In this document: one piece after another, positions 1 to 61,282 of the stretch | Layout: each line of letters starts with the position of its first letter | How positions within the stretch are numbered: position 1 is the first letter of the stretch | NCBI GenBank assembly: GCA_017437005.1 | Contig: JAFSBZ010000020.1 | Coordinates: forward strand, 1 to 61,282 | Reading direction: 5' to 3' | Origin: Clostridia bacterium | Lineage (GTDB): Bacteria > Bacillota > Clostridia > Oscillospirales > Acutalibacteraceae | Length of the DNA: 61,282 nt | Position numbers and translations under genes: made by a program | Notes under the pieces: generated by a model | Told to the model about the DNA's origin: nothing | What the model saw: the letters and a program-made list of their open reading frames with translations, nothing else | The model's database searches: none

Positions 1-1
1 A

Positions 2-1108
2 GGTCCTGTTATTGACAAGTTTGAAAAAGACTACGGCATCACAGTTAAAGAAATTCTTGTTGGTGATAATGTAAATGAAATTGCAGGTCTTTTGGCATCG
101 GGCACAAACGTTGACGTAATGCGTGTAAACTCTGACTTCCCGGCTGCAATGGCAGTTTTACAGCCAATTACCGCTACAAAGCTTGATATGACCGATCCTA
201 TCTGGAATCAATCAGTATTTAAATATACAACATTTGGCGGCGAGCCATATCTTTGTAATACAGTTAGTAACGTTTTTTCGGAAAATGCCTGTGTTATCTA
301 TTCAAAAAATCTTCTCCAGCGTGCAAACTGTTATACTCCTGAAGAGTATGACGCTCAGGGCAAATGGACATGGGACGCCTTTGCTGCTATAGCAAAAGCA
401 GTAGACAGTATTGACGGATTAGGTACAGGTATTCGTGGTTGTCACGACGTTGAAAACTATCTCTTGGGTTCAATAGGTTGTGTGCTTTACAAATATGAAG
501 ATGGTAAATTTGTAAATGGTCTTAATGACCCATTACACCGTGAGGCTATGACAAAGTTAGCAAGCTGGAACAAGGAAGGCTTTGTTTCAGGTTGGATTCC
601 ATTCCCAGAGGGTAAGGTTGGTATTACTACTGGTCTTGCGGGTTGGTCACTTAAAAAGAATGGCTCTAATGCAAACTACAACTGGAATGATATTGGATTT
701 TATTATATGCCTGCATATAAAGAAGGAATGAATGTGTATGGTACAGGACCGCTTAAGGCTTGGGGTATTTGCCGTGGCGCTGACAACCCAGTAGGCGCGG
801 GTATATTCCTCCGTCAATATCTTGATTCAAGCAACTACGATACAAAAGATGCATTTATTTCTGATGAGGCTGCAACCTTCTTCTTTAGTATGACCGACAA
901 CATCGGTATGGATAACTTTACTCCTCTATATACAAAGGGAGATTCAACCGAAAAGCTCACAGGATTCTACGAGCAACCTTGGGAAGAATGTAATTACGGC
1001 GATCCAAGTCAGGTAAACGTTGTTTTTGACAAACTTTCTGACGGTGTTGACAAGGCTTGTGATGTAATGAACAAGTTTGTTGCTAAGAATACAGGTATAT
1101 ACGAATAG
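2..1108 (+). CDS. ABC transporter extracellular solute-binding protein (5' partial)
   Basis: This is the C-terminal part of a family 1 type extracellular solute-binding protein, the lipoprotein receptor of a carbohydrate ABC importer. The reading frame is open from base 2, so the start, signal peptide and lipobox lie outside the window. Visible text fits the family: a segment on a target fixed in a long polypeptide (VIDKFEKDYGITVK), an aromatic-rich binding region (PEEYDAQGKWTWDAF) and a Trp/Tyr-rich C-terminus. The partner permeases and ATPase are not in the window. The ligand cannot be read from the sequence; a sugar or oligosaccharide is the family default. A strong hairpin terminator follows directly, so this is the last gene of its operon. 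Confidence 0.8.
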   Translation, partial: GPVIDKFEKDYGITVKEILVGDNVNEIAGLLASGTNVDVMRVNSDFPAAMAVLQPITATKLDMTDPIWNQSVFKYTTFGGEPYLCNTVSNVFSENACVIYSKNLLQRANCYTPEEYDAQGKWTWDAFAAIAKAVDSIDGLGTGIRGCHDVENYLLGSIGCVLYKYEDGKFVNGLNDPLHREAMTKLASWNKEGFVSGWIPFPEGKVGITTGLAGWSLKKNGSNANYNWNDIGFYYMPAYKEGMNVYGTGPLKAWGICRGADNPVGAGIFLRQYLDSSNYDTKDAFISDEAATFFFSMTDNIGMDNFTPLYTKGDSTEKLTGFYEQPWEECNYGDPSQVNVVFDKLSDGVDKACDVMNKFVAKNTGIYE

Positions 1109-1118
1109 ATTTATAAAA

Positions 1119-1157
1119 AAGAACTACCGAAGAAGTATTTATTCTTCGGTAGTTCTT
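1119..1157. terminator. Bidirectional rho-independent terminator
   Basis: A perfect 16-bp stem (arms 1119-1134 and 1142-1157) with a 7-base loop, flanked by an A-run on the left and a T-run on the right. It lies between the convergent solute-binding protein gene and nfnB, and almost touches the nfnB stop codon, so it can end both transcripts. Confidence 0.9.
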
Positions 1158-2567
1158 TTAATTTTCACTTAAATATTCATCAATTGCTTTAGCAGCTACT
1201 TTACCGGCGCCCATAGCTGATATTACTGTTGCGGCGCCTGTTACTGCGTCACCGCCCGCATAAACGCCTTCGCGTGAGGTTAGTCCATCCTCGGTAACAA
1301 TTATGCCGCCGCGACTATTTACTTCAAGTCCATCGGTTGTATTCTTTATAAGTGGGTTAGGGGATGTACCTATTGAAATAATCACAGTATCAACATCTAA
1401 AACAAATTCGGAATCGGGTATTTCAATCGGTCTGCGGCGACCTTTTTCATCCGGTTCGCCAAGCTGCATTTTTATACACTTAATTCCTGTTACAAATCCA
1501 TTTTTCTCGTCACGTGGATTATTTGGGTTGCTATAACCTAAAATCTCAACAGGATTACAAAGCAGTTTAAAATCTATGCCTTCATCAACGGCGTGTTCAA
1601 CCTCTTCGTTACGGGCCGGAAGCTCGGCAAGGGAACGTCTATATACAATATATACCTTTTCGGCACCGAGTCGTAAAGCAGTACGCGCGGCATCCATTGC
1701 AACGTTACCGCCACCTACAACAGCCACCTTGCCGCCCTTCATAATGGGAGTAGAGGGGTTGCCGTAATAAGCCTTCATAAGATTGCTACGCGTCAAAAAC
1801 TCATTTGCCGAGTAAACACCCTTTAGACTCTCGCCAGGTATACCCATAAAGTTTGGTAGTCCTGCGCCCGAACCTATAAATACAGCCTCGTATCCCATAT
1901 TAAATAGCTCGTCTATGGTAAGTGTTTTACCGATAACTACGTTTGTTTGTATATCAACACCAAGTTGCTTTAGGGTATCAACCTCTTTAGCAACAATTGA
2001 TTTTGGTAGTCGAAATTCAGGTATACCGTAAACCAGCACACCGCCCGCGGTATGTAACGCTTCAAAAACAGTAACCTCATATCCCGCTTTTGCAAGGTCA
2101 CCTGCGCAAGTTAAACCTGAAGGACCTGAGCCTACAACTGCAACCTTATGTCCATTGCTTTGCGGCTTGTTTGGTATTTCCTTTGAATTTTCGTTATGCC
2201 AATCGGCAACAAAACGTTCAAGTCTGCCAATACCTACAGGCTCTAATTTAATGCCCAGTGTACATTTGCTTTCGCACTGGGTTTCTTGTGGGCAGACTCT
2301 ACCGCAAACAGCAGGCAGGGAAGACGAAAGCGAAATAATGTTATATGCCTCTTCAAAATTACCGTCCTTTATTTTTGAAATAAAGTTTGGTATATCTATG
2401 TTTACAGGGCAACCGCTAACACAGGGCTTATTTTTGCAGTTTAAGCAACGCTCAGCCTCAGCAATAGCAATTTCCTGCGTATAGCCTAATGCAACCTCGT
2501 TAAAGTTGTTTGCTCTAACGCTGGGAGTTTGTGTAGGCATATCGTGTTTTTTAGGATTTATAGCCAT
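1158..2567 (-). CDS. nfnB: NADH-dependent ferredoxin:NADP+ oxidoreductase, large subunit NfnB (GltD-like)
   Basis: Flavoprotein of the NADPH-dependent glutamate synthase small-subunit family, 469 residues. Two N-terminal cysteine groups for 4Fe-4S clusters are visible (C41, C44, C49, C53 and C88, C92, C98, C102), followed by an FAD-binding GSGPSG at 146-151 and an NADPH-binding GGGNVA around 284-289, ending in the usual GGDAVTGAATVISAMGAG motif. The gene sits 9 bp downstream of a ferredoxin-NADP reductase-like subunit gene, and no glutamate synthase large subunit is nearby. That pairing is the hallmark of NfnAB, the cytoplasmic electron-bifurcating enzyme that makes NADPH from NADH plus reduced ferredoxin. 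Automatic annotation would often call it gltA or gltD. The function is inferred from family and gene pairing. Confidence 0.85.
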   Translation of the reverse strand: MAINPKKHDMPTQTPSVRANNFNEVALGYTQEIAIAEAERCLNCKNKPCVSGCPVNIDIPNFISKIKDGNFEEAYNIISLSSSLPAVCGRVCPQETQCESKCTLGIKLEPVGIGRLERFVADWHNENSKEIPNKPQSNGHKVAVVGSGPSGLTCAGDLAKAGYEVTVFEALHTAGGVLVYGIPEFRLPKSIVAKEVDTLKQLGVDIQTNVVIGKTLTIDELFNMGYEAVFIGSGAGLPNFMGIPGESLKGVYSANEFLTRSNLMKAYYGNPSTPIMKGGKVAVVGGGNVAMDAARTALRLGAEKVYIVYRRSLAELPARNEEVEHAVDEGIDFKLLCNPVEILGYSNPNNPRDEKNGFVTGIKCIKMQLGEPDEKGRRRPIEIPDSEFVLDVDTVIISIGTSPNPLIKNTTDGLEVNSRGGIIVTEDGLTSREGVYAGGDAVTGAATVISAMGAGKVAAKAIDEYLSEN

Positions 2568-2576
2568 TTTATCACC

Positions 2577-3425
2577 TTATGCCTTTCTAAAAAGATTACA
2601 AGAATCTTTATAAGCGTGATGTTCAAAGTCAGAATACATACGACTGCGTGACATTGCTTCGTCAAAATCTACCTGATATCCGTCAAAATCAGGACCATCA
2701 ACACAAGCGAATTTTGTAACACGTTTGCCGTCAATATTGAGGGTTAGTCGACAACCACCGCACATACCTGTACCATCAATCATAATGGGATTCATGGATA
2801 CTGTTACAGGTGTGCCGTAAGGGCGCGCAGCTTCAACAACAAACTTCATCATAATAAGTGGACCAATGGTGATTATCATATCAAACTGTTCGCCGTTTGA
2901 TAGCATTTCTGTAAGTGGCACACAAACATTTCCTTCGCGACCGTAAGAGCCATCATCGGTCATAATATATAACTTGTCGCTACAAGCATTAAACTCGTTT
3001 TCAAGTATTACTAAATCTTTATTTCTAAAACCGATTATACTTGTAACATCGGCGCCTTGATTGTGCAAAGCTTCTGCTATGGGCATAGCAATTGCGCAAC
3101 CAACACCACCGCCGATAATACATACCTTTTTAAGACCGTCAATATGTGTAGGTTCGCCCAAAGGACCGACAAAGTCTTCAATAAATTCGCCCACGTTTTT
3201 ATGATTTAATTTATTGGTTGTAGCACCCACTATTTGAAAAATGATTTTAACGGTGCCGTTTTCTTTATTAATACCTGCAACTGTAAGTGGAATACGCTCG
3301 CCATCTTGGTCAACACGTAATATAATGAATTGACCAGGTTGAGCCTTATTAGCAACAAGAGGAGCGTGTATTTCCATTTGTGTTACAGTAGGGTTTAATT
3401 CTATTTTAGTAATAATTTTGTACAT
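2577..3425 (-). CDS. nfnA: NADH-dependent ferredoxin:NADP+ oxidoreductase, small subunit NfnA
   Basis: A 282-residue protein of the ferredoxin-NADP reductase/dihydroorotate dehydrogenase electron-transfer (PyrK, sulfide dehydrogenase beta) family. It shows an FAD-binding RIPLT at 44-48, a nucleotide-binding GGGVGCAIAMP at 105-115, and a C-terminal 2Fe-2S region with C222, C225 and C241 inside MCGGCRLTLN and KFACVDGPDFDG. Family length is about 280. It is the first gene of the nfnAB pair and lies behind its own good promoter. In the known enzyme this subunit carries the NAD(H) site and passes electrons to the bifurcating FAD of NfnB. PyrK is the main alternative, but no pyrD is adjacent. Confidence 0.85.
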   Translation of the reverse strand: MYKIITKIELNPTVTQMEIHAPLVANKAQPGQFIILRVDQDGERIPLTVAGINKENGTVKIIFQIVGATTNKLNHKNVGEFIEDFVGPLGEPTHIDGLKKVCIIGGGVGCAIAMPIAEALHNQGADVTSIIGFRNKDLVILENEFNACSDKLYIMTDDGSYGREGNVCVPLTEMLSNGEQFDMIITIGPLIMMKFVVEAARPYGTPVTVSMNPIMIDGTGMCGGCRLTLNIDGKRVTKFACVDGPDFDGYQVDFDEAMSRSRMYSDFEHHAYKDSCNLFRKA

Positions 3426-3455
3426 TAAAAAACCTTCAATCTAAAAGATTTTAAT

Positions 3456-3484
3456 ATTATATTATAAATAAAACATAATGTCAA
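3456..3484 (-). promoter_or_regulatory. Putative sigma-A promoter of nfnAB
   Basis: On the minus strand TTGACA (3479-3484) and TATAAT (3456-3461) are separated by exactly 17 bp, both perfect consensus hexamers, about 30 bp upstream of the nfnA ATG. Confidence 0.75.
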
Positions 3485-3496
3485 TAAATGTATAAA

Positions 3497-3525
3497 ATAA
3501 AACCCTGTAAAATACAGGGTTTTAT
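3497..3525 (-). terminator. Terminator of potABCD
   Basis: Hairpin with a perfect stem of at least 10 bp (3500-3509 with 3513-3522, extended by A-T pairs) and a 3-base loop. On the minus strand it follows the potD stop codon and runs into a U-rich tract, separating potABCD from the nfnAB promoter. Confidence 0.85.
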
Positions 3526-3528
3526 ACT

Positions 3529-4629
3529 CTAATAAAGCTTTAAATCAAGCCATAAATCCTCGTAATGCATACGCACATTTTCGGGTATGTCGTGGTAGTA
3601 TTCTACATAGGGCATATCCTCTTGATTTGGATAGAGAATTTCGTTTTGATAATAGCAATAATCTGGGTTGTTAATTACTGCATTATGTGGTGAAGCATAG
3701 CCAATATATTCAGCGTTAGCGAGCGCTATATCAGGCTCAAGTAAGAAATTAATATACAACATAGCTGCTTCGTAATTTTTAACACATTTTGGTATGCATA
3801 CCGAATCTATAAATATGTTGGTGCCTTCCTCGGGGTAAAAGAAGCGTAAATCTTCATTTACATCATACATAACAAGATAATCGCCCGCATAATATGGACC
3901 AATTGCGGCTTCACCCGTTTCAAGCTTGCCGTAAATTTCATCCATAACGTATGATTGCAAAACGTCTTTGCCGTCTTTAAGTAATTCACAGGCTTCGTTC
4001 CATTCATCAAGATTGGTTGAATTTACACTATATCCCAATAATTTTTGAGCGGTCATAAATCCGTCACGTGGATTGTTAAAGTTAAGAGACATATTTTCGT
4101 ACTTTTTGTCCCATAATGCTTTCCACGAATGCTCGGGCTCTTTGATTAAAGCACTGTTATAAATGATGCCAACCATACCTACGTTATAAGGAACAGTATA
4201 TTCCTGTGTTTCGTCAAAGAAAAGTCCTTTGTAGCTATCGTCGATATAGTGGTAGTTTGAAAGGGAAGCTGTGTCGATTTTTGCAAGCATATTTTCGCTT
4301 TTTAAACGCGCGATCATATAATCGGACGGAATAATAATATCGTAGCTTACACCACCGTTTTTAAGCTGAGAATACATAGTTTCATTGCTTTCAAACGTGG
4401 TATAGTTAACCTTTATTCCTGTAAGACGTTCAAATTCACGATTTACGTCCATACAGCCTTCGCTACCGTCTGAGATATATTCACCCCAGTTGTATACGTT
4501 AAGCTCTGTTCCTTCAAATTCGCGAGTGTAAACACCCTCTAAATTAAGCTCAAAGTATTCATATCCACAACAGCACAGCGACATACACAAAATAAGACAA
4601 AGGATGAGTGGTAATAATTTTTTAAGCAT
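3529..4629 (-). CDS. potD: Spermidine/putrescine-binding lipoprotein PotD
   Basis: Extracellular polyamine receptor of the PotABCD importer, 366 residues. The N-terminus (MLKKLLPLILCLILCMSLCC) is a lipoprotein-type signal peptide with several Cys around residue 20 and no single perfect lipobox, so which Cys is lipidated is unclear. The mature start, ELNVYNWGEYISDG, is the PotD/PotF family signature, and later segments (YDIIIPSDYMI, VPYNVGMVGIIYN, NFLLEPDIA) also match. The start codon overlaps the end of potC by 8 bases, so the genes are translationally coupled. It closes the operon. Spermidine versus putrescine preference cannot be settled by eye. Confidence 0.92.
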   Translation of the reverse strand: MLKKLLPLILCLILCMSLCCCGYEYFELNLEGVYTREFEGTELNVYNWGEYISDGSEGCMDVNREFERLTGIKVNYTTFESNETMYSQLKNGGVSYDIIIPSDYMIARLKSENMLAKIDTASLSNYHYIDDSYKGLFFDETQEYTVPYNVGMVGIIYNSALIKEPEHSWKALWDKKYENMSLNFNNPRDGFMTAQKLLGYSVNSTNLDEWNEACELLKDGKDVLQSYVMDEIYGKLETGEAAIGPYYAGDYLVMYDVNEDLRFFYPEEGTNIFIDSVCIPKCVKNYEAAMLYINFLLEPDIALANAEYIGYASPHNAVINNPDYCYYQNEILYPNQEDMPYVEYYHDIPENVRMHYEDLWLDLKLY

Positions 4630-5425
4630 TTACACCCCTCCTTGTTTCAGCCTTGGTTTGTAGAGTGTTATATAGTATAAGCAGTACAAATACGGCAAGG
4701 AATATAATTGTTGAAAGAGCATATACGTCAGGTGTAACGGTTTTTTTGGTCATATTATAGATAACAATAGGTAATGTTTGATAATGACCGCAGGTGAAAT
4801 AGCTAATTACAAAGTCATCAAGCGATAATGTAAAAGCCATTATTGCGCCTGTAAAAATTGATGTAGAAATAGATGGTAATATAACCTTAAAAAATGCCTT
4901 AACGGGCGTACAACCAAGGTCAAGCGCCGCTTCGTGCAAGCTGAAGTCAGTGGCGCGTAAACGAGGCATAACCGATAATATAACATACGGAAGGTTAAAC
5001 GTTATATGCGCCGATAGTACCGTAAAAAATCCAAGAGATTCACGCAAGGCAAACAGGTTACCAATAAATACAAACAAAAGCATAAGTGATACACCAGTAA
5101 CAATATCTGCATTCATCATTGGTATGTTTGTAACAGACATTACTGTACTTCGGCTAATTCTTTTTCGCAAAGCTAAAATGCCAACCGATGCCGCGGTTCC
5201 CATTATAGTAGAAATTGCTGCCGATAATACAGCAATTATTAGTGTGTGTTGAAGCGCTTCAAGCATAGAGGTGTTGGTTGCAAGACCTTTGTACCAGTCA
5301 AACGAAAAGCCTTCAAAAACCCATACGCTTCCACCTGAGTTGAAAGAAAAGAAAATCATTACTGCAACAGGAGCGTACAAAAACAAAAGAATTAAACCAA
5401 TATAAAGACGTGAGAGGGTTTTCAT
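4622..5425 (-). CDS. potC: Spermidine/putrescine ABC transporter permease PotC
   Basis: Integral membrane permease of 267 residues with about six hydrophobic spans, beginning with the family-typical LYIGLILLFLYAPVAVMIFFSFN. The cytoplasmic EAA loop that docks on the ATPase reads HEAALDLGCTPVKAFFKVILP near residues 160-180, matching the ABC permease EAA---G consensus. It overlaps potB by 4 bases and potD by 8, so the operon is tightly coupled. It forms a heterodimer with PotB. Confidence 0.93.
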   Translation of the reverse strand: MKTLSRLYIGLILLFLYAPVAVMIFFSFNSGGSVWVFEGFSFDWYKGLATNTSMLEALQHTLIIAVLSAAISTIMGTAASVGILALRKRISRSTVMSVTNIPMMNADIVTGVSLMLLFVFIGNLFALRESLGFFTVLSAHITFNLPYVILSVMPRLRATDFSLHEAALDLGCTPVKAFFKVILPSISTSIFTGAIMAFTLSLDDFVISYFTCGHYQTLPIVIYNMTKKTVTPDVYALSTIIFLAVFVLLILYNTLQTKAETRRGVNA

Positions 5426-6252
5426 ACAACAACAGCCTCCTCGTCATCACTAAATCTGTTCATTATAAGCGTGCATATAAGTATAAGGATCATAAGAATA
5501 AGCGATAAGGTTGATGCAATGTTATAATAGTGAGGTCCTGTGTTAAAAAGATATTCAATAGCATCACCAATAAGCATATCTTTATTGCCGCCAAGCTTTT
5601 GTGATATATAGAATGTACTTACAGACGGTACAAACACCATCGTAATGCCTGATATTACACCTGGAAGGGAAAGTGGCATTATAACTCGACGTATACGTGA
5701 AAGGCTATTAGAACCCAAGTCGCTTGCGGCTTCGAGTAAGGAATTATCAATTTTTGACATTGCGGTATAAATAGGCAATATCATATATGGAATAAAATCG
5801 TATACCATACCTAAAATTACCGCTCCGGGTGTATTAATAAGCTGTAATCTTCCTATACCCAAAAAATCTAAAAACTTATTTATAAGACCTGTGTTAGCTA
5901 AAATTGTTATCCACGAATATGTACGTATTAGAAAATTCATCCACATAGGAAGCATAATAAGCATCATAATCATTCGCTGACTTGATATTTTAAGCTTGGT
6001 CATATAATATGCCATAGGATAGGATAGCAGTAAGGTTATAATTGTTGCAATAATTGCATAAAAAATTGAAAGGCCAAAGGCTTTTTTAAATCTACCAATC
6101 TGCGTAAAATTTTCAAGAGAAAAAACTCCGTTTGCATCGGTAAAAGCAAAATATGCCATTATAAGCAGCGGCACAATAATAAAAATTGCCGCCCAAACAA
6201 TATATGGTGCCGCAACAACGCGACTTCCAAAACTTTTTTTATTCATCGTCAT
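5422..6252 (-). CDS. potB: Spermidine/putrescine ABC transporter permease PotB
   Basis: Membrane permease of 276 residues with about six transmembrane spans and the EAA loop [21 protein letters not shown]. The N-terminal span and the [13 protein letters not shown] segment are typical of PotB. Its first ATG overlaps the 3' end of potA by 14 bases; a second ATG two codons later (6246) could equally be used. With PotC it forms the membrane channel of the polyamine importer. Confidence 0.92.
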
Positions 6253-7369
6253 CCTCCGGCTCTATGTCTGAAAGATGATCCATTTCTTCACTGTATGTAC
6301 TATAGTCGCCGTAAAGACCTGAGTATTCTGACTTTTTCATAATATGAATAGCATCAGGTTCGATATATAGACCTACATTGTCACCGACAAAACATTCATC
6401 GGTTGTTTGTATCATCCATTTGAAACCGCCGATGTCTACAATTATTTCGTAGTGAACACCTAAAAAGTCAACCGATGTTACAGTGCCCTTAAGCATACCC
6501 TTATCAACAGATACTATATCAACATCTTCAGGACGAACAACAACATCAACGCTTTCGTTTTCATCAAAGCCTTTATCAAGACAATCAAATATATGTCCTG
6601 AAAATTCGGCTACATAGTCTTTTTTCATAACACCGTCAAGAATATTTGATTCGCCAATAAAATCGGCTACAAAGGCATTTTGTGGCTCGTTATAAATATC
6701 TTGCGGGGTACCTATTTGTTGAATTTTACCTTTATTCATTACAACAACGCGATCTGACATTGTAAGAGCTTCTTCTTGATCGTGGGTAACAAAAACAAAG
6801 GTTATACCAAGCTGTCGTTGTATACGACGAAGTTCTTTTTGCATATCCTTGCGAAGCTTTAAATCAAGTGCAGCTAAAGGTTCGTCAAGTAATAACACCT
6901 TTGGTTTGTTTGCAATCGCACGCGCGATTGCAACACGTTGTTGTTGACCACCCGAGAGGGTAGATATGCTTCGTTTTTCAAATCCATCAAGATTAACAAG
7001 GTGCAACATATCGGTTACAATATCTTTAATTTCATTTTCCTTTAATTTTTTTACACGCAAACCAAACGCAACGTTTTCGTAAACATTTAAATGAGGAAAA
7101 AGCGCATAACGCTGAAAAATGGTGTTAACCTGACGTTTGTACGACGGCACACCATTTATTATTTTGTCCTCAAAAACAACTTCGCCACAATCGGCATCTA
7201 AAAAACCACCGATTATTCGTAGTGTTGTAGTTTTTCCACAACCCGAAGGTCCTAACAAAGTAATAAATTCTTTGTCATGGATTGAAAGATTTAATCCATC
7301 AAGAACCTTTTCTTCCCCAAACGAAACAAATATGTCTTTAAGCTCAATTATATTTTTTTGGTTTTCCAT
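6239..7369 (-). CDS. potA: Spermidine/putrescine ABC transporter ATPase PotA
   Basis: ATP-hydrolysing subunit of the polyamine importer, 376 residues. It has Walker [11 protein letters not shown] near residues 41-50, a Q-loop ([20 protein letters not shown]), signature [14 protein letters not shown], Walker [12 protein letters not shown] and the H-loop [10 protein letters not shown]-terminal TOBE-like region (about 250-350) is followed by a very acidic tail ending EPEDDDE. It is the first gene of potABCD. The ribosome site, AAAGGGGG at 7380-7387, is about 10 bases from the ATG and is complementary to an upstream stretch of the leader, which suggests control of translation (see findings). Confidence 0.93.
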
Positions 7370-7379
7370 TTAACCACAT

Positions 7380-7580
7380 CCCCCTTTGTCAAACACCACA
7401 AGTGTCGACAGTAGTAAAATTACGGAAAATACCGTATTACCCCTGCGCGATACCCCAGCCGTTTGTTTGTATGCCCTGACAAAGGGTTTTTCATAGCTCT
7501 ACAACAATTAGTGAACTACGGCATACATTAGTACCGACCGTCTTTCTACACAGATGCGTTAAATTAATATTTATTTATAT
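7380..7580 (-). promoter_or_regulatory. Structured 5' leader of potA, candidate cis-regulatory RNA
   Basis: About 200 bases of relatively GC-rich sequence precede potA between AT-rich flanks. In minus-strand mRNA order there is an 8-bp helix (7520-7527 with 7468-7475) enclosing a 6-bp hairpin (UAGUUC/GAGCUA) and a CCCUUUGUCA segment (7477-7486). That segment is perfectly complementary, over 10 bases, to UGACAAAGGG at 7382-7391, which overlaps the potA ribosome binding site. A competing hairpin (7388-7409) uses part of the same RBS-proximal strand. It does not match any riboswitch class I can recall by motif (lysine, SAM, T-box, M-box, purine, glycine, guanidine). A TATAAT lies at 7587-7592 on the minus strand, but no well-spaced -35 is evident. 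Confidence 0.55.
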
Positions 7581-7592
7581 ATTAACATTATA

Positions 7593-7736
7593 AAGATAAG
7601 GCTAAATACTTAAAAAGTCAAGCAAAATTTACAAAAAATGTTGATTTTACAATGTTTAAATAATGTATTTTTTTATTAAACTTGTTTTTGCTTTGATTTT
7701 CTTTAAAATACTCCTCAAATCTCAATTTTTTATAAA
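7593..7736. other. AT-rich intergenic stretch, no gene seen
   Basis: Very AT-rich DNA between the P-type ATPase terminator and the potA leader. Only short unconvincing open frames occur. It probably holds the potA promoter; nothing else was recognised. Confidence 0.6.
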
Positions 7737-7766
7737 AAAACGTTGCTCTATCGAGAGCAACGTTTT
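7734..7766 (-). terminator. Terminator overlapping the 3' end of the P-type ATPase gene
   Basis: Hairpin with a 13-bp stem counting A-T pairs (7737-7749 with 7754-7766) and a 4-base loop, followed on the minus strand by seven U residues. The last codons (Lys-Arg-Cys-Ser-Arg) and the TAG stop (7748-7750) lie inside the hairpin. Confidence 0.85.
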
Positions 7767-10354
7767 GGATTGGAAAATATTCGTTTTGCAATTTCACGAC
7801 TGAATAATTTTTTGACTTCACAAACAGGGATTATTGCAATTGATAATAAAAGACAAATTATAAATTGACCAAATTTAAGAACGTCAAGTCCAAACACAAA
7901 GCCTGCAGGTGTGATAACCAAGAAAATCGTAATAATTAAAACAAGTAATGATGTAAGATTCATAAATTTGTTTTGCTTAAAATCTGCTCTAATTAAAGAA
8001 TCGTGAGTCTTTAGATTATATGAATGGATAATTTGTACCATTGTAAGTGTTGCAAAAGCCATTGTTACACCACCGATTGCAAAGGCAATAAGTGTTAGCA
8101 CAGCAACCGTGATTGCATCACAAGCAATGTTAATTATTGCACCTTTGTTAAAAAGATGACCCGAAAGCGCAATTGGCTTTTTGCGCATAACATCTATCTC
8201 TGACCTTTCGGTTGTAAGGGATATAACTGATGTGCAGTCGGTAAGTAAATTTATCCAAAGCAACTGTACAGCCGCAAGTGGAGGCATACCAAAAATAAGC
8301 ATACCAAAAATAAAGGCAAGTATTTCACCAAAATTACAACCCAAAAGATACGAAACAGCCTTTTTTACGTTTTCAAAAAGACCGCGACTTTCTTTTATTG
8401 CATTAACAACCGACATAAATTTTTTGTCTTTAATTATTACGTCGGAATTTCCTCTTGCAATATCAGTTCCGTAAGTACCAACAGAGCAGCCTATGTCAGC
8501 GAGGGTTAGTGCATCGGCATCCTCGGTGCCGCTTCCTGTTACAGCAACTATTTTACCTGTTTTTTGCCAAGTAGTTATAATTCGTATTTTATCTTCGGGA
8601 GTAATACGTGCGAATACTTTATATTTTGATATAATGTTGTAAAGTTCTTCGTCACTAAGCTTTGCAAGTTCTGAACCGGTTATAGCATCTGAATCGTCTT
8701 GTAAAATACCAATTCGTTTTGCAATAGTTTTTGCCGTATCAATATTATCGCCTGTTAACATAACCGTATTAATTCCGGCAAGCTTGCAAGCGGAAATTGC
8801 TTCTACAGTATCTGATTGAGGTGGGTCATATAATCCCAATAAACCAACAAAGGTTAAATCACGTTCAATTTCATCAGGATCGGGACTTGAAGGTGTTTCA
8901 TCAAGCTTTTTCATCGCGATACAAATAACTCGATATGAATCGTTGGTTAGCTTTTTGTAAATTTCAAAAACAGCATCTTTGTTTGAAAGTTTGCATTTTT
9001 CAAGCAAAGATTCAGGTGCACCTTTAATAATAGCAACGGGTTTGCCGCCAATCATATTAATGCTTGTCATTGTTTTTCTAAAGCTATCAAACGGTATTTC
9101 GGCCAAACGAGGTAATATATTGCTTATATCAACTCTTGACATATTGGTAAATTGTATGCAAGCTTTTTCAATAGCATCTTCTGTTGAGTCGTTTTGAAGC
9201 ATTGAACACGAAACTGCAAGCTGCAATACTGATACACTTTTTTCAGGAATATTATCGCTTGAAATAGAGGAGAGATTTTCGCCGTCATAAATATATTCAA
9301 CGGTCATATTATTTTTTGTAAGAATACCGGTTTTGTCCACACAAAAAATTTCGGTTTTTCCAAGTAATTCAAGCGCTTTAATATTTTTGATTATAACGTT
9401 ATCGTTTATCATTCGCTGAATACCAAGCGCAATTACTATGGTTGAAATTGCGGGTAAACTTTCAGGCATTGCGGATATACCCAATGCTACTGCATTAACA
9501 AGAGCCGAAACTGTAACACTTGCAAATGGCTCAGTTGCATTAAAGTTTTGAACAAGGCCTATAAAAAATGCAATCGTACAGGCAAAAAATATTGCTATGT
9601 TTATAATTTTTCCGCTTTTGTTAAGAGATTCGGTAATAGGCAGGGTATCAGATTTGATTTGTCGGCTTATGTCAGTAATTTTACCAATCTCGGTATTAAG
9701 AGCCGTTTCTACAACAACGGCAGTTGCACTTCCGTGAATTACACTTGAGCCCGAGAAAACCATATTTTTTCTTTCGGGTGTGGGTGTAATATCCTCAAGA
9801 ATAACGTTTGCGTCTTTTTCAACAGGAATTATATCTCCCGATAGTAAACACTCATTGCAACGCAGTGCATCGGCGGTTATAAGTCGGGCATCGGCAGTTA
9901 TATAATCGCCTTCTTTTAATAAGATAATGTCACCGGGAACCAAAAGATCAGAAGGAATTAATTGTTTTTTGCCATCACGTAAAACATCAACTTTTATGTT
10001 TGTGGCATTTTCAATTTCATCTAAAGCTTCATCGCATTTGTGTAAATGAAAAGCGCTTATAAAGGCATTGAGTATAACTATTGCAATTATAAGTATTGGG
10101 AAATAAAAATCACTTTTTTGATATATTATACCAATGACTAAGGATAAGATAGCAACAATTATTAAAAATATTACTACCTTATTTTTGAGCTGTGAAACAA
10201 AACGAGAAAAAAGGCTGGTCTTGTCACCAACGGCAGTTGAGTTTTTTCCATAAGTATCAATTCTTTCAGAAACGTCAGTTGCCCATAAACCGTTTTTTGT
10301 ATCGGTTTTTAACTCGTTTAATACGTTTTCAACGGGGGAACTATGCCAAATCAT
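7748..10354 (-). CDS. P-type cation ATPase (Ca2+ type) with degenerate catalytic motifs
   Basis: An 868-residue membrane protein with the whole layout of a type II (SERCA/PMR1-like) P-type ATPase: N-terminal cation_ATPase_N domain, actuator domain, M4 PESLPA, phosphorylation loop, nucleotide-binding KGAPE, hinge MLTGDNIDTAKTIAK and six C-terminal spans. Key motifs depart from consensus. The phosphorylation site reads DKTGILT (Asp340 kept, usual DKTGTLT), the actuator TGES is SGDI (174 is Asp instead of Glu), and TGDGVNDAPAL is TGSGTEDADAL (first Asp is Ser608). The frame is intact over its full length, so it is not an obvious pseudogene. It may be a slow or regulated pump or a non-transporting paralogue. 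It lies 36 bp downstream of glyA, perhaps cotranscribed. Confidence 0.8.
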   Translation of the reverse strand: MIWHSSPVENVLNELKTDTKNGLWATDVSERIDTYGKNSTAVGDKTSLFSRFVSQLKNKVVIFLIIVAILSLVIGIIYQKSDFYFPILIIAIVILNAFISAFHLHKCDEALDEIENATNIKVDVLRDGKKQLIPSDLLVPGDIILLKEGDYITADARLITADALRCNECLLSGDIIPVEKDANVILEDITPTPERKNMVFSGSSVIHGSATAVVVETALNTEIGKITDISRQIKSDTLPITESLNKSGKIINIAIFFACTIAFFIGLVQNFNATEPFASVTVSALVNAVALGISAMPESLPAISTIVIALGIQRMINDNVIIKNIKALELLGKTEIFCVDKTGILTKNNMTVEYIYDGENLSSISSDNIPEKSVSVLQLAVSCSMLQNDSTEDAIEKACIQFTNMSRVDISNILPRLAEIPFDSFRKTMTSINMIGGKPVAIIKGAPESLLEKCKLSNKDAVFEIYKKLTNDSYRVICIAMKKLDETPSSPDPDEIERDLTFVGLLGLYDPPQSDTVEAISACKLAGINTVMLTGDNIDTAKTIAKRIGILQDDSDAITGSELAKLSDEELYNIISKYKVFARITPEDKIRIITTWQKTGKIVAVTGSGTEDADALTLADIGCSVGTYGTDIARGNSDVIIKDKKFMSVVNAIKESRGLFENVKKAVSYLLGCNFGEILAFIFGMLIFGMPPLAAVQLLWINLLTDCTSVISLTTERSEIDVMRKKPIALSGHLFNKGAIINIACDAITVAVLTLIAFAIGGVTMAFATLTMVQIIHSYNLKTHDSLIRADFKQNKFMNLTSLLVLIITIFLVITPAGFVFGLDVLKFGQFIICLLLSIAIIPVCEVKKLFSREIAKRIFSNPKRCSR

Positions 10355-10390
10355 TTTATCACTCCGTTTTTCAAATATTGTTTAAAACGA

Positions 10391-11632
10391 TTAATCATTG
10401 TATATTGGGAACTGAGCGCAAAGGGTCTGAACCTCAGCGGTAATACGTTCTTTATTGCCCTCAAAATCGGTGATAATATCTTTGATCCAGTCAGCAATAA
10501 GAAGCATTTCTTTTTCTTTAAAACCACGTGCTGTAACAGCAGGGGTACCAATACGCAAACCACTTGTAACAAAAGGGCTGTTGGGATCATTTGGAATTGT
10601 GTTTTTATTTGCGGTAATGTGAACCTCGTCAAGACGATGCTCAAGCTCTTTACCGGTTATATCAAAGTTAGTAAGCTTTAAAAGCATAAGATGGTTATCG
10701 GTGCCGTTAGATACCAACTCAATACCATTTTTCTTGAGTGCATCGGCAAGTGTAGCGGCATTTTTAACAATTTGAGTTTGATATGCTTTAAATTCGTCGG
10801 TAAGTGCTTCGCCGAGCGCAACTGCTTTTGCAGCGATAATATGCATTAATGGTCCTCCCTGTGTACCGGGGAAAACAGCTTTATCGATTTGCTTTGCAAG
10901 CTCTTCACGGCATAAAATCATACCGCCACGAGGACCACGAAGTGTTTTGTGTGTAGTTGTTGTTACTACATCAGCATAAGGTACAGGGGATGGATGAACA
11001 CCAGCCGCTACAAGACCTGCAATATGCGCCATATCAACCATTAAATAAGCGCCAACCTCATCAGCAATTTCACGGAATTTTTTAAAATCAATTACTCTTG
11101 AATATGCGCTTGCGCCTGCAAGAATCATTTTTGGTTTACATTCAAGAGCAATTTTGCGAACATTTTCATAGTCGATAGTTTCGGTTGTATCATCTACACC
11201 GTAAGGAACAATATTAAAATATTTACCAGAAATATTAACGGGTGAGCCGTGAGAGAGATGACCTCCTTGCTGAAGATTCATACCCATTACGGTATCGCCC
11301 GGTTCAAGAAGAGCGAAAAATACAGCTAAATTAGCATTAGCGCCGCTGTGAGGTTGTACATTAGCGTGTTCTGCACCAAAAAGCTCTTTAGCGCGTTCAC
11401 GTGCAATATCTTCAACAACGTCAACGCATTGACAACCACCGTAATATCTTTTTGTTGGATATCCCTCGGCATATTTATTTGTAAGTACTCCGCCTGCCGC
11501 TAAAAGAACAGCCTTTGATACAATATTTTCAGATGCAATAAGTTCAATATTACCTTGTTGGCGATTTAGTTCTGCATTACAAGCGTTAAATACCTCGCTA
11601 TCATAATTTTTTAGTTCCTCAAAAAAGTTCAT
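10391..11632 (-). CDS. glyA: Serine hydroxymethyltransferase GlyA
   Basis: PLP enzyme that interconverts serine and glycine and charges tetrahydrofolate with a one-carbon unit. The chosen ATG at 11630-11632 gives 413 residues starting [14 protein letters not shown], the family-typical N-terminus and length. It has an AAAGGAG site at 11641-11647, eight bases upstream. The frame stays open for 26 more codons upstream, but these lie in the promoter region. Motifs include [32 protein letters not shown] and the PLP-lysine site [15 protein letters not shown] 17-bp-spaced promoter lies just upstream. Confidence 0.96.
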
Positions 11633-11681
11633 TATAATGTCTCCTTTTTTTGATGCAATAACACACCAGTATAATAAGATT

Positions 11682-11710
11682 ATTTTACCAGTATTTATAT
11701 TATTTGTCAA
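11682..11710 (-). promoter_or_regulatory. Putative promoter of glyA
   Basis: Minus-strand TTGACA (11705-11710) and TAAAAT (11682-11687) with a 17-bp spacer, 50 bases upstream of the glyA ATG. It overlaps the spurious upstream extension of the glyA frame and supports the shorter start. Confidence 0.65.
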
Positions 11711-11763
11711 TCAAATACAATAATAAATTGAGAATTTACATAACCGCACTATAATAAATCATA

Positions 11764-11799
11764 GAAACAGACAGTGCTCTGAAGAGTGCTGCCTGTTTC
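11764..11799 (-). terminator. Hairpin downstream of tdk, probable terminator
   Basis: Long imperfect inverted repeat (GAAACAG...CTGTTTC arms with wobble pairs and a mismatch) about 40 bp after the tdk stop. The minus-strand tail is only moderately U-rich, so termination efficiency is uncertain. Confidence 0.55.
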
Positions 11800-11840
11800 G
11801 ATTATTGTTTTATAAAAAATAAATTTATAGTTACGAATAA

Positions 11841-12479
11841 TTACAGTTGTTTATTTGTTAACTTTTTCCAGCAAGACCAACACATACTTTTGTATTTTTC
11901 GTTACCGCCTATATCTACCTGTGCACCGTCTGTAACTATATTGCCATTACCGTCAAAACGTGCGTTTACAATTGCCTTTTTACCACATTCGCAAATAGAT
12001 TTAACCTCGGTAATACTATCGGCAATTTCAAATAAACGCTTACTTCCCGGGAAAAGCTTTGTGCGAAAATCAGAACGTAATCCAAAACAAATTACAGGAA
12101 TGTCTTTATCTTCAGCAATAAGCTTTAACTGATCAATTTGTTCCTCGGTAAAAAACTGACATTCATCACATATAATAACATCAATTTTTTGTGTTTTAAC
12201 CAATTCTTCATTTACAACAATATCAGCAACTGCTGTTTTAAAAAGCAAAGTTATATCATCGGTATCTTTAATAACGTTGGCAGGAGCAGAAAGACCGATT
12301 CTTGATTTTACAACAGTTACAATATTACCTTTTTCATCAGCATAATCATCGCGAGTGTCGGTTTGAGGCTTAATAAGCCATACACTGTGATTTTTTTCAA
12401 GATAATTAAACCGAGTCATAAGTGCATTAGCGGTTTTTGAGGAACCCATTGCACCAAATTTGAAATAAAGCTTTGACAT
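11841..12479 (-). CDS. tdk: Thymidine kinase Tdk
   Basis: Type II thymidine kinase of 212 residues that phosphorylates thymidine to dTMP for salvage. It shows the P-loop GAMGSSKT (9-16), the DECQFF motif with catalytic Glu106, and a structural zinc site C163, C165, C200, C203. The length suits the family. It has its own promoter and is separated from ddh upstream by a strong terminator, so it is probably a single-gene unit. Confidence 0.95.
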   Translation of the reverse strand: MSKLYFKFGAMGSSKTANALMTRFNYLEKNHSVWLIKPQTDTRDDYADEKGNIVTVVKSRIGLSAPANVIKDTDDITLLFKTAVADIVVNEELVKTQKIDVIICDECQFFTEEQIDQLKLIAEDKDIPVICFGLRSDFRTKLFPGSKRLFEIADSITEVKSICECGKKAIVNARFDGNGNIVTDGAQVDIGGNEKYKSMCWSCWKKLTNKQL

Positions 12480-12511
12480 TTTTGCAGCTCCTTTAAATTC
12501 ATTACTAATTC

Positions 12512-12540
12512 ATTATACAACAAATCAAATTTTAAAACAA
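12512..12540 (-). promoter_or_regulatory. Putative promoter of tdk
   Basis: Minus-strand TTGTTT (12535-12540) and a perfect TATAAT (12512-12517) with 17-bp spacing, about 30 bases upstream of the tdk ATG, which has an AAAGGAG ribosome site. Confidence 0.6.
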
Positions 12541-12543
12541 GTA

Positions 12544-12579
12544 CAAAAAATACCGTACAAAAAAGTACGGCATTTTTTG
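12544..12579 (-). terminator. Terminator of the dapA-ddh operon
   Basis: Near-perfect 15-bp stem (12544-12558 with 12565-12579) with flanking A and T runs, immediately after the ddh stop codon at 12581. Confidence 0.88.
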
Positions 12580-12580
12580 T

Positions 12581-13558
12581 TTATAACATGGTTTTTCTTA
12601 ATTCTTCATTAGATAGGGGAGATAAATCGGCAGGTGCAATGTCAAATACAGTTTTACAACCGTAATCACCACGCTGATAAAGCTTATTTATAGCCCTTGC
12701 ATATGCAACAAGCACGCTTGCGGTAAATTCAGGGTTAGAATCAAGCTTTAAACTATATTCAATAACGTGACTATTTTCGTGATTTATACCGGTTTTTCCG
12801 CTTCTTATAACGAATCCGCCGTGAGGAATGCCCGCGTGGTCACGCTTTAGTTCTTCTTCGCTGATAAAGTGAACGATTGTATCATAATCAGCAAAGTAAT
12901 TGGGCATTGTTTTAATTTCGTTTTCAATGCGTGCTTTATCGGCGCCGTCTTCTGCCACTACAAAGCATTCTCGTAAATGTTTTTGTCGGGTGCTAAGTTC
13001 GGGTTCAGTACCGGTTCTTACTGCGTCAAGTGCCTCATCGATCGGTATTGTGTATTGTTTAGCGTTTTTTACGCCTTCGATACGTCGTATTGCATCCGAA
13101 TGACCCTGACTAACACCTTTACCCCAAAAAGTATAATCTTTTCCGTCGGGCAATATTGCTGAAGCATAAAGTCGATTTATTGAAAACATACCGGGGTCCC
13201 ATCCGCCAGAGATAAGGGCCGTGTGTTTGTTTGTTTTTGCAACTAAATCAACATTTGCAAAATGTTCAGGAATTTTTGCGTGGGTATCAAAACTGTCAAC
13301 AACATTAAAATTATTGGCAAGAAAAGGTGTCATTGTTGGCAGGTCGGTAGCAGAGCCACCGCAAATAATAACGACATCTATATCGTTTTTATAATTTAAA
13401 ATTTCGTCAACGTGATATACCTTGGCACCACTTACGGTTTTTACGGTTTCAGGGGGGCGACGGGTAAACACACCAAAAAGCTCAGCATCAACCGAATTTA
13501 CAACAGCACATTCGACTCCGCGACCTAAATTACCATAGCCGTAGATTGCAATTTTCAT
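12581..13558 (-). CDS. ddh: Meso-diaminopimelate D-dehydrogenase
   Basis: NADPH-dependent enzyme of 325 residues that converts tetrahydrodipicolinate directly to meso-diaminopimelate, the one-step variant of the DAP pathway to peptidoglycan and lysine. The N-terminal Rossmann motif is YGYGNLGRGVE. The following text (VFTRRPPE, VVDSFDTHAKIPEHF, SGGWDPGMFSINRLYA, FWGKGVSQGHSDAIRRIEGV) is diagnostic for Ddh, and DapB is ruled out by length and motif. It lies 19 bp after dapA and so is under the same lysine riboswitch. It is expected to act as a homodimer. Confidence 0.95.
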   Translation of the reverse strand: MKIAIYGYGNLGRGVECAVVNSVDAELFGVFTRRPPETVKTVSGAKVYHVDEILNYKNDIDVVIICGGSATDLPTMTPFLANNFNVVDSFDTHAKIPEHFANVDLVAKTNKHTALISGGWDPGMFSINRLYASAILPDGKDYTFWGKGVSQGHSDAIRRIEGVKNAKQYTIPIDEALDAVRTGTEPELSTRQKHLRECFVVAEDGADKARIENEIKTMPNYFADYDTIVHFISEEELKRDHAGIPHGGFVIRSGKTGINHENSHVIEYSLKLDSNPEFTASVLVAYARAINKLYQRGDYGCKTVFDIAPADLSPLSNEELRKTML

Positions 13559-13577
13559 AAAAAATACCTTCTTTTAA

Positions 13578-14465
13578 TCAAAATTTAATACCTGCTTCGC
13601 GCATATCACAAAGTAATCTTTGTTCATTTGCAGATTCCATTGCTGTAAGGGGAAGACGGAGATAATTATCGCAGTAGCCCATGGCTGACATTGCTGCCTT
13701 TACGGGTATTGGATTAACCTCGCAAAAGAGCGAATCAATAAGTGGCAAGTATTTTAATTGCATATCACGTGCTGTTTCAACATCGCCTGTAAGATATGAA
13801 TGACACATTTGTGATGTTTCACGTGGTAAAAGGTTAGAAAGTACAGATATAACACCCTTACCGCCCAAAGACATAACAGGAACGATTTGATCATCGTTGC
13901 CTGAATAAATGTCTAACTCGTCGCCACAAAGTCTTGAGATTGCGGCTACCTGCGAAATATCTCCGCTTGCTTCCTTAATTGCGACAATATTTGGATGTTT
14001 TGCAAGTATAGCGCAGGTTTCAGGTTTTAAATTACAGCCTGTTCTGCTTGGAACGTTGTAAAGAATACAAGGCTTTGTGCTTATGTCTGCTACAGCGGTA
14101 AAGGACTTAATTAGTCCGTTTTGTGTAGCTTTGTTGTAATAAGGAGTTACAAGCAACATTGCATCGGCGCCTACTTCACAAGCATATTTTGTAAGACTTA
14201 TGGCATACGCAATATCATTTGAACCTGTTCCTGCAATAACAGGAACGCGACCTGCTACGGTATCAACGCAAAATTTGATTGCTGCCTTATGCTCTTCGTC
14301 AGTAAGGGTAGAGCCTTCACCGGTAGTACCTGCAACAACTATTGCATCAATACCTTCGGCTATTTGCCACTCGATTAACTTTCCAAAAGCATTAAAGTCT
14401 ATTCCTTTTTCATTTAGTGGTGTTACAATTGCGGTTGCCGCACCTAAAAATACTGTGTTTTTCAT
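13578..14465 (-). CDS. dapA: 4-hydroxy-tetrahydrodipicolinate synthase DapA
   Basis: Schiff-base aldolase of 295 residues that condenses pyruvate with aspartate semialdehyde, the committed step to diaminopimelate and lysine. Visible active-site residues are GTTGEGSTL (46-54), Tyr136 in LYNVPSRTG, Arg141 and the Schiff-base Lys164 in VAIKEASGD. It leads the dapA-ddh operon behind a lysine riboswitch. The ribosome site GGAGG (14475-14479) follows the terminator U-tract almost directly. Confidence 0.96.
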   Translation of the reverse strand: MKNTVFLGAATAIVTPLNEKGIDFNAFGKLIEWQIAEGIDAIVVAGTTGEGSTLTDEEHKAAIKFCVDTVAGRVPVIAGTGSNDIAYAISLTKYACEVGADAMLLVTPYYNKATQNGLIKSFTAVADISTKPCILYNVPSRTGCNLKPETCAILAKHPNIVAIKEASGDISQVAAISRLCGDELDIYSGNDDQIVPVMSLGGKGVISVLSNLLPRETSQMCHSYLTGDVETARDMQLKYLPLIDSLFCEVNPIPVKAAMSAMGYCDNYLRLPLTAMESANEQRLLCDMREAGIKF

Positions 14466-14479
14466 AATGTGTTTCCTCC

Positions 14480-14517
14480 AAAAAATAAGATAGCGGCAAA
14501 TAAAATGCTGCTATCTT
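14480..14517 (-). terminator. Riboswitch-controlled terminator upstream of dapA
   Basis: Hairpin with arms around 14487-14497 and 14507-14517 (one A-C mismatch) followed on the minus strand by a U-tract. It stands between the lysine aptamer and the dapA ribosome site and is the expected expression platform. Confidence 0.85.
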
Positions 14518-14554
14518 CCGAAAACAAAGTACAATTTATACATATCAATTTCAG

Positions 14555-14715
14555 AATGAATAGCACTCCGCATTTTATGCGACAGCAAAACAGATGTTAT
14601 CTGAGTTGCCAGCTAAGTGTATGCCACAACACTCGCTTCGGCATTAGCCCCTTTTTCGTACGGCTTTGGCAACCATATTTGTACGATACTCTTGACATAA
14701 TGCGCCTCTATCATT
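14555..14715 (-). promoter_or_regulatory. Lysine riboswitch (L-box) aptamer
   Basis: Read on the minus strand, the conserved L-box blocks appear in order: GAUAGAGGCGC at the 5' side of P1, AAGAGUA, AAAGGGGCUAAUGCCGAAG, UUAGCUGGC, and GGAGUGCUAUU closing P1. The P1 strands (AAUGAUAG and CUAUUCAUU) pair with one bulge. Its position before dapA-ddh and the downstream terminator fit lysine-induced transcription termination. Confidence 0.95.
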
Positions 14716-14722
14716 GAGTGAG

Positions 14723-14751
14723 AGTATAGCACAAAAGTCATTCTTTGTCAA
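14723..14751 (-). promoter_or_regulatory. Promoter of the dapA-ddh riboswitch transcript
   Basis: Consensus TTGACA (14746-14751) and TATACT (14723-14728) on the minus strand with a 17-bp spacer, ending 7 bp before the aptamer P1 helix. Confidence 0.85.
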
Positions 14752-14809
14752 TACAAAAATACTAATATGCATATATTCATAAATAATGAATATTTTTTCT
14801 TTTTTATTC

Positions 14810-14838
14810 TTGAAAATGGTTTAAGTGTGTAGTATAAT
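14810..14838 (+). promoter_or_regulatory. Promoter of the nusB operon
   Basis: TTGAAA (14810-14815) and TATAAT (14833-14838) separated by 17 bp, 40 bases upstream of the nusB ATG. The DNA from 14752 to 14809 between the two divergent promoters is AT-rich and shows nothing else. Confidence 0.75.
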
Positions 14839-14877
14839 ATAAAGAAATATTTTATTATTTCTAAAGGTTGGTGTATT

Positions 14878-15270
14878 ATGACACGAAAACAAGCTCGAGA
14901 AGAAGCTTTTATTTTGATTTTTGAAAAAGAGTTTAACAATGATTCTTTAGAGGATATACTTTCCCTTGCTGAAGAAGTGCGTGATATAATAGCGGACGAG
15001 TATATCAAAAATGTTTTTTTTGGTGTGTTTGAAAAATGCGATATTATTGACGAAGTAATATCACAAAATGCTGTCGGTTGGAGTATTAAACGTATTACAA
15101 AAACTGCTTTAGCCATTCTACGCCTTGCTATATATGAAATTAAGTTTTGTGCTGATATTCCAAACGCTGTTTCTATAAATGAGGCAGTAGAGCTTGCAAA
15201 GAAGTATGCAACAAAAGAAGATGCATCATTTATAAACGGCATACTTTCTACAGTGATAAAAAATGATTAA
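14878..15270 (+). CDS. nusB: Transcription antitermination factor NusB
   Basis: All-helical RNA-binding protein of 130 residues. It joins NusE/S10 on boxA RNA to support rRNA transcription antitermination. The N-terminal MTRKQAREEAFILIFEKEF and the C-terminal INEAVELAKKYATKEDASFINGILS are the family signatures. It is the first gene of a long operon whose order matches other Clostridia, and it overlaps xseA by 8 bases. Confidence 0.94.
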   Translation: MTRKQAREEAFILIFEKEFNNDSLEDILSLAEEVRDIIADEYIKNVFFGVFEKCDIIDEVISQNAVGWSIKRITKTALAILRLAIYEIKFCADIPNAVSINEAVELAKKYATKEDASFINGILSTVIKND

Positions 15271-16462
15271 CACAATAACCGTTTCCCAGCTCAACAACTA
15301 TGTTAAGTCATTGTTAGAAAACGATTCTCGACTTAATATTGTTAGTGTTAGCGGTGAAATTTCAAATTTTAAAAATCATTTTTCAAGTGGACATTGGTAT
15401 TTTACATTAAAAGACCAAAACGCATCGGTAAGATGTGTTATGTTCAAAAGCTGCGCTACTCGCATAAAGTTTTCAGTAGAAGACGGTCTGCAAGTCATAA
15501 TAAGAGGCCGAGTTTCTTTGTATGAAAAAGATGGGCAGTATCAATTTTATGCAGAAGAAATGCATCCTGTAGGCGAAGGTGATTTAGCGCTTGCATTCAA
15601 ACAAATTAAAGAAAAACTTGAAAAAGAAGGTCTTTTTGATATCTCGACAAAAAGAGCGCTTGTAAAATTTCCAAAACGCATCGCAGTTGTTACTTCTGAT
15701 ACAGGAGCTGCAATTAAAGATATACTTAACATTACCTCTAAGCGCTATCCTGCATGTGAGATTGTTGTTTGTCCTGTGTTGGTACAAGGTGGTATGGCAG
15801 CTTCGGATATGATATCCACTTTGGAGCGTGTTTATGCGCTTGATAATATCGATACCATAATAATTGGTCGTGGCGGTGGCAGCGCAGAGGATTTGCATTG
15901 TTTTAACGACGAGGCATTAGCCCGTAAGCTCTATGAATCTCCGTTTCCAGTTATTTCAGCCGTTGGTCACGAGACAGATTTTACAATATGTGATTTTGTT
16001 GCTGATGTTCGTGCGTCAACACCATCTCACGCTGCGGAGCTTGCAGTCCCTGATTGTAGCGAACTTCATAATCGTTTAACATCATTGAATGATATTATAA
16101 AACATAAAACGACAATCAGACATAATTTTTTCGTATCAAAACTAAGTGCTATGCAAAATATTTTTAACACCTTAAATTTTGAACGGATAATACAAAACAA
16201 ACAAATATCTATTGACCGCACTTTAGATAAAATTTCAAGTAGAGTTAACAATATTTTACAAACAAAAACTACAATAACATCTAGTTGGATTACGCGTATA
16301 GATGCATTAAGTCCGTTAAAAATTATGTCTCGTGGCTTTTCAATTATTTTAAAAGATGGCAAAACTGTCACCGACAGTAATATACTTAATGTTGGTGATG
16401 AGATTAATGTTAGGCTTTCAAAAGGTGATGTAAAATGTCACGTCACCGATATTACGAATTAA
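15263..16462 (+). CDS. xseA: Exodeoxyribonuclease VII large subunit XseA
   Basis: Catalytic subunit (399 residues) of ExoVII, a single-strand DNA exonuclease used in repair. It has an N-terminal OB-fold (ITVSQLNNYVKSLLE, VSGEISNFKNH), the catalytic-domain motifs GRGGGSAEDL and SAVGHETDFTICDFVAD, and a shorter coiled-coil tail than the E. coli protein. Its ATG overlaps nusB, and xseB follows 19 bp downstream. Confidence 0.95.
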   Translation: MINTITVSQLNNYVKSLLENDSRLNIVSVSGEISNFKNHFSSGHWYFTLKDQNASVRCVMFKSCATRIKFSVEDGLQVIIRGRVSLYEKDGQYQFYAEEMHPVGEGDLALAFKQIKEKLEKEGLFDISTKRALVKFPKRIAVVTSDTGAAIKDILNITSKRYPACEIVVCPVLVQGGMAASDMISTLERVYALDNIDTIIIGRGGGSAEDLHCFNDEALARKLYESPFPVISAVGHETDFTICDFVADVRASTPSHAAELAVPDCSELHNRLTSLNDIIKHKTTIRHNFFVSKLSAMQNIFNTLNFERIIQNKQISIDRTLDKISSRVNNILQTKTTITSSWITRIDALSPLKIMSRGFSIILKDGKTVTDSNILNVGDEINVRLSKGDVKCHVTDITN

Positions 16463-16481
16463 ACAACAGAGGTATATTTTT

Positions 16482-16697
16482 ATGTTATCTAAAGATTTTG
16501 ATTTTGAATCTTCGTTAAAAGAACTTGAAAAGATTGCGACAATGCTTGAAAACGAACAAATTTCTTTGGAGGAGTCTATTGCTCTTTTTGAAAAAGGAGT
16601 ATCGCTCTCAAATGACTGTTCAAAATATCTTGAAAACGCAAAACAAAGAATAATAACACTTACTAATGCCGAGGAGGAGAGTGAAAATAATGCTTGA
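16482..16697 (+). CDS. xseB: Exodeoxyribonuclease VII small subunit XseB
   Basis: A 71-residue helical protein with the XseB pattern FESSLKELEKIATMLENEQ, then SLEESIALFEKGVSL. Several copies bind each XseA in the ExoVII complex. The stop codon overlaps the ispA start by 8 bases. Confidence 0.93.
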   Translation: MLSKDFDFESSLKELEKIATMLENEQISLEESIALFEKGVSLSNDCSKYLENAKQRIITLTNAEEESENNA

Positions 16698-17565
16698 TGC
16701 ATTGCTGAAAGAATATCAACTGAAACTTAATTCTCGATTTGATATTTTGCTTTCCGCGAACGGTCAGCTTTATGATGAGGTTGTTAAAGCTTGTCGTTAT
16801 GCTACTATTGACGGTGGCAAACGCATAAGACCCGTTTTATTACTTGAGTTTTACAAGCTTTGTGGTAAGGATGATGATTGCGCATATAATTTTGCCTGCG
16901 CTCTTGAAATGATTCATTCGTATTCACTTGTGCATGACGATTTACCTTGTATGGATAATGACGAATTGCGTCGTGGAAAGCCATCTTGCCATAAAGCATT
17001 CGGTGAAAGTATTGCACTATTGTGCGGTGATGCGCTTCTTACCGAAGCTTTTTTGCTTGCATCCAAAACACTTGGAATACCATCTGATTGTGTTGTCAAG
17101 GCATTGTCACATCTTGCGTCAAACGCAGGAGTTAATGGTATGATTGGCGGTCAAGTTATTGATATGGCTGACAATTCAGAGGTTGATGACGACGTGTTGT
17201 TTGAAATGTATCGTTTAAAAACCGGAGCTTTACTAAAAACCGCGTGCGCTATAGGGTGTATTCTTGCCGGAGCCGATGATTCATATGTAGCTATTGCAGA
17301 AAAATTTGGCGAGAAGGTTGGTATAGCTTTTCAAATCATTGACGATATACTTGATACTGTAAGTGATACAAAAACGCTTGGTAAAAATGTTGGAAGTGAT
17401 GAAAAAAACAACAAAGATACCATTGTTGTAAGACTTGGTGTAGAGTATTGTCGCGAGCTTGCCAAAAAATATACTAACGAAGCGTATGAGTGCTTAGATA
17501 ATTTTGACGGTGATACAACAAATTTGCGTGCCCTGGCAGCTTATTTACTCGAACGTAATTACTAA
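16690..17565 (+). CDS. ispA: Polyprenyl (farnesyl/geranylgeranyl) diphosphate synthase IspA
   Basis: Trans-prenyltransferase of 291 residues that condenses IPP with allylic diphosphates to give C15-C20 precursors for undecaprenyl carrier and quinones. The ATG at 16690 is preferred over an upstream start at 16666 because it gives the normal N-terminus (MLDALLKEYQ) and has the GAGGAG site upstream. The first aspartate-rich motif is HDDLPCMDND (82-91) and the second is QIIDDILD. GGKRIRPVL is the IPP-binding region. It sits beside dxs, as in many Firmicutes. Confidence 0.93.
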   Translation: MLDALLKEYQLKLNSRFDILLSANGQLYDEVVKACRYATIDGGKRIRPVLLLEFYKLCGKDDDCAYNFACALEMIHSYSLVHDDLPCMDNDELRRGKPSCHKAFGESIALLCGDALLTEAFLLASKTLGIPSDCVVKALSHLASNAGVNGMIGGQVIDMADNSEVDDDVLFEMYRLKTGALLKTACAIGCILAGADDSYVAIAEKFGEKVGIAFQIIDDILDTVSDTKTLGKNVGSDEKNNKDTIVVRLGVEYCRELAKKYTNEAYECLDNFDGDTTNLRALAAYLLERNY

Positions 17566-17578
17566 AGGAAGTTTTATT

Positions 17579-19405
17579 TTGGAATACAAAATTTTAAATA
17601 CTATCAATTCTCCCAATGATATAAAATGTTTAAATAATAATGAAATTTCTATACTTTGTGATGAAATACGAAACGAGATTATATCTGTTGTTTCCCAAAA
17701 CGGCGGACATCTTGCTTCAAGCTTGGGAGCTGTCGAATTGACGGTTGCTTTACATCGTATTTTTTCTTCACCTAATGATGCTATAATTTTTGATGTTGGT
17801 CATCAATCATATGCTCATAAACTTCTTACAGGCAGAAGAGAGAATTTTCGAACTTTACGTACAGAAAACGGTATTTCAGGATTTATGCGACCTGACGAAA
17901 GCAAACACGATCCTTTTGTTACGGGACACAGTAGTAATTCTATATCGGCAGCATATGGAATTTATTGCGCCAAAGCTTTGCTTGATAGCAAGGGAACAGC
18001 TATTGCAGTAATCGGCGACGGAGCAATGACGGGTGGTATGGCCTATGAGGCATTAAATAATGCCGGTGGAAGAAAAGGTAATTTTATTGTAGTGCTTAAT
18101 GATAATAAGATGTCTATATCTAAAAATGTTGGCGCTATGCCTCGAGCCTTTACAAAAATGCGTAACCGTAAAGGTTATCATAAAATGAAATTTGCCATAA
18201 GTACTATTCTTTTAAAATTACCTTTTTTTGGAAAGCCATTACACAATTTTGTTTATTCAATTAAAGAAGCATTTAAAAGTATCGTGTATAAAAACAATAT
18301 ATTTACAAGCCTTGGTTTTAACTATTTAGGACCTGTAGACGGTCACGATGTTGAAGCTATGGAAAGAATTTTTACTATTGCTAAAAGCTATAATCGTCCT
18401 ACGCTCGTACACATTGTTACAACTAAAGGCAAGGGATATGCTTATGCCGAAAACAAACCCAAAGATTATCACGGCGTATCATCTTTCGATATCGACAAGG
18501 GTAAAAATATCTCAGTTGTTGATACATATTCTGATGTTGCAGGTAACACATTATGCAAATTAGCTGCTGAAAATAAAAAAATCTGTGCAATTACAGCCGC
18601 TATGACAGAAGGAACCGGCTTACAAAATTTTGCTTTAAAATATAAATCCCGATTTTATGATGTCGGTATTGCTGAACAGCACGCAGTTACTTTTGCAGCA
18701 GGTCTTGCAAGCGGCGGTATGATTCCTTTCTTTGCTGTTTATTCAACCTTTTTACAACGTGGTTATGATCAAGTTTTACACGATGCTGCAATTGCTAATG
18801 TTCCAATAAAATTATTGGTTGATCGCGCAGGTATTGTAGGTGATGACGGAGAAAGTCACCAAGGAATTTTTGACGTTGCTTATTTGTCGACAATACCCAA
18901 CGTGAATATTTACTCACCCTGCTATTATAATGAGCTTGAAAGCACAATTATTGATGTATCCTCAAAAAACGAAATATCAGTGGTAAGATATCCTCGAGGA
19001 ACCGAAAATAATAATTATAATGGTAAAATTAGCGGTGATTATACCATATTGTCAAACAATTCGGATAAAGTAATTGTAACATATGGCAGAATTTTCGCCA
19101 ACGCGCTTGATGCCCAAAATTCACTTGGTAATGTAGATGTTATTAAACTTAATAAAATATATCCTGTTTCTAATGAATTGGTCAATTTACTCTTTAATTA
19201 CAAAAAAATATACTTTTTTGAAGAAGGTGTTTTATCCGGCGGTGTTGCCGAGCATATCGGTGCCAAGCTTGCTGAAGGAAATTTTAGTGGTAAATATCAT
19301 ATTCAAGCAATCAAAAATGAATTTGTTGGTGCATCAAGTATAACATCGGCACTTAAAAAATATAAACTTGACCGTGAGTCAATGATAGAAATTGTAGGTA
19401 AATAA
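17579..19405 (+). CDS. dxs: 1-deoxy-D-xylulose-5-phosphate synthase Dxs
   Basis: Thiamine-diphosphate enzyme, first step of the MEP isoprenoid pathway, joining pyruvate and glyceraldehyde-3-phosphate. A TTG start at 17579 is chosen: it gives 608 residues, has AAAGGAAG seven bases upstream, and follows the ispA stop, whereas the next upstream ATG (17504) would overlap ispA by 62 bases. Motifs are GHSSNSISAAYG, the TPP site GDGAMTGGMAYEALNNAG, DVGIAEQHAVTFAAGLA and DRAGIVGDDGESHQG. Confidence 0.93.
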   Translation: MEYKILNTINSPNDIKCLNNNEISILCDEIRNEIISVVSQNGGHLASSLGAVELTVALHRIFSSPNDAIIFDVGHQSYAHKLLTGRRENFRTLRTENGISGFMRPDESKHDPFVTGHSSNSISAAYGIYCAKALLDSKGTAIAVIGDGAMTGGMAYEALNNAGGRKGNFIVVLNDNKMSISKNVGAMPRAFTKMRNRKGYHKMKFAISTILLKLPFFGKPLHNFVYSIKEAFKSIVYKNNIFTSLGFNYLGPVDGHDVEAMERIFTIAKSYNRPTLVHIVTTKGKGYAYAENKPKDYHGVSSFDIDKGKNISVVDTYSDVAGNTLCKLAAENKKICAITAAMTEGTGLQNFALKYKSRFYDVGIAEQHAVTFAAGLASGGMIPFFAVYSTFLQRGYDQVLHDAAIANVPIKLLVDRAGIVGDDGESHQGIFDVAYLSTIPNVNIYSPCYYNELESTIIDVSSKNEISVVRYPRGTENNNYNGKISGDYTILSNNSDKVIVTYGRIFANALDAQNSLGNVDVIKLNKIYPVSNELVNLLFNYKKIYFFEEGVLSGGVAEHIGAKLAEGNFSGKYHIQAIKNEFVGASSITSALKKYKLDRESMIEIVGK

Positions 19406-20217
19406 TGGAAAAAGAAAGATTGGATTGCGCGCTTGTTTCCCGTGGATTTTCTGAAAGTCGCGAAAAAGCCAAAGCGATAATAATGTCAGGAATTGTTTAT
19501 GTAAATAATCAAAAATCGGATAAAGCGGGCGCAAATATTAAACCTGATGATATTATCGAAGTCAGGGGAGAAACTCTAAAATATGTAAGCCGCGGAGGTC
19601 TTAAGCTTGAAAAAGCGATGAAAAGTTTTCAAATCTCACTTGAAAACTGTGTTTGCGCTGATATTGGCGCATCAACAGGCGGTTTTACCGATTGTATGCT
19701 TCAAAACGGTGCAAAAAAAGTTTACTCAATAGATGTTGGTTATGGTCAGCTTGCTTGGAAACTACGTACCGATGAACGTGTTGTTAATCTTGAGCGTACA
19801 AATTTTCGTTATGTTACGCGTGAGCAGGTTCCCGATGAACTTGATTTTGCGTCGGTTGATGTATCGTTTATTTCGCTTTCGCTCATAATACCCGTTATGC
19901 GAACATTATTACGTGACGGCGGTAGGGCTGTTTGTCTTATTAAGCCACAGTTTGAGGCCGGGAAAGAAAACGTTGGAAAAAAAGGTGTGGTACGCGACAA
20001 GGCGGTTCATATTGCTGTTATTGAAAAGATAATAAACATTGTAAAAGAAAACAATTTTTCGCTTTTAGGTTTAGATTTTTCACCTATTAAAGGACCTGAA
20101 GGCAATATTGAATATTTATGCTATATTCAAAAAGACGATAATTCGATTATTACTGAATACAACGCAACCGATGTTGTTGAAGCATCATATATTTCTTTAA
20201 AGGAGGGTTTGCAATGA
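19405..20217 (+). CDS. tlyA: TlyA family rRNA 2'-O-methyltransferase
   Basis: A 270-residue protein with an N-terminal S4 RNA-binding domain (RLDCALVSRGFSESREKAKA, 4-23) and a FtsJ-like SAM methyltransferase domain (ADIGASTGGFTDCML near 88-102, KPQFEAGKENVGKKGVV). Characterised members methylate 16S and/or 23S rRNA riboses; older annotation calls them hemolysin A. The start codon shares one base with the dxs stop. It is a standard member of this Clostridial cluster. Confidence 0.9.
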   Translation: MEKERLDCALVSRGFSESREKAKAIIMSGIVYVNNQKSDKAGANIKPDDIIEVRGETLKYVSRGGLKLEKAMKSFQISLENCVCADIGASTGGFTDCMLQNGAKKVYSIDVGYGQLAWKLRTDERVVNLERTNFRYVTREQVPDELDFASVDVSFISLSLIIPVMRTLLRDGGRAVCLIKPQFEAGKENVGKKGVVRDKAVHIAVIEKIINIVKENNFSLLGLDFSPIKGPEGNIEYLCYIQKDDNSIITEYNATDVVEASYISLKEGLQ

Positions 20218-21065
20218 TTGTAGCTGTAATACCAAATCTTGATAAAAGAGGTTCATCAGAAACTGTTGAAAAAATGGGTCGTTTTTTTAAAGAGTGCGGT
20301 ATAGTTGCATACCTGCCCGATGATATTTGTTGTGTTGGTTATGAACACGCTCCAACAGAAGAGCTTTATAAGATCGCTGATATTATAATTACAATCGGTG
20401 GCGACGGCACTATTATCCGTTTTGCAAAACGCGCCGCGCTTGAAGGAAAAGCCGTTTTGGGAATAAACGCCGGACGCGTAGGTTATCTTGCTAACATAGA
20501 GCAAAATGAATATAAACTGCTTGAAAAATTAAAAAGTGGGGAATACACGATTGAAAATCGTATGATGCTTAATATCATTCTCAAAGAAAACGACGAGATA
20601 ATTGGCGAATACGATGCGTTAAATGATGCTGTGATCAGTAGTGGTTATTTATCCAGAATCATTGACGTTACTGCATCGGTTGATGGTGGTGATGTTATAA
20701 CATATCATGCTGATGGTCTTATTGCCGCAACCCCCACAGGTTCTACTGCATATTCTATGTCGGCGGGTGGACCTGTTATAGATCCAACAATGAATTGTGT
20801 TTGTCTTACACCGATTTGTTCACATTCATTGGCTGCAAAACCAATTTTGATTAGCGGTGAAAAACATATTAAGCTTAAAGCTTTTTCGAAAAAGCGCACT
20901 GATATTTATTTATCAATAGATGGCAGAAAGGTTGCCCAAATTAAACCGTATACTGAAATTTATATTACTCAATCTAAAAGTGTTGTAAAATTGGTTCGTA
21001 TAAACGATAGATCTTTTTACAAAACGCTGTCATTAAAATTTCGCGATGCAAGGAGTAGTAAATAA
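20214..21065 (+). CDS. nadK: NAD kinase NadK
   Basis: ATP-NAD kinase (283 residues) that makes NADP+. It shows the conserved GGDGTIIRFAKRAA, NAGRVGYLANIE, LNDAVI (here with an unusual LNDAVISSG) and ATPTGSTAYSMSAGGP motifs. It overlaps tlyA by 4 bases and shares one base with the argR start codon region, consistent with one polycistronic message. Confidence 0.95.
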   Translation: MIVAVIPNLDKRGSSETVEKMGRFFKECGIVAYLPDDICCVGYEHAPTEELYKIADIIITIGGDGTIIRFAKRAALEGKAVLGINAGRVGYLANIEQNEYKLLEKLKSGEYTIENRMMLNIILKENDEIIGEYDALNDAVISSGYLSRIIDVTASVDGGDVITYHADGLIAATPTGSTAYSMSAGGPVIDPTMNCVCLTPICSHSLAAKPILISGEKHIKLKAFSKKRTDIYLSIDGRKVAQIKPYTEIYITQSKSVVKLVRINDRSFYKTLSLKFRDARSSK

Positions 21066-21517
21066 TGAAAAGAAAACGACAACAAAAAATCCTTGAAATA
21101 ATTGCAAATAATGTTGTCCTTACACAAGATGATTTGCAAAATTTTTTACTTGCCGCAGGTTTTAAGGTTACACAATCAACAGTGTCGCGCGATATTAAGG
21201 AGCTTCGCCTTATAAAAGGACACGATACATCAGGAGTTTATCGGTATGTAACAAGCGAACTGCGGGATACAAACAAACAAGCATTTTCACATTATAGTGA
21301 AATTATTTCGCGATATGCAACCGGTGTAGATTATGCGCTTAATGATGTGGTTGTTAAATGTGTTGCAGGTATGGCATCAAGTGTGTGTGTTGCGTTAGAT
21401 TCTATGTATAGCGATATGATGCTTGGTACAATCGCAGGTGATGATACAATTTTTATTGTAACTCGCGGTGAAGCACAAGCATTACAACTTTCAAATGAAC
21501 TGAAAAGGATAATGTAA
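21065..21517 (+). CDS. argR: Arginine repressor ArgR
   Basis: A 150-residue regulator with an N-terminal winged helix-turn-helix (VTQSTVSRDIKELRLIK) and a C-terminal oligomerisation and arginine-binding domain (GTIAGDDTIFIVTRG). Arginine binding drives hexamer formation and ARG-box binding at arginine genes; none of those is in the window. The nadK-argR-recN order is conserved in Firmicutes. Confidence 0.94.
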   Translation: MKRKRQQKILEIIANNVVLTQDDLQNFLLAAGFKVTQSTVSRDIKELRLIKGHDTSGVYRYVTSELRDTNKQAFSHYSEIISRYATGVDYALNDVVVKCVAGMASSVCVALDSMYSDMMLGTIAGDDTIFIVTRGEAQALQLSNELKRIM

Positions 21518-21527
21518 GGGATTTAAT

Positions 21528-23189
21528 ATGATAAAATCTTTGCATATAGAAAATATTGCTGTAATTGAAAAAACTGATATTGATTTTCAAAATGGATTTA
21601 ATGTTCTTACGGGTGAAACGGGTGCAGGTAAATCTATAATAATTGATGCTATTAATGCAGTTTTGGGCGAACGAACATCAAAGGATTTAATCAGGGCAGG
21701 CACTGAAAAAGCTGTAGTATCGGCGCTTTTTGGTAATTTGTCGGACGAGTCTGTAAGGATTTTTTCCGAAAACGGATATGATATTGACGAAGACGGAAAT
21801 TTGTTAATAACACGCGTTTTTACACAAAGTGGCGGAACTATTAAAATAAACGGACGTTCTGCAACTTCAAGTATTCTTAAAGAATGTTCAAAAAATCTTA
21901 TAAACATTCACGGACAACATGATAATCAAAAATTACTCGATCCAAACAATTATTATATGTATCTTGATATGCTTGCCGAGAATAAAGAATTACTCGACAA
22001 ATATTATAATGAGTTTAAGCATTTTAATAATGTTCGCCGTGAACTTAATTCTCAAGAAACTGATGAAGGTCAAAAGCAACGCCGTATCGATATTTTACAA
22101 TATCAGATAAAAGAACTTGAGGATGCAGACATTAACGTAGGTGAACTTGAAGAGCTTAAAAGAAAGATTGCTGTTGCTGAAAATTATGAGAAAACAATTA
22201 CTTCGCTAAATGATGCTGCATATAACCTTTTGGGTAATGATAATAATGACGGGGCAATTTCGCTTGTTAGAAATGCGCAAAAATATATTGAAACCGCCAA
22301 GAATTCTGAACTTGATACAATTTTAGGTTCTTTAAACGATGTTATAGGTACGCTTGATTATATTTCGGCTGAAATTCGTTCTTATATCGATAGTGATAAT
22401 ATTAGTGAACTCAATGCGGAAAAGTTACGCGAAAGACTTGACACACTACAGCGCCTTATGTTAAAATACGGCAACGATGAAAACAAAATGATTGCTTTTT
22501 TGGAAAATGCAAGGTCTGAACTAAACGAAATTGTTTGTTCGGATAAGCGTATTCAAGAGTTATCTTTGGAAATTGATGCATCATCTGAAAGATTGGTTTC
22601 TTTAGGTGAAAAATTAACAGCAACCCGTATTACTGCGGCAAACAATTTTGCAAAGCAGGTAAGTGATGTTCTTTGTTTACTTAATATGCCTAATGTTAAG
22701 TTTATTGTTAATTTAAATAGTGACAGGTATACACGTCACGGTTGCGATAAGGTTGAATTTTTAATAAGTGCTAATGCGGGCGAGAATGTCAAACCGCTTC
22801 ATAAAATTGCATCAGGCGGCGAATTATCTCGAATTATGCTTGCAATAAAAAGTGTATTAGCTGATAAAGATGATGTTGACACACTTATTTTTGATGAGAT
22901 TGACACAGGTATCAGTGGACGTGCGGCGGATAAAGTTGGAATGCAACTTCAAAAGGTCTCTGAAAGCAGACAGGTTATTTGTGTAACTCATTTAGCGCAG
23001 ATAGCAGCATATTCAAACAATCATCTACTTATTGAAAAAAATGTTTCGGATGATAGAACCTATACAAATGTTGTATCTCTCGATTACGAGCAACAAATCA
23101 GTGAAATTGCCCGAATTATGTCGGGTACCGATTTAACACAAAATTTATATAATTCCGCAAAGGAATTGATTGATAGGAGTAAAAAATAA
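21528..23189 (+). CDS. recN: DNA repair protein RecN
   Basis: SMC-like ATPase of 553 residues that acts early in double-strand break repair. It has an N-terminal Walker A GETGAGKS, Q-loop and INIHGQHDNQKLL. Central coiled coils follow. The C-terminal signature is ASGGELSRIMLAIK, with Walker B TLIFDEIDTGISG. It is followed with zero spacing by tyrS. The spoIVB-spo0A pair that usually follows recN in spore formers is absent. Confidence 0.95.
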   Translation: MIKSLHIENIAVIEKTDIDFQNGFNVLTGETGAGKSIIIDAINAVLGERTSKDLIRAGTEKAVVSALFGNLSDESVRIFSENGYDIDEDGNLLITRVFTQSGGTIKINGRSATSSILKECSKNLINIHGQHDNQKLLDPNNYYMYLDMLAENKELLDKYYNEFKHFNNVRRELNSQETDEGQKQRRIDILQYQIKELEDADINVGELEELKRKIAVAENYEKTITSLNDAAYNLLGNDNNDGAISLVRNAQKYIETAKNSELDTILGSLNDVIGTLDYISAEIRSYIDSDNISELNAEKLRERLDTLQRLMLKYGNDENKMIAFLENARSELNEIVCSDKRIQELSLEIDASSERLVSLGEKLTATRITAANNFAKQVSDVLCLLNMPNVKFIVNLNSDRYTRHGCDKVEFLISANAGENVKPLHKIASGGELSRIMLAIKSVLADKDDVDTLIFDEIDTGISGRAADKVGMQLQKVSESRQVICVTHLAQIAAYSNNHLLIEKNVSDDRTYTNVVSLDYEQQISEIARIMSGTDLTQNLYNSAKELIDRSKK

Positions 23190-24413
23190 ATGGGTATTTA
23201 TGAAGAACTTATAGCCCGCGGACTTATTGCACAAGTTACGGATGAAAAAGAAATTAGAGAAATGGTAAATAACGGTAAGGCGACCTTTTATATTGGTTTT
23301 GACCCCACTGCCGATAGCCTTCACGTTGGTCACTTTATGGCGCTTTGCCTTATGAAACGTTTACAAATGGCAGGCAACAAACCTGTTGTACTTATTGGTG
23401 GTGGCACCGCATATATTGGTGACCCATCTGGTAGAACCGATATGCGTAGTATGATGACCGCCGATACCATCCAACATAACTGTGATTGTTTTAAAAAACA
23501 AATGGAGCGTTTTATTGAGTTTGGTGAGGATAAAGCGATAATGGTTAACAATGCCGATTGGCTTTTAGGTCTTAATTATATCGATATGCTTCGTGAAGTT
23601 GGCGCTCATTTCTCGGTTAACAATATGCTACGTGCACGTTGCTATGAGCAGCGTATGGAAAAGGGACTTTCTTTCCTTGAATTTAACTATATGATAATGC
23701 AGTCTTATGACTTTTATCATTTGTTTAACGAATATGGCTGTAATATGCAATTTGGCGGCGATGACCAATGGTCGAATATGCTTGGCGGCACCGAGCTTAT
23801 ACGTAAAAAATTGGGTAAAGATGCTCACGCTATGACCATTACTTTACTTCTTAATTCAGAGGGTAAAAAGATGGGCAAAACCGTAGGCGGTGCTGTATGG
23901 CTTGATCCTAACAAAACTTCTCCATACGATTTTTATCAGTATTGGCGTAATGTTGGCGATGCCGATGTGCTTAAGTGTATACGTATGCTCACTTTCCTAC
24001 CACTTGAAGAAATTGACAAGATGGATACTTGGGAAGGTAGTCAGCTTAATACTGCTAAAGAAATTTTGGCATTTGAACTTACAAAGCTTGTTCATGGCGA
24101 AGAAGAAGCTGTTAAAGCTCAAGAAACTGCACGCGCTGTATTTTCAGGTGCAGGCTCACATGAAAATATGCCTACTGTAACTCTTACTGCCGAAGATTTT
24201 ATTGATGGTAAGATTGGTTTGCTTTCAGTGATGGTAAAAGGCGGTATGGCAACTTCTAACGGTGAGGCACGTCGTCTTGTTACACAGGGTGGTGTATCGG
24301 TTGGTGATGAAAAAGCTATCAATCCATCACAAAGCTATACACCTGATGATTTTACCGATGGACTTATTGTTAAAAAAGGTAAAAAAGTTATAATTAAGTT
24401 TGTGATTGAATAA
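23190..24413 (+). CDS. tyrS: Tyrosyl-tRNA synthetase TyrS
   Basis: Class I aminoacyl-tRNA synthetase of 407 residues that charges tRNA-Tyr. The HIGH-type motif is SLHVGHFMAL, the KMSKS-type motif is KKMGKT, and a C-terminal S4 domain (SVMVKGGMATSNGEARRLV) binds the tRNA. The ATG follows the recN stop directly. No T-box leader is present, as expected inside an operon. Confidence 0.95.
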   Translation: MGIYEELIARGLIAQVTDEKEIREMVNNGKATFYIGFDPTADSLHVGHFMALCLMKRLQMAGNKPVVLIGGGTAYIGDPSGRTDMRSMMTADTIQHNCDCFKKQMERFIEFGEDKAIMVNNADWLLGLNYIDMLREVGAHFSVNNMLRARCYEQRMEKGLSFLEFNYMIMQSYDFYHLFNEYGCNMQFGGDDQWSNMLGGTELIRKKLGKDAHAMTITLLLNSEGKKMGKTVGGAVWLDPNKTSPYDFYQYWRNVGDADVLKCIRMLTFLPLEEIDKMDTWEGSQLNTAKEILAFELTKLVHGEEEAVKAQETARAVFSGAGSHENMPTVTLTAEDFIDGKIGLLSVMVKGGMATSNGEARRLVTQGGVSVGDEKAINPSQSYTPDDFTDGLIVKKGKKVIIKFVIE

Positions 24414-24733
24414 TGGGACTTTTTAAAAAGAAAAATAAAAACGAACAGCTACTTAAAACCTTTGACGGCAGGGAAGTGAAGTACGTTACAAAGCGTGTAC
24501 AACACGATAACGGAACTGTAACTTACGACATAATAGGAAAAGCCGGTAGAATAGCTGTTGTTGGTGATAATATTCGCATAATTTGCGGTGTTGTTGATGT
24601 TTTTAACTGTCCTGTAGCTGATTCAAAGTATTATTTGCTTATGAGTGGTGATGGTGTAACCGTAGAAGGACAAAACACTATAAGCGGAAAATATGATATC
24701 GTTACAGCCTACTACACATATTATCGTAAGTAA
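24413..24733 (+). CDS. Conserved-looking hypothetical protein, 106 residues
   Basis: Not recognised. The start codon shares one base with the tyrS stop, so it is probably translated with tyrS as the last gene of the operon, just before a strong terminator. The protein begins MGLFKKKNKNEQLLKTFDGR and is rich in beta-prone Val/Ile/Tyr stretches (TVTYDIIGKAGRIAVVGDNI). It has no signal peptide, no membrane span and no obvious catalytic motif. Codon use resembles its neighbours. A small all-beta cytoplasmic protein is the best description. Confidence 0.75.
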   Translation: MGLFKKKNKNEQLLKTFDGREVKYVTKRVQHDNGTVTYDIIGKAGRIAVVGDNIRIICGVVDVFNCPVADSKYYLLMSGDGVTVEGQNTISGKYDIVTAYYTYYRK

Positions 24734-24773
24734 AAAAATACACTATCTGAAAAAATCAGATAGTGTATTTTTT
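24733..24773. terminator. Bidirectional terminator between convergent operons
   Basis: Perfect 18-bp stem (24733-24750 with 24756-24773), 5-base loop, with A-run and T-run at the two sides. It ends the nusB operon on the plus strand and the ACT-protein operon on the minus strand. Confidence 0.9.
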
Positions 24774-24784
24774 ATTAGTACATA

Positions 24785-25216
24785 TTAAAGTTTTGCTACA
24801 TCGTTGTCTGTAATAAGATGAAAGCCTGCTTTTTCAAGTGCTGTTTCTGCGGCTGTATTGTCAGCAACGCGAAGAACTACATAAGCGTGCTTTTCGGTAC
24901 GTGACATAAATGCATAAAGATATTCCATATTAATGGCATTTTCATCGAGTACGTTAAGCGCTTTTGAAAGCTTACCTGGCTCGTCGCCGATTTTAACACC
25001 AACAACATCGGTTGTTTTAATAAGATAACCTTCGTCAGCAAGTGTTTTTAGTGCTGTTTCATTATCGTTTACTATAAGACGAAGAATACCAAAGTCTTGT
25101 GTGTCGGCAATTGAAAGCGCACGAATATTTACATTGTGTTTTGCAAGAGTGTCGGTAATATCTACCAATGTACCTTGCTTATTTTCAACAAAAACGGTTA
25201 ATTGTTTTAATGACAT
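24785..25216 (-). CDS. Tandem ACT domain protein
   Basis: A 143-residue protein built of two ACT domains (about 1-70, LTVFVENKQGTLVDITDTLA, and 71-143, VGVKIGDEPGKLSKALNVL). Proteins of this type bind amino acids as regulatory ligands and are frequently encoded beside phenylacetate-CoA ligase-like genes. It ends the acyl-CoA ligase-iorAB-paaK operon, 14 bp after paaK. A role as sensor of an aromatic or branched-chain amino acid is an inference from context. Confidence 0.85.
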   Translation of the reverse strand: MSLKQLTVFVENKQGTLVDITDTLAKHNVNIRALSIADTQDFGILRLIVNDNETALKTLADEGYLIKTTDVVGVKIGDEPGKLSKALNVLDENAINMEYLYAFMSRTEKHAYVVLRVADNTAAETALEKAGFHLITDNDVAKL

Positions 25217-25230
25217 ATTTTCATCTCCTA

Positions 25231-26556
25231 TTAATCGTGTAGTTTTCGTTTATCAATAACGCGAACAGCCTTACCTTCACTTCTTGTAATGCTCTTTGGT
25301 GCTACAAGGTGAACGGCAGGGTTAATACCTAGCATCGTCTTCATAGCGTTTGCGAGTGATTTTTCAAGCGCAGTAATTCCGCCAACGGTATCGGTAAACT
25401 GGTCGGGATTCATTTCTACATTAACCTCAAAGGTATCAGTATTGTTAACGCGATCAAGAACAATTTGATAGTTTGGCTGGTAACCCTCGTTAAGTAAAAC
25501 AGTTTCAATCTGACTGGGGAATACGTTAACACCGCGAATAATCATCATATCGTCGCTTCTGCCCATGGGCTTACACATTTTAATAAATGTACGTCCGCAA
25601 GAACACTCTTTACGTGTAAGAACGCAAATGTCACGCGTGCGGTAACGCAATAGGGGAAATGCCTCTTTATCAAGAGAAGTAAATACAAGCTCACCTTTGC
25701 TTCCTTCGGGCAAAACCTCGCCTGTATCGGGATCGATAATTTCAGCAAGGAAGTGGTCTTCGTTAATATGCATACCGGTTTGTTCTTCACATTCGAAAGA
25801 TACTCCGGGACCACTTGTTTCGGTGAGTCCGTAAATATCATATGCTTTAATACCTAATGTGTTTTGAATATTTTGGCGCATTTCTTCGGTCCAAGGCTCT
25901 GCACCGAATATACCTGCCTTTAGTGGAATGGTGTCGGGGGTATATCCCTTTTCGGTGAGCGATTCGCCAAGGTATGCCGCATATGAGGGAGTGCAACAAA
26001 GAATTGTTGCATTAAGGTCGGTCATAAATTGAATTTGGCGCTCGGTATTGCCGGATGACATTGGTAAAGTAAGACAACCAACCTTGTGTGAGCCGCCGTT
26101 TAGACCGGGACCGCCTGTAAACAAACCGTAACCGTATGCTACCTGACAAACATCTTCATTTGTACCGCCTGCGGCAACAATTGCACGTGCACAGCAGTCC
26201 TCCCACAAATCAACATCGTGTTGTGTATAAAATGCAACAACGCGTCGGCCTGTAGTACCTGATGTTGATTGAATACGCACGCATTCGTTGAGCGGTTTTG
26301 CAAGCAAACCGTATGGATAAGCATCACGTAAATCTGCCTTTGTTAAAAAGGGGAGCAGATGCAAATCCTCGATACCGTGGATATCGTCAGGCTTAACACC
26401 TTTTTTGTCCATAAGGCCACGGTAGTATGGCACGTTTTCATAAACGTGTTTTACCTGCTTTACCAACTTTTCTGATTGAAGCTTTTTGATGTCCTCGACG
26501 GGCATAGTTTCAATTTCTTTTTGGTAGTAACGTTTTTCTTCCATTTGAAACAACAC
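25231..26556 (-). CDS. paaK: Phenylacetate-CoA ligase (PaaK-like)
   Basis: AMP-forming aryl-CoA ligase of 441 residues. The ATP/AMP-binding motif STSGTTGRRVVAFYT is followed by YGYGLFTGGPGLNGG, YDIYGLTETSGPG and a C-terminal DDMMIIRGVNVFPSQIE, typical of PaaK. It activates phenylacetate or another arylacetate to its CoA thioester. It stands between iorB and the ACT gene with 14-16 bp spacers. In fermenters it may run toward CoA thioester formation for reductive carboxylation by IorAB, or toward ATP recovery. The true substrate is not readable. Confidence 0.9.
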   Translation of the reverse strand: MLFQMEEKRYYQKEIETMPVEDIKKLQSEKLVKQVKHVYENVPYYRGLMDKKGVKPDDIHGIEDLHLLPFLTKADLRDAYPYGLLAKPLNECVRIQSTSGTTGRRVVAFYTQHDVDLWEDCCARAIVAAGGTNEDVCQVAYGYGLFTGGPGLNGGSHKVGCLTLPMSSGNTERQIQFMTDLNATILCCTPSYAAYLGESLTEKGYTPDTIPLKAGIFGAEPWTEEMRQNIQNTLGIKAYDIYGLTETSGPGVSFECEEQTGMHINEDHFLAEIIDPDTGEVLPEGSKGELVFTSLDKEAFPLLRYRTRDICVLTRKECSCGRTFIKMCKPMGRSDDMMIIRGVNVFPSQIETVLLNEGYQPNYQIVLDRVNNTDTFEVNVEMNPDQFTDTVGGITALEKSLANAMKTMLGINPAVHLVAPKSITRSEGKAVRVIDKRKLHD

Positions 26557-26572
26557 CTTTCAATTTTTAAAT

Positions 26573-27145
26573 TTAAGAATTATATCCAAGGTCAAATGCC
26601 TTTTTGTTCATTTCAACAAATTTTGGAGCAACAGTGTTTTCAATTGCTTTAATCCACTTATCATATGAAATGTCAAACTGCTTGGCAACTTTGCCCATAA
26701 GTACAATGTTAACAGCTTTCGATGAGCCTGCCTGTTCTGCAAGGCTTAATGCGTCAAGAGCCTCAATATGAATACCTTTAGCGGTAAGCTCATCTAAAAC
26801 TTGGGCAGGATATTCAGCCGCGCCTATTATAACGGGCATAGGATCGATTTGTTGCGTGTTTACAACAATAAGTCCGTTTTTATTTAAATATTTAGCGTAG
26901 CGAGCCGCCTCTAATTTTTCAAAAGAGATTATATAGTCAGCTTCACCCTCGGTAATAATTGGGGAATAAACCTTTTCGCCAAAACGAACGTAGGTCACAA
27001 CTGAGCCACCGCGCTGACTCATACCGTGAACCTCGCTTACCTTTACATCGTATCCTTCATCAATAAGCAATCTACCAAGTAATTTTGAGGCAAGCAAGCT
27101 ACCTTGACCGCCAACACCGACAATCATAACATTTGTAGTTTTCAT
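26573..27145 (-). CDS. iorB: Indolepyruvate:ferredoxin oxidoreductase, beta subunit IorB
   Basis: Gamma-type domain subunit (190 residues) of the 2-oxoacid:acceptor oxidoreductase family. It has GVGGQGSLLASKLLG near the N-terminus and SEVHGMSQRGGSVVTYVRFG in the middle, both family signatures. With IorA it forms the enzyme converting aryl pyruvates, CoA and ferredoxin to aryl-acetyl-CoA, CO2 and reduced ferredoxin. The spacer to iorA is 15 bp. Confidence 0.93.
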   Translation of the reverse strand: MKTTNVMIVGVGGQGSLLASKLLGRLLIDEGYDVKVSEVHGMSQRGGSVVTYVRFGEKVYSPIITEGEADYIISFEKLEAARYAKYLNKNGLIVVNTQQIDPMPVIIGAAEYPAQVLDELTAKGIHIEALDALSLAEQAGSSKAVNIVLMGKVAKQFDISYDKWIKAIENTVAPKFVEMNKKAFDLGYNS

Positions 27146-27160
27146 AATTGCAAACCTCCT

Positions 27161-28888
27161 TTAATTAATAGCGTCGAATGCGCAAAGTTGTTTACATACA
27201 CCACAACCAACGCAAAGTGTATTATCAATAACAGCTTTACCGTTTTTCATACTTATGGCAGGGCAACCAAGACTCATACAACGTTTACAAGACTTACACT
27301 TGTTAGCATCAACATTAAGAGAAGGCAATGCTTTAACTGACTTAAGCAGTACACAAGGACGTCGAGAAATTATAACAGATGGCTCTGCTATGGCTAATTC
27401 TTCTTTAATTGTTGTTTCACATTCTTTTAGGTTATATGGATCAACTACGCGAACACGATTGATACCCAGTGCTTTGCATAAAGCTTCAAGATTAACCTTT
27501 GCGGCAACTTCACCTTTAATGTTATAACCTGTAGTTGGATTTTGCTGATGACCTGTCATACCTGTAATTGAATTATCAAGTATTATTACAGTAGAATTTG
27601 TAGCGTTATATGCTACATTTACAAGACTTGTCATACCCGAGTGCATAAATGTAGAATCACCAATAACTGCAACACTTTTACCTTCGGTTTCATTACCACG
27701 AGCCGCGTTAAAGCCGTGAAGACCTGAAATTGAAGCACCCATACAAAGCGTTGTATCAAGCGCATTAAGCGGCGGAACCGCACCCAATGTATAACAACCA
27801 ATATCACCGTGAACTGTAATTTTGTTTTTTGCAAGTGTATAGAACATACCACGATGTGGACAACCAGCGCACATCATTGGCGGTCTGTTAGGAACAGGGG
27901 AGTCTGCGGTAACACTGTCATTTGCTTTAATACCAAAAGCATCAGCGATGGTTTTTTGAGAGAATTCACCTAAAATTGAGAACATTTCTTTACCGGTAAC
28001 ATTAATACCAAGTGACTTAATGTGATTTTCAATAATTGGATCAAGTTCTTCAATGACATAGAGCTTTTGTACCTTGCTTGCAAAGTCTTTAATTGTATTT
28101 ACAGGCAGTGGGTTTGGCATACCAATTTTAAGTATACTTACACTATCACCAAATACTTCTTTAACATATTGATAAGAACAACCCGATGTAATAATGCCGA
28201 TTTCGTCGCTTGTTCCATACTCAACAGTATTGTAAATACAGTTTTCAGCAAGTTCTTGAAGCTTTAGTGTGCGCTCTTCAACAAAAGGATGTCTTTTAAC
28301 TGCATTACCAGGCATCATAATGTATTTTGAAGGGTTCTTTTCATAATCCTTTAATACTGCTGGTATAGCTTCTGTAGTTTCGACAATAGACTGACTATGT
28401 GCAATACGTGTACACATACGCAAAATAACAGGTGTATCGTATTTTTCAGAAAGTTCAAATGCCGATTTCGCGAAGGAGTATGCTTCCTGAGAATCGGCAG
28501 GTTCAAGCATAGGAACCTTTGATGCAATTGCATAATGGCGAGAGTCTTGCTCATTTTGTGAAGAGTGCATAGCAGGGTCATCGGCAACGCAAATAACCAT
28601 ACCGCCGTTAACGCCTGTATACGAAAGAGTAAAGAGTGGGTCAGCCGCAACATTAAGACCAACATGCTTCATGGCGCAAGCACTACGCGCACCTGCAAGT
28701 GAAGCACCAAATGCAACTTCACAAGCTACTTTTTCGTTTGGCGCCCATTCGCTATGTAAATCATCATATTTTGATAAAAATTCGGTAATTTCGGTAGAAG
28801 GTGTACCTGGGTAGCTTGAAACGACACCCAAGCCTCCGTCGTGAAGGCCGGCTGCTACTGCCTGATTACCAATAAGTAATTTTTTCAT
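27161..28888 (-). CDS. iorA: Indolepyruvate:ferredoxin oxidoreductase, alpha subunit IorA
   Basis: Catalytic subunit of 575 residues. An N-terminal pyrimidine-like domain (GVVSSYPGTPSTEITEFL) is followed by a thiamine-diphosphate domain (GDIGCYTLGAVPPL, GDSTFMHSGMTSLVNVAYN). Two C-terminal 4Fe-4S clusters follow (CKSCKRCMSLGCP and CVGCGVCKQLCAF). The enzyme acts in the cytoplasm on indolepyruvate, phenylpyruvate or hydroxyphenylpyruvate and is reversible with low-potential ferredoxin. The operon partners, two CoA ligases, make an aryl-acid pathway likely. Confidence 0.94.
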   Translation of the reverse strand: MKKLLIGNQAVAAGLHDGGLGVVSSYPGTPSTEITEFLSKYDDLHSEWAPNEKVACEVAFGASLAGARSACAMKHVGLNVAADPLFTLSYTGVNGGMVICVADDPAMHSSQNEQDSRHYAIASKVPMLEPADSQEAYSFAKSAFELSEKYDTPVILRMCTRIAHSQSIVETTEAIPAVLKDYEKNPSKYIMMPGNAVKRHPFVEERTLKLQELAENCIYNTVEYGTSDEIGIITSGCSYQYVKEVFGDSVSILKIGMPNPLPVNTIKDFASKVQKLYVIEELDPIIENHIKSLGINVTGKEMFSILGEFSQKTIADAFGIKANDSVTADSPVPNRPPMMCAGCPHRGMFYTLAKNKITVHGDIGCYTLGAVPPLNALDTTLCMGASISGLHGFNAARGNETEGKSVAVIGDSTFMHSGMTSLVNVAYNATNSTVIILDNSITGMTGHQQNPTTGYNIKGEVAAKVNLEALCKALGINRVRVVDPYNLKECETTIKEELAIAEPSVIISRRPCVLLKSVKALPSLNVDANKCKSCKRCMSLGCPAISMKNGKAVIDNTLCVGCGVCKQLCAFDAIN

Positions 28889-28907
28889 AAAGATTAGAAC
28901 CTTTCAA

Positions 28908-30545
28908 TTAAGATTTATTTTGTGAATCAACAAGTGCCTCAGCGCCATACATTTTACGAAGCTTTGGCTTCTCAATTTTACCTGTAGGATTACGTGGTAC
29001 ATCTGCAAAAATTATTTTTCTCGGACGTTTATAACGGGGAAGTGACATACAAAATTCATTTATTTCTTCCTCGGTACAGGTCATACCGTCTTTTATTTGA
29101 ATAATTGCAGTAGCAATCTCACCCAAGCGACTGTCGGGCAGACCGATTACGGCAACATCCATAATTTTTTGGTGTGCTGCTAAGAAATTTTCTATTTGAA
29201 CTGGGTAGAGGTTTTCGCCACCTGTAATAATAACGTCTTTCTTACGGTCAACAAGATAGATAAATCCGTCCTCGTCTTCCATTGCCATATCGCCTGTGTA
29301 AAGCCAGCCATCTTTCAATGTGTCAGCAGTAGCCTTTTCATCACGATAATAACAGGTCATAACACCAGGTCCTTTAAGACATAGCTCACCAACTTCACCT
29401 TGTTCTACGGTATTTCCATCAGTATCAACAATTTTTATTTCCCAACCGTATCCTGCAACACCAATAGCGCCAACCTTATGTATATTTTCAACACCAAGAT
29501 GTACAGCGCCGGGTCCTATTGATTCAGACAAACCGTAGTTTGTATCATATTGATGATTTGGGAAATACTCGAGCCAACGTTTAATGAGACTCTGAGGTAC
29601 AGGTTGTGCGCCAATGTGCATAAGTCGCCAGTTTGAAAAATCAAATTCATCAAGACAAATTTCGCCATTGTCAAGCGCGTTTAAAATATCTTGTGCCCAT
29701 GGTACAAGTAACCATACAATAGAACATTTTTCTTGACTCGCAGCACTTAATATATTACGTGCCTGTGTACCTTTAAGAATAACCGCCTTTGAGCCTGTTA
29801 TAAGGCTGCCAAACCAGTGCATTTTTGCGCCTGTATGATAAAGTGGGGGAATACATAAGAAGCAGTCGTCTTTTGTTTGACCATGATGCGCCTGTTCAAC
29901 ACGGCAAGAGTGGATAAGGCTGCGGTGTTTATGTAATATTGCTTTTGGAAAACCTGTTGTACCCGATGAAAAATAAATTGCTGCATCGTCATTTTCATCA
30001 AGTGTACATTCGGGAAAATTGGATGAACATTCACTTGTTAAGTCATTATAGTCATCTGCAAAAGCGGGACAGCCAGAACCAAAATAAATAAGATTACATT
30101 TTTTTGATATTTTATCGGCAACCGCTTCAACACGGCCAATAAACTCTGTACCAAAAATAAGCACGTCAGCCTCGGCAAGCTCTAAGCAATAATCAATTTC
30201 ATCAGATGAATACCTAAAGTTAAGCGGTACTGCTAACGCACCTGTTTTTAAAATACCAAAATAAATAGGTAACCAATCAATGCAGTTCATTAAAAGGATA
30301 GCAACCTTTTTACCTTTACCAATACCGTTTTGCGCAAGCATATTTGCGAGGCGATTTGATTTTTCATTAAATACTGACCACGATATTTCGCGACGATAAT
30401 AATCAACACGGGGTGTTGGTTCAACCAAGTCAAACTCATGCCAAGTGCGACGGCGTGTTTCGGGTTGATCTGGGTTAATTTCTACAAGTGCGATGTCATT
30501 TGAGTATTTACGCGCATTGTCTTCAAGTAAATGTACAATAGTCAT
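28908..30545 (-). CDS. AMP-dependent acyl-CoA synthetase
   Basis: Acyl-adenylate/thioester-forming enzyme of 545 residues: P-loop-like YFSSGTTGFPKAILHKHRS, the A5 motif TNYGLSESIGPGAV, A7 GWLYTGDMAMEDEDG, A8 DRKKDVIITGGENLYPVQIE and the catalytic Lys in PRNPTGKIEKPKLRK. It is the first gene of the five-gene operon. It resembles medium/long-chain or aryl-acid CoA ligases; the substrate is not assignable. Having a second CoA ligase besides PaaK in one operon suggests two acid substrates or two roles. Confidence 0.9.
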   Translation of the reverse strand: MTIVHLLEDNARKYSNDIALVEINPDQPETRRRTWHEFDLVEPTPRVDYYRREISWSVFNEKSNRLANMLAQNGIGKGKKVAILLMNCIDWLPIYFGILKTGALAVPLNFRYSSDEIDYCLELAEADVLIFGTEFIGRVEAVADKISKKCNLIYFGSGCPAFADDYNDLTSECSSNFPECTLDENDDAAIYFSSGTTGFPKAILHKHRSLIHSCRVEQAHHGQTKDDCFLCIPPLYHTGAKMHWFGSLITGSKAVILKGTQARNILSAASQEKCSIVWLLVPWAQDILNALDNGEICLDEFDFSNWRLMHIGAQPVPQSLIKRWLEYFPNHQYDTNYGLSESIGPGAVHLGVENIHKVGAIGVAGYGWEIKIVDTDGNTVEQGEVGELCLKGPGVMTCYYRDEKATADTLKDGWLYTGDMAMEDEDGFIYLVDRKKDVIITGGENLYPVQIENFLAAHQKIMDVAVIGLPDSRLGEIATAIIQIKDGMTCTEEEINEFCMSLPRYKRPRKIIFADVPRNPTGKIEKPKLRKMYGAEALVDSQNKS

Positions 30546-30581
30546 AATTTAAATGCCATTCCTTCTATAAAATATAAATGC

Positions 30582-30610
30582 ATTTTAACACTTTAAAGTG
30601 ATAATGTCAA
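30582..30610 (-). promoter_or_regulatory. Promoter and operator of the acyl-CoA synthetase-ior-paaK operon
   Basis: Minus-strand TTGACA (30605-30610) and TAAAAT (30582-30587) with a 17-bp spacer. The spacer contains the perfect 12-bp palindrome CACTTTAAAGTG (30589-30600), ideally placed for a repressor. The same core recurs in the divergent promoter at 30781. Confidence 0.75.
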
Positions 30611-30780
30611 CAAAAACATATGATAAAAAAGGAAAATTAACAAGTCGCAAAAAAGAAAATTTAATAAGTAGAAAAATATCATATATATATATAACGTTTT
30701 TATTCGCAAGTTGCGACCATTCCAATAAATACTCATTTAAATAAGAAAAGTTGATATAAATTAAATTTACCATTTTCCTA
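30611..30780. other. AT-rich spacer between divergent promoters
   Basis: The 170 bases between the two promoters carry no gene. There is a run of TA repeats around 30680-30693 and the core sequence CAAGTCGC / CAAGTTGCGA (30641 and 30707), which might be further binding sites. Nothing else was recognised. Confidence 0.5.
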
Positions 30781-30818
30781 TTGACAAACACGCTTTAAAG
30801 TGTTAAAGTATTAAAGCG
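30781..30818 (+). promoter_or_regulatory. Promoter and operator of the sodium/solute symporter gene
   Basis: TTGACA (30781-30786) and TAAAGT (30804-30809) with 17-bp spacing. The spacer contains CGCTTTAAAGTG (30791-30802), matching the operator of the divergent operon in 11 of 12 bases. A larger inverted repeat with 8-bp arms CGCTTTAA...TTAAAGCG spans 30791-30818, so a second half-site covers the start region. Confidence 0.7.
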
Positions 30819-30853
30819 TTAAAGTTTAGTGGTGAATATGGAGGTAAATTATT

Positions 30854-32404
30854 ATGACAAACGCTCAACTTTATACTATAATAGCACTTTGTTTGTATGC
30901 CGTAGCAATGGCTCTTATTGGGTGCATAAGTTACGGTAAATCAAAAACATTAGACGGATTTCTCATTGGCGGTAGAAATATCGGCGCATGGGTAACAGCA
31001 TTTGCTTATGGTACTACATATTTTTCTGCCGTAGTATTTGTTGGTTACGCAGGTCAACACGGATGGAATATTGGCATTGGCGCTATATGGATTGGTATTG
31101 GTAATGCCGTTTTAGGTTGTCTGCTTTCTTGGATTTTATTTGCAAACAAAACTCGAAAAATGACAAAAATGTTGCAAGCAAAAACAATGCCCGAGTTTTT
31201 TGAGAAGAGGTATTCCTCAAAAGGTATGAAAATACTTGCAGCAGTAATTATATTTGTATTCTTGGTACCTTATTCAGCAGCAGTTTATAAGGGCTTGGGT
31301 TCATTGTTCGGTGCAGTATTCCCAGGTGTTGAAACTTGGGTTTGGATGCTTATAATTGCGTGCCTTACCGCAGTTTATCTTGTTGCAGGTGGTTATATCG
31401 CTACAGCATATACCGATCTTGTTCAAGGAATAATTATGATTGTTGGTGTAGTTTGTCTTATTTGTTCGGTTTTAGGTCACGATAATGTTGGAGGTTTTAC
31501 GGGTCTAATTAATAATCTTGCTGAATACCAGGCTGAAAATAGTGAGAAACTTGTTAAATCGGGCATAGAGCTAACGAATATTTTTGGTGGCTCATCATTC
31601 AAATTCCTTTGCTTTAATATTATGCTTACAAGCTTTGGCACATGGGGACTACCGCAAATGATTGGTAAATTCTATGCAATCAAAGATACTGCCGCTATAA
31701 AACGCGGTACAATTATTTCAACAATATTTTGTTTGATAATTGGTTGCGGTGCGTATCTTATAGGTAGTGCATCAAGACTTATTCTTGATGGTCAATTACC
31801 CGATGGTGGTGTTGACTCAATCATCCCATCGGTTCTTATGGAGGTTTTGGGCGGAGGAACACTTGGTATTATTCTTTTAGCAATCATAATGATTCTTTTG
31901 CTTTCGGCGTCTATGTCAACACTTGAAGCCGTTGTTCTTACATCTGCATCGGCAGTAGCTGTTGATCTTATTCCCGCCATTAGAAAGAAAGAAACAAAAC
32001 CTGAAAAACAAATGCTACTTACAAGAATACTTTGTCTTGTGTTTGTTGCTTGTTCATTTATATTTGCAACACAAAACATTCCGATTATTGTCAGTCTTAT
32101 GTCTTTCTCGTGGGGTCTTGTATCCGGTTGTTTTATTGGACCGTACATTTGGGGACTTTTCTCAAAAAGAATTACAAAGGCAGGCGCATACGCGGGTATT
32201 TTATCCGGTTTGCTTACTGTTGGCGGAGCAACATTAGTAATTACACTTACTTCTAATTTTGCTAATGCAGCAAAGCATTCACCCGAAATGGGCGTTGCTG
32301 CCATGGCTGTTTCTATGATAGTTGTGCCGATTGTTAGTTTGATTACAAAAAATAAAGATAAAGACCGTGTTGAAGAAATTTTCACTTGCTATAACGAAGC
32401 CTAA
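30854..32404 (+). CDS. Sodium:solute symporter (SSS family)
   Basis: Integral membrane protein of 516 residues with about 13 hydrophobic spans. The N-terminus, with DGFLIGGRNIGAWVTAFAYGTTYFSA, is the classic SSS family start, and later text (FGTWGLPQMIGKFYAIKD, LILLSASMSTLEAVVLT-like) agrees. It couples Na+ entry to uptake of an organic solute such as a carboxylate, amino acid or vitamin. The GGAGG site is 9 bases upstream of the ATG. It is divergent from and apparently co-regulated with the aryl-acid operon, so it may import that operon's acid substrate. Confidence 0.92.
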   Translation: MTNAQLYTIIALCLYAVAMALIGCISYGKSKTLDGFLIGGRNIGAWVTAFAYGTTYFSAVVFVGYAGQHGWNIGIGAIWIGIGNAVLGCLLSWILFANKTRKMTKMLQAKTMPEFFEKRYSSKGMKILAAVIIFVFLVPYSAAVYKGLGSLFGAVFPGVETWVWMLIIACLTAVYLVAGGYIATAYTDLVQGIIMIVGVVCLICSVLGHDNVGGFTGLINNLAEYQAENSEKLVKSGIELTNIFGGSSFKFLCFNIMLTSFGTWGLPQMIGKFYAIKDTAAIKRGTIISTIFCLIIGCGAYLIGSASRLILDGQLPDGGVDSIIPSVLMEVLGGGTLGIILLAIIMILLLSASMSTLEAVVLTSASAVAVDLIPAIRKKETKPEKQMLLTRILCLVFVACSFIFATQNIPIIVSLMSFSWGLVSGCFIGPYIWGLFSKRITKAGAYAGILSGLLTVGGATLVITLTSNFANAAKHSPEMGVAAMAVSMIVVPIVSLITKNKDKDRVEEIFTCYNEA

Positions 32405-32415
32405 TTTTTTAAAGG

Positions 32416-32456
32416 AAAGAACGGGGTAATTATTGCAATTATTCCGTTCTTTTTTA
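32416..32456 (+). terminator. Terminator of the symporter gene
   Basis: Stem of about 16 bp including G-T pairs (32416-32431 with 32437-32452) followed by a T-run, directly after the symporter stop. Confidence 0.85.
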
Positions 32457-32540
32457 AATGAAATAATATTAAATGTACACGTTTTTTTATTTAATAATAT
32501 AAAATTGACTAAAATTTGTTTTATTATCTTGTTTTTTTAC

Positions 32541-32569
32541 TTGCAAAATGAATAATTGTGTGTTATAAT
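32541..32569 (+). promoter_or_regulatory. Promoter of the cohesin/dockerin protein gene
   Basis: TTGCAA (32541-32546) and TATAAT (32564-32569), 17-bp spacer, 33 bases before the chosen ATG. This also shows that an upstream in-frame ATG at 32558 lies inside the promoter and is not the start. Confidence 0.7.
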
Positions 32570-32602
32570 CAAATAAAATTTTTAAATAAAGGAGATTTAA
32601 AA

Positions 32603-35600
32603 ATGAAAAAATTACTCGCACTTTGTTTAACAGCAGTAATTATTCTCGCTATGATGCCAATAATCGGCGTATCCGCTGCAGAGAATTTAGTTCTTGCTGT
32701 TAACGATGTTACTGCTGACCCCGGTCAAGAGGTTACTGTAACATTATCAATCGAAGAAAACCCCGGCGTTACCTTTGTACAAGCCAAAATTGGTTATATG
32801 ACAGAGGCTTTTGAAGTTGTTTCTATTGAAACATTAACCTTAGCCGGCAAACCAACATCCAACGGACCTTTAACTGCTAATCCGCTTTCGATTACTTGGA
32901 CTGATTCTTTAGCAGATACCACCGAAGTTGGTGCTCTTGCTAACATCACTTTCAGAGTAAAAGAAGACGTTGCTCCTGGTAAATATGTTCTTACCGTAAG
33001 AGGTGTTGAAGATAACATATTTAACGTTGCTTTTGATGCTGTTCCATTTACCACAACTAACGGTTCGATTACCGTTAATTGTCTCCACAAAGAAACAACA
33101 ACACATTCTGCAGTTGAATCAACCTGTATTGAAGCAGGTAACGAAGAATATGTAACTTGTAACGTTTGTGGTGAAGTTGTTGAGGGCTCTGACGCTAAGT
33201 TACCACTTGCAGATCACACATGGGTAGAAGTAGTTGAGGACAAATATCTTAATACTGAAGCTACTTGTACAGATAAGTCTACATACTTCAAGAGTTGTTC
33301 TGTATGCGGCATTGCTTCAGACGTAGCTTTTGAAACAGGCGATCTTCTTGAGCACACATGGGCAGAAGTTGTTGATGATAAATATCTCGTATCTGCTGCA
33401 ACTTGTACTTCAAAGGCAGTTTATAACAAGAGCTGTTCTGTATGTGGTGTAGCTACTGACGAACCATTTGAAGCAGGCGAAGTTCTCCCTCATGCTTGGG
33501 CAGAAGTTGTTGCTGATGACTACTTTGCAACCGAGGCAACATGTATTGCAAAGGCTACATACTTCAAGAGCTGTCCTGATTGCGGAGCAGTAAGCGATGA
33601 TACATTTGAAGTTGGTGAATTTGCTGATCACAGCTATGGTGATTGGTTTGTAGCTGTTAAACCAACCTTTACAAGTACTGGTGTAAGCGAAAAGGTTTGC
33701 TCAGTTTGTGATGACACTGTTTCTGAAGAAATTCCTGTAAGAATCCCTGCTGAATTTAGCGTAAGCGTAAGCGATAGCAGAGTTGCTCCTGGCGGCGAAA
33801 TCGACGTTGTTGTATCACTTGACAGCAACCCAGGTATCACAGGTGCATCACTTTGGCTTGACTACGATTCAACAATGTTTGAAATCGTTGAGTTTGTAGA
33901 TGCAGCTCTTGACGGTAGAAGCGTTGAATGCAGCGAAACAGATAATGATCCTGCTATTATTAGATGGATTGGTTATGATGACAGTATTGCTACAGGTACT
34001 CTTGTTACAATTACTTTTAGGGTTAAAGACGATGCTGTTGATGGTGTTTATGACATTACACTTTCAACCAATCAGGATGAAGTATTTGATAAAGACTTTG
34101 ACGATGTAGCTTATAATCTTACAAATAGCTCAATAAAAGTTTCTACACGTTGTCCTGACGATGAACACGTATGGAAGCAGGAAGTTGCTGATGAGTATCT
34201 TGCAACAGTTGCTACATGTTCTTTGAAAGCAACTTACTATCTAAGCTGTTCAGAATGTGATGCAATCGCTGATGCAACATTCGAAGCTGGCGAATTTGAT
34301 GCTAATAATCACGTTGGCACAACAACTACACATCCTGCAGTTGAATCAACCTGTACAGTAGCAGGTAACGAAGAATATGTAACTTGTGATGATTGCGGTG
34401 CAGTTGTTGCTGGTTCAGATGCTGATTTACCACTTGTTGATCACGTATACATTGAAGTAGTTGCTGATGAATATCTTGCAGCAGAAGCTACTTGTACTTC
34501 AGTTGCTACTTATTTTGTAAGCTGTTCAGAATGCGGTGAAGCAGGCGACGATACATTCGAAGTTGGCGAAGTTCTTGAACATACATGGGCAGATGTAGTT
34601 GCTGATGAATATCTTATTTCTGAAGCAAACTGTATCGATAGAGCAGTATACTATAAGAGCTGTTCACTTTGCGGTGAAACAAATCTTAAGGCTGCATTTG
34701 TAGATGGTAACCCAATTCCTGACGTACACGTTGGTACAACAACAATACATGCTGCAGTTGAATCTACTTGTATAGAAGCAGGTAACGAAGAATATGTAAC
34801 TTGTGATGATTGCGGTGCAGTTATCGAAGGTTCAGATGCTAAGTTACCACTCGCTGAGCATACATGGGCAGAAGTTGCTGATGAAAAATATCTTGTAACT
34901 GAAGCTACTTGTGTATCAAATGCAGTTTACAACAAGAGCTGTTCAGTTTGCGGCGAAGCAAGCGAAGAAACATTTGAAATTGGCGAGGCTGCTGGTCATG
35001 CTTGGGTAGAGGTTGTAGCTGATGAATATCTTGTAAGTGAAGCAACATGTACTGCAAAGGCTACATATTATAAGAGCTGTTCACTTTGTGACGCTGTAAG
35101 CGAAGAAACATTTGAAGCTGGCGAGCTTGCTGCACATACATATGATTCTGATGATGATTATACTTGTAACGCATGTACATTTACTCGCGCTCCTCAAGCT
35201 CCTGTAATTGAAAGCTCAACAACAGTTTCTATTACACTTGTTGCTACAGAAGGTTATGAGTATAGTATCGATGGTATCAACTGGCAGAGCAGCAATGTAT
35301 TTGAAAATCTTGCTCCTCAGGTTGAGTATACATTATATCAGCGTATAGCAGCTACCGAAACACACGATGCAAGTGATAAGAGCGAAGCTTTAGTTACTGA
35401 AACAACTGTATTGCTTGGTGATGTTAATGCCGACGGTGTTGTTAACGGTAAAGATACAGTTATTCTTGCTCAGTATGTAAACGGCTGGGATGTAGAAGTT
35501 CTTAACGTTGCTTGTGATATCGATGGTGACGGTGTTATTAATGGTAAAGATCAGACTCTCTTGGTTCGTCATCTTAACGGCTGGGATGTAGAATATTTCA

Positions 35601-35605
35601 AATAA
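32603..35605 (+). CDS. Secreted cohesin- and dockerin-containing repeat protein
   Basis: A 1000-residue exported protein. Start ATG 32603 has AAAGGAG seven bases upstream and gives a clear signal peptide (MKKLLALCLTAVIILAMMPI..VSA, about 1-25). Cohesin-like domains lie at about 28-159 and 381-513; each has the ADPGQEVTVTLSIEENPGV or APGGEIDVVVSLDSNPGI entry strand and an ITFRVK(E/D)D strand near the end. Between and after them are CxxC repeats of two kinds (see the repeat entry). A type I dockerin closes the protein at about 937-1000, with calcium loops DVNADGVVNGKD and DIDGDGVINGKD. Carrying both cohesin and dockerin suits an adaptor scaffoldin of a cell-bound glycan-degrading complex, but no catalytic domain is present. 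Confidence 0.85.
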   Translation: MKKLLALCLTAVIILAMMPIIGVSAAENLVLAVNDVTADPGQEVTVTLSIEENPGVTFVQAKIGYMTEAFEVVSIETLTLAGKPTSNGPLTANPLSITWTDSLADTTEVGALANITFRVKEDVAPGKYVLTVRGVEDNIFNVAFDAVPFTTTNGSITVNCLHKETTTHSAVESTCIEAGNEEYVTCNVCGEVVEGSDAKLPLADHTWVEVVEDKYLNTEATCTDKSTYFKSCSVCGIASDVAFETGDLLEHTWAEVVDDKYLVSAATCTSKAVYNKSCSVCGVATDEPFEAGEVLPHAWAEVVADDYFATEATCIAKATYFKSCPDCGAVSDDTFEVGEFADHSYGDWFVAVKPTFTSTGVSEKVCSVCDDTVSEEIPVRIPAEFSVSVSDSRVAPGGEIDVVVSLDSNPGITGASLWLDYDSTMFEIVEFVDAALDGRSVECSETDNDPAIIRWIGYDDSIATGTLVTITFRVKDDAVDGVYDITLSTNQDEVFDKDFDDVAYNLTNSSIKVSTRCPDDEHVWKQEVADEYLATVATCSLKATYYLSCSECDAIADATFEAGEFDANNHVGTTTTHPAVESTCTVAGNEEYVTCDDCGAVVAGSDADLPLVDHVYIEVVADEYLAAEATCTSVATYFVSCSECGEAGDDTFEVGEVLEHTWADVVADEYLISEANCIDRAVYYKSCSLCGETNLKAAFVDGNPIPDVHVGTTTIHAAVESTCIEAGNEEYVTCDDCGAVIEGSDAKLPLAEHTWAEVADEKYLVTEATCVSNAVYNKSCSVCGEASEETFEIGEAAGHAWVEVVADEYLVSEATCTAKATYYKSCSLCDAVSEETFEAGELAAHTYDSDDDYTCNACTFTRAPQAPVIESSTTVSITLVATEGYEYSIDGINWQSSNVFENLAPQVEYTLYQRIAATETHDASDKSEALVTETTVLLGDVNADGVVNGKDTVILAQYVNGWDVEVLNVACDIDGDGVINGKDQTLLVRHLNGWDVEYFK
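33084..35140 (+). repeat. CxxC repeat array inside the cohesin/dockerin gene
   Basis: Eight copies of a roughly 46-residue (138-bp) unit begin with H(T/A)WxEVV and contain ATC, then SCSxCG; starts include 33215, 33353, 33491, 34442, 34580, 34859 and 34997. Three copies of a second unit (TTTHxAVESTC, AGNEEYVTC, CG) start near 33090, 34311 and 34728. Similar His/Cys-rich repeats occur in surface proteins of gut Clostridia. The DNA copies are near-identical in places, so length variation by recombination is likely. Confidence 0.8.
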
Positions 35606-35639
35606 TCTTTACATCATTATTAATAATTAATTAAAAATT

Positions 35640-35684
35640 ACGCATATGGGGTATTGTTAAACAAATATTCCATATGCGTTTTTA
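35640..35684 (+). terminator. Terminator of the cohesin/dockerin gene
   Basis: Perfect 10-bp outer stem (35640-35649 with 35670-35679) with further inner pairing and a TTTTTAT tail. Confidence 0.88.
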
Positions 35685-35777
35685 TATGTCCAAACATAGT
35701 AATTAGACTCTTTGTTAATAGTTGGTGTAAACAGTTAAAATGAAAAAATAATATATATTTATAAAAACAAGTAAAAA

Positions 35778-35822
35778 AATAAGCATTCTTGATGTTCATT
35801 TAAAACATCGAGAATGCTTATT
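35778..35822 (-). terminator. Terminator of the ABC ATPase/permease gene
   Basis: Stem of 19 bp with one G-T pair (35778-35796 with 35804-35822), followed on the minus strand by a long U-run, just past the stop at 35834. The stretch between this and 35684 is AT-rich with nothing recognised. Confidence 0.88.
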
Positions 35823-35833
35823 TTAATAATTTT

Positions 35834-38800
35834 TTATTCAGTTCTAAGTGCTGTAACAGGATCTTTTTTTGCGGCGCTTCTTGAAGGAATAATGCCAGAG
35901 ATTAATGTTAAACAAACGCTTATGATTACGAGTATTATTGCTGCACCAATTGGTAATATAGCATTTAAATTTTGTATACCAGTAATAAGGTGTAATATTA
36001 AATTGATTGGTATGCACAATAGATATGTTATAAGAACACCAAGTAAGCCTGAAGTAAATCCAACAATCATTGTTTCGGCATTAAATAATCCTGAAACATC
36101 GCGTTTTGAAGCACCTATGGCACGTAAAATACCAATTTCCTTTGTTCGCTCTTGTACAGAAATTAGTGTAATTACTCCAATCATTATCGACGATACAATG
36201 AGTGATATTGCAACGAAAGCGATTAGGACATATGTGATTGCGTTTATTATTGTAGTAATTGAAGACATCATAATACCAAGGTAATCGGTATATTTAATTT
36301 CTTTTAATGCCTCTACATTGTTATTATAATCTTCTATAGCATTTGTAATAACATCTTTATTTTCAAAACTTGATGCATAAATATTTATAGTAGCAGGGGA
36401 ATCGAGCGATACATAACCCATATGAAGAAGATTTTGCTCATAACTGCTTTCAGAAAATTTCATTATTTCATCATAGTATTTTGCGCATTGCTCGGTTGTA
36501 TATGTCGGTAGCGCAGTATCAAGTGCGAAAAGTAATTGTTGCGGTTTCATTGTAGAAAATTTTGCTTTTATCTGGGTAGCATAATTATTTTTGATTTGTT
36601 CTCGTAACATTTGAGAAAACATTTCATTAAATTCTTTGTCATCCATTTTAGACAAATAATCAGTAATTTCTTGTGTTGTTACATTAACCTGTTGACTTAT
36701 ACCTTGAAGCATCATTTGTTCCATATCAGCTCTTGTCATTGAACCTATGGTTGCATCGGTTTGCTGTTGTAAAAATGATTCTTCAGGTATACAGTTAATA
36801 GCAATATACGCTTCAACCTTATCAGAGTCGTTTAGAGATTTTATATAATCACGAAAGGATGTTTCTTTTTCAATGTCGGTCATTGTACCAGTTGTACTTT
36901 TAAAAGGTAAACCATTTAAAATATCAATATTTGTCGAATTTAATTGCGCTTTTACAACATCGCTTGAGTCAGCTTTTTCAATAATATATTTTGTTAAATC
37001 ACTAGTATAAGCTATGCTACCTGTAAGCATTGTTGTATCGGCATTTTCGTTTGGCTTTATAATACCAGAAACCTTTAGCGAAAGCGCGTTATCGTATAAA
37101 TATCGAAGTCCTGCATCGGTTTCACGTAAATCAACATAATTACCTGTAAGTTCATCATAACGATAACAATCTGCGTTTAAAATTGCTTTATAGGGTGTTG
37201 AACATATTTCCTCGTATGACCATTTTCGCTTTTCTTTTTTATCAAGTTCGGTGCCGTTAATTGCTGCGTTAGATAACTTATCAATTTCCTCAGAAGGTAT
37301 AAGTCCTAAAGCATATAGCACAAGATCGTCTATTTCGTTATTCTCGTCAAGCACAATAACTATTTCATCATAGCTATTAGGCCACGAACCGTGAATAACA
37401 TCATATTGTTCGAGTAAAAGATCGTTTATAAGTGAACCGTCATTATCGGGTAAAAGCTCTTGCCATAGCTTGACACCCATACCTGACATAGACGACATTG
37501 ATGATGCAGGAGATAATTGCTGCAACGTGTTCATGGTTGACATATCAATTCCGATATACTTTTGCATTAATTCGCCGAGTATTTTTTCAAGGTCGGAATG
37601 TAATATGTTACCATCTACATTTTCGGTATATATCTGCATATCAAGATCATATGAATATTGAACGCCGTTTACTGCGTTATAAAGCTCGGTTTCTTTATTA
37701 GAAAGTTCTTTTTCAAGATACACTTTAAATGCTTTTAAATCATTTTTTGTTTCTTCGATGCTGTTCATAGCATTTATCATATCGTAAAGCGACGACTTTT
37801 CATACACAGCATCATTTTCGTGCTTGGTTTCATCTGCCGTTACATTCATAAAAGCGTTCATCAATGTTGTCATATCAACCGTTGATGCCTCAAGCGTAAG
37901 AGGGTAAACAGACAAAGTGCTTTCTTGAACAGCGTTTATATATGCCGTCATACCTTGAGAAATTGCAAGAATGAGTGCAATTCCTATTATTCCAATAGAG
38001 CCAGCAAAAGAAGTAAGGATTGTTCTGCCTTTTTTTGTTATCAGGTTTTTTAACGATAACATAAACGAAGTCATAAACGACATAGATGTCTTTTTATTTT
38101 TTTCGTTATTTTGGTTTCTACTTTTGTCCAAAGATGTTTCGTTTTCTATTTCGGTATCGGTAAGTGGCATTGAATCGTCTGTTATAACACCGTCAAGCAT
38201 TTTAACAATACGTGTTGAATATTTTTCAGCAAGCTCAGGATTATGCGTAACCATTATGATTAGCTTTTCTTTGGAAATGTTTTTAAGTATTTCCATAACC
38301 TGTACACTGGTTTCGGTATCTAACGCACCTGTTGGCTCATCCGCAAGAATTATATCGGGATTATTAACAAGCGCTCGTGCAATTGCTACACGTTGCATCT
38401 GGCCACCCGACATTTCGCCCGGTTTTTTGTTGAGTTGGTCACCAAGTCCAACATCTTGTAAAGCTTTTTTGGCGCGAGCTTTTCTTTCAAGTTTTGAAAC
38501 ACCCGACAACGTAAGAGCAAGTTCAACATTTTGTAAAACGGTTTGATGCGGTATAAGGTTATAGCTTTGAAAAACAAATCCTATTGAATGATTACGATAA
38601 CTATCCCAATCGGAATCATTGTATTCCTTGGTTGAACGACCAGAAATTATCAAATCTCCATCAGTGTAACGATCAAGACCGCCAATAATATTCAGCAGTG
38701 TTGTTTTTCCGCAACCCGATGGTCCCAGTATTGATATAAACTCATTACTGCGAAATTCAATATCGATGCCTTTTAAGGCTTCAACCGTTGTTTCACCCAT

Positions 38801-38836
38801 ACTGTAATTTTTTGTAATATTTTTTAATTTAAGCAC
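35834..38836 (-). CDS. MacB-type ABC transporter, fused ATPase and permease
   Basis: A 1000-residue fusion. An N-terminal LolD/MacB-like ATPase (Walker [11 protein letters not shown], signature [14 protein letters not shown], Walker B IILADEPTGALD) covers about 1-220. A membrane span near 275 (TILTSFAGSIGIIGIALILA), a large extracytoplasmic region of about 550 residues and three C-terminal spans with an FtsX-like fold (TKEIGILRAIGASKRDVSGLF) follow. It begins with GTG. Such fusions occur in Firmicutes as peptide, antimicrobial or envelope-stress exporters working by mechanotransmission. There is no two-component system beside it, so its signal and substrate are unknown. It is transcribed alone. 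Confidence 0.85.
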   Translation of the reverse strand: MLKLKNITKNYSMGETTVEALKGIDIEFRSNEFISILGPSGCGKTTLLNIIGGLDRYTDGDLIISGRSTKEYNDSDWDSYRNHSIGFVFQSYNLIPHQTVLQNVELALTLSGVSKLERKARAKKALQDVGLGDQLNKKPGEMSGGQMQRVAIARALVNNPDIILADEPTGALDTETSVQVMEILKNISKEKLIIMVTHNPELAEKYSTRIVKMLDGVITDDSMPLTDTEIENETSLDKSRNQNNEKNKKTSMSFMTSFMLSLKNLITKKGRTILTSFAGSIGIIGIALILAISQGMTAYINAVQESTLSVYPLTLEASTVDMTTLMNAFMNVTADETKHENDAVYEKSSLYDMINAMNSIEETKNDLKAFKVYLEKELSNKETELYNAVNGVQYSYDLDMQIYTENVDGNILHSDLEKILGELMQKYIGIDMSTMNTLQQLSPASSMSSMSGMGVKLWQELLPDNDGSLINDLLLEQYDVIHGSWPNSYDEIVIVLDENNEIDDLVLYALGLIPSEEIDKLSNAAINGTELDKKEKRKWSYEEICSTPYKAILNADCYRYDELTGNYVDLRETDAGLRYLYDNALSLKVSGIIKPNENADTTMLTGSIAYTSDLTKYIIEKADSSDVVKAQLNSTNIDILNGLPFKSTTGTMTDIEKETSFRDYIKSLNDSDKVEAYIAINCIPEESFLQQQTDATIGSMTRADMEQMMLQGISQQVNVTTQEITDYLSKMDDKEFNEMFSQMLREQIKNNYATQIKAKFSTMKPQQLLFALDTALPTYTTEQCAKYYDEIMKFSESSYEQNLLHMGYVSLDSPATINIYASSFENKDVITNAIEDYNNNVEALKEIKYTDYLGIMMSSITTIINAITYVLIAFVAISLIVSSIMIGVITLISVQERTKEIGILRAIGASKRDVSGLFNAETMIVGFTSGLLGVLITYLLCIPINLILHLITGIQNLNAILPIGAAIILVIISVCLTLISGIIPSRSAAKKDPVTALRTE

Positions 38837-38926
38837 ACTGTTTTTCCTTTCACATTTATTGGTAATTTCTATTATATACCATTATTGCAATAATTTGTTA
38901 ATAAAATTAAAAGTTTTATATTATAT

Positions 38927-38955
38927 TTGCTATTTTAATTAAAAGATGTTATAAT
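38927..38955 (+). promoter_or_regulatory. Promoter of the class A PBP gene
   Basis: TTGCTA (38927-38932) and TATAAT (38950-38955) with a 17-bp spacer; the GGAGG site precedes the ATG at 38984. Confidence 0.65.
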
Positions 38956-38983
38956 TACCATAATAATAAATAGGAGGAATATT

Positions 38984-41359
38984 ATGGAAAAAGCATTTAA
39001 ATACACCTGCCTTATTATGACCGCTATTCTTATAATTTCTTCTTTTGGTATAGTATGTAATTCTGCGTCACTTAAAAATACAACACGTGATTTTTTAGGC
39101 TGTAATGAAATTGTTGAAAACATAAAAAACTATGAGCTTAATATGACTTCGATTATTTACGTTAAAAACTCTGCAGGGGAATGGGAAGAATATCAACGCA
39201 TTCACGGTGATGAAAATCGTATATGGGTCGATATAGAGCAAATACCGCAGCAATTAATTGATGCATTTATCGCTATTGAAGACCAACGTTTTTATTCACA
39301 TTATGGTATAGACTGGAAACGCACTACAGGCGCTTTTCTTAATTATTTACCTTTTGTTGATTTATATTCCTCAAATCAGGGCGGTTCAACAATTACACAG
39401 CAGTTAATTAAAAATATTACATCGGACAGTGATAAAAATGCTATAAGAAAGCTCCGCGAAATAGGACGCGCATATCTTATAGAAAAAACTATTGATAAAA
39501 CTACAATTTTAGAGGCATATTTAAACACAATATCACTTGGTAACGGTATTTGCGGTGTGCAGGTTGCAGCAAATTATTATTTTAATAAGGATGTTAAAGA
39601 CCTTACACTTATCGAATGCGCATCACTTGCGGCGATAACAAAAAATCCAAGCGCATACAATCCAATAACCAAGCCCGATGGTAACAAAAAACGTCGCGAA
39701 GATGTTTTGTATAAAATGCTTCAGCTTGAAAAAATTTCGGCTAAGCAGTATATTGATGCATTAGAAACTAAATTAGTTATTGATAAAACACAACAACAGG
39801 ACTTTGAAATTCCGATAAATAATTACTTTGTTGACACACTTATTAATGAGATTATTGAAGATTTAAGTGTAAAATATAATTGCAGCACCGATATGGCATC
39901 AATTATGTTATATAACGGCGGTTACAGAATATATGCAACCATCGATACTGATATTCAAGAAAAGATGGAAACCGTTTATTTAGATCAGAAAAAATATTTT
40001 TCTCAAAAATCCTCTGCCGATAAATCTAAAAATGTTCAATCAGCAATGACAATAATGGATTACAACGGTAATATTTTAGGTATTGTAGGCGGAGTTGGTG
40101 AAAAAACAGTTAACCGAGGACTTAATCGCGCAATCGATTCACCACGTCAACCCGGTTCTACAATGAAACCGTTAGGAGTCTATGTTCAGGCTATTGAAAA
40201 TGACTATGTTAATTTTTCCTCTGTTATTGAAGATAAACCTTTAGAAAAATATTATGAAGACGGAAAACCAGGACCTAAAGAATGGTACGGCTCCTATTTG
40301 GGCGATATTACGGTTTCAAAGGCTCTTGAGCGTTCAGCCAATACAATTCCGTGTTGGTTGCTTCGAGACTTTATTGGTATTGATAATTCTTATAATTTTT
40401 TAACACAAAAGTTAGGACTTAAGCATTTATCTGATGTGGATAAGAATTTATCCTCTTTAGCATTGGGTGGTTGTCAATATGGAGTAACTACTACCGAGTC
40501 AGCAGCAGCATACGCAATTTTTGGTAATGGTGGAGTGTATCACGAACCAACCACATATACAAAAGTTATTGACATAAATGATAATGTCGTTTTACAAGCA
40601 AATGAGGGTAGTCGTGTTATTAAAGAAACTACCGCAACTATAATGAATAGATTACTACAAAATGTTGTTTATGGTCAAGAAGGTACCGGTAGGGGAATTA
40701 GCGGTTATAACAGAATGAGAGCCTATGCTAAAACAGGAACATCGAGTGAATCTAAAGACTTATGGATGGTTGCCGGTACTCCGTACTATGTAGGTAGTGT
40801 TTGGTACGGCTTTGACAAGCCCGAAAACGTTCATTATCAGGGAGCCGCTGCAAAGGTATGGCGTGATATTATGAGTTCTATTCATAAAGATCTTGAAAAC
40901 AAAGACTTTGAATTTAGTGAAGAAGTGGTTAAAAGAACGTTTTGTCAGGTGACCGGTCTTAGAGCATCTGAAAAATGTGAAAAAAAGGCTACAGGCTTTT
41001 ATGTTGAAGGAACAGAAATTAAGTATTGTTCAGGTGATCATCCTTTAGCAGATACACAAGAAGATCCAAGCCTCGAAACTTCATCTGATACAGATTCTTC
41101 AACAGTTTCAGAGTTAGATACTTCTTCCGAAGAAACTCCAAGCGAGGATTCATCAACTGATGATACAAGCACCGATTCTTCGGATGACACCACAACAGAA
41201 CCTGACGATAATTCTTCTAATGAATCGGATTCAGATGAGGGCGAAAATTCGAGCGATAATTCAAACAATAATGACAACTCGTCTAACGGTAATTCAAGCA
41301 GTGAAAACAATGATTCATCAATAGAGAATGATACAGTGCAAACGGATATAGATTCATAA
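38984..41359 (+). CDS. Class A penicillin-binding protein (PBP1A type)
   Basis: Bifunctional peptidoglycan synthase of 791 residues, anchored by one N-terminal span (9-28). The glycosyltransferase domain carries IEDQRFYSHYGID with catalytic Glu99, GGSTITQQLIKN and RKLREIGRAYLIE. The transpeptidase domain has Ser392 in GSTMK, SAN (ERSANTIP) and Lys583 in KTGT. The last 90 residues are a low-complexity Ser/Asp/Glu/Asn-rich tail, probably an extracellular linker. Own promoter and terminator indicate a single-gene unit. Confidence 0.93.
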   Translation: MEKAFKYTCLIMTAILIISSFGIVCNSASLKNTTRDFLGCNEIVENIKNYELNMTSIIYVKNSAGEWEEYQRIHGDENRIWVDIEQIPQQLIDAFIAIEDQRFYSHYGIDWKRTTGAFLNYLPFVDLYSSNQGGSTITQQLIKNITSDSDKNAIRKLREIGRAYLIEKTIDKTTILEAYLNTISLGNGICGVQVAANYYFNKDVKDLTLIECASLAAITKNPSAYNPITKPDGNKKRREDVLYKMLQLEKISAKQYIDALETKLVIDKTQQQDFEIPINNYFVDTLINEIIEDLSVKYNCSTDMASIMLYNGGYRIYATIDTDIQEKMETVYLDQKKYFSQKSSADKSKNVQSAMTIMDYNGNILGIVGGVGEKTVNRGLNRAIDSPRQPGSTMKPLGVYVQAIENDYVNFSSVIEDKPLEKYYEDGKPGPKEWYGSYLGDITVSKALERSANTIPCWLLRDFIGIDNSYNFLTQKLGLKHLSDVDKNLSSLALGGCQYGVTTTESAAAYAIFGNGGVYHEPTTYTKVIDINDNVVLQANEGSRVIKETTATIMNRLLQNVVYGQEGTGRGISGYNRMRAYAKTGTSSESKDLWMVAGTPYYVGSVWYGFDKPENVHYQGAAAKVWRDIMSSIHKDLENKDFEFSEEVVKRTFCQVTGLRASEKCEKKATGFYVEGTEIKYCSGDHPLADTQEDPSLETSSDTDSSTVSELDTSSEETPSEDSSTDDTSTDSSDDTTTEPDDNSSNESDSDEGENSSDNSNNNDNSSNGNSSSENNDSSIENDTVQTDIDS

Positions 41360-41369
41360 AATCAATATT

Positions 41370-41409
41370 TAACGAGGTATTTACAAATATGAATACCTCG
41401 TTAATTTTT
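41370..41409 (+). terminator. Terminator of the PBP gene
   Basis: Stem of 11-12 bp (41370-41381 with 41392-41403) closing a 10-base loop, followed by TTTTTA. Confidence 0.88.
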
Positions 41410-41420
41410 ATAAAAAATCA

Positions 41421-41449
41421 TTGCTTGTATTAATAAGATGTGTTATAAT
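41421..41449 (+). promoter_or_regulatory. Promoter of the ruvCAB operon
   Basis: TTGCTT (41421-41426) and TATAAT (41444-41449), 17-bp spacer, ahead of the GGGGG-containing ribosome site of ruvC. Confidence 0.7.
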
Positions 41450-41500
41450 AAGTGAAATATTGGGTTATTCTACCTATTTTTAGTTTTAAGGGGGATTTGT

Positions 41501-42001
41501 ATGCGTATTTTGGGAATAGATCCCGGTTATGCCACAATTGGTTATGGCATTGTAGAATACGATAATTTTCGCTTTAAAACCATTGCTTACGGAGCAATTA
41601 CAACACCTGCCGATAAGGTTTTTTTTGATAGATTATGCGACATTTATGAAGATATGACAACACTTATAGAAAAATATAATCCTGATTGCCTTGCAATAGA
41701 AAGATTATATTTTAACACAAACACTACAACCGCGATTGATGTAGCACAGGCAAGAGGTGTAATATTGCTTGCAGCGAAAAAAAACAATATAAGTATTTCT
41801 GAATACACACCGCTGCAGGTTAAACAATCTATTACAGGATATGGTCGCGCCGAAAAACATCAGGTTATGGAAATGGTTAAAAATCTTTTACAGTTAAAAT
41901 CCGTCCCCAAACCTGACGACACAGCCGATGCGCTTGCTTTGGCGATATGTCACGGTCACACTTCGAGTAGTGTATACAATAAATTTATGGGAGTAAAATA
42001 A
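41501..42001 (+). CDS. ruvC: Holliday junction endonuclease RuvC
   Basis: Resolvase of 166 residues cutting Holliday junctions in homologous recombination. The acidic catalytic residues lie in ILGIDPGYATIGYG (Asp7), IERLYF (Glu) and PDDTADALALAICH. It leads ruvCAB; the ruvA ATG shares one base with its stop codon. Confidence 0.96.
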   Translation: MRILGIDPGYATIGYGIVEYDNFRFKTIAYGAITTPADKVFFDRLCDIYEDMTTLIEKYNPDCLAIERLYFNTNTTTAIDVAQARGVILLAAKKNNISISEYTPLQVKQSITGYGRAEKHQVMEMVKNLLQLKSVPKPDDTADALALAICHGHTSSSVYNKFMGVK

Positions 42002-42606
42002 TGATTGCTACTTTAAATGGAAAATTAATTTTAAAAGAACTTAACTACGTTGTTGTTGAATGTGGTGGTGTTGGTTTTAAGTGTTTTGTTACTCAAAATA
42101 CCCACGCTTCGATTGGTAATATTGGTGACACCGTTTTTCTATATACATATCTTGCAGTTCGTGAGGATGCTCTTGACTTGTACGGTTTTTCGGATAGCGG
42201 TGAGCTTGAAGTATTTAAGCTTATAACTTCGGTTAGTGGTGTTGGTTCTAAAATGGGTCTTGCAATTCTTTCAGAATTTACTCCCGATAAAATATTGCTT
42301 AGTATTGCTAGTGGTGATGCTAAAACCTTGACCGCTGCTTCGGGTGTTGGTAATAAAATTGCACAAAGAATTGTTCTTGAATTAAAAGACAAGGTTGGAA
42401 GTATTTCAACCGTAAACACAACGTTTGATGTAAAGTCAATTGGTAATGCAACTGTAAATACCGCTTCAAAAGAAGCAATTGAAGCACTTGTTTCTCTTGG
42501 GTATACCCAAAGCGAAGCTTCGTTGGCGGTTGGCAAATTAGATCAAACACTTGATACTAACGAGTTAATTAAACAAGCACTTAAATCACTGGCAAGGGGG
42601 CTTTAA
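42001..42606 (+). CDS. ruvA: Holliday junction DNA helicase subunit RuvA
   Basis: Tetrameric junction-binding protein of 201 residues. N-terminal OB domain (MIATLNGKLILKELNYVVV), helix-hairpin-helix motifs (VSGVGSKMGLAILS and ASGVGNKIAQRIVLELKDK) and a C-terminal UBA-like domain (ALVSLGYTQSEAS) that contacts RuvB. Confidence 0.96.
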   Translation: MIATLNGKLILKELNYVVVECGGVGFKCFVTQNTHASIGNIGDTVFLYTYLAVREDALDLYGFSDSGELEVFKLITSVSGVGSKMGLAILSEFTPDKILLSIASGDAKTLTAASGVGNKIAQRIVLELKDKVGSISTVNTTFDVKSIGNATVNTASKEAIEALVSLGYTQSEASLAVGKLDQTLDTNELIKQALKSLARGL

Positions 42607-42609
42607 TAT

Positions 42610-43650
42610 ATGATAGAACAAGAAATGGATTTTGAAAACCGTATTGTTTCGCCCGAATATAGCGCAACAGACGATGATACCGAACTATCACTACGCCCAA
42701 AAACTCTTGACGATTATATTGGTCAAGATAAAGTGAAAGATAATTTAAGTATTTATATAAAAGCCGCACTTAAGCGTAAAGAATCACTTGATCATGTTCT
42801 TTTATATGGTCCTCCCGGACTTGGTAAAACAACGCTTTCAAGTATCATCGCGCGTGAAATGGGTGTTAATTTACGTGTTACTTCGGGTCCTGCAATTGAA
42901 AAACAGGGAGATTTAGTTGCAATTTTAACCTCTTTAAACGAAGGAGATGTACTCTTTATTGACGAAATTCATCGTCTTTCTCGTAATGTCGAGGAAATTT
43001 TATATCCCGCTATGGAAGATTTTTCGTTAGACATTATTCTTGGCAAAGGTCCATCTGCCCGTTCAATAAGATTAGATGTTCCACATTTTACACTTGTTGG
43101 TGCAACAACACGCTCAGGTCAACTTACTGCGCCGCTTCGTGATCGTTTTGGAGTGTTACTTAGGTTAGAACTTTATACACCTGAACAGTTAGGTCAAATT
43201 GTGAAACGTTCAGCAGGTATTTTGGGAATACCGATAGATGATGAAGGAGCTCTTGAAATTGCCTCACGTTCTCGTGGAACACCACGTATCGCAAACAGAT
43301 TACTTAAGCGAGTTCGTGATATTGCTCAAATTGAATTTAATGGTGAAATCAACGTTGAAGTTGCCCAAAGCGCCTTGGCACGTTTTGAAATTGATGAACT
43401 TGGTCTTGACGATTTTGATCGAAAGATGCTTACGTCAATTATTAATCATTACGGTGGCGGACCGGTTGGTCTTGATACTCTTGCGGCTGCTGTCGGTGAA
43501 GAGGCTATCACTATCGAAGATGTATACGAACCATATCTTATGCAAATCGGTTTTTTAACAAGAACTCCTCGTGGCAGATGTGTTACTCAGTCTGCCTATG
43601 AACATTTAGGTATTAAGAATAATAACAATACGCAACAATCACTTTTGTAA
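42610..43650 (+). CDS. ruvB: Holliday junction DNA helicase motor RuvB
   Basis: AAA+ branch-migration motor of 346 residues. Walker A is [10 protein letters not shown], Walker [12 protein letters not shown], sensor 1 VGATTRSG, and the C-terminal winged helix contains [17 protein letters not shown]. It follows ruvA by 3 bp. Confidence 0.97.
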
Positions 43651-43662
43651 AAGGATTTTTAG

Positions 43663-44526
43663 ATGAGAACTTTTGAAAATTTTAAAGATTATGAATTAAT
43701 TGATGCCGATAACGGAGAGCGCCTTGAACGATGGGGTGATATAATTCTTATTCGCCCCGATCCACAAATCATTTGGAATGAAGGTCATCGTGATTTACGT
43801 TGGAAAAATGCGCACGCCGTTTATCACCGTTCTAACAGTGGTGGAGGTTATTGGGAAACACTAAAAAAAGTTCCAGATGTATGGACGATTAATTATGACC
43901 AATTAACATTTCGATTGAAGCCTATGGGCTTTAAGCATACAGGTCTTTTCCCTGAGCAGGCTGTAAACTGGTCATTAGCTCAAAAACTTATAAAAGAGGC
44001 CAATAGGGAAGTATCGGTACTTAATTTGTTTGCTTATACAGGTGGTGCAACAATTGCCTGCCTAAATGCAGGAGCACGTGTAACACACGTTGATGCATCA
44101 AAAGGTATGGTATCATGGGCAAAGGAAAATGCCGTGGCATCAGGACTTGCAGATAAATCAGTACGTTGGCTTGTTGACGATTGTATGAAATTTGTCAAAC
44201 GCGAAATCAGACGCGGAAACAAGTACGATGCAATTATTATGGATCCTCCTTCTTATGGAAGAGGTCCTAATGGTGAGGTGTGGAAGCTTGAACAACAGCT
44301 CTCTGAATTACTTACAGATGTTGGCAAAATTTTAAGTGATGACCCACTCTTTTTCTTCCTAAATTCATATACGGGAGGACTTTCACCAACGATTTTAAAT
44401 TATATGGTAAAAAGTTGTATTGCGCCTAAAAACAGTGGTACTGTTTTTACCGAAGAAATTGGTATTAAAGTTACAAAACGCGATGTTATTTTACCGTGCG
44501 GAAATACTACTATTTGGATGAAGTAA
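43663..44526 (+). CDS. Class I SAM-dependent methyltransferase (RlmI/RlmK-like)
   Basis: A 287-residue protein resembling the COG1092 23S rRNA methyltransferases, without the N-terminal PUA domain of RlmI. The SAM motif region is SVLNLFAYTGGATIACLNAG, followed by VDASKGMVSWAKENA and the DPPSYG catalytic motif (IIMDPPSYGRG). It sits 12 bp after ruvB and zero to one base before ecfA1, so it is cotranscribed. RNA is the likely target; the modified base is not known. Confidence 0.85.
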   Translation: MRTFENFKDYELIDADNGERLERWGDIILIRPDPQIIWNEGHRDLRWKNAHAVYHRSNSGGGYWETLKKVPDVWTINYDQLTFRLKPMGFKHTGLFPEQAVNWSLAQKLIKEANREVSVLNLFAYTGGATIACLNAGARVTHVDASKGMVSWAKENAVASGLADKSVRWLVDDCMKFVKREIRRGNKYDAIIMDPPSYGRGPNGEVWKLEQQLSELLTDVGKILSDDPLFFFLNSYTGGLSPTILNYMVKSCIAPKNSGTVFTEEIGIKVTKRDVILPCGNTTIWMK

Positions 44527-45378
44527 ATGAACAATATTATTGAAGTTAAAAATGTTACATTTGAATATGATGATGCAGATAGAAAAGATATCATTTTAAA
44601 GGATTTTTGCCTTGATATTAAACGCGGTAGTTTTACCGTGATTTTAGGTCATAACGGCTCGGGAAAATCAACATTAGCAAAGCTACTTAATGGTTTATAT
44701 AAACCTACTGAGGGCAACGTTTTTGTTGATGGAATCTCTACTGTTGATGAAAAAAATGAAATTGAAATTAAACGTAGGGTAGGTCTTGTTTTTCAAAATC
44801 CCGATAATCAGTTGGTAGCATCAATTGTTGAAGATGATGTAGCGTTTGGACCCGAAAACTTAGGTCATAGTCCTGATGTTATTAGAAATGAAGTTGATGA
44901 TGCTCTTAAAGCTGTTGATATGTATGATTTTAGAAAATCTACTCCTCATAGACTTTCAGGTGGCCAAAAACAACGTATCGCTATAGCGGGTATTATTGCG
45001 ATGAAGCCTGATTGTATTGTACTTGATGAACCAACCGCAATGTTAGATCCTAAAGGAAGGGCCGAAATAATTTCCACGATTAAAAAGCTTAATAGTGAAA
45101 AAGGTATAACTGTTGTTTTAATCACTCATTTTATGGAAGAGGCGGTAGATGCCGATAGGGTAATAGTTATGGATGATGGAAAAATTGTTGCTGACTCTAC
45201 CCCAAAAGATATTTTTAGTAACATTAGTTTATTAAAGCAGGTCGGATTGGATGTTCCGCAAACAACTGAATTGTTATATCGCTTAAAACAGGGTGGTATG
45301 AATATTACAACCGATGTTATTTCTATAGAAGAATCAGCTCAAAAAATTTATGATGCGATTCATTTGGAGGAAATTTAA
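44527..45378 (+). CDS. ecfA1: ECF transporter ATPase EcfA1
   Basis: One of two ATPases of a group II energy-coupling factor transporter, 283 residues. Walker A GHNGSGKSTLAKLLNGL, signature LSGGQKQRIAIAG, Walker B VLDEPTAMLDP and H-loop ITHFMEEAV. With EcfA2 and EcfT it powers separate S components for vitamins or metals; no S component is in the window. Confidence 0.95.
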   Translation: MNNIIEVKNVTFEYDDADRKDIILKDFCLDIKRGSFTVILGHNGSGKSTLAKLLNGLYKPTEGNVFVDGISTVDEKNEIEIKRRVGLVFQNPDNQLVASIVEDDVAFGPENLGHSPDVIRNEVDDALKAVDMYDFRKSTPHRLSGGQKQRIAIAGIIAMKPDCIVLDEPTAMLDPKGRAEIISTIKKLNSEKGITVVLITHFMEEAVDADRVIVMDDGKIVADSTPKDIFSNISLLKQVGLDVPQTTELLYRLKQGGMNITTDVISIEESAQKIYDAIHLEEI

Positions 45379-46245
45379 TTGTCAATACTTGAGGTTAAAA
45401 ATTTAACTCATACTTATGACGGTAACACACCTTTTATGCATGATGCTGTAAAAAATGTTAGTTTTAGTATTTCAAAGGGTGAAGTTATCGGTATAATTGG
45501 TCACACCGGCTCCGGTAAGTCAACGCTTGTGCAGCATCTTAACGGTCTTTTAAAAGCAACCGAGGGTGAAATATTGCTTGATGGCGTCAACATTTGGGAA
45601 AACAAAAAAAATATACGAGCAATTCGTTCACGAGTTGGTCTTGTGTTTCAATATCCAGAATATCAATTATTTGAAGATACGGTTTACAGGGATATTGCTT
45701 TTGGCCCTAAAAATATGGGTCTTAGCGATGATGAAATTGCTAATCGCATTTATGAAGTGTGCGACCTTGTTGGAATAAAACGTGATTATCTTGATAAATC
45801 TCCCTTTGATTTATCAGGTGGCGAAAAACGTCGTGTAGCCATTGCAGGTGTTATGGCAATGCAACCAGAAATAATCATTTTTGACGAACCTGTAGCAGGT
45901 CTTGATCCACAGGGCAGAGCAAATGTCATAAAGATGATTAATGATTACAGCAAAAGATATAATGCTACCGTTTTAATTATTTCACATAATATGGAGGATA
46001 TGGCGCTTATTGCCGATAAGCTTCTTGTTATGAATAAGGGCGAATTAGCAATTTTTGATACAACCGAAAATGTATTCCGTCAACATGAGCGTTTAATTAG
46101 AATGGGTCTAAATGTACCTATTGTAACTCAGGTGATGCTATCCCTTAAACAAAAAGGTATTGATGTTCCTGACAATATTTTTACAGTTGATCAAGCCGTT
46201 GATTATCTTTTGAGTTTAAAACAAGGGGGTAATCGAAATGCTTAA
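45379..46245 (+). CDS. ecfA2: ECF transporter ATPase EcfA2
   Basis: Second ATPase of the ECF module, 288 residues, starting at TTG directly after the ecfA1 stop with GGAGG upstream. Walker A GHTGSGKSTLVQHLNGL, signature LSGGEKRRVAIAG, Walker B IIFDEPVAGLDP. It overlaps ecfT by 8 bases. Confidence 0.95.
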   Translation: MSILEVKNLTHTYDGNTPFMHDAVKNVSFSISKGEVIGIIGHTGSGKSTLVQHLNGLLKATEGEILLDGVNIWENKKNIRAIRSRVGLVFQYPEYQLFEDTVYRDIAFGPKNMGLSDDEIANRIYEVCDLVGIKRDYLDKSPFDLSGGEKRRVAIAGVMAMQPEIIIFDEPVAGLDPQGRANVIKMINDYSKRYNATVLIISHNMEDMALIADKLLVMNKGELAIFDTTENVFRQHERLIRMGLNVPIVTQVMLSLKQKGIDVPDNIFTVDQAVDYLLSLKQGGNRNA

Positions 46246-47062
46246 AGATATTACATTCGGTCAGTATTTTGAAAGTAAATCCTTTGTTCATAAGCTTGAC
46301 CCACGTACCAAATTGTTATTACTATTAATAATCATTATATTAATTTTTATATCAAAAAACTGGCTTTCATTGTTGCTTGTAGCATTACTAATATTTTCCA
46401 GTATGATTTTTTCTAAAATTCCTATCAAAATGTATTTAAAAAATTTAAAAGCAGTTTTACCAATTTTAATTTTTACAATGATTATTAATCTGTTTTATGC
46501 AGGAAGCACAACAGCTACACCAAAATGGTCGCAAAATCTATTTTGGAATTTAACTATAACCGACATATCGTTAAGTCGAGCAGTTTTTATGGCGTCGCGA
46601 ATCTTACTTCTCATTATTGTAAGTGCTGAGCTTACTTACACCACTACACCTAACGATTTAACCGATGCTATTGAAAACCTACTATCTCCATTGCGTTTTA
46701 TTGGACTAAAAAATGCGGTCCATACACTTGCTATGATGATGACAATTGCTTTGCGGTTTATACCAACTCTTATTGAAGAGACACAAAAGATTATGAATGC
46801 TCAAAAGGCACGTGGCGCTGACCTTGAAAACGGTAAATTGATTGAACGTATTAAAGCATTAATACCAATTTTAATTCCGCTGCTTATATCATCGGTAAGG
46901 CGCGCGTATGAGCTTGCTGAGGCAATGGAATGCCGTTGCTATAACGGTGGCGAGGGTAGAATTAGAATGAAACAGTTAAAATATAATTTTGATGATTTTT
47001 TCACTTTTTTGATTGTTTTCATTGTCGGAGCAACAATTATTGCTATTAATATAATTTTATAA
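46238..47062 (+). CDS. ecfT: ECF transporter transmembrane protein EcfT
   Basis: Scaffold membrane subunit of 274 residues with about five to six spans. The coupling helices contain the two family motifs, AQKARGADLENG and AMECRCYNGG, which dock on EcfA1/EcfA2. The ecfA1-ecfA2-ecfT-truA order is typical of Firmicutes. Confidence 0.94.
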   Translation: MLKDITFGQYFESKSFVHKLDPRTKLLLLLIIIILIFISKNWLSLLLVALLIFSSMIFSKIPIKMYLKNLKAVLPILIFTMIINLFYAGSTTATPKWSQNLFWNLTITDISLSRAVFMASRILLLIIVSAELTYTTTPNDLTDAIENLLSPLRFIGLKNAVHTLAMMMTIALRFIPTLIEETQKIMNAQKARGADLENGKLIERIKALIPILIPLLISSVRRAYELAEAMECRCYNGGEGRIRMKQLKYNFDDFFTFLIVFIVGATIIAINIIL

Positions 47063-47075
47063 TTTGAGGTTTATT

Positions 47076-47807
47076 ATGAAAAGAATGCTGCTTACAATTT
47101 CATATGATGGTACAGCATATCATGGATGGCAGGTTCAGCCAAATGGAATCACCGTTCAGCAAACATTGCAGGATGCTTTGGAAAAATTGTTGGGTGAGCG
47201 TGTATCAGTTACGGGTTGCAGTCGCACCGATGCAGGTGTTCACGCGCGTGAGTTTGCTTGTCATATTGATTGTAATGATTGTTTTCCGGAGTCGGCATTC
47301 TTAAAAGGGCTTAATTCTTTATTGCCAAACGATATTTCAGTAATTGATTGTTGTGAAAAAACCACTGATTTTCACGCAAGATATAATTCCAAAGGTAAAA
47401 GATATATTTATTCTATGTATTACGGTGTACCTAATCCTTTTGATTCAAGGTATAAGCTTCATCTTGAAAAAAAACCTAATATTGTTTTAATGAATGATTT
47501 TTGTAAAGGAATCATCGGTACACACGATTTTGCTCCGTTTTCTTCTTCAAAAAGAACCGTTGAGGATACTGTTAGAACCGTATATGATTGTTGTGTAAAA
47601 TCTAACGGTAATTATATTGATTTTGAGATTACAGGTAATGGTTTTTTATATAATATGGTGCGCATAATTGCCGGAACCGCATTATCGGTTGGATATGGTC
47701 GCCTTTCACCTGATTGTTATCTTAATATTTTTAAGTCCGGTAATCGTTCCGAATGTGGAGAAACATTACCGTCCCACGCGCTTTTTTTAGATAAAGTATA
47801 CTATTAA
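47076..47807 (+). CDS. truA: tRNA pseudouridine synthase TruA
   Basis: Enzyme of 243 residues making pseudouridine at tRNA positions 38-40. The ATG at 47076 (TTGAGG site upstream) is preferred over a TTG at 47064. Catalytic Asp lies in GCSRTDAGVHA; YDGTAYHGWQVQPNG, RYIYSMYYG and FLYNMVRIIAGT are also conserved. Confidence 0.95.
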   Translation: MKRMLLTISYDGTAYHGWQVQPNGITVQQTLQDALEKLLGERVSVTGCSRTDAGVHAREFACHIDCNDCFPESAFLKGLNSLLPNDISVIDCCEKTTDFHARYNSKGKRYIYSMYYGVPNPFDSRYKLHLEKKPNIVLMNDFCKGIIGTHDFAPFSSSKRTVEDTVRTVYDCCVKSNGNYIDFEITGNGFLYNMVRIIAGTALSVGYGRLSPDCYLNIFKSGNRSECGETLPSHALFLDKVYY

Positions 47808-47821
47808 ATTTGGGGGATAAT

Positions 47822-49096
47822 ATGCCTGATTATAAACGAAAAAAAGTTAAAAGAAGTTCTAGCGACAAGCGAGAACGACATAGACTTGACAATGAAATAA
47901 TAATGAGCTCTAAAAAGATGACCAAGAATAAAGGTATTGTCCCCGAGGATGATATAAAGGTTATTCGTGGAGCAAAGTATAAGCGTAGCGTTAAAAATAA
48001 ATTTATTTTTTCTTTTATTGCTATTATTGCTATAATTTATCTTGTTCTTCACTTAATACTTCCTGTTAGTGTTTATGAGAACTTTTTGAACCTTACTTCA
48101 GTTATGGGGCATGGAAAGTATCCAATCAATATATCAGGAAGTTCAGTTATCGATTGTGTGTCTAACGGACAATACTACTATGTTTTAACCGACACTTCGA
48201 TTTGCGCCTATTCGAATAATGGAAAAATAATTTTAAACGATATGCACGGTTTTTCTAATCCGATTATCTCTGTTTCCGATACACGTGCCATTGTTTATGA
48301 TCAAGGCGGAAAAGCGATTTGTGTATATAATCTTGGTGGTAGATTGCACAAGCTTGAAACAGAACAAGAGATAATAACCGCAAGTATCTCGCGTAACGGT
48401 GTTTTAGCCGTTTCTACGCACTCGGATAGTTTTGCCTCTGTTGTAAATGTTTATGATAAAAATTTCAAACAAATTTTCATTTGGAATTCAGCCAAGGATA
48501 TTGTTAACAATGTTTTGGTTAATCCATCGGGCAACAAATTGGCTGTTTCTTGCTTTAGTGCATCGGCAGGACAATATACGTCTAAAATGTTAATTTTGAA
48601 TTTTGAATCTGCCGATCCCTTGCATACAATAGATTTAGGTAATTCAATTGCATTGTCATTGACAAACACAGGTAATGGTGTTTCAATAATTACATCTGAA
48701 AATTACAAATTTGTTCATTGGACTAAATTTACCACGAACGACATTAATTTATCAGGACAAATTAATATTGTTCGTAAGTCCAATAGTGGTTTATTGCTTG
48801 TTTTTAATCGTGCTAACGATCGTAGTGATAATACTGTTGTTCTGGTTTCAAAAAAAGGTATTAAAACAGGTGAGTTTAGCGTAAATGATTTGATTACCGA
48901 TATACAATATTCAAAAGGTCGTGTTTACTATATTACCGATACGCTTATAAATATTTTAGACGGCGACGGCAATGTCTTGAGAACTGGAGATTGTGAATAT
49001 GGGGCTAAAAAATTTGCTGTAATTTCATCTAATTCAACCGCTGTTGTCACTGACACTGAAATAGTTAAAACGAACATCGAAAAAGGAGAAGATTAA
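47822..49096 (+). CDS. DUF5711-like membrane-anchored protein
   Basis: A 424-residue protein of unknown function. A basic, charged N-terminus (DYKRKKVKRSSSDKR) precedes one membrane span near 62-82 (FIFSFIAIIAIIYLVLHLIL), and the rest is a predicted extracellular beta-rich, propeller-like domain with short recurring strands (YYYVLTDTSICAYSNNGKII). It resembles the DUF5711 family of Oscillospirales. It is followed by a cvpA-like gene one base later. A role in envelope biology is suggested only by topology and context. Confidence 0.75.
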   Translation: MPDYKRKKVKRSSSDKRERHRLDNEIIMSSKKMTKNKGIVPEDDIKVIRGAKYKRSVKNKFIFSFIAIIAIIYLVLHLILPVSVYENFLNLTSVMGHGKYPINISGSSVIDCVSNGQYYYVLTDTSICAYSNNGKIILNDMHGFSNPIISVSDTRAIVYDQGGKAICVYNLGGRLHKLETEQEIITASISRNGVLAVSTHSDSFASVVNVYDKNFKQIFIWNSAKDIVNNVLVNPSGNKLAVSCFSASAGQYTSKMLILNFESADPLHTIDLGNSIALSLTNTGNGVSIITSENYKFVHWTKFTTNDINLSGQINIVRKSNSGLLLVFNRANDRSDNTVVLVSKKGIKTGEFSVNDLITDIQYSKGRVYYITDTLINILDGDGNVLRTGDCEYGAKKFAVISSNSTAVVTDTEIVKTNIEKGED

Positions 49097-49097
49097 T

Positions 49098-49793
49098 ATG
49101 TCTTTGGTTCTTGACGCTATTATAGTATTAATAATTCTTGTTTTTGCATTTTTGTCTGCAAAAAAAGGATTTGTTCGCACATTGATAGAAGTTGTTGGCT
49201 TTATTCTTGCCATAGTTATAGCTTTTGGTTTGAGTACACCAATAGCTAACGGAATATACGATGCTGCTGTACAACCAATTGTTGCAAAAACTGTTGAATC
49301 AGCAATGAGTGAAGGTAGCACTACTGCAAATGCTGCTGTTGACGCTGTGTGGAATAAAATGCCTGCATTTTTAACCGAAAGTAGCTTCTTTGGTGTTACT
49401 AAAGAAAATATAACCTCCACCATAACCGATGAGGTTGCTGCTAATACTGTGACTGTTACAAACAGTATTTCTGATTCCTTTGTTAAGCCTATTGTTACTA
49501 AATTACTATCAGTTCTTATTTCGGTTATTTTGGTTGTTATTTTACTGTTTGTTGTAAAATTACTTGCAAAATATATAAACAAGCTTTTTACATTCAGTGT
49601 TATTGGAGATATAAATCGAACATTAGGTGGTATTTTAGGCGTTGTTAAAGGTGCAGCAATTTCTGTTATTTTCTGCTTAATTATCAGTTTAATATTATCA
49701 TTTACTAAAGATGGATTTTTAATTTTTACATATGATGCAATTAATTCGTCATATTTATTTAAGTTTATTATTGGCCTTTCGCCATTCATATAA
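49098..49793 (+). CDS. CvpA family membrane protein
   Basis: A 231-residue protein with a CvpA-like arrangement: first span LDAIIVLIILVFAFLSAKKG, then GFVRTLIEVVGFILAIVIAF, an extracellular Ala/Thr-rich insert of about 75 residues, and two C-terminal spans including LGGILGVVKGAAISVIFCLI. CvpA proteins are known for colicin V export phenotypes and envelope stress resistance, with no settled biochemical role. Confidence 0.85.
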   Translation: MSLVLDAIIVLIILVFAFLSAKKGFVRTLIEVVGFILAIVIAFGLSTPIANGIYDAAVQPIVAKTVESAMSEGSTTANAAVDAVWNKMPAFLTESSFFGVTKENITSTITDEVAANTVTVTNSISDSFVKPIVTKLLSVLISVILVVILLFVVKLLAKYINKLFTFSVIGDINRTLGGILGVVKGAAISVIFCLIISLILSFTKDGFLIFTYDAINSSYLFKFIIGLSPFI

Positions 49794-49823
49794 TTTTTAG
49801 CACCCCAAGGAGTTTTTACAAAA

Positions 49824-52097
49824 ATGAAATTATGTTCAAAATGCAAAAAAAGACCTGCTGTGGTCTTTATGTCAAATCCACTTAATCCAAGTGGTGAAAC
49901 CGAAGGTTTGTGTCTTGTTTGTGCAAAAGAGCTTGGCATTAAACCTGTTGAAGATATGCTCAAAAGTATGAATATATCAGATGAAGATATTGAAATGATG
50001 AGTAATCAATTTCTTGAAGCGGTCTCAAGTGATGATATGTTACTTGATGACGAATCACTTAATAATGACACATTTGATATGGGTACAGCACCGGCAATTC
50101 CATTTTTAAAGAATTTATTTGGTGGACAAGATGAAGAAAAAACTGATAAGAACTCTTCTTCAAAGTCAAAAAACGATAAACCAAAAAAGAAAAAACGTTT
50201 TGTTGATCAGTACTGTACAAACCTAACTCTCAGAGCAAAAGAAGGTAAATTAGACACAGTAATCGGTAGAGATCGCGAGCTTGACCGTATGTTACAAATC
50301 TTATCTCGCCGTTCTAAAAACAATCCCTGTCTTATTGGCGAACCCGGTGTTGGTAAAACCGCAATTGTAGAAGGTCTTGCAATTAAAATCGTAAACGGTA
50401 CAGCGCCTGCAAGACTTTTGGATAAAGAAATTCTTTTATTAGACCTTACAAGTCTTGTAGCAGGAACACAATTTAGAGGTCAATTTGAAAGCCGAGTAAA
50501 AGGTTTAATTGACGAAGTAAAAGATGCAGGAAATATAATACTTTTTATTGATGAAATTCACAATTTGGTTGGCGCAGGTGACTCTGCCGAGGGTTCAATG
50601 AATGCGGCAAACATTCTAAAACCTGCACTTTCACGTGGAGAAATTCAGGTTATAGGTGCTACTACTTTTAAAGAATACCGTAAGTATATCGAAAAAGATG
50701 CGGCGTTAGAAAGACGTTTTCAGCCTATTACAGTTGAAGAACCTTCAATTACCGAGGCAGTTAACGTTATGCTTGGTATAAAACCGTATTATGAAGGTTA
50801 TCACACAGTAACAATATCTGACAGTATTGTTGAAAAAGCCGTTTATCTTTCAGAACGTTATGTAACCGATCGATTTTTACCCGATAAGGCCATTGATTTA
50901 CTTGATGAAGCTTGCGCTTGTGCAAGTCTTGAAAACAAAGCAATCGATGAACTTTATATTGCTAATAAAAATGTTGCTGAATACTCAAAGCAGCTTGATG
51001 AGCTTATTGCTGATGTTGAAAATCCTAATTACGAAAAACAAGCAATGGTAAAATCTAATATTGAAAAATATAAAGCCAAAGCCGACAGCCTTTGTGAATC
51101 AGCCGCCAACAACACAGTAACCGAACGTCATTTGGCAAAGGTTATTGAAATGTGGACAGGAATTCCTGCATCAAAAATTGAAGAAAATGAACTTTCAAAG
51201 CTTGCAAAATTAGAAGACAATTTAAATAAAATAATAATTGGTCAAGCTGATGCTACAAAGCTTGTAGCAGATGCTGTTAAGCGTTCACGCGTAAAAACCA
51301 GCGCTTTACGTCGTCCTGCATCATTTATATTTGTTGGACCTACCGGTGTGGGTAAAACAGCTCTTGTGCGTGCGCTATCCGAACAACTTTTTGACACTCC
51401 CGAAACATTTATTAGACTTGATATGTCAGAATATATGGAGAAACACTCAGTATCACGTCTTATTGGCGCGCCACCCGGATATGTTGGATATGATGAGGCG
51501 GGTCAACTTACCGAAAAAGTGCGTCGTAAACCATATTCCGTAATTCTTGTGGATGAAATTGAAAAAGCACATCCCGATGTATTAAATATTCTTTTACAAA
51601 TACTTGACGAGGGTAGAATTACTGATGCTCACGGCAGAACCGTTAATTTTGAAAACACAATTATTGTAATGACTTCTAACGCCGGTAGCGAAAGAAATGA
51701 TAATCTTTTGGGCTTTGGTAAAACAGTTGCAGAAGCATCAAAAGAAAAAGCTCTTAAAGCACTTCGTGAATTTTTACGTCCTGAATTTATTGCACGTGTT
51801 GATGAAATCGTTGTATTTAGTCCTTTATCAATAGAATCTTTGCAAAAAATTGCTAAGATAATGTTGAATGAATTAACTGATGCGTTAAAAGAACGGAATA
51901 TTGACTTTGTATTTGATGAAAACGTTACAGAATATATTGCAAAAAAATGTGACGGCACCAAGACCGGTGCTCGTGAACTGCGAAATATTATACGTCGTGA
52001 AATCGAAACACCTGTTGTTGATATGATTATTTCTGATAATACAAACGGAAAAATTTTTGCATCTATTTTAAACGATGCATTATCTTTAAAAATATGA
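49824..52097 (+). CDS. Clp ATPase with N-terminal zinc motif (ClpE-like)
   Basis: Two-domain AAA+ unfoldase of 757 residues. In place of the double Clp_N domain it has a zinc-binding N-terminus (C4, C7, C30, C33), as in ClpE and McsA. Then come AAA-1 (GEPGVGKT, LFIDEIHNLVGAG), a short middle helical region and AAA-2 (GPTGVGKT, VILVDEIEKAHPD). LLGFG in the second ATPase domain corresponds to the ClpP-docking loop. It would feed proteins to ClpP, which is not in the window. No CtsR box was seen upstream, as it is internal to an operon. Confidence 0.9.
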   Translation: MKLCSKCKKRPAVVFMSNPLNPSGETEGLCLVCAKELGIKPVEDMLKSMNISDEDIEMMSNQFLEAVSSDDMLLDDESLNNDTFDMGTAPAIPFLKNLFGGQDEEKTDKNSSSKSKNDKPKKKKRFVDQYCTNLTLRAKEGKLDTVIGRDRELDRMLQILSRRSKNNPCLIGEPGVGKTAIVEGLAIKIVNGTAPARLLDKEILLLDLTSLVAGTQFRGQFESRVKGLIDEVKDAGNIILFIDEIHNLVGAGDSAEGSMNAANILKPALSRGEIQVIGATTFKEYRKYIEKDAALERRFQPITVEEPSITEAVNVMLGIKPYYEGYHTVTISDSIVEKAVYLSERYVTDRFLPDKAIDLLDEACACASLENKAIDELYIANKNVAEYSKQLDELIADVENPNYEKQAMVKSNIEKYKAKADSLCESAANNTVTERHLAKVIEMWTGIPASKIEENELSKLAKLEDNLNKIIIGQADATKLVADAVKRSRVKTSALRRPASFIFVGPTGVGKTALVRALSEQLFDTPETFIRLDMSEYMEKHSVSRLIGAPPGYVGYDEAGQLTEKVRRKPYSVILVDEIEKAHPDVLNILLQILDEGRITDAHGRTVNFENTIIVMTSNAGSERNDNLLGFGKTVAEASKEKALKALREFLRPEFIARVDEIVVFSPLSIESLQKIAKIMLNELTDALKERNIDFVFDENVTEYIAKKCDGTKTGARELRNIIRREIETPVVDMIISDNTNGKIFASILNDALSLKI

Positions 52098-52972
52098 ATT
52101 ATTACAAATGGATTGATAGCAACGGTTTTTCTTTAAAAGGAAAAACCGTTGCTCTATCAGGAGCTACAGGTGGAATCGGTTCTATTCTTTGTGACTATAT
52201 TGCATATTTAGGTGCCAATATTTTGTGTCTTGACCGAAATGCAGAAAAATCTAACGCTTTGATAGAAAAGTTAAAGATTAAATATCCAAATTTATCGGCA
52301 AAACATATTACTCTTGACCTTGAAAAATTTGATAATGTAAAAAACGTTTGCAAGCAATTAAAAGAAATTGATATTGACTATCTTGTTTTAAACGCCGGAG
52401 CTTATAAAATACCGCGTTACAAATGTGATACAGGATACAATAATGTTTTTCAGATTAATTTTATTTCGCCTTATTTTTTAGCGCGTGAATTATCTTCACA
52501 AATTATCAAAAAAGGCGGCAGGGTAGTAGCGGTAAGTAGTATTGCGCATAATTACTCTAAAATTGATATAAAAGACATAGATTTTTCGGATAAAAAAGCA
52601 TCCAGCAAGGTTTATGGAAATGCAAAACGCTTTTTAACTCTATCTTTATTTTCATATTTTAATTCAAAAAACGTGTTATCCATTGTTCATCCGGGCATTA
52701 CGCTTACAAATATAACGGCACATTTTCCTAAATTAGTTTTTGCTCTTATTAAGTATCCAATGAAAGTGATTTTTATGTCTGCAAAAAAAGCCTCGCTTTG
52801 TATACTATATGGTTTATTTGATAGAACACAAACAGGCGAGTGGATTGGTCCTCGACTTTTAAATATCTGGGGACTTCCTCGTAAAAAACAGTTAAAAACA
52901 TTTACATATTGCGAATTAATTTGCTCAAAAGAAATTTCTAATAAAATATATGATAAATTAACAAAAGATTGA
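52094..52972 (+). CDS. Short-chain dehydrogenase/reductase (SDR)
   Basis: NAD(P)-dependent oxidoreductase of 292 residues with cofactor motif SGATGGIGS, NAGAY after the fourth strand, catalytic Ser in VVAVSSIAHN and the YxxxK pair in VYGNAKRF. It resembles retinol dehydrogenase-like or WWOX-like SDRs. Substrate unknown. Start overlaps the Clp stop by 4 bases, so it is the last gene of this operon. Confidence 0.88.
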   Translation: MNYYKWIDSNGFSLKGKTVALSGATGGIGSILCDYIAYLGANILCLDRNAEKSNALIEKLKIKYPNLSAKHITLDLEKFDNVKNVCKQLKEIDIDYLVLNAGAYKIPRYKCDTGYNNVFQINFISPYFLARELSSQIIKKGGRVVAVSSIAHNYSKIDIKDIDFSDKKASSKVYGNAKRFLTLSLFSYFNSKNVLSIVHPGITLTNITAHFPKLVFALIKYPMKVIFMSAKKASLCILYGLFDRTQTGEWIGPRLLNIWGLPRKKQLKTFTYCELICSKEISNKIYDKLTKD

Positions 52973-53003
52973 CGAATATATTTTCCGTCGATCTTTTGTT
53001 TTT
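52961..53003 (+). terminator. Terminator after the SDR gene
   Basis: Stem of 14 bp with one wobble (52961-52974 with 52986-52999) followed by TTTTT; the SDR stop codon lies in the left arm. Confidence 0.85.
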
Positions 53004-53049
53004 GGCTCAAAATCATTAAAAATATTAAATAAATTTGCTTGTAATTATA

Positions 53050-53078
53050 TTGACTTTTTGTGCATTTTGCTGTAAAAT
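53050..53078 (+). promoter_or_regulatory. Promoter of the four-module dockerin gene
   Basis: TTGACT (53050-53055) and TAAAAT (53073-53078), 17-bp spacer, 40 bases upstream of a GTG start with an AAAGGAGG ribosome site. Confidence 0.65.
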
Positions 53079-53118
53079 TTAAATATCACTAAATATATTT
53101 TCTAAAGGAGGAATTATA

Positions 53119-56100
53119 GTGAAAAGAATTTTAGCAATTATTTTGTCAATTGCAATTTTGGTTATGGCATTTCCTTTAAGTGTATTTGCCACAGAACCTG
53201 TAGTTGTAACTGACACATGGGACGGTACAACTACCGAACCTACCGCAACCGATGCAGACGGCAATATTATTATTAATAATGCCGAAGAATTTGCATGGCT
53301 TGCTCTTGTTGGCGGTGATACCACCGTTGACAAAACATACAAGATTGCTGATGGTATTGAATCATTTAACATGAACGGTTTTGTTGGCATTACTGCCGAT
53401 TCTACCGCAACCGATGTTAAAAATGCTACTACCACAGGAAGTGAATTTGAATGGAATAATGATAATGCCGTTTTTAAAGGTAATTTTAATGGTAATGGTA
53501 TTACTATTTATAATATTGCCAGTAAAAAAGGTGTTGCATACGGTGCCTTATTTCCAAATATGATATGTGATAAAAATTCGTCACATACTATTGAAAACGT
53601 AACTGTTAAGGCATCTGCTTTTTATGGTTATCATTTTGCTGCCGGTCTTTTAGGAAATACAAATGGTCAGTTTATCGCTAATATTACTAAATGCGCTGTA
53701 GAGAATTGTTATTTAGCATATTATTCTAGTGATGGCGGCGGAAATAAAATTGCAGCTTCAATTGTTGGTATGAGTCAAAATGTTACTGTTAACATTTCTA
53801 ATTGTTTAACAATTGATAATATTATTGAATCTGCTGTAAGTGATTATTCACTTAATATTAAGGGCGGTTTTATTGGTAATGCATCAACTTGGGCACCATC
53901 TGCTTTTAATATTACTAACTCAATATCTATTGGTACATCACCATATCCTACTGTAGTAGATTCAGGTACAATTGGTGACGATATTGTTGAAGCAGCTTGG
54001 TCAAATATTTATACCGATGTTTCTTGTGATAGAACAGGTGTAACAACCCTTACAACCGATGAAATGCAAGGTTCTGCCGCTAAAGATAATATGGCTCTTG
54101 CTTGGAACATCGATTGGTTAGCAGGTGAGGATGGAGCATATCCTTCTATTTATTATGGTGAACCTATTAAAGATCCATACGTTTGGGATGGTACATATGA
54201 TGAACCAACCGAAACTGATGCCGAAGGCAACATTATAATTAACACCGTTCAAGAAATGGCATGGATTGCACTTAAAGGTGGTGCTGACACCGCTAATAAA
54301 AACTATAAAGTTGCCGATGACGTTGAGTACTTCAATATGAATGGTATGTCAGGTATTAAATTGGATTCTACCGTATCTCAGGTTGAAGAAGCGGGCGATG
54401 CACGTGTTGCGGCTAATCAATACTCAGCCGATCATAACTGGCGATCTTTCGAAGACAGCAACTCATGTGCATTCCAGGGTAATTTTGACGGTAACGGTGT
54501 AACAGTTTATAACATTTATTCGTATATGTATGCAAACTCTGGTTTGTTCCCTTGCGTTGATCCTTCAACACAAGGTACAATTACTATTAAAAATGTAATG
54601 GTAACCGCTTCTTATTTTTCAGGTTATCACTATGCCGGTGGTGTTGTAGGTCTTGCTAATGCACAGGCAGGTACGGGTAAAAATATTATATTTGAAAACT
54701 GCGCTGCTAAAAACACTCGTATTTATGATATGAATAAGGGTGCCGGCCATCAAAGAACAGTTGGTACAATTGTTGGTGGTTTGTCTCACAACGGTACTAC
54801 ATTTGACAACTGTTTAGCTGTAAATAACAAGCTTACTTCAACAGGTGTTGTTGGCGGTTTCTTTGGTAATACCTCTAACTTCGGTTCTAATGTTACCGTA
54901 AACAACTCGGTATCTGTTGGTTCAAACGTTGTTCCAACTGCAAATGAAATTGAACTTGGCAGTAAGGTTGTAAACACAACATATACTAACGTTTATACCG
55001 ATCAGTCAACTGAGCAAGCAGGTGTTACTGTTGTTGCTAACGAAGATATGATTGGTTACAAGGCATATGTTAATATGAAATCCCTTGATGAAAGCGTTTG
55101 GTTCTTTAATACAACAACATATCCCGAACTTTATGCATTGCACAACGTTGTTGACGGCGAGTGCGAATGTGGTCTTGTTGTAGCAGGTGACCCATGTGTG
55201 AATGGTCACACACTTACTTCTGTTGCTGGCTATGAAGCTACCGCTTTATCAACAGGTCTTAAGGCTCACGATAAGTGCTCAGTATGTAGCAAAACATTTA
55301 TTGACGGTGTTGAAGTTGCAGCAAGCGACTTAATTATTCCTTCACTTGCTGATATTTGGGATGGTACATTTGTTGAACCTACCGAAACCGATGCTGATGG
55401 CAATATTATTATTAACACTGCTGAAGAGCTTGCTTGGGTAGCACTTCGTGGTGGCGCTGCAACTCAGGGCAAAAGCTACAAGGTTGCCAAAGGCTCAGTA
55501 TTTAACCTTAACGGTATGGAAGGAATTACTGCGAACTCAACCGTTGCAGAGGTTAAAGAAGTAGGTAGTCCTAAGGCTGATGCTTATAGTTCTCAATATG
55601 CATGGCGTTTTGAATCAGATGATTCTTCATCTACCTATGCTTTTGCAGGTAATTTTGATGGTAACGGACTTATAGTATATAATCTATTTACATCAAAAGG
55701 CCGTGGTGCTGCAGGTTTGTTCCCTGTAATTTATCCTGTTTCAGGCGGCTCTGTTACTATTAAAAACGTTACAATAACAGCTTCACACATTGGCGCCTAT
55801 CATGAGGCTGCTGGTATCGTTGGTTATGCAAACGCACCTGATGGATCCACAAGTCTTTTAATTGAAAATTGCGCTGTTAAGAATTGTTATATTTATGATA
55901 ACAATGATACCAATCCTGCTACAAGCAGAACAACCGCTACACTTGTTGGTCATTTACTACACACTTCGACAACAGTTAACAACTGTTTAGTAGTAGATAA
56001 CGAGCTTTCTGCTCAAGGTATTATTGGTGGTTTATTTGGTAACTCATCTAACTATGGTGGTGCAAATACAGTTAAGAATGTTATTTCAATCGGAACTACT

Positions 56101-57591
56101 GTTCAGCCATTACAGGTTGGTGTTACAATTAACGATAAAATGAATAACACCACATATGTAAATGTTTATACTGATGAAGTTGCTTCTGCTGATGGTATTA
56201 CAACACTTACAACCGATGAAATGAAGGGTGCTGCGGCTGCCGATAATATGAACCTTAACTGGAATATTAACTGGGCAATTGGTGCTGAGGGCGAATATCC
56301 TTCAATTATTACCGATAATACTTTCTATGATGAGTGGGACGGTACATTTGTAGTACCTACCAAGACCGATGCTGAAGGTAATATCATTATTAGTACTGCT
56401 GAAGAAATGGCTTGGGTTGCACTTAGAGGCGATACAGCTACTACAGGTAAAAACTATAAGGTTGCCGATGGTATTAAGTACTTTAATATGAACGGTATGA
56501 CAGGTATTTCACTTAATTCTACCGTTACTGATGTTAAGAATGCAACTAAAGATAATTCAAAATCATGGACATACGCTTCTGATGATAAGATTGGCACATT
56601 CTACGGTAACTTTGACGGTAACGGTGTAACTATATACAACATTTACACCAAGACAGGCTATGGCTATGGCGGCTTATTCCCAGTAATTAAACCACAATCT
56701 GCTGATAGCCTAACCGTTAAAAATGTTGCTGTTGTAGCTTCATATATTGGTGGTTATCATTATGCGGGCGGTATTATAGGTTACGCTGATGCACCTGATA
56801 CAAGTACAAAGCTTTTAATTGAAAACATTATTGTTAAAAACAGTTATATGTATGATAATAACGACCAAAATCCTGCTACTCAAAGAACGGCCGGTGTTGT
56901 TGTAGGTAGTCTTACACATAACTCTGCAGTTATAAACAACGTATTTGCAAGTGGTAATGAACTTTCGGCAAATGGTATTTTAGGTGGTTTGTTTGGTAAT
57001 TCTTCTGCATATGCAGCTGCTTCTACAGTTTCAAATGTTGTTTTAATTGGTACTGGTGTTGAGCCCGTTTCAGTAGACGTTACAGTTTCAGAAAAGGTTG
57101 CTAACACAGTATACACTAATGTATATACCGATCAGCCATCATCAGTCGAAGCAGTTACAACACTTGCTGTTGATGAAATGTATGGTACTAAACTAACTCT
57201 TGATTGGGCTGGTTGGATTGCAACAGCAGAGCTTCCCAAGCTTCGCGCATTCCACAATATAGTTGCTACCGATAACGGTGACGGTACACACAATGAATCT
57301 TGTACTGATTGTGAAATTGCTAATTCTACAGTTGCGCATATCTTTGTTAACGGAGTATGTATTTGCGGCGCTGAAGACACAACATCAGTTATGTACGGTG
57401 ATGCAAACGGCGACGGTAAAGTTAATGGTAGAGACTATGCAATGATATTACAATATATTAACGGTGTTAATGTAACAATTGATTTGAATGCTGCCGATGT
57501 TACAGGCGACGGTAAGGTTAACGGTAGAGACTATGCAAAGATATTGCAGGCTATCAACGGTTGGGATGTTAATCTTGACCCAAGAGGATAA
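53119..57591 (+). CDS. Secreted four-module repeat protein with dockerin
   Basis: A 1490-residue exported protein starting with GTG at 53119 (AAAGGAGG site). Signal peptide about 1-24 (MKRILAIILSIAILVMAFPL). Four modules of about 320-390 residues each begin WDGT...EPT.TDA(D/E)GNIII and contain GNFDGNG(V/I)T(I/V)YNI and a NCxxxN segment; this resembles GLUG-like or right-handed beta-helix repeats. Short CxxC segments occur before module 3 and near 1385-1420. A type I dockerin closes the protein (about 1427-1490; loops DANGDGKVNGRD and DVTGDGKVNGRD). No glycosidase catalytic motif is recognised. It may bind glycan or act as an adhesin or scaffold cargo. Confidence 0.82.
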   Translation: MKRILAIILSIAILVMAFPLSVFATEPVVVTDTWDGTTTEPTATDADGNIIINNAEEFAWLALVGGDTTVDKTYKIADGIESFNMNGFVGITADSTATDVKNATTTGSEFEWNNDNAVFKGNFNGNGITIYNIASKKGVAYGALFPNMICDKNSSHTIENVTVKASAFYGYHFAAGLLGNTNGQFIANITKCAVENCYLAYYSSDGGGNKIAASIVGMSQNVTVNISNCLTIDNIIESAVSDYSLNIKGGFIGNASTWAPSAFNITNSISIGTSPYPTVVDSGTIGDDIVEAAWSNIYTDVSCDRTGVTTLTTDEMQGSAAKDNMALAWNIDWLAGEDGAYPSIYYGEPIKDPYVWDGTYDEPTETDAEGNIIINTVQEMAWIALKGGADTANKNYKVADDVEYFNMNGMSGIKLDSTVSQVEEAGDARVAANQYSADHNWRSFEDSNSCAFQGNFDGNGVTVYNIYSYMYANSGLFPCVDPSTQGTITIKNVMVTASYFSGYHYAGGVVGLANAQAGTGKNIIFENCAAKNTRIYDMNKGAGHQRTVGTIVGGLSHNGTTFDNCLAVNNKLTSTGVVGGFFGNTSNFGSNVTVNNSVSVGSNVVPTANEIELGSKVVNTTYTNVYTDQSTEQAGVTVVANEDMIGYKAYVNMKSLDESVWFFNTTTYPELYALHNVVDGECECGLVVAGDPCVNGHTLTSVAGYEATALSTGLKAHDKCSVCSKTFIDGVEVAASDLIIPSLADIWDGTFVEPTETDADGNIIINTAEELAWVALRGGAATQGKSYKVAKGSVFNLNGMEGITANSTVAEVKEVGSPKADAYSSQYAWRFESDDSSSTYAFAGNFDGNGLIVYNLFTSKGRGAAGLFPVIYPVSGGSVTIKNVTITASHIGAYHEAAGIVGYANAPDGSTSLLIENCAVKNCYIYDNNDTNPATSRTTATLVGHLLHTSTTVNNCLVVDNELSAQGIIGGLFGNSSNYGGANTVKNVISIGTTVQPLQVGVTINDKMNNTTYVNVYTDEVASADGITTLTTDEMKGAAAADNMNLNWNINWAIGAEGEYPSIITDNTFYDEWDGTFVVPTKTDAEGNIIISTAEEMAWVALRGDTATTGKNYKVADGIKYFNMNGMTGISLNSTVTDVKNATKDNSKSWTYASDDKIGTFYGNFDGNGVTIYNIYTKTGYGYGGLFPVIKPQSADSLTVKNVAVVASYIGGYHYAGGIIGYADAPDTSTKLLIENIIVKNSYMYDNNDQNPATQRTAGVVVGSLTHNSAVINNVFASGNELSANGILGGLFGNSSAYAAASTVSNVVLIGTGVEPVSVDVTVSEKVANTVYTNVYTDQPSSVEAVTTLAVDEMYGTKLTLDWAGWIATAELPKLRAFHNIVATDNGDGTHNESCTDCEIANSTVAHIFVNGVCICGAEDTTSVMYGDANGDGKVNGRDYAMILQYINGVNVTIDLNAADVTGDGKVNGRDYAKILQAINGWDVNLDPRG
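53218..57240 (+). repeat. Four tandem modules in the dockerin protein
   Basis: Module starts (WDGT) fall at 53218, 54184, 55357 and 56335, giving units of about 966, 1173, 978 and 900 bp. The most conserved part is the first 35 residues and the GNFDGNG segment. Modules 3 and 4 are the most alike at protein level, suggesting recent duplication. Confidence 0.8.
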
Positions 57592-57621
57592 TTGTTATTA
57601 ATTGACTATAGTTTCTTTTAA

Positions 57622-57660
57622 AAAATACACTCACTGCTAATGCAGTGAGTGTATTTTAAT
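57622..57660 (+). terminator. Terminator of the four-module dockerin gene
   Basis: Perfect 16-bp stem (57622-57637 with 57642-57657) and 4-base loop, followed by T-rich sequence. Confidence 0.88.
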
Positions 57661-57670
57661 TATATCTAAA

Positions 57671-57696
57671 AAAGGTGAGCAAATTTGCTCACCTTT
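57671..57696 (-). terminator. Terminator of the beta-mannosidase gene
   Basis: Perfect 26-bp palindrome with GGTGAGC / GCTCACC arms; the minus-strand tail is a U-run. It stands nine bases past the beta-mannosidase stop at 57705. Confidence 0.85.
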
Positions 57697-57704
57697 GTAT
57701 TTTA

Positions 57705-60122
57705 TTATATATCATATACGCTTCTTAATTTAATTGTTTTTGGTGTACCCTCAAGAATTTTAACGGTTTTATAACCTGCGTTCATATCAAAGTAGTTATC
57801 ACTTAAAATAAAATCACTATCAGGTGAATCTATTTCAACGTATTTTGCAAATGAATCAGCATAAATGGTAATTTCATCACCGTTAATTTCATATTTAAGA
57901 TTTGGATTTTTAAAATTAAAATGCTTTGGCACCGTAAATAATACTGTACCTTGAGAAACAATTTCACCGTCAACAACGTATTCAAAGCTTAAATAATTAT
58001 TTTTAACATCGGTTTTATTAAAATCAATATTATCAAGCCATACAGACGATAGGGCAGGGACGGTTATACTTACACTGTCACTTTGCAAAATCTTACTATC
58101 TGCAGAGCGTAATTGCCAGTTGACAACACCCGTTACTTCCTTTGTTGTTTCGTTTGTAACCGAAAGACGAGCCTGTGTGCTGTAGTTATAAAAATCGGGT
58201 TGCATTACAACAAATGGTCGAGTGGTTGTTTCACCAATTTCTTCACAAGAAATCATAATAGGTGCAAAGAAACGTTTTGCTACGTATTGTAACGCTTTAT
58301 ATCTTCCAAAATAGTCAATACTTGCCCAAGATGCTACAGGCCAGATATCATTAAGCTGCCAGTAAAGTGCGCCCATACAGCGATTGTCATTACGGTTACG
58401 GCGTAAATGTTCAACACCATATCGGATTGCCTCAGCCTGTAGTAACTGTGATGCATAAAGTATAGTACCAAATTCTGAAGGATATTTAAAGGTATCGGCA
58501 AGATAGGTTAAAATCTTTTTATTAGCGCCCTTACAACGTTGGTGCATCTCCATAATACGACTAAATATATTACGGTCTTCTGGTAAAGTAAATGAATTAA
58601 CAGTTTTTTCACAGGGGAATGATTCAAAACCAAACTCACTAAGGTATCTGAAAAAATGATTTCGGTATTCTGTAAATGGCTTATCACCGTGCCAAACCTC
58701 CCAATAATGACAGTCGCCAAAGTTTTCATTACGAGGTTCAATAGCATATCCAAATGAAGTTGGGGAAGATGATACATACGGGATATATGGACAAACATCT
58801 TCTACAATTTTGGGAATCATATTTTCAAAAATTTTAATATAGTTTACCTTTAATTCATTAAAACCTTCAATAGTAGTCCACCAATGAGCAACAGCCTCTT
58901 CAATTTCGTTGTTTCCAGAGATAATGGCAAGTGAGGCGTGATGGCGTATTCTCGTAAGATTTTCACGTATCTCAATAGCGATATTGTCATGCATAGACTG
59001 ATATGTTGGTACCATCATACAAGCAAACATAAGGTCATTAAATATAACAAGGCCCATTTCGTCACAAGCGTCAAAGAAATAATCGTGCGGATAAATACCG
59101 CCACCCCATACACGTATGGCATTAAAGTTACAATCATGACAGTGCTTTATAAGATTATATGTACGCTCTTTGCTGTAACGTGATAAAATATTATCTTCCG
59201 GAATATAGTCGGCACCCATTGCGAAAAAACGAATGCCGTTTACCTCATGACAATAACATTCTCCCCATTTATCCTTTTCACGTATTAGCTTTAATTCACG
59301 TAAACCTATACGCTTGTAATCACAATCTACGACAATTCCATTCTCTAAAAGTTCAATTTTAAATGAATATAGATTTTGTTCACCAAGCCCGTTTGGCCAC
59401 CAAAGTTTTGGATTAATAATTTCACTTTCAACATTAGCCGGTAGCGAAAACTCTAAACCGCATGGCGCAGTAACCTTTACATTAATATTTGCAACATTCT
59501 TTTGTGTTTTAACAGTTGGTGTTACAAAAACCTTACCATTATTGTGGCGTTGTGTAATATGCACTTCACCAATTCTATCAGAATCAACCGTAAGCAGATA
59601 TATATCTTTCCATATACCTGCATCTGGCAACATTGGACCCCAGTCCCACCCCATCATACAACTTGCTTTTCTAAGGTGCGGGTGGCCTTTAAGACAATCC
59701 GAAGCACCGCTTAATTTCTCTTTTTTGTACATTTCTCGTACAAATTTATTAGGAGATAAACAAGTAATTTTAATTTCATTTTCACCATCAATTAATATGT
59801 TTGAAACATCAAATTCGTAGGTGCGATGCATATTCTCGGTGTGAGCAACAAATTTGCCATTGATATGTATATCACATAAAGTATCAAGACCATCACAATG
59901 TAACAAAACAGGGAAGTCAGTTTTATTAAAAACAAACTTTTTGGAAAATTCAAAATCATTTTCCATAAGTTCAAGTGCTTTGCGCTCGTTATCTCGATAA
60001 AATGGATCTTCCATTAATTTATTATCAAGTAAAAAAGAATATACCGAACCCGGAATATTGCTTTCACAGTTAAATTCCGCGCCGTGCATTTGCCAAATAC
60101 CGTTAAGATTAAATTTTTGCAT
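57705..60122 (-). CDS. Beta-mannosidase, glycoside hydrolase family 2
   Basis: An 805-residue exo-enzyme that releases mannose from the non-reducing ends of beta-1,4-manno-oligosaccharides. N-terminal sugar-binding domain (NLNGIWQMHGAEFNCESNIPG), immunoglobulin-like domain, and a TIM barrel with acid/base Glu406 in ISGNNEIEEA and probable nucleophile Glu496 in LSEFGFESFP. No signal peptide, so it acts in the cytoplasm on imported oligosaccharides. It is divergent from an AraC-type regulator, a typical sugar-utilisation arrangement. Confidence 0.92.
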   Translation of the reverse strand: MQKFNLNGIWQMHGAEFNCESNIPGSVYSFLLDNKLMEDPFYRDNERKALELMENDFEFSKKFVFNKTDFPVLLHCDGLDTLCDIHINGKFVAHTENMHRTYEFDVSNILIDGENEIKITCLSPNKFVREMYKKEKLSGASDCLKGHPHLRKASCMMGWDWGPMLPDAGIWKDIYLLTVDSDRIGEVHITQRHNNGKVFVTPTVKTQKNVANINVKVTAPCGLEFSLPANVESEIINPKLWWPNGLGEQNLYSFKIELLENGIVVDCDYKRIGLRELKLIREKDKWGECYCHEVNGIRFFAMGADYIPEDNILSRYSKERTYNLIKHCHDCNFNAIRVWGGGIYPHDYFFDACDEMGLVIFNDLMFACMMVPTYQSMHDNIAIEIRENLTRIRHHASLAIISGNNEIEEAVAHWWTTIEGFNELKVNYIKIFENMIPKIVEDVCPYIPYVSSSPTSFGYAIEPRNENFGDCHYWEVWHGDKPFTEYRNHFFRYLSEFGFESFPCEKTVNSFTLPEDRNIFSRIMEMHQRCKGANKKILTYLADTFKYPSEFGTILYASQLLQAEAIRYGVEHLRRNRNDNRCMGALYWQLNDIWPVASWASIDYFGRYKALQYVAKRFFAPIMISCEEIGETTTRPFVVMQPDFYNYSTQARLSVTNETTKEVTGVVNWQLRSADSKILQSDSVSITVPALSSVWLDNIDFNKTDVKNNYLSFEYVVDGEIVSQGTVLFTVPKHFNFKNPNLKYEINGDEITIYADSFAKYVEIDSPDSDFILSDNYFDMNAGYKTVKILEGTPKTIKLRSVYDI

Positions 60123-60237
60123 AATATAACCTCATTTCAAAATATACTTGCATTTATATTTTATTATGATATTATTATAATATCAATGTAATATCCAACG
60201 ATATATTTATACTTTTTTACGATTTCGGGTGAACTAA
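60123..60237. promoter_or_regulatory. Divergent control region, beta-mannosidase and AraC-type gene
   Basis: A 115-bp AT-rich region with an inverted repeat of 7-bp arms (TGATATT...AATATCA, 60167-60185). Possible plus-strand elements TTGCAT (60148-60153) and TATTAT (60170-60175) are spaced 16 bp. The beta-mannosidase has a GAGG site before its ATG. Confidence 0.5.
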
Positions 60238-61014
60238 TTGGAATTAAAGATACTTGGTGTTGATTTTCCGCATAAAAAGGGAGAGTTTTGTCATAAAACA
60301 ATATATCCTTTTTATACAGTATGTTGTTTTGCTACACCTTTTTTATATTTACGAGATGGTGTACTTTGTGAGGGAGAGGTTGGAGATATATTAATAAACA
60401 CTCCTGATCATATCGTATATCATGGTCCACAAGAAAATGCAACTACCGGTTTTGTTAATGATTGGATGCATATTGAAGGTGAGGATTTTGTAAAATTATT
60501 AGAAAAGTATCCTTTGCCACTGAATACATCGTTTAATGTTGGAGAAAAAAATTTTTTAAAAAAATATGTTAATCGTTTACTTTCTGAATATAATTCTGAA
60601 AGTAACGGTTCAAAAGATATGATAGATTGTCTTATTACACAAATGATAATTAATATTTATCGTGCATATACCAAAACAATTTCTTTTGATGAACCATTTA
60701 GTGATATTGCTAATGTTAGACGTATGATTATTAAAAATCCTGCTAAAAACTGGACTTTAAAGGAAATGACCGAAATAAGCGGCTATTCAACAAGTAGGTT
60801 TAATGAACTATATAATAAACTTTATGGTACATCACCAATAAACGACGTAATAAACCAAAGAATTATGCTTGCAAAACGTCTTTTAGAATCCGGTCAAGCA
60901 TCAGTTTCGTATATCGCAGAAAGTTGCGGATTTAATACTATAAATTATTTTTCAAAATATTTTAAAAAAGCAACAGGTTATACTCCAAGTGAGTATATAA
61001 AATTATTTTATTAA
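60238..61014 (+). CDS. AraC family transcriptional regulator
   Basis: A 258-residue regulator with an N-terminal cupin-like ligand domain (GDILINTPDHIVYHGPQ) and two C-terminal helix-turn-helix motifs (TLKEMTEISGYSTSRFNELY and SVSYIAESCGFNTINYFSKY, ending TGYTPSEYIKLFY). A TTG start at 60238 is used because an in-frame stop precedes it directly; the ribosome site is weak. It is likely to control the adjacent beta-mannosidase in response to a manno-oligosaccharide. Confidence 0.88.
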   Translation: MELKILGVDFPHKKGEFCHKTIYPFYTVCCFATPFLYLRDGVLCEGEVGDILINTPDHIVYHGPQENATTGFVNDWMHIEGEDFVKLLEKYPLPLNTSFNVGEKNFLKKYVNRLLSEYNSESNGSKDMIDCLITQMIINIYRAYTKTISFDEPFSDIANVRRMIIKNPAKNWTLKEMTEISGYSTSRFNELYNKLYGTSPINDVINQRIMLAKRLLESGQASVSYIAESCGFNTINYFSKYFKKATGYTPSEYIKLFY

Positions 61015-61048
61015 AAGTGAAAAGTGAAGAGTTAATAGTGAAAAAGTA

Positions 61049-61083
61049 AAAACGACAAGCTTCTATCGAAACTTGTCGTTTTC
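61049..61083 (+). terminator. Terminator of the AraC-type gene
   Basis: Stem of 11 bp (61049-61059 with 61072-61082) closing a 12-base loop and ending in TTTTC. It is preceded by short AGTGAA direct repeats (61014-61045). Confidence 0.8.
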
Positions 61084-61160
61084 TGTCTATGGGCTACGAA
61101 ACAGATATTTTTGCCGTTTTTGCGTATGAATTCGAACTCTTGCATAACCGTTCGTTTTTA

Positions 61161-61276
61161 GTGAAATCGTTCGCTTACGCTCACGGTGAAATAATTTACT
61201 CCGTAAATTGTGAAATTTGATGCTATCGCATCAAGTGAAATTAAATCCACCCACTCGCCGTCGAGGCGAATTTCAC
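61161..61276. repeat. GTGAAAT-spaced short hairpin array
   Basis: GTGAAAT occurs at 61161, 61186, 61210 and 61235, spaced 24-25 bp, and once inverted at 61270-61276. The spacers are small palindromes: AATTTAC-TCC-GTAAATT and TTGATGC-TATC-GCATCAA are perfect 7-bp hairpins, the first spacer is a weaker hairpin, and the last holds CGCC-GTCGA-GGCG. No protein is encoded. The array may continue beyond the window. Confidence 0.75.
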
Positions 61277-61282
61277 ACGCCG

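Follow-up and report, generated by a model that had tools for sequence, protein, structure and literature searches.

The pot operon and the extent of its leader

The window, i.e. the whole stretch of DNA analysed, is 61,282 nucleotides long and comes from a Clostridia bacterium of the Acutalibacteraceae. Its minus strand carries the genes potA (6239-7369), potB (6252-5422), potC (5425-4622) and potD (4629-3529). PotA passed two polyamine-transporter models at their curated cut-offs (TIGR01187, 363.8 vs 355.6; NF043075, 558.2 vs 550). The best NCBIfam match was a spermidine/putrescine transporter permease for both potB and potC, and PotD for potD, each below the curated cut-off. PotD also matched the solved PotD-type chains 4eqb (E 8e-62) and 1pot (E 9.2e-46). 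Import may be the main spermidine source of this organism, because neither spermidine synthase (PF01564) nor AdoMet decarboxylase (PF02675) was matched in the window's genome, which is about 85% complete. The decarboxylase family PF01276 had one match in the same genome.

After potD, the minus strand encodes a gltA-type NADPH-dependent glutamate synthase small subunit and an FAD/NAD-binding subunit (1158-3425), a pair that we take to be Nfn-like. Elsewhere in the window, a lysine riboswitch (RF00168, 83.4 bits; 14553-14718, minus strand), an ordinary member of its known class, lies upstream of a gene at 14465-13578 that is dapA-like by its sequence.

A candidate promoter was located on the minus strand upstream of potA (7621-7593), with TTGACT at 7621-7616, a 17 nt spacer and TATCTT at 7598-7593. 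It scores 9 of 12 matches, and since the region gives 3 such sites vs 2.3 in shuffled sequences, the candidate is weak when taken alone. Among homologous leaders, TTGAC-N15..20-TANNNT was found upstream of GCATC in 88 of 135, compared with 1.3 expected from first-order resampling. Transcription would start at about 7586. Inspection by eye also showed a minus-strand hairpin with seven T after it (7734-7762), located between the potA promoter and the P-type ATPase gene (10354-7748). The automated terminator scan did not list it; it is probably a terminator by which the pot operon is isolated.

The potA leader is a conserved RNA on the minus strand, at 7563-7367. Comparison of homologues placed the start of the conserved element at 7563 and followed it into the potA start codon; the preceding segment, from about 7586 to 7564, would be transcribed and lacks conservation. 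The leader described in the earlier note is thus real, but its conserved 5′ end is 7563 rather than 7592 and its 3′ end lies in the start codon. Its G+C content is 43%, compared with 23-29% in the 200-base windows beside it (7500 to 7899) and 34-42% in windows over potA (6500 to 7399), so that the GC-richer island reported previously stands out against intergenic DNA, though less so against potA. Comparison with shuffled sequence gave a fold z-score of -2.67, with 3 of 200 shuffles equally stable, and confirmed that the structure of the leader is above chance level.

Homologues and their position before potA

Homologues were collected with blastn and with three successive covariance models; all counts include the window's own genome. 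With the leader as query, blastn matched 24 of 60 genomes, one match (L024) being a chance hit inside a coding sequence. Of 70 genomes from the genus, 48 contained the element by the first model, built from 18 sequences, as did 5 of 394 genomes from the order. At the level of the family, which is probably Acutalibacteraceae, the second model found it in 84 of 398 genomes, representing 32 of 135 genera. With the third model, matches came from 18 of 295 order-level genomes, six of which belong to three other families, and from 8 of 341 genomes from the class, three of which fall outside the order. Scans of more than 40 genomes were run with stricter filters, by which weak matches were lost. A 21-letter core pattern searched over 84,980 genomes returned 94 stretches. 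Across the phylum an exact core pattern was present in 1 of 388 genomes, a member of the family; being exact, this pattern misses the window's own form and shows only that the core was unseen outside the class in that sample. Among named isolates, the element is carried by Caproiciproducens faecalis, C. galactitolivorans and Anaeromassilibacillus senegalensis, the last two being Acutalibacteraceae by taxonomy.

The position of the element is highly consistent. In the family, outside the genus, all 79 of 79 loci lie before potA on the same strand, with the potA start no more than 11 nt from the end of the match, save for three partial matches where it is 44, 92 and 93 nt further on. In the 49-row set A2 potA begins at 0-12 nt in 48 rows; in the remaining row (L017) the contig ends just past the start codon. 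The six loci in other families and the three outside the order are likewise on the same strand before potA; counted by set of loci, potA was found behind 18/18, 16/16 and 3/3, these sets partly overlapping and the 16 coming partly from the same genomes. For 89 of the 94 core-pattern stretches a potA start lies 79-238 nt downstream; of the others, three are truncated by the sequence end yet bear the motif, and two (L158, L245) are unrelated chance matches. The 89/94 pattern matches and 79/79 family loci agree with the earlier placement of the leader in control of potABCD.

Among the genus genomes, 22 gave no match, and nine of these encode PotA at full length and with 79% identity or more. In leaders L268 and L270 a deletion has removed the middle of the motif but spared its ends, L276 and L287 retain little beyond AAAGGGGGAUGC, and in the other six full-length-PotA cases among the unmatched genus genomes no relic was found. 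The element is a dispensable, optional control, because relatives with full PotA have deletion relics or motif-less leaders.

Several loci depart from the common arrangement. An insert of 278 nt splits the potA leader of one species (L070; G077:C33, 2142-2419); its ends form inverted repeats of each other (GTGAGGCTGGCGAGTGTCAATACC, GGTATTGGCACTCGTCAGCCTC), and it resembles a small mobile element. The potA downstream of this insert is 93% identical to that of the window. Genome G068 has a second potA, whose leader (L066; G068:C64) bears another form of helix P5 (see below) and is identical over 211 nt to a leader from another genus (L083; G746), which suggests either horizontal transfer or a misplaced contig. 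Two leaders from outside the order (L266, L267) carry GCAUCUGUGCC upstream of potA, 167 and 205 nt before the P5 core, which suggests that the element is larger here and has an additional domain between P1 and P3.

The fold of the leader

The model drawn from homologues consists of a closing helix P1, helices P2, P3 and P4, a pseudoknot P5 and an accessory module with P6 and P7; all coordinates below refer to the minus strand. In P1, TTTAA-C-GCATC (7563-7553) pairs with GATGT-GG-TTAAA (7380-7369), the last base of which is the A of the potA start codon. In homologues P1 joins GCAUC and GAUGC and is lengthened by UUUAA/UUAAA or by AAA/UUU. The GCAUC/GAUGC pairs are 98-100% paired, while the outer pairs are 75-77% paired and covary, with 29 compensated events and 57 changes to or from the unpaired state on the PotA tree. 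The earlier structural description had found helices that are indeed there but had missed P1.

P2 joins CGGTCG (7540-7535) and CGGCTG (7461-7456), and both strands covary, with 77 compensated double changes. In homologues it occurs as CGGUCG/CGGCUG, GUAAUCAA/UUGAUUAC and UUAACCUA/UGGGUUAA, all still paired. P3, in which TGTATGCC (7527-7520) pairs with the likewise covarying GGCATACA (7475-7468), is the 8-bp helix seen in the single sequence, and 61 compensated double changes were counted for it. P4 is a hairpin of GTAGTTC (7519-7513) with GAGCTAT (7499-7493) and has 54 such changes; P2, P3 and P4 each vary freely in sequence between homologues and remain paired. The earlier note also spoke of an internal hairpin. 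Two are present, P4 (7519-7493) and TACGG/CCGTA (7436-7421), and which one was meant had not been specified.

P4 is followed by the joining segment GAAAAA (7492-7487), unpaired in the model, whose columns are invariant or nearly so in the 18-sequence set; a run of five A is present in 134 of 149 leaders. This segment is a candidate strand of a ligand pocket or triple helix. Next come the 5′ strand of P5, CCCTTTGTCA (7486-7477), and the accessory module (7456-7405), which comprises GGGGTATCG and the P6 stem-loop (7450-7443 with 7411-7405) with an inner hairpin (7440-7414). P6 covaries in the family set, unlike in the 18-sequence genus set, and the module is absent from part of the family; L068 and L069 lack both P6 and P7. 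P7, a hairpin of GTCGACAC and GTGTTTGAC at 7409-7388, is 87.7% paired where present and has 10 compensated double changes, but is not family-wide. The 3′ strand of P5, TGACAAAGGG (7391-7382), overlaps the potA Shine-Dalgarno sequence AAAGGGGG (7387-7380).

RNAalifold, which was run without pseudoknots, missed P5 and P2. A local CCC/GGG pairing that it proposed was not adopted, and from its pairing of GGU-UCG with CGA-ACU only the UCG/CGA part was kept, as the base of P6.

Covariation in homologous leaders

In an alignment of 46 diverse sequences 90.3% of the cells of the model were paired, and 446 cells carried double changes, compared with 142 (sd 11) in shuffles and 60-119 when the structure was slid along the alignment. 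In 49 sequences mostly from the genus there were 215 such cells vs 63 in shuffles and 29-55 in slid structures. The 18-sequence genus set contained no double changes in P5, P6 or P7.

Alignments A2-A5 had been fitted to the structure of the models, and for this reason an alignment-free strand swap was used in addition to slid controls. With 95 representatives, each 5′ strand paired better with its own 3′ strand than with those of other leaders for P3 (16.97 vs 12.94), P2 (17.09 vs 15.51) and P5 (26.09 vs 23.29), none of 5000 permutations being as high in any of the three, and for P1 (15.64 vs 14.88), with 2 of 5000 as high. The effect per leader is modest: the own partner ranked among the top 5% of its row for P3 in 39 of 95 leaders, for P2 in 14, for P5 in 40 and for P1 in 11. 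Since related sequences are not independent, changes were also counted by parsimony on a PotA tree of 46 sequences. This gave 286 compensated double changes, whereas slid partners gave 13-40. Switches into or out of the unpaired state numbered 192, compared with 358-516 for slid partners. Compensatory changes in homologues, on which the earlier note had staked its proposal in advance, are therefore present well above the slid controls. We conclude that the leader is almost certainly a conserved structured RNA.

Pseudoknot P5 and the potA ribosome site

The segment CCCTTTGTCA is perfectly complementary over 10 bases to TGACAAAGGG; by simple arithmetic, a perfect complement of one given 10-mer is expected about 2 times in 10,000 among some 190 positions. 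Both the complementarity and its location had been pointed out before, with the remark that a pseudoknot was possible as the anti-ribosome-site segment sits inside the loop of the 8-bp helix. The pairing is kept across the family, and P5 is a pseudoknot because CCCTTTGTCA lies in the P3 loop.

The core of P5 is almost invariant, with 97.4% of cells paired compared with 37-77% for slid controls. Double changes were found at 2 of 9 pairs, no more than in shuffles (1.8; 354/500), and the PotA tree has one double event. The only P5 count above shuffles is that of double-change cells (11 vs 3.1). Forms of the helix were counted in the 149 leaders that could be parsed among 169 unique ones; of the 20 others, 12 lack an intact motif and eight bear the motif but were missed by the search expression (one of these is interrupted). 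P5 appeared as UGCGG with CCGCA, or once UCGCA, in 101 leaders, as UGUUCA/UGAACA in 23 and as UGUC with GACA or GGCA in 22, while three had one outer mismatch. As independent double events are few, P5 draws its support mainly from its conservation, its position and the matching of its forms, and less from changes that recur.

P5 and P1 together span the Shine-Dalgarno sequence and reach the potA start codon. The calculated energy of this region says less. Under a nested energy model, opening the ribosome site of potA costs 7.3 kcal/mol in the window, and the same calculation gave 6.0, 7.8 and 6.5 kcal/mol at potC, potD and a third start. Over 32 of the 95 representatives the mean cost was 7.4 vs 4.9 kcal/mol in shuffles; costs as high as the native one occurred in 84 of 384 shuffles, and six of the 32 leaders fell below the mean of their own shuffles. 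Opening energy alone is therefore weak evidence for cover, because shuffles as well as potC and potD reach similar costs. The state with a masked ribosome site that the earlier note had envisaged has good support from sequence, and the leader very probably covers the ribosome site as an OFF state.

Open and closed folds

With the ribosome site held open, the fold predicted from sequence alone retains P2, P3, P4, P7 and the inner P6 hairpin and adds a helix of CUGUGU (7553-7548, sharing its C with P1) with GCGCAG (7448-7443), the latter being part of P6 in the closed fold. The 5′ CUGUG and the AUCG..CAG element occur both in 61 and neither in 80 of the 149 leaders, with eight discordant. Such co-occurrence is expected if the two act together, and shared descent contributes to it. 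The CUGUGU/GCGCAG helix is a possible alternative, suggested by the co-occurrence and the predicted open-site fold rather than by covariation.

The earlier note had proposed two mutually exclusive states, with a rival hairpin at 7388-7409 competing for the strand of P5. The hairpin is real, and is P7, but it overlaps P5 by only the four bases TGAC (7391-7388). P7 and P5 are thus partly exclusive; full exclusivity was dropped from the model, given this four-base overlap and the absence of P7 from part of the family. Between P5 and potA no hairpin with a U-run was found, and the one weak minus-strand site given by the terminator scan is the P6 hairpin at 7436-7421.

Proposed mechanism and alternative explanations

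The reading of the region as a riboswitch-like leader is borne out on comparison by covariation, consistent association with potA and cover of the ribosome site. In the mechanism that we propose, the leader would act in cis as an RNA switch that turns off translation of potABCD. A small molecule would be bound in an H-type pseudoknot made up of P3, P4, the GAAAAA strand and P5. With the ligand bound, P5 and P1 would be stable and the ribosome could not land; without it P5 would open, P2, P3, P4 and P7 could stay, and potA would be translated. In the accessory module, GCGCAG might exchange strands, pairing with the 3′ CUGU (P6) in the closed state and with the 5′ CUGUGU in the open one, which would couple ligand binding to translation of the importer. 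The likeliest ligand would be a polyamine, spermidine or putrescine, signalling that the importer is no longer needed. This assignment is drawn from the gene controlled, and is strengthened because every context-checked match of the models and 89 of 94 pattern matches precede potA; the feedback logic follows from the PotD-type binding protein and the unmatched PF01564 and PF02675 in the window's genome.

These steps differ in strength. The leader probably binds a small molecule directly. Taken with all its steps together, a translational OFF riboswitch for potABCD with a polyamine ligand is the reading that we favour on balance, with considerable reserve. More tentative is the full picture of a new Clostridia class of polyamine riboswitches with a large pseudoknot aptamer, a P5 and P1 clamp on the ribosome site and start codon, and a strand-exchanging accessory module.

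Other explanations of the same fold were weighed. A regulatory protein could stabilise or open the pseudoknot, as in autoregulated operons, and the motif is indeed seen at one operon only, which is common for autoregulatory leaders. However, a pseudoknot within a large fold, together with an unpaired strand that hardly varies, is what metabolite aptamers typically show, and no candidate protein is known, so that we regard a protein-binding leader as unlikely. A riboswitch of the same build might instead respond to arginine, ornithine, agmatine, SAM or an ion. The sequence cannot reveal the ligand, and no polyamine biosynthesis gene, which a polyamine class might be expected to show, was seen behind the motif among the loci checked. 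Yet the motif is linked to potABCD only, and PotA and PotD match polyamine transporter families; a non-polyamine ligand is, we think, also rather improbable. Less likely again is a leader with no dedicated pocket, in which polyamines or magnesium would stabilise the pseudoknot unspecifically or the fold would serve as a fixed or temperature-sensitive brake on translation. Polyamines bind RNA generally, as stated in the consulted part of PMC10853860, and they would be expected to affect a pseudoknot lying over the ribosome site. Nevertheless, the near-invariant joining strand is conserved beyond the needs of a brake, and CUGUG and AUCG..CAG are present or absent together.

An upstream open reading frame was considered as well, starting at the AUG or GUG before AAAAACCC (M/V-K-N-P-L) and acting by polyamine-dependent ribosome stalling. 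Stalling of this kind is described for speFL and proposed for odc1, and polyamine genes elsewhere use such frames according to the consulted sections of PMC8632094 and PMC10319736. In the window ATGAAAAACCCTTTG opens a frame of 24 codons (7494-7420), and ATG or GTG stands at this place in 96 of 149 leaders and TTG in one. The other 52 have no start codon there (GCG in 30); where one is present, the resulting frames would vary between 8 and 56 codons in length. The frame is also broken by a GUC/GUUC indel and by A-runs of differing length, and the candidate start codon belongs to helix P4. With a start codon in 97 of 149 leaders and lengths of this range, the frame was rejected as a very improbable explanation.

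Should the leader be the polyamine riboswitch that we favour, it would represent a polyamine-sensing fold placed before an uptake operon and unrelated to the rare SAM-I variant discussed below. Its occurrence in named isolates of Caproiciproducens and Anaeromassilibacillus makes binding directly testable. Polyamines are compounds exchanged between microbes and their host, and a polyamine-sensing leader would show how these gut bacteria limit polyamine uptake.

Comparison with known systems

Rfam 15 at its gathering score gave no match to the leader in the window or at 14 homologous loci, in line with the earlier view, for which this check had been named beforehand, that the leader does not resemble a familiar riboswitch class. 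At E up to 10 there were two matches (7703-7760), both outside the element and far below the gathering score. No description of the potA leader was found in the literature searched, where an unlabelled entry in supplementary lists of candidates is possible; the main texts of PMC11109978 and PMC8040213 mention neither potA nor polyamine. Riboswitches for polyamines have long been expected, given the strong binding of these compounds to RNA (PMC10853860, consulted in part). The literature on them yielded one natural class, the SAM-I variant, and otherwise weak or different elements.

Among the latter, the potC motif (RF01751) is likewise tied to a polyamine-transport gene; it is listed as 'marine only' in the table of PMC2864571, the part of that paper used here, and cmscan gives no match of it to the leader. 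The potE motif and the odc1 element are also candidate regulators of polyamine genes. According to the excerpts of PMC8632094 consulted, the former is known from Veillonella and environmental samples, with weak covariation and a distance of about 200 nt from the gene, and the latter is based on an upstream open reading frame. For the 5′ RNA of Borrelia potB, excess spermidine lowers potAB expression, partly after transcription start; control there is also exerted at promoter level. The Borrelia element is located within the coding region of potB, and the consulted portion of PMC10319736 describes no conserved leader fold.

In architecture, the leader resembles the preQ1 classes and the SAM-II type. 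These are H-type pseudoknots whose 3′ strand is or overlaps the Shine-Dalgarno sequence and which have an A-rich joining strand; the potA leader likewise has a pseudoknot 3′ strand on the Shine-Dalgarno sequence and an A-rich joining strand. It differs from them in being larger, in a P1 that reaches the start codon, in its sequence and in the gene behind it.

In proposed function, the closest system is the spermidine riboswitch, which in the consulted part of PMC10853860 is a terminator-based variant of SAM-I placed before biosynthesis genes. SAM-I itself gave no match to the leader in the window and the 14 homologous loci; a variant could score below the cut-off, and the fold differs. Like the potA leader, the spermidine riboswitch is a bacterial 5′ leader, and polyamine sensing with OFF logic is what we propose here. 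That riboswitch, however, has a SAM-I fold and a terminator, whereas the potA leader has a ribosome-site pseudoknot before an importer and no terminator.
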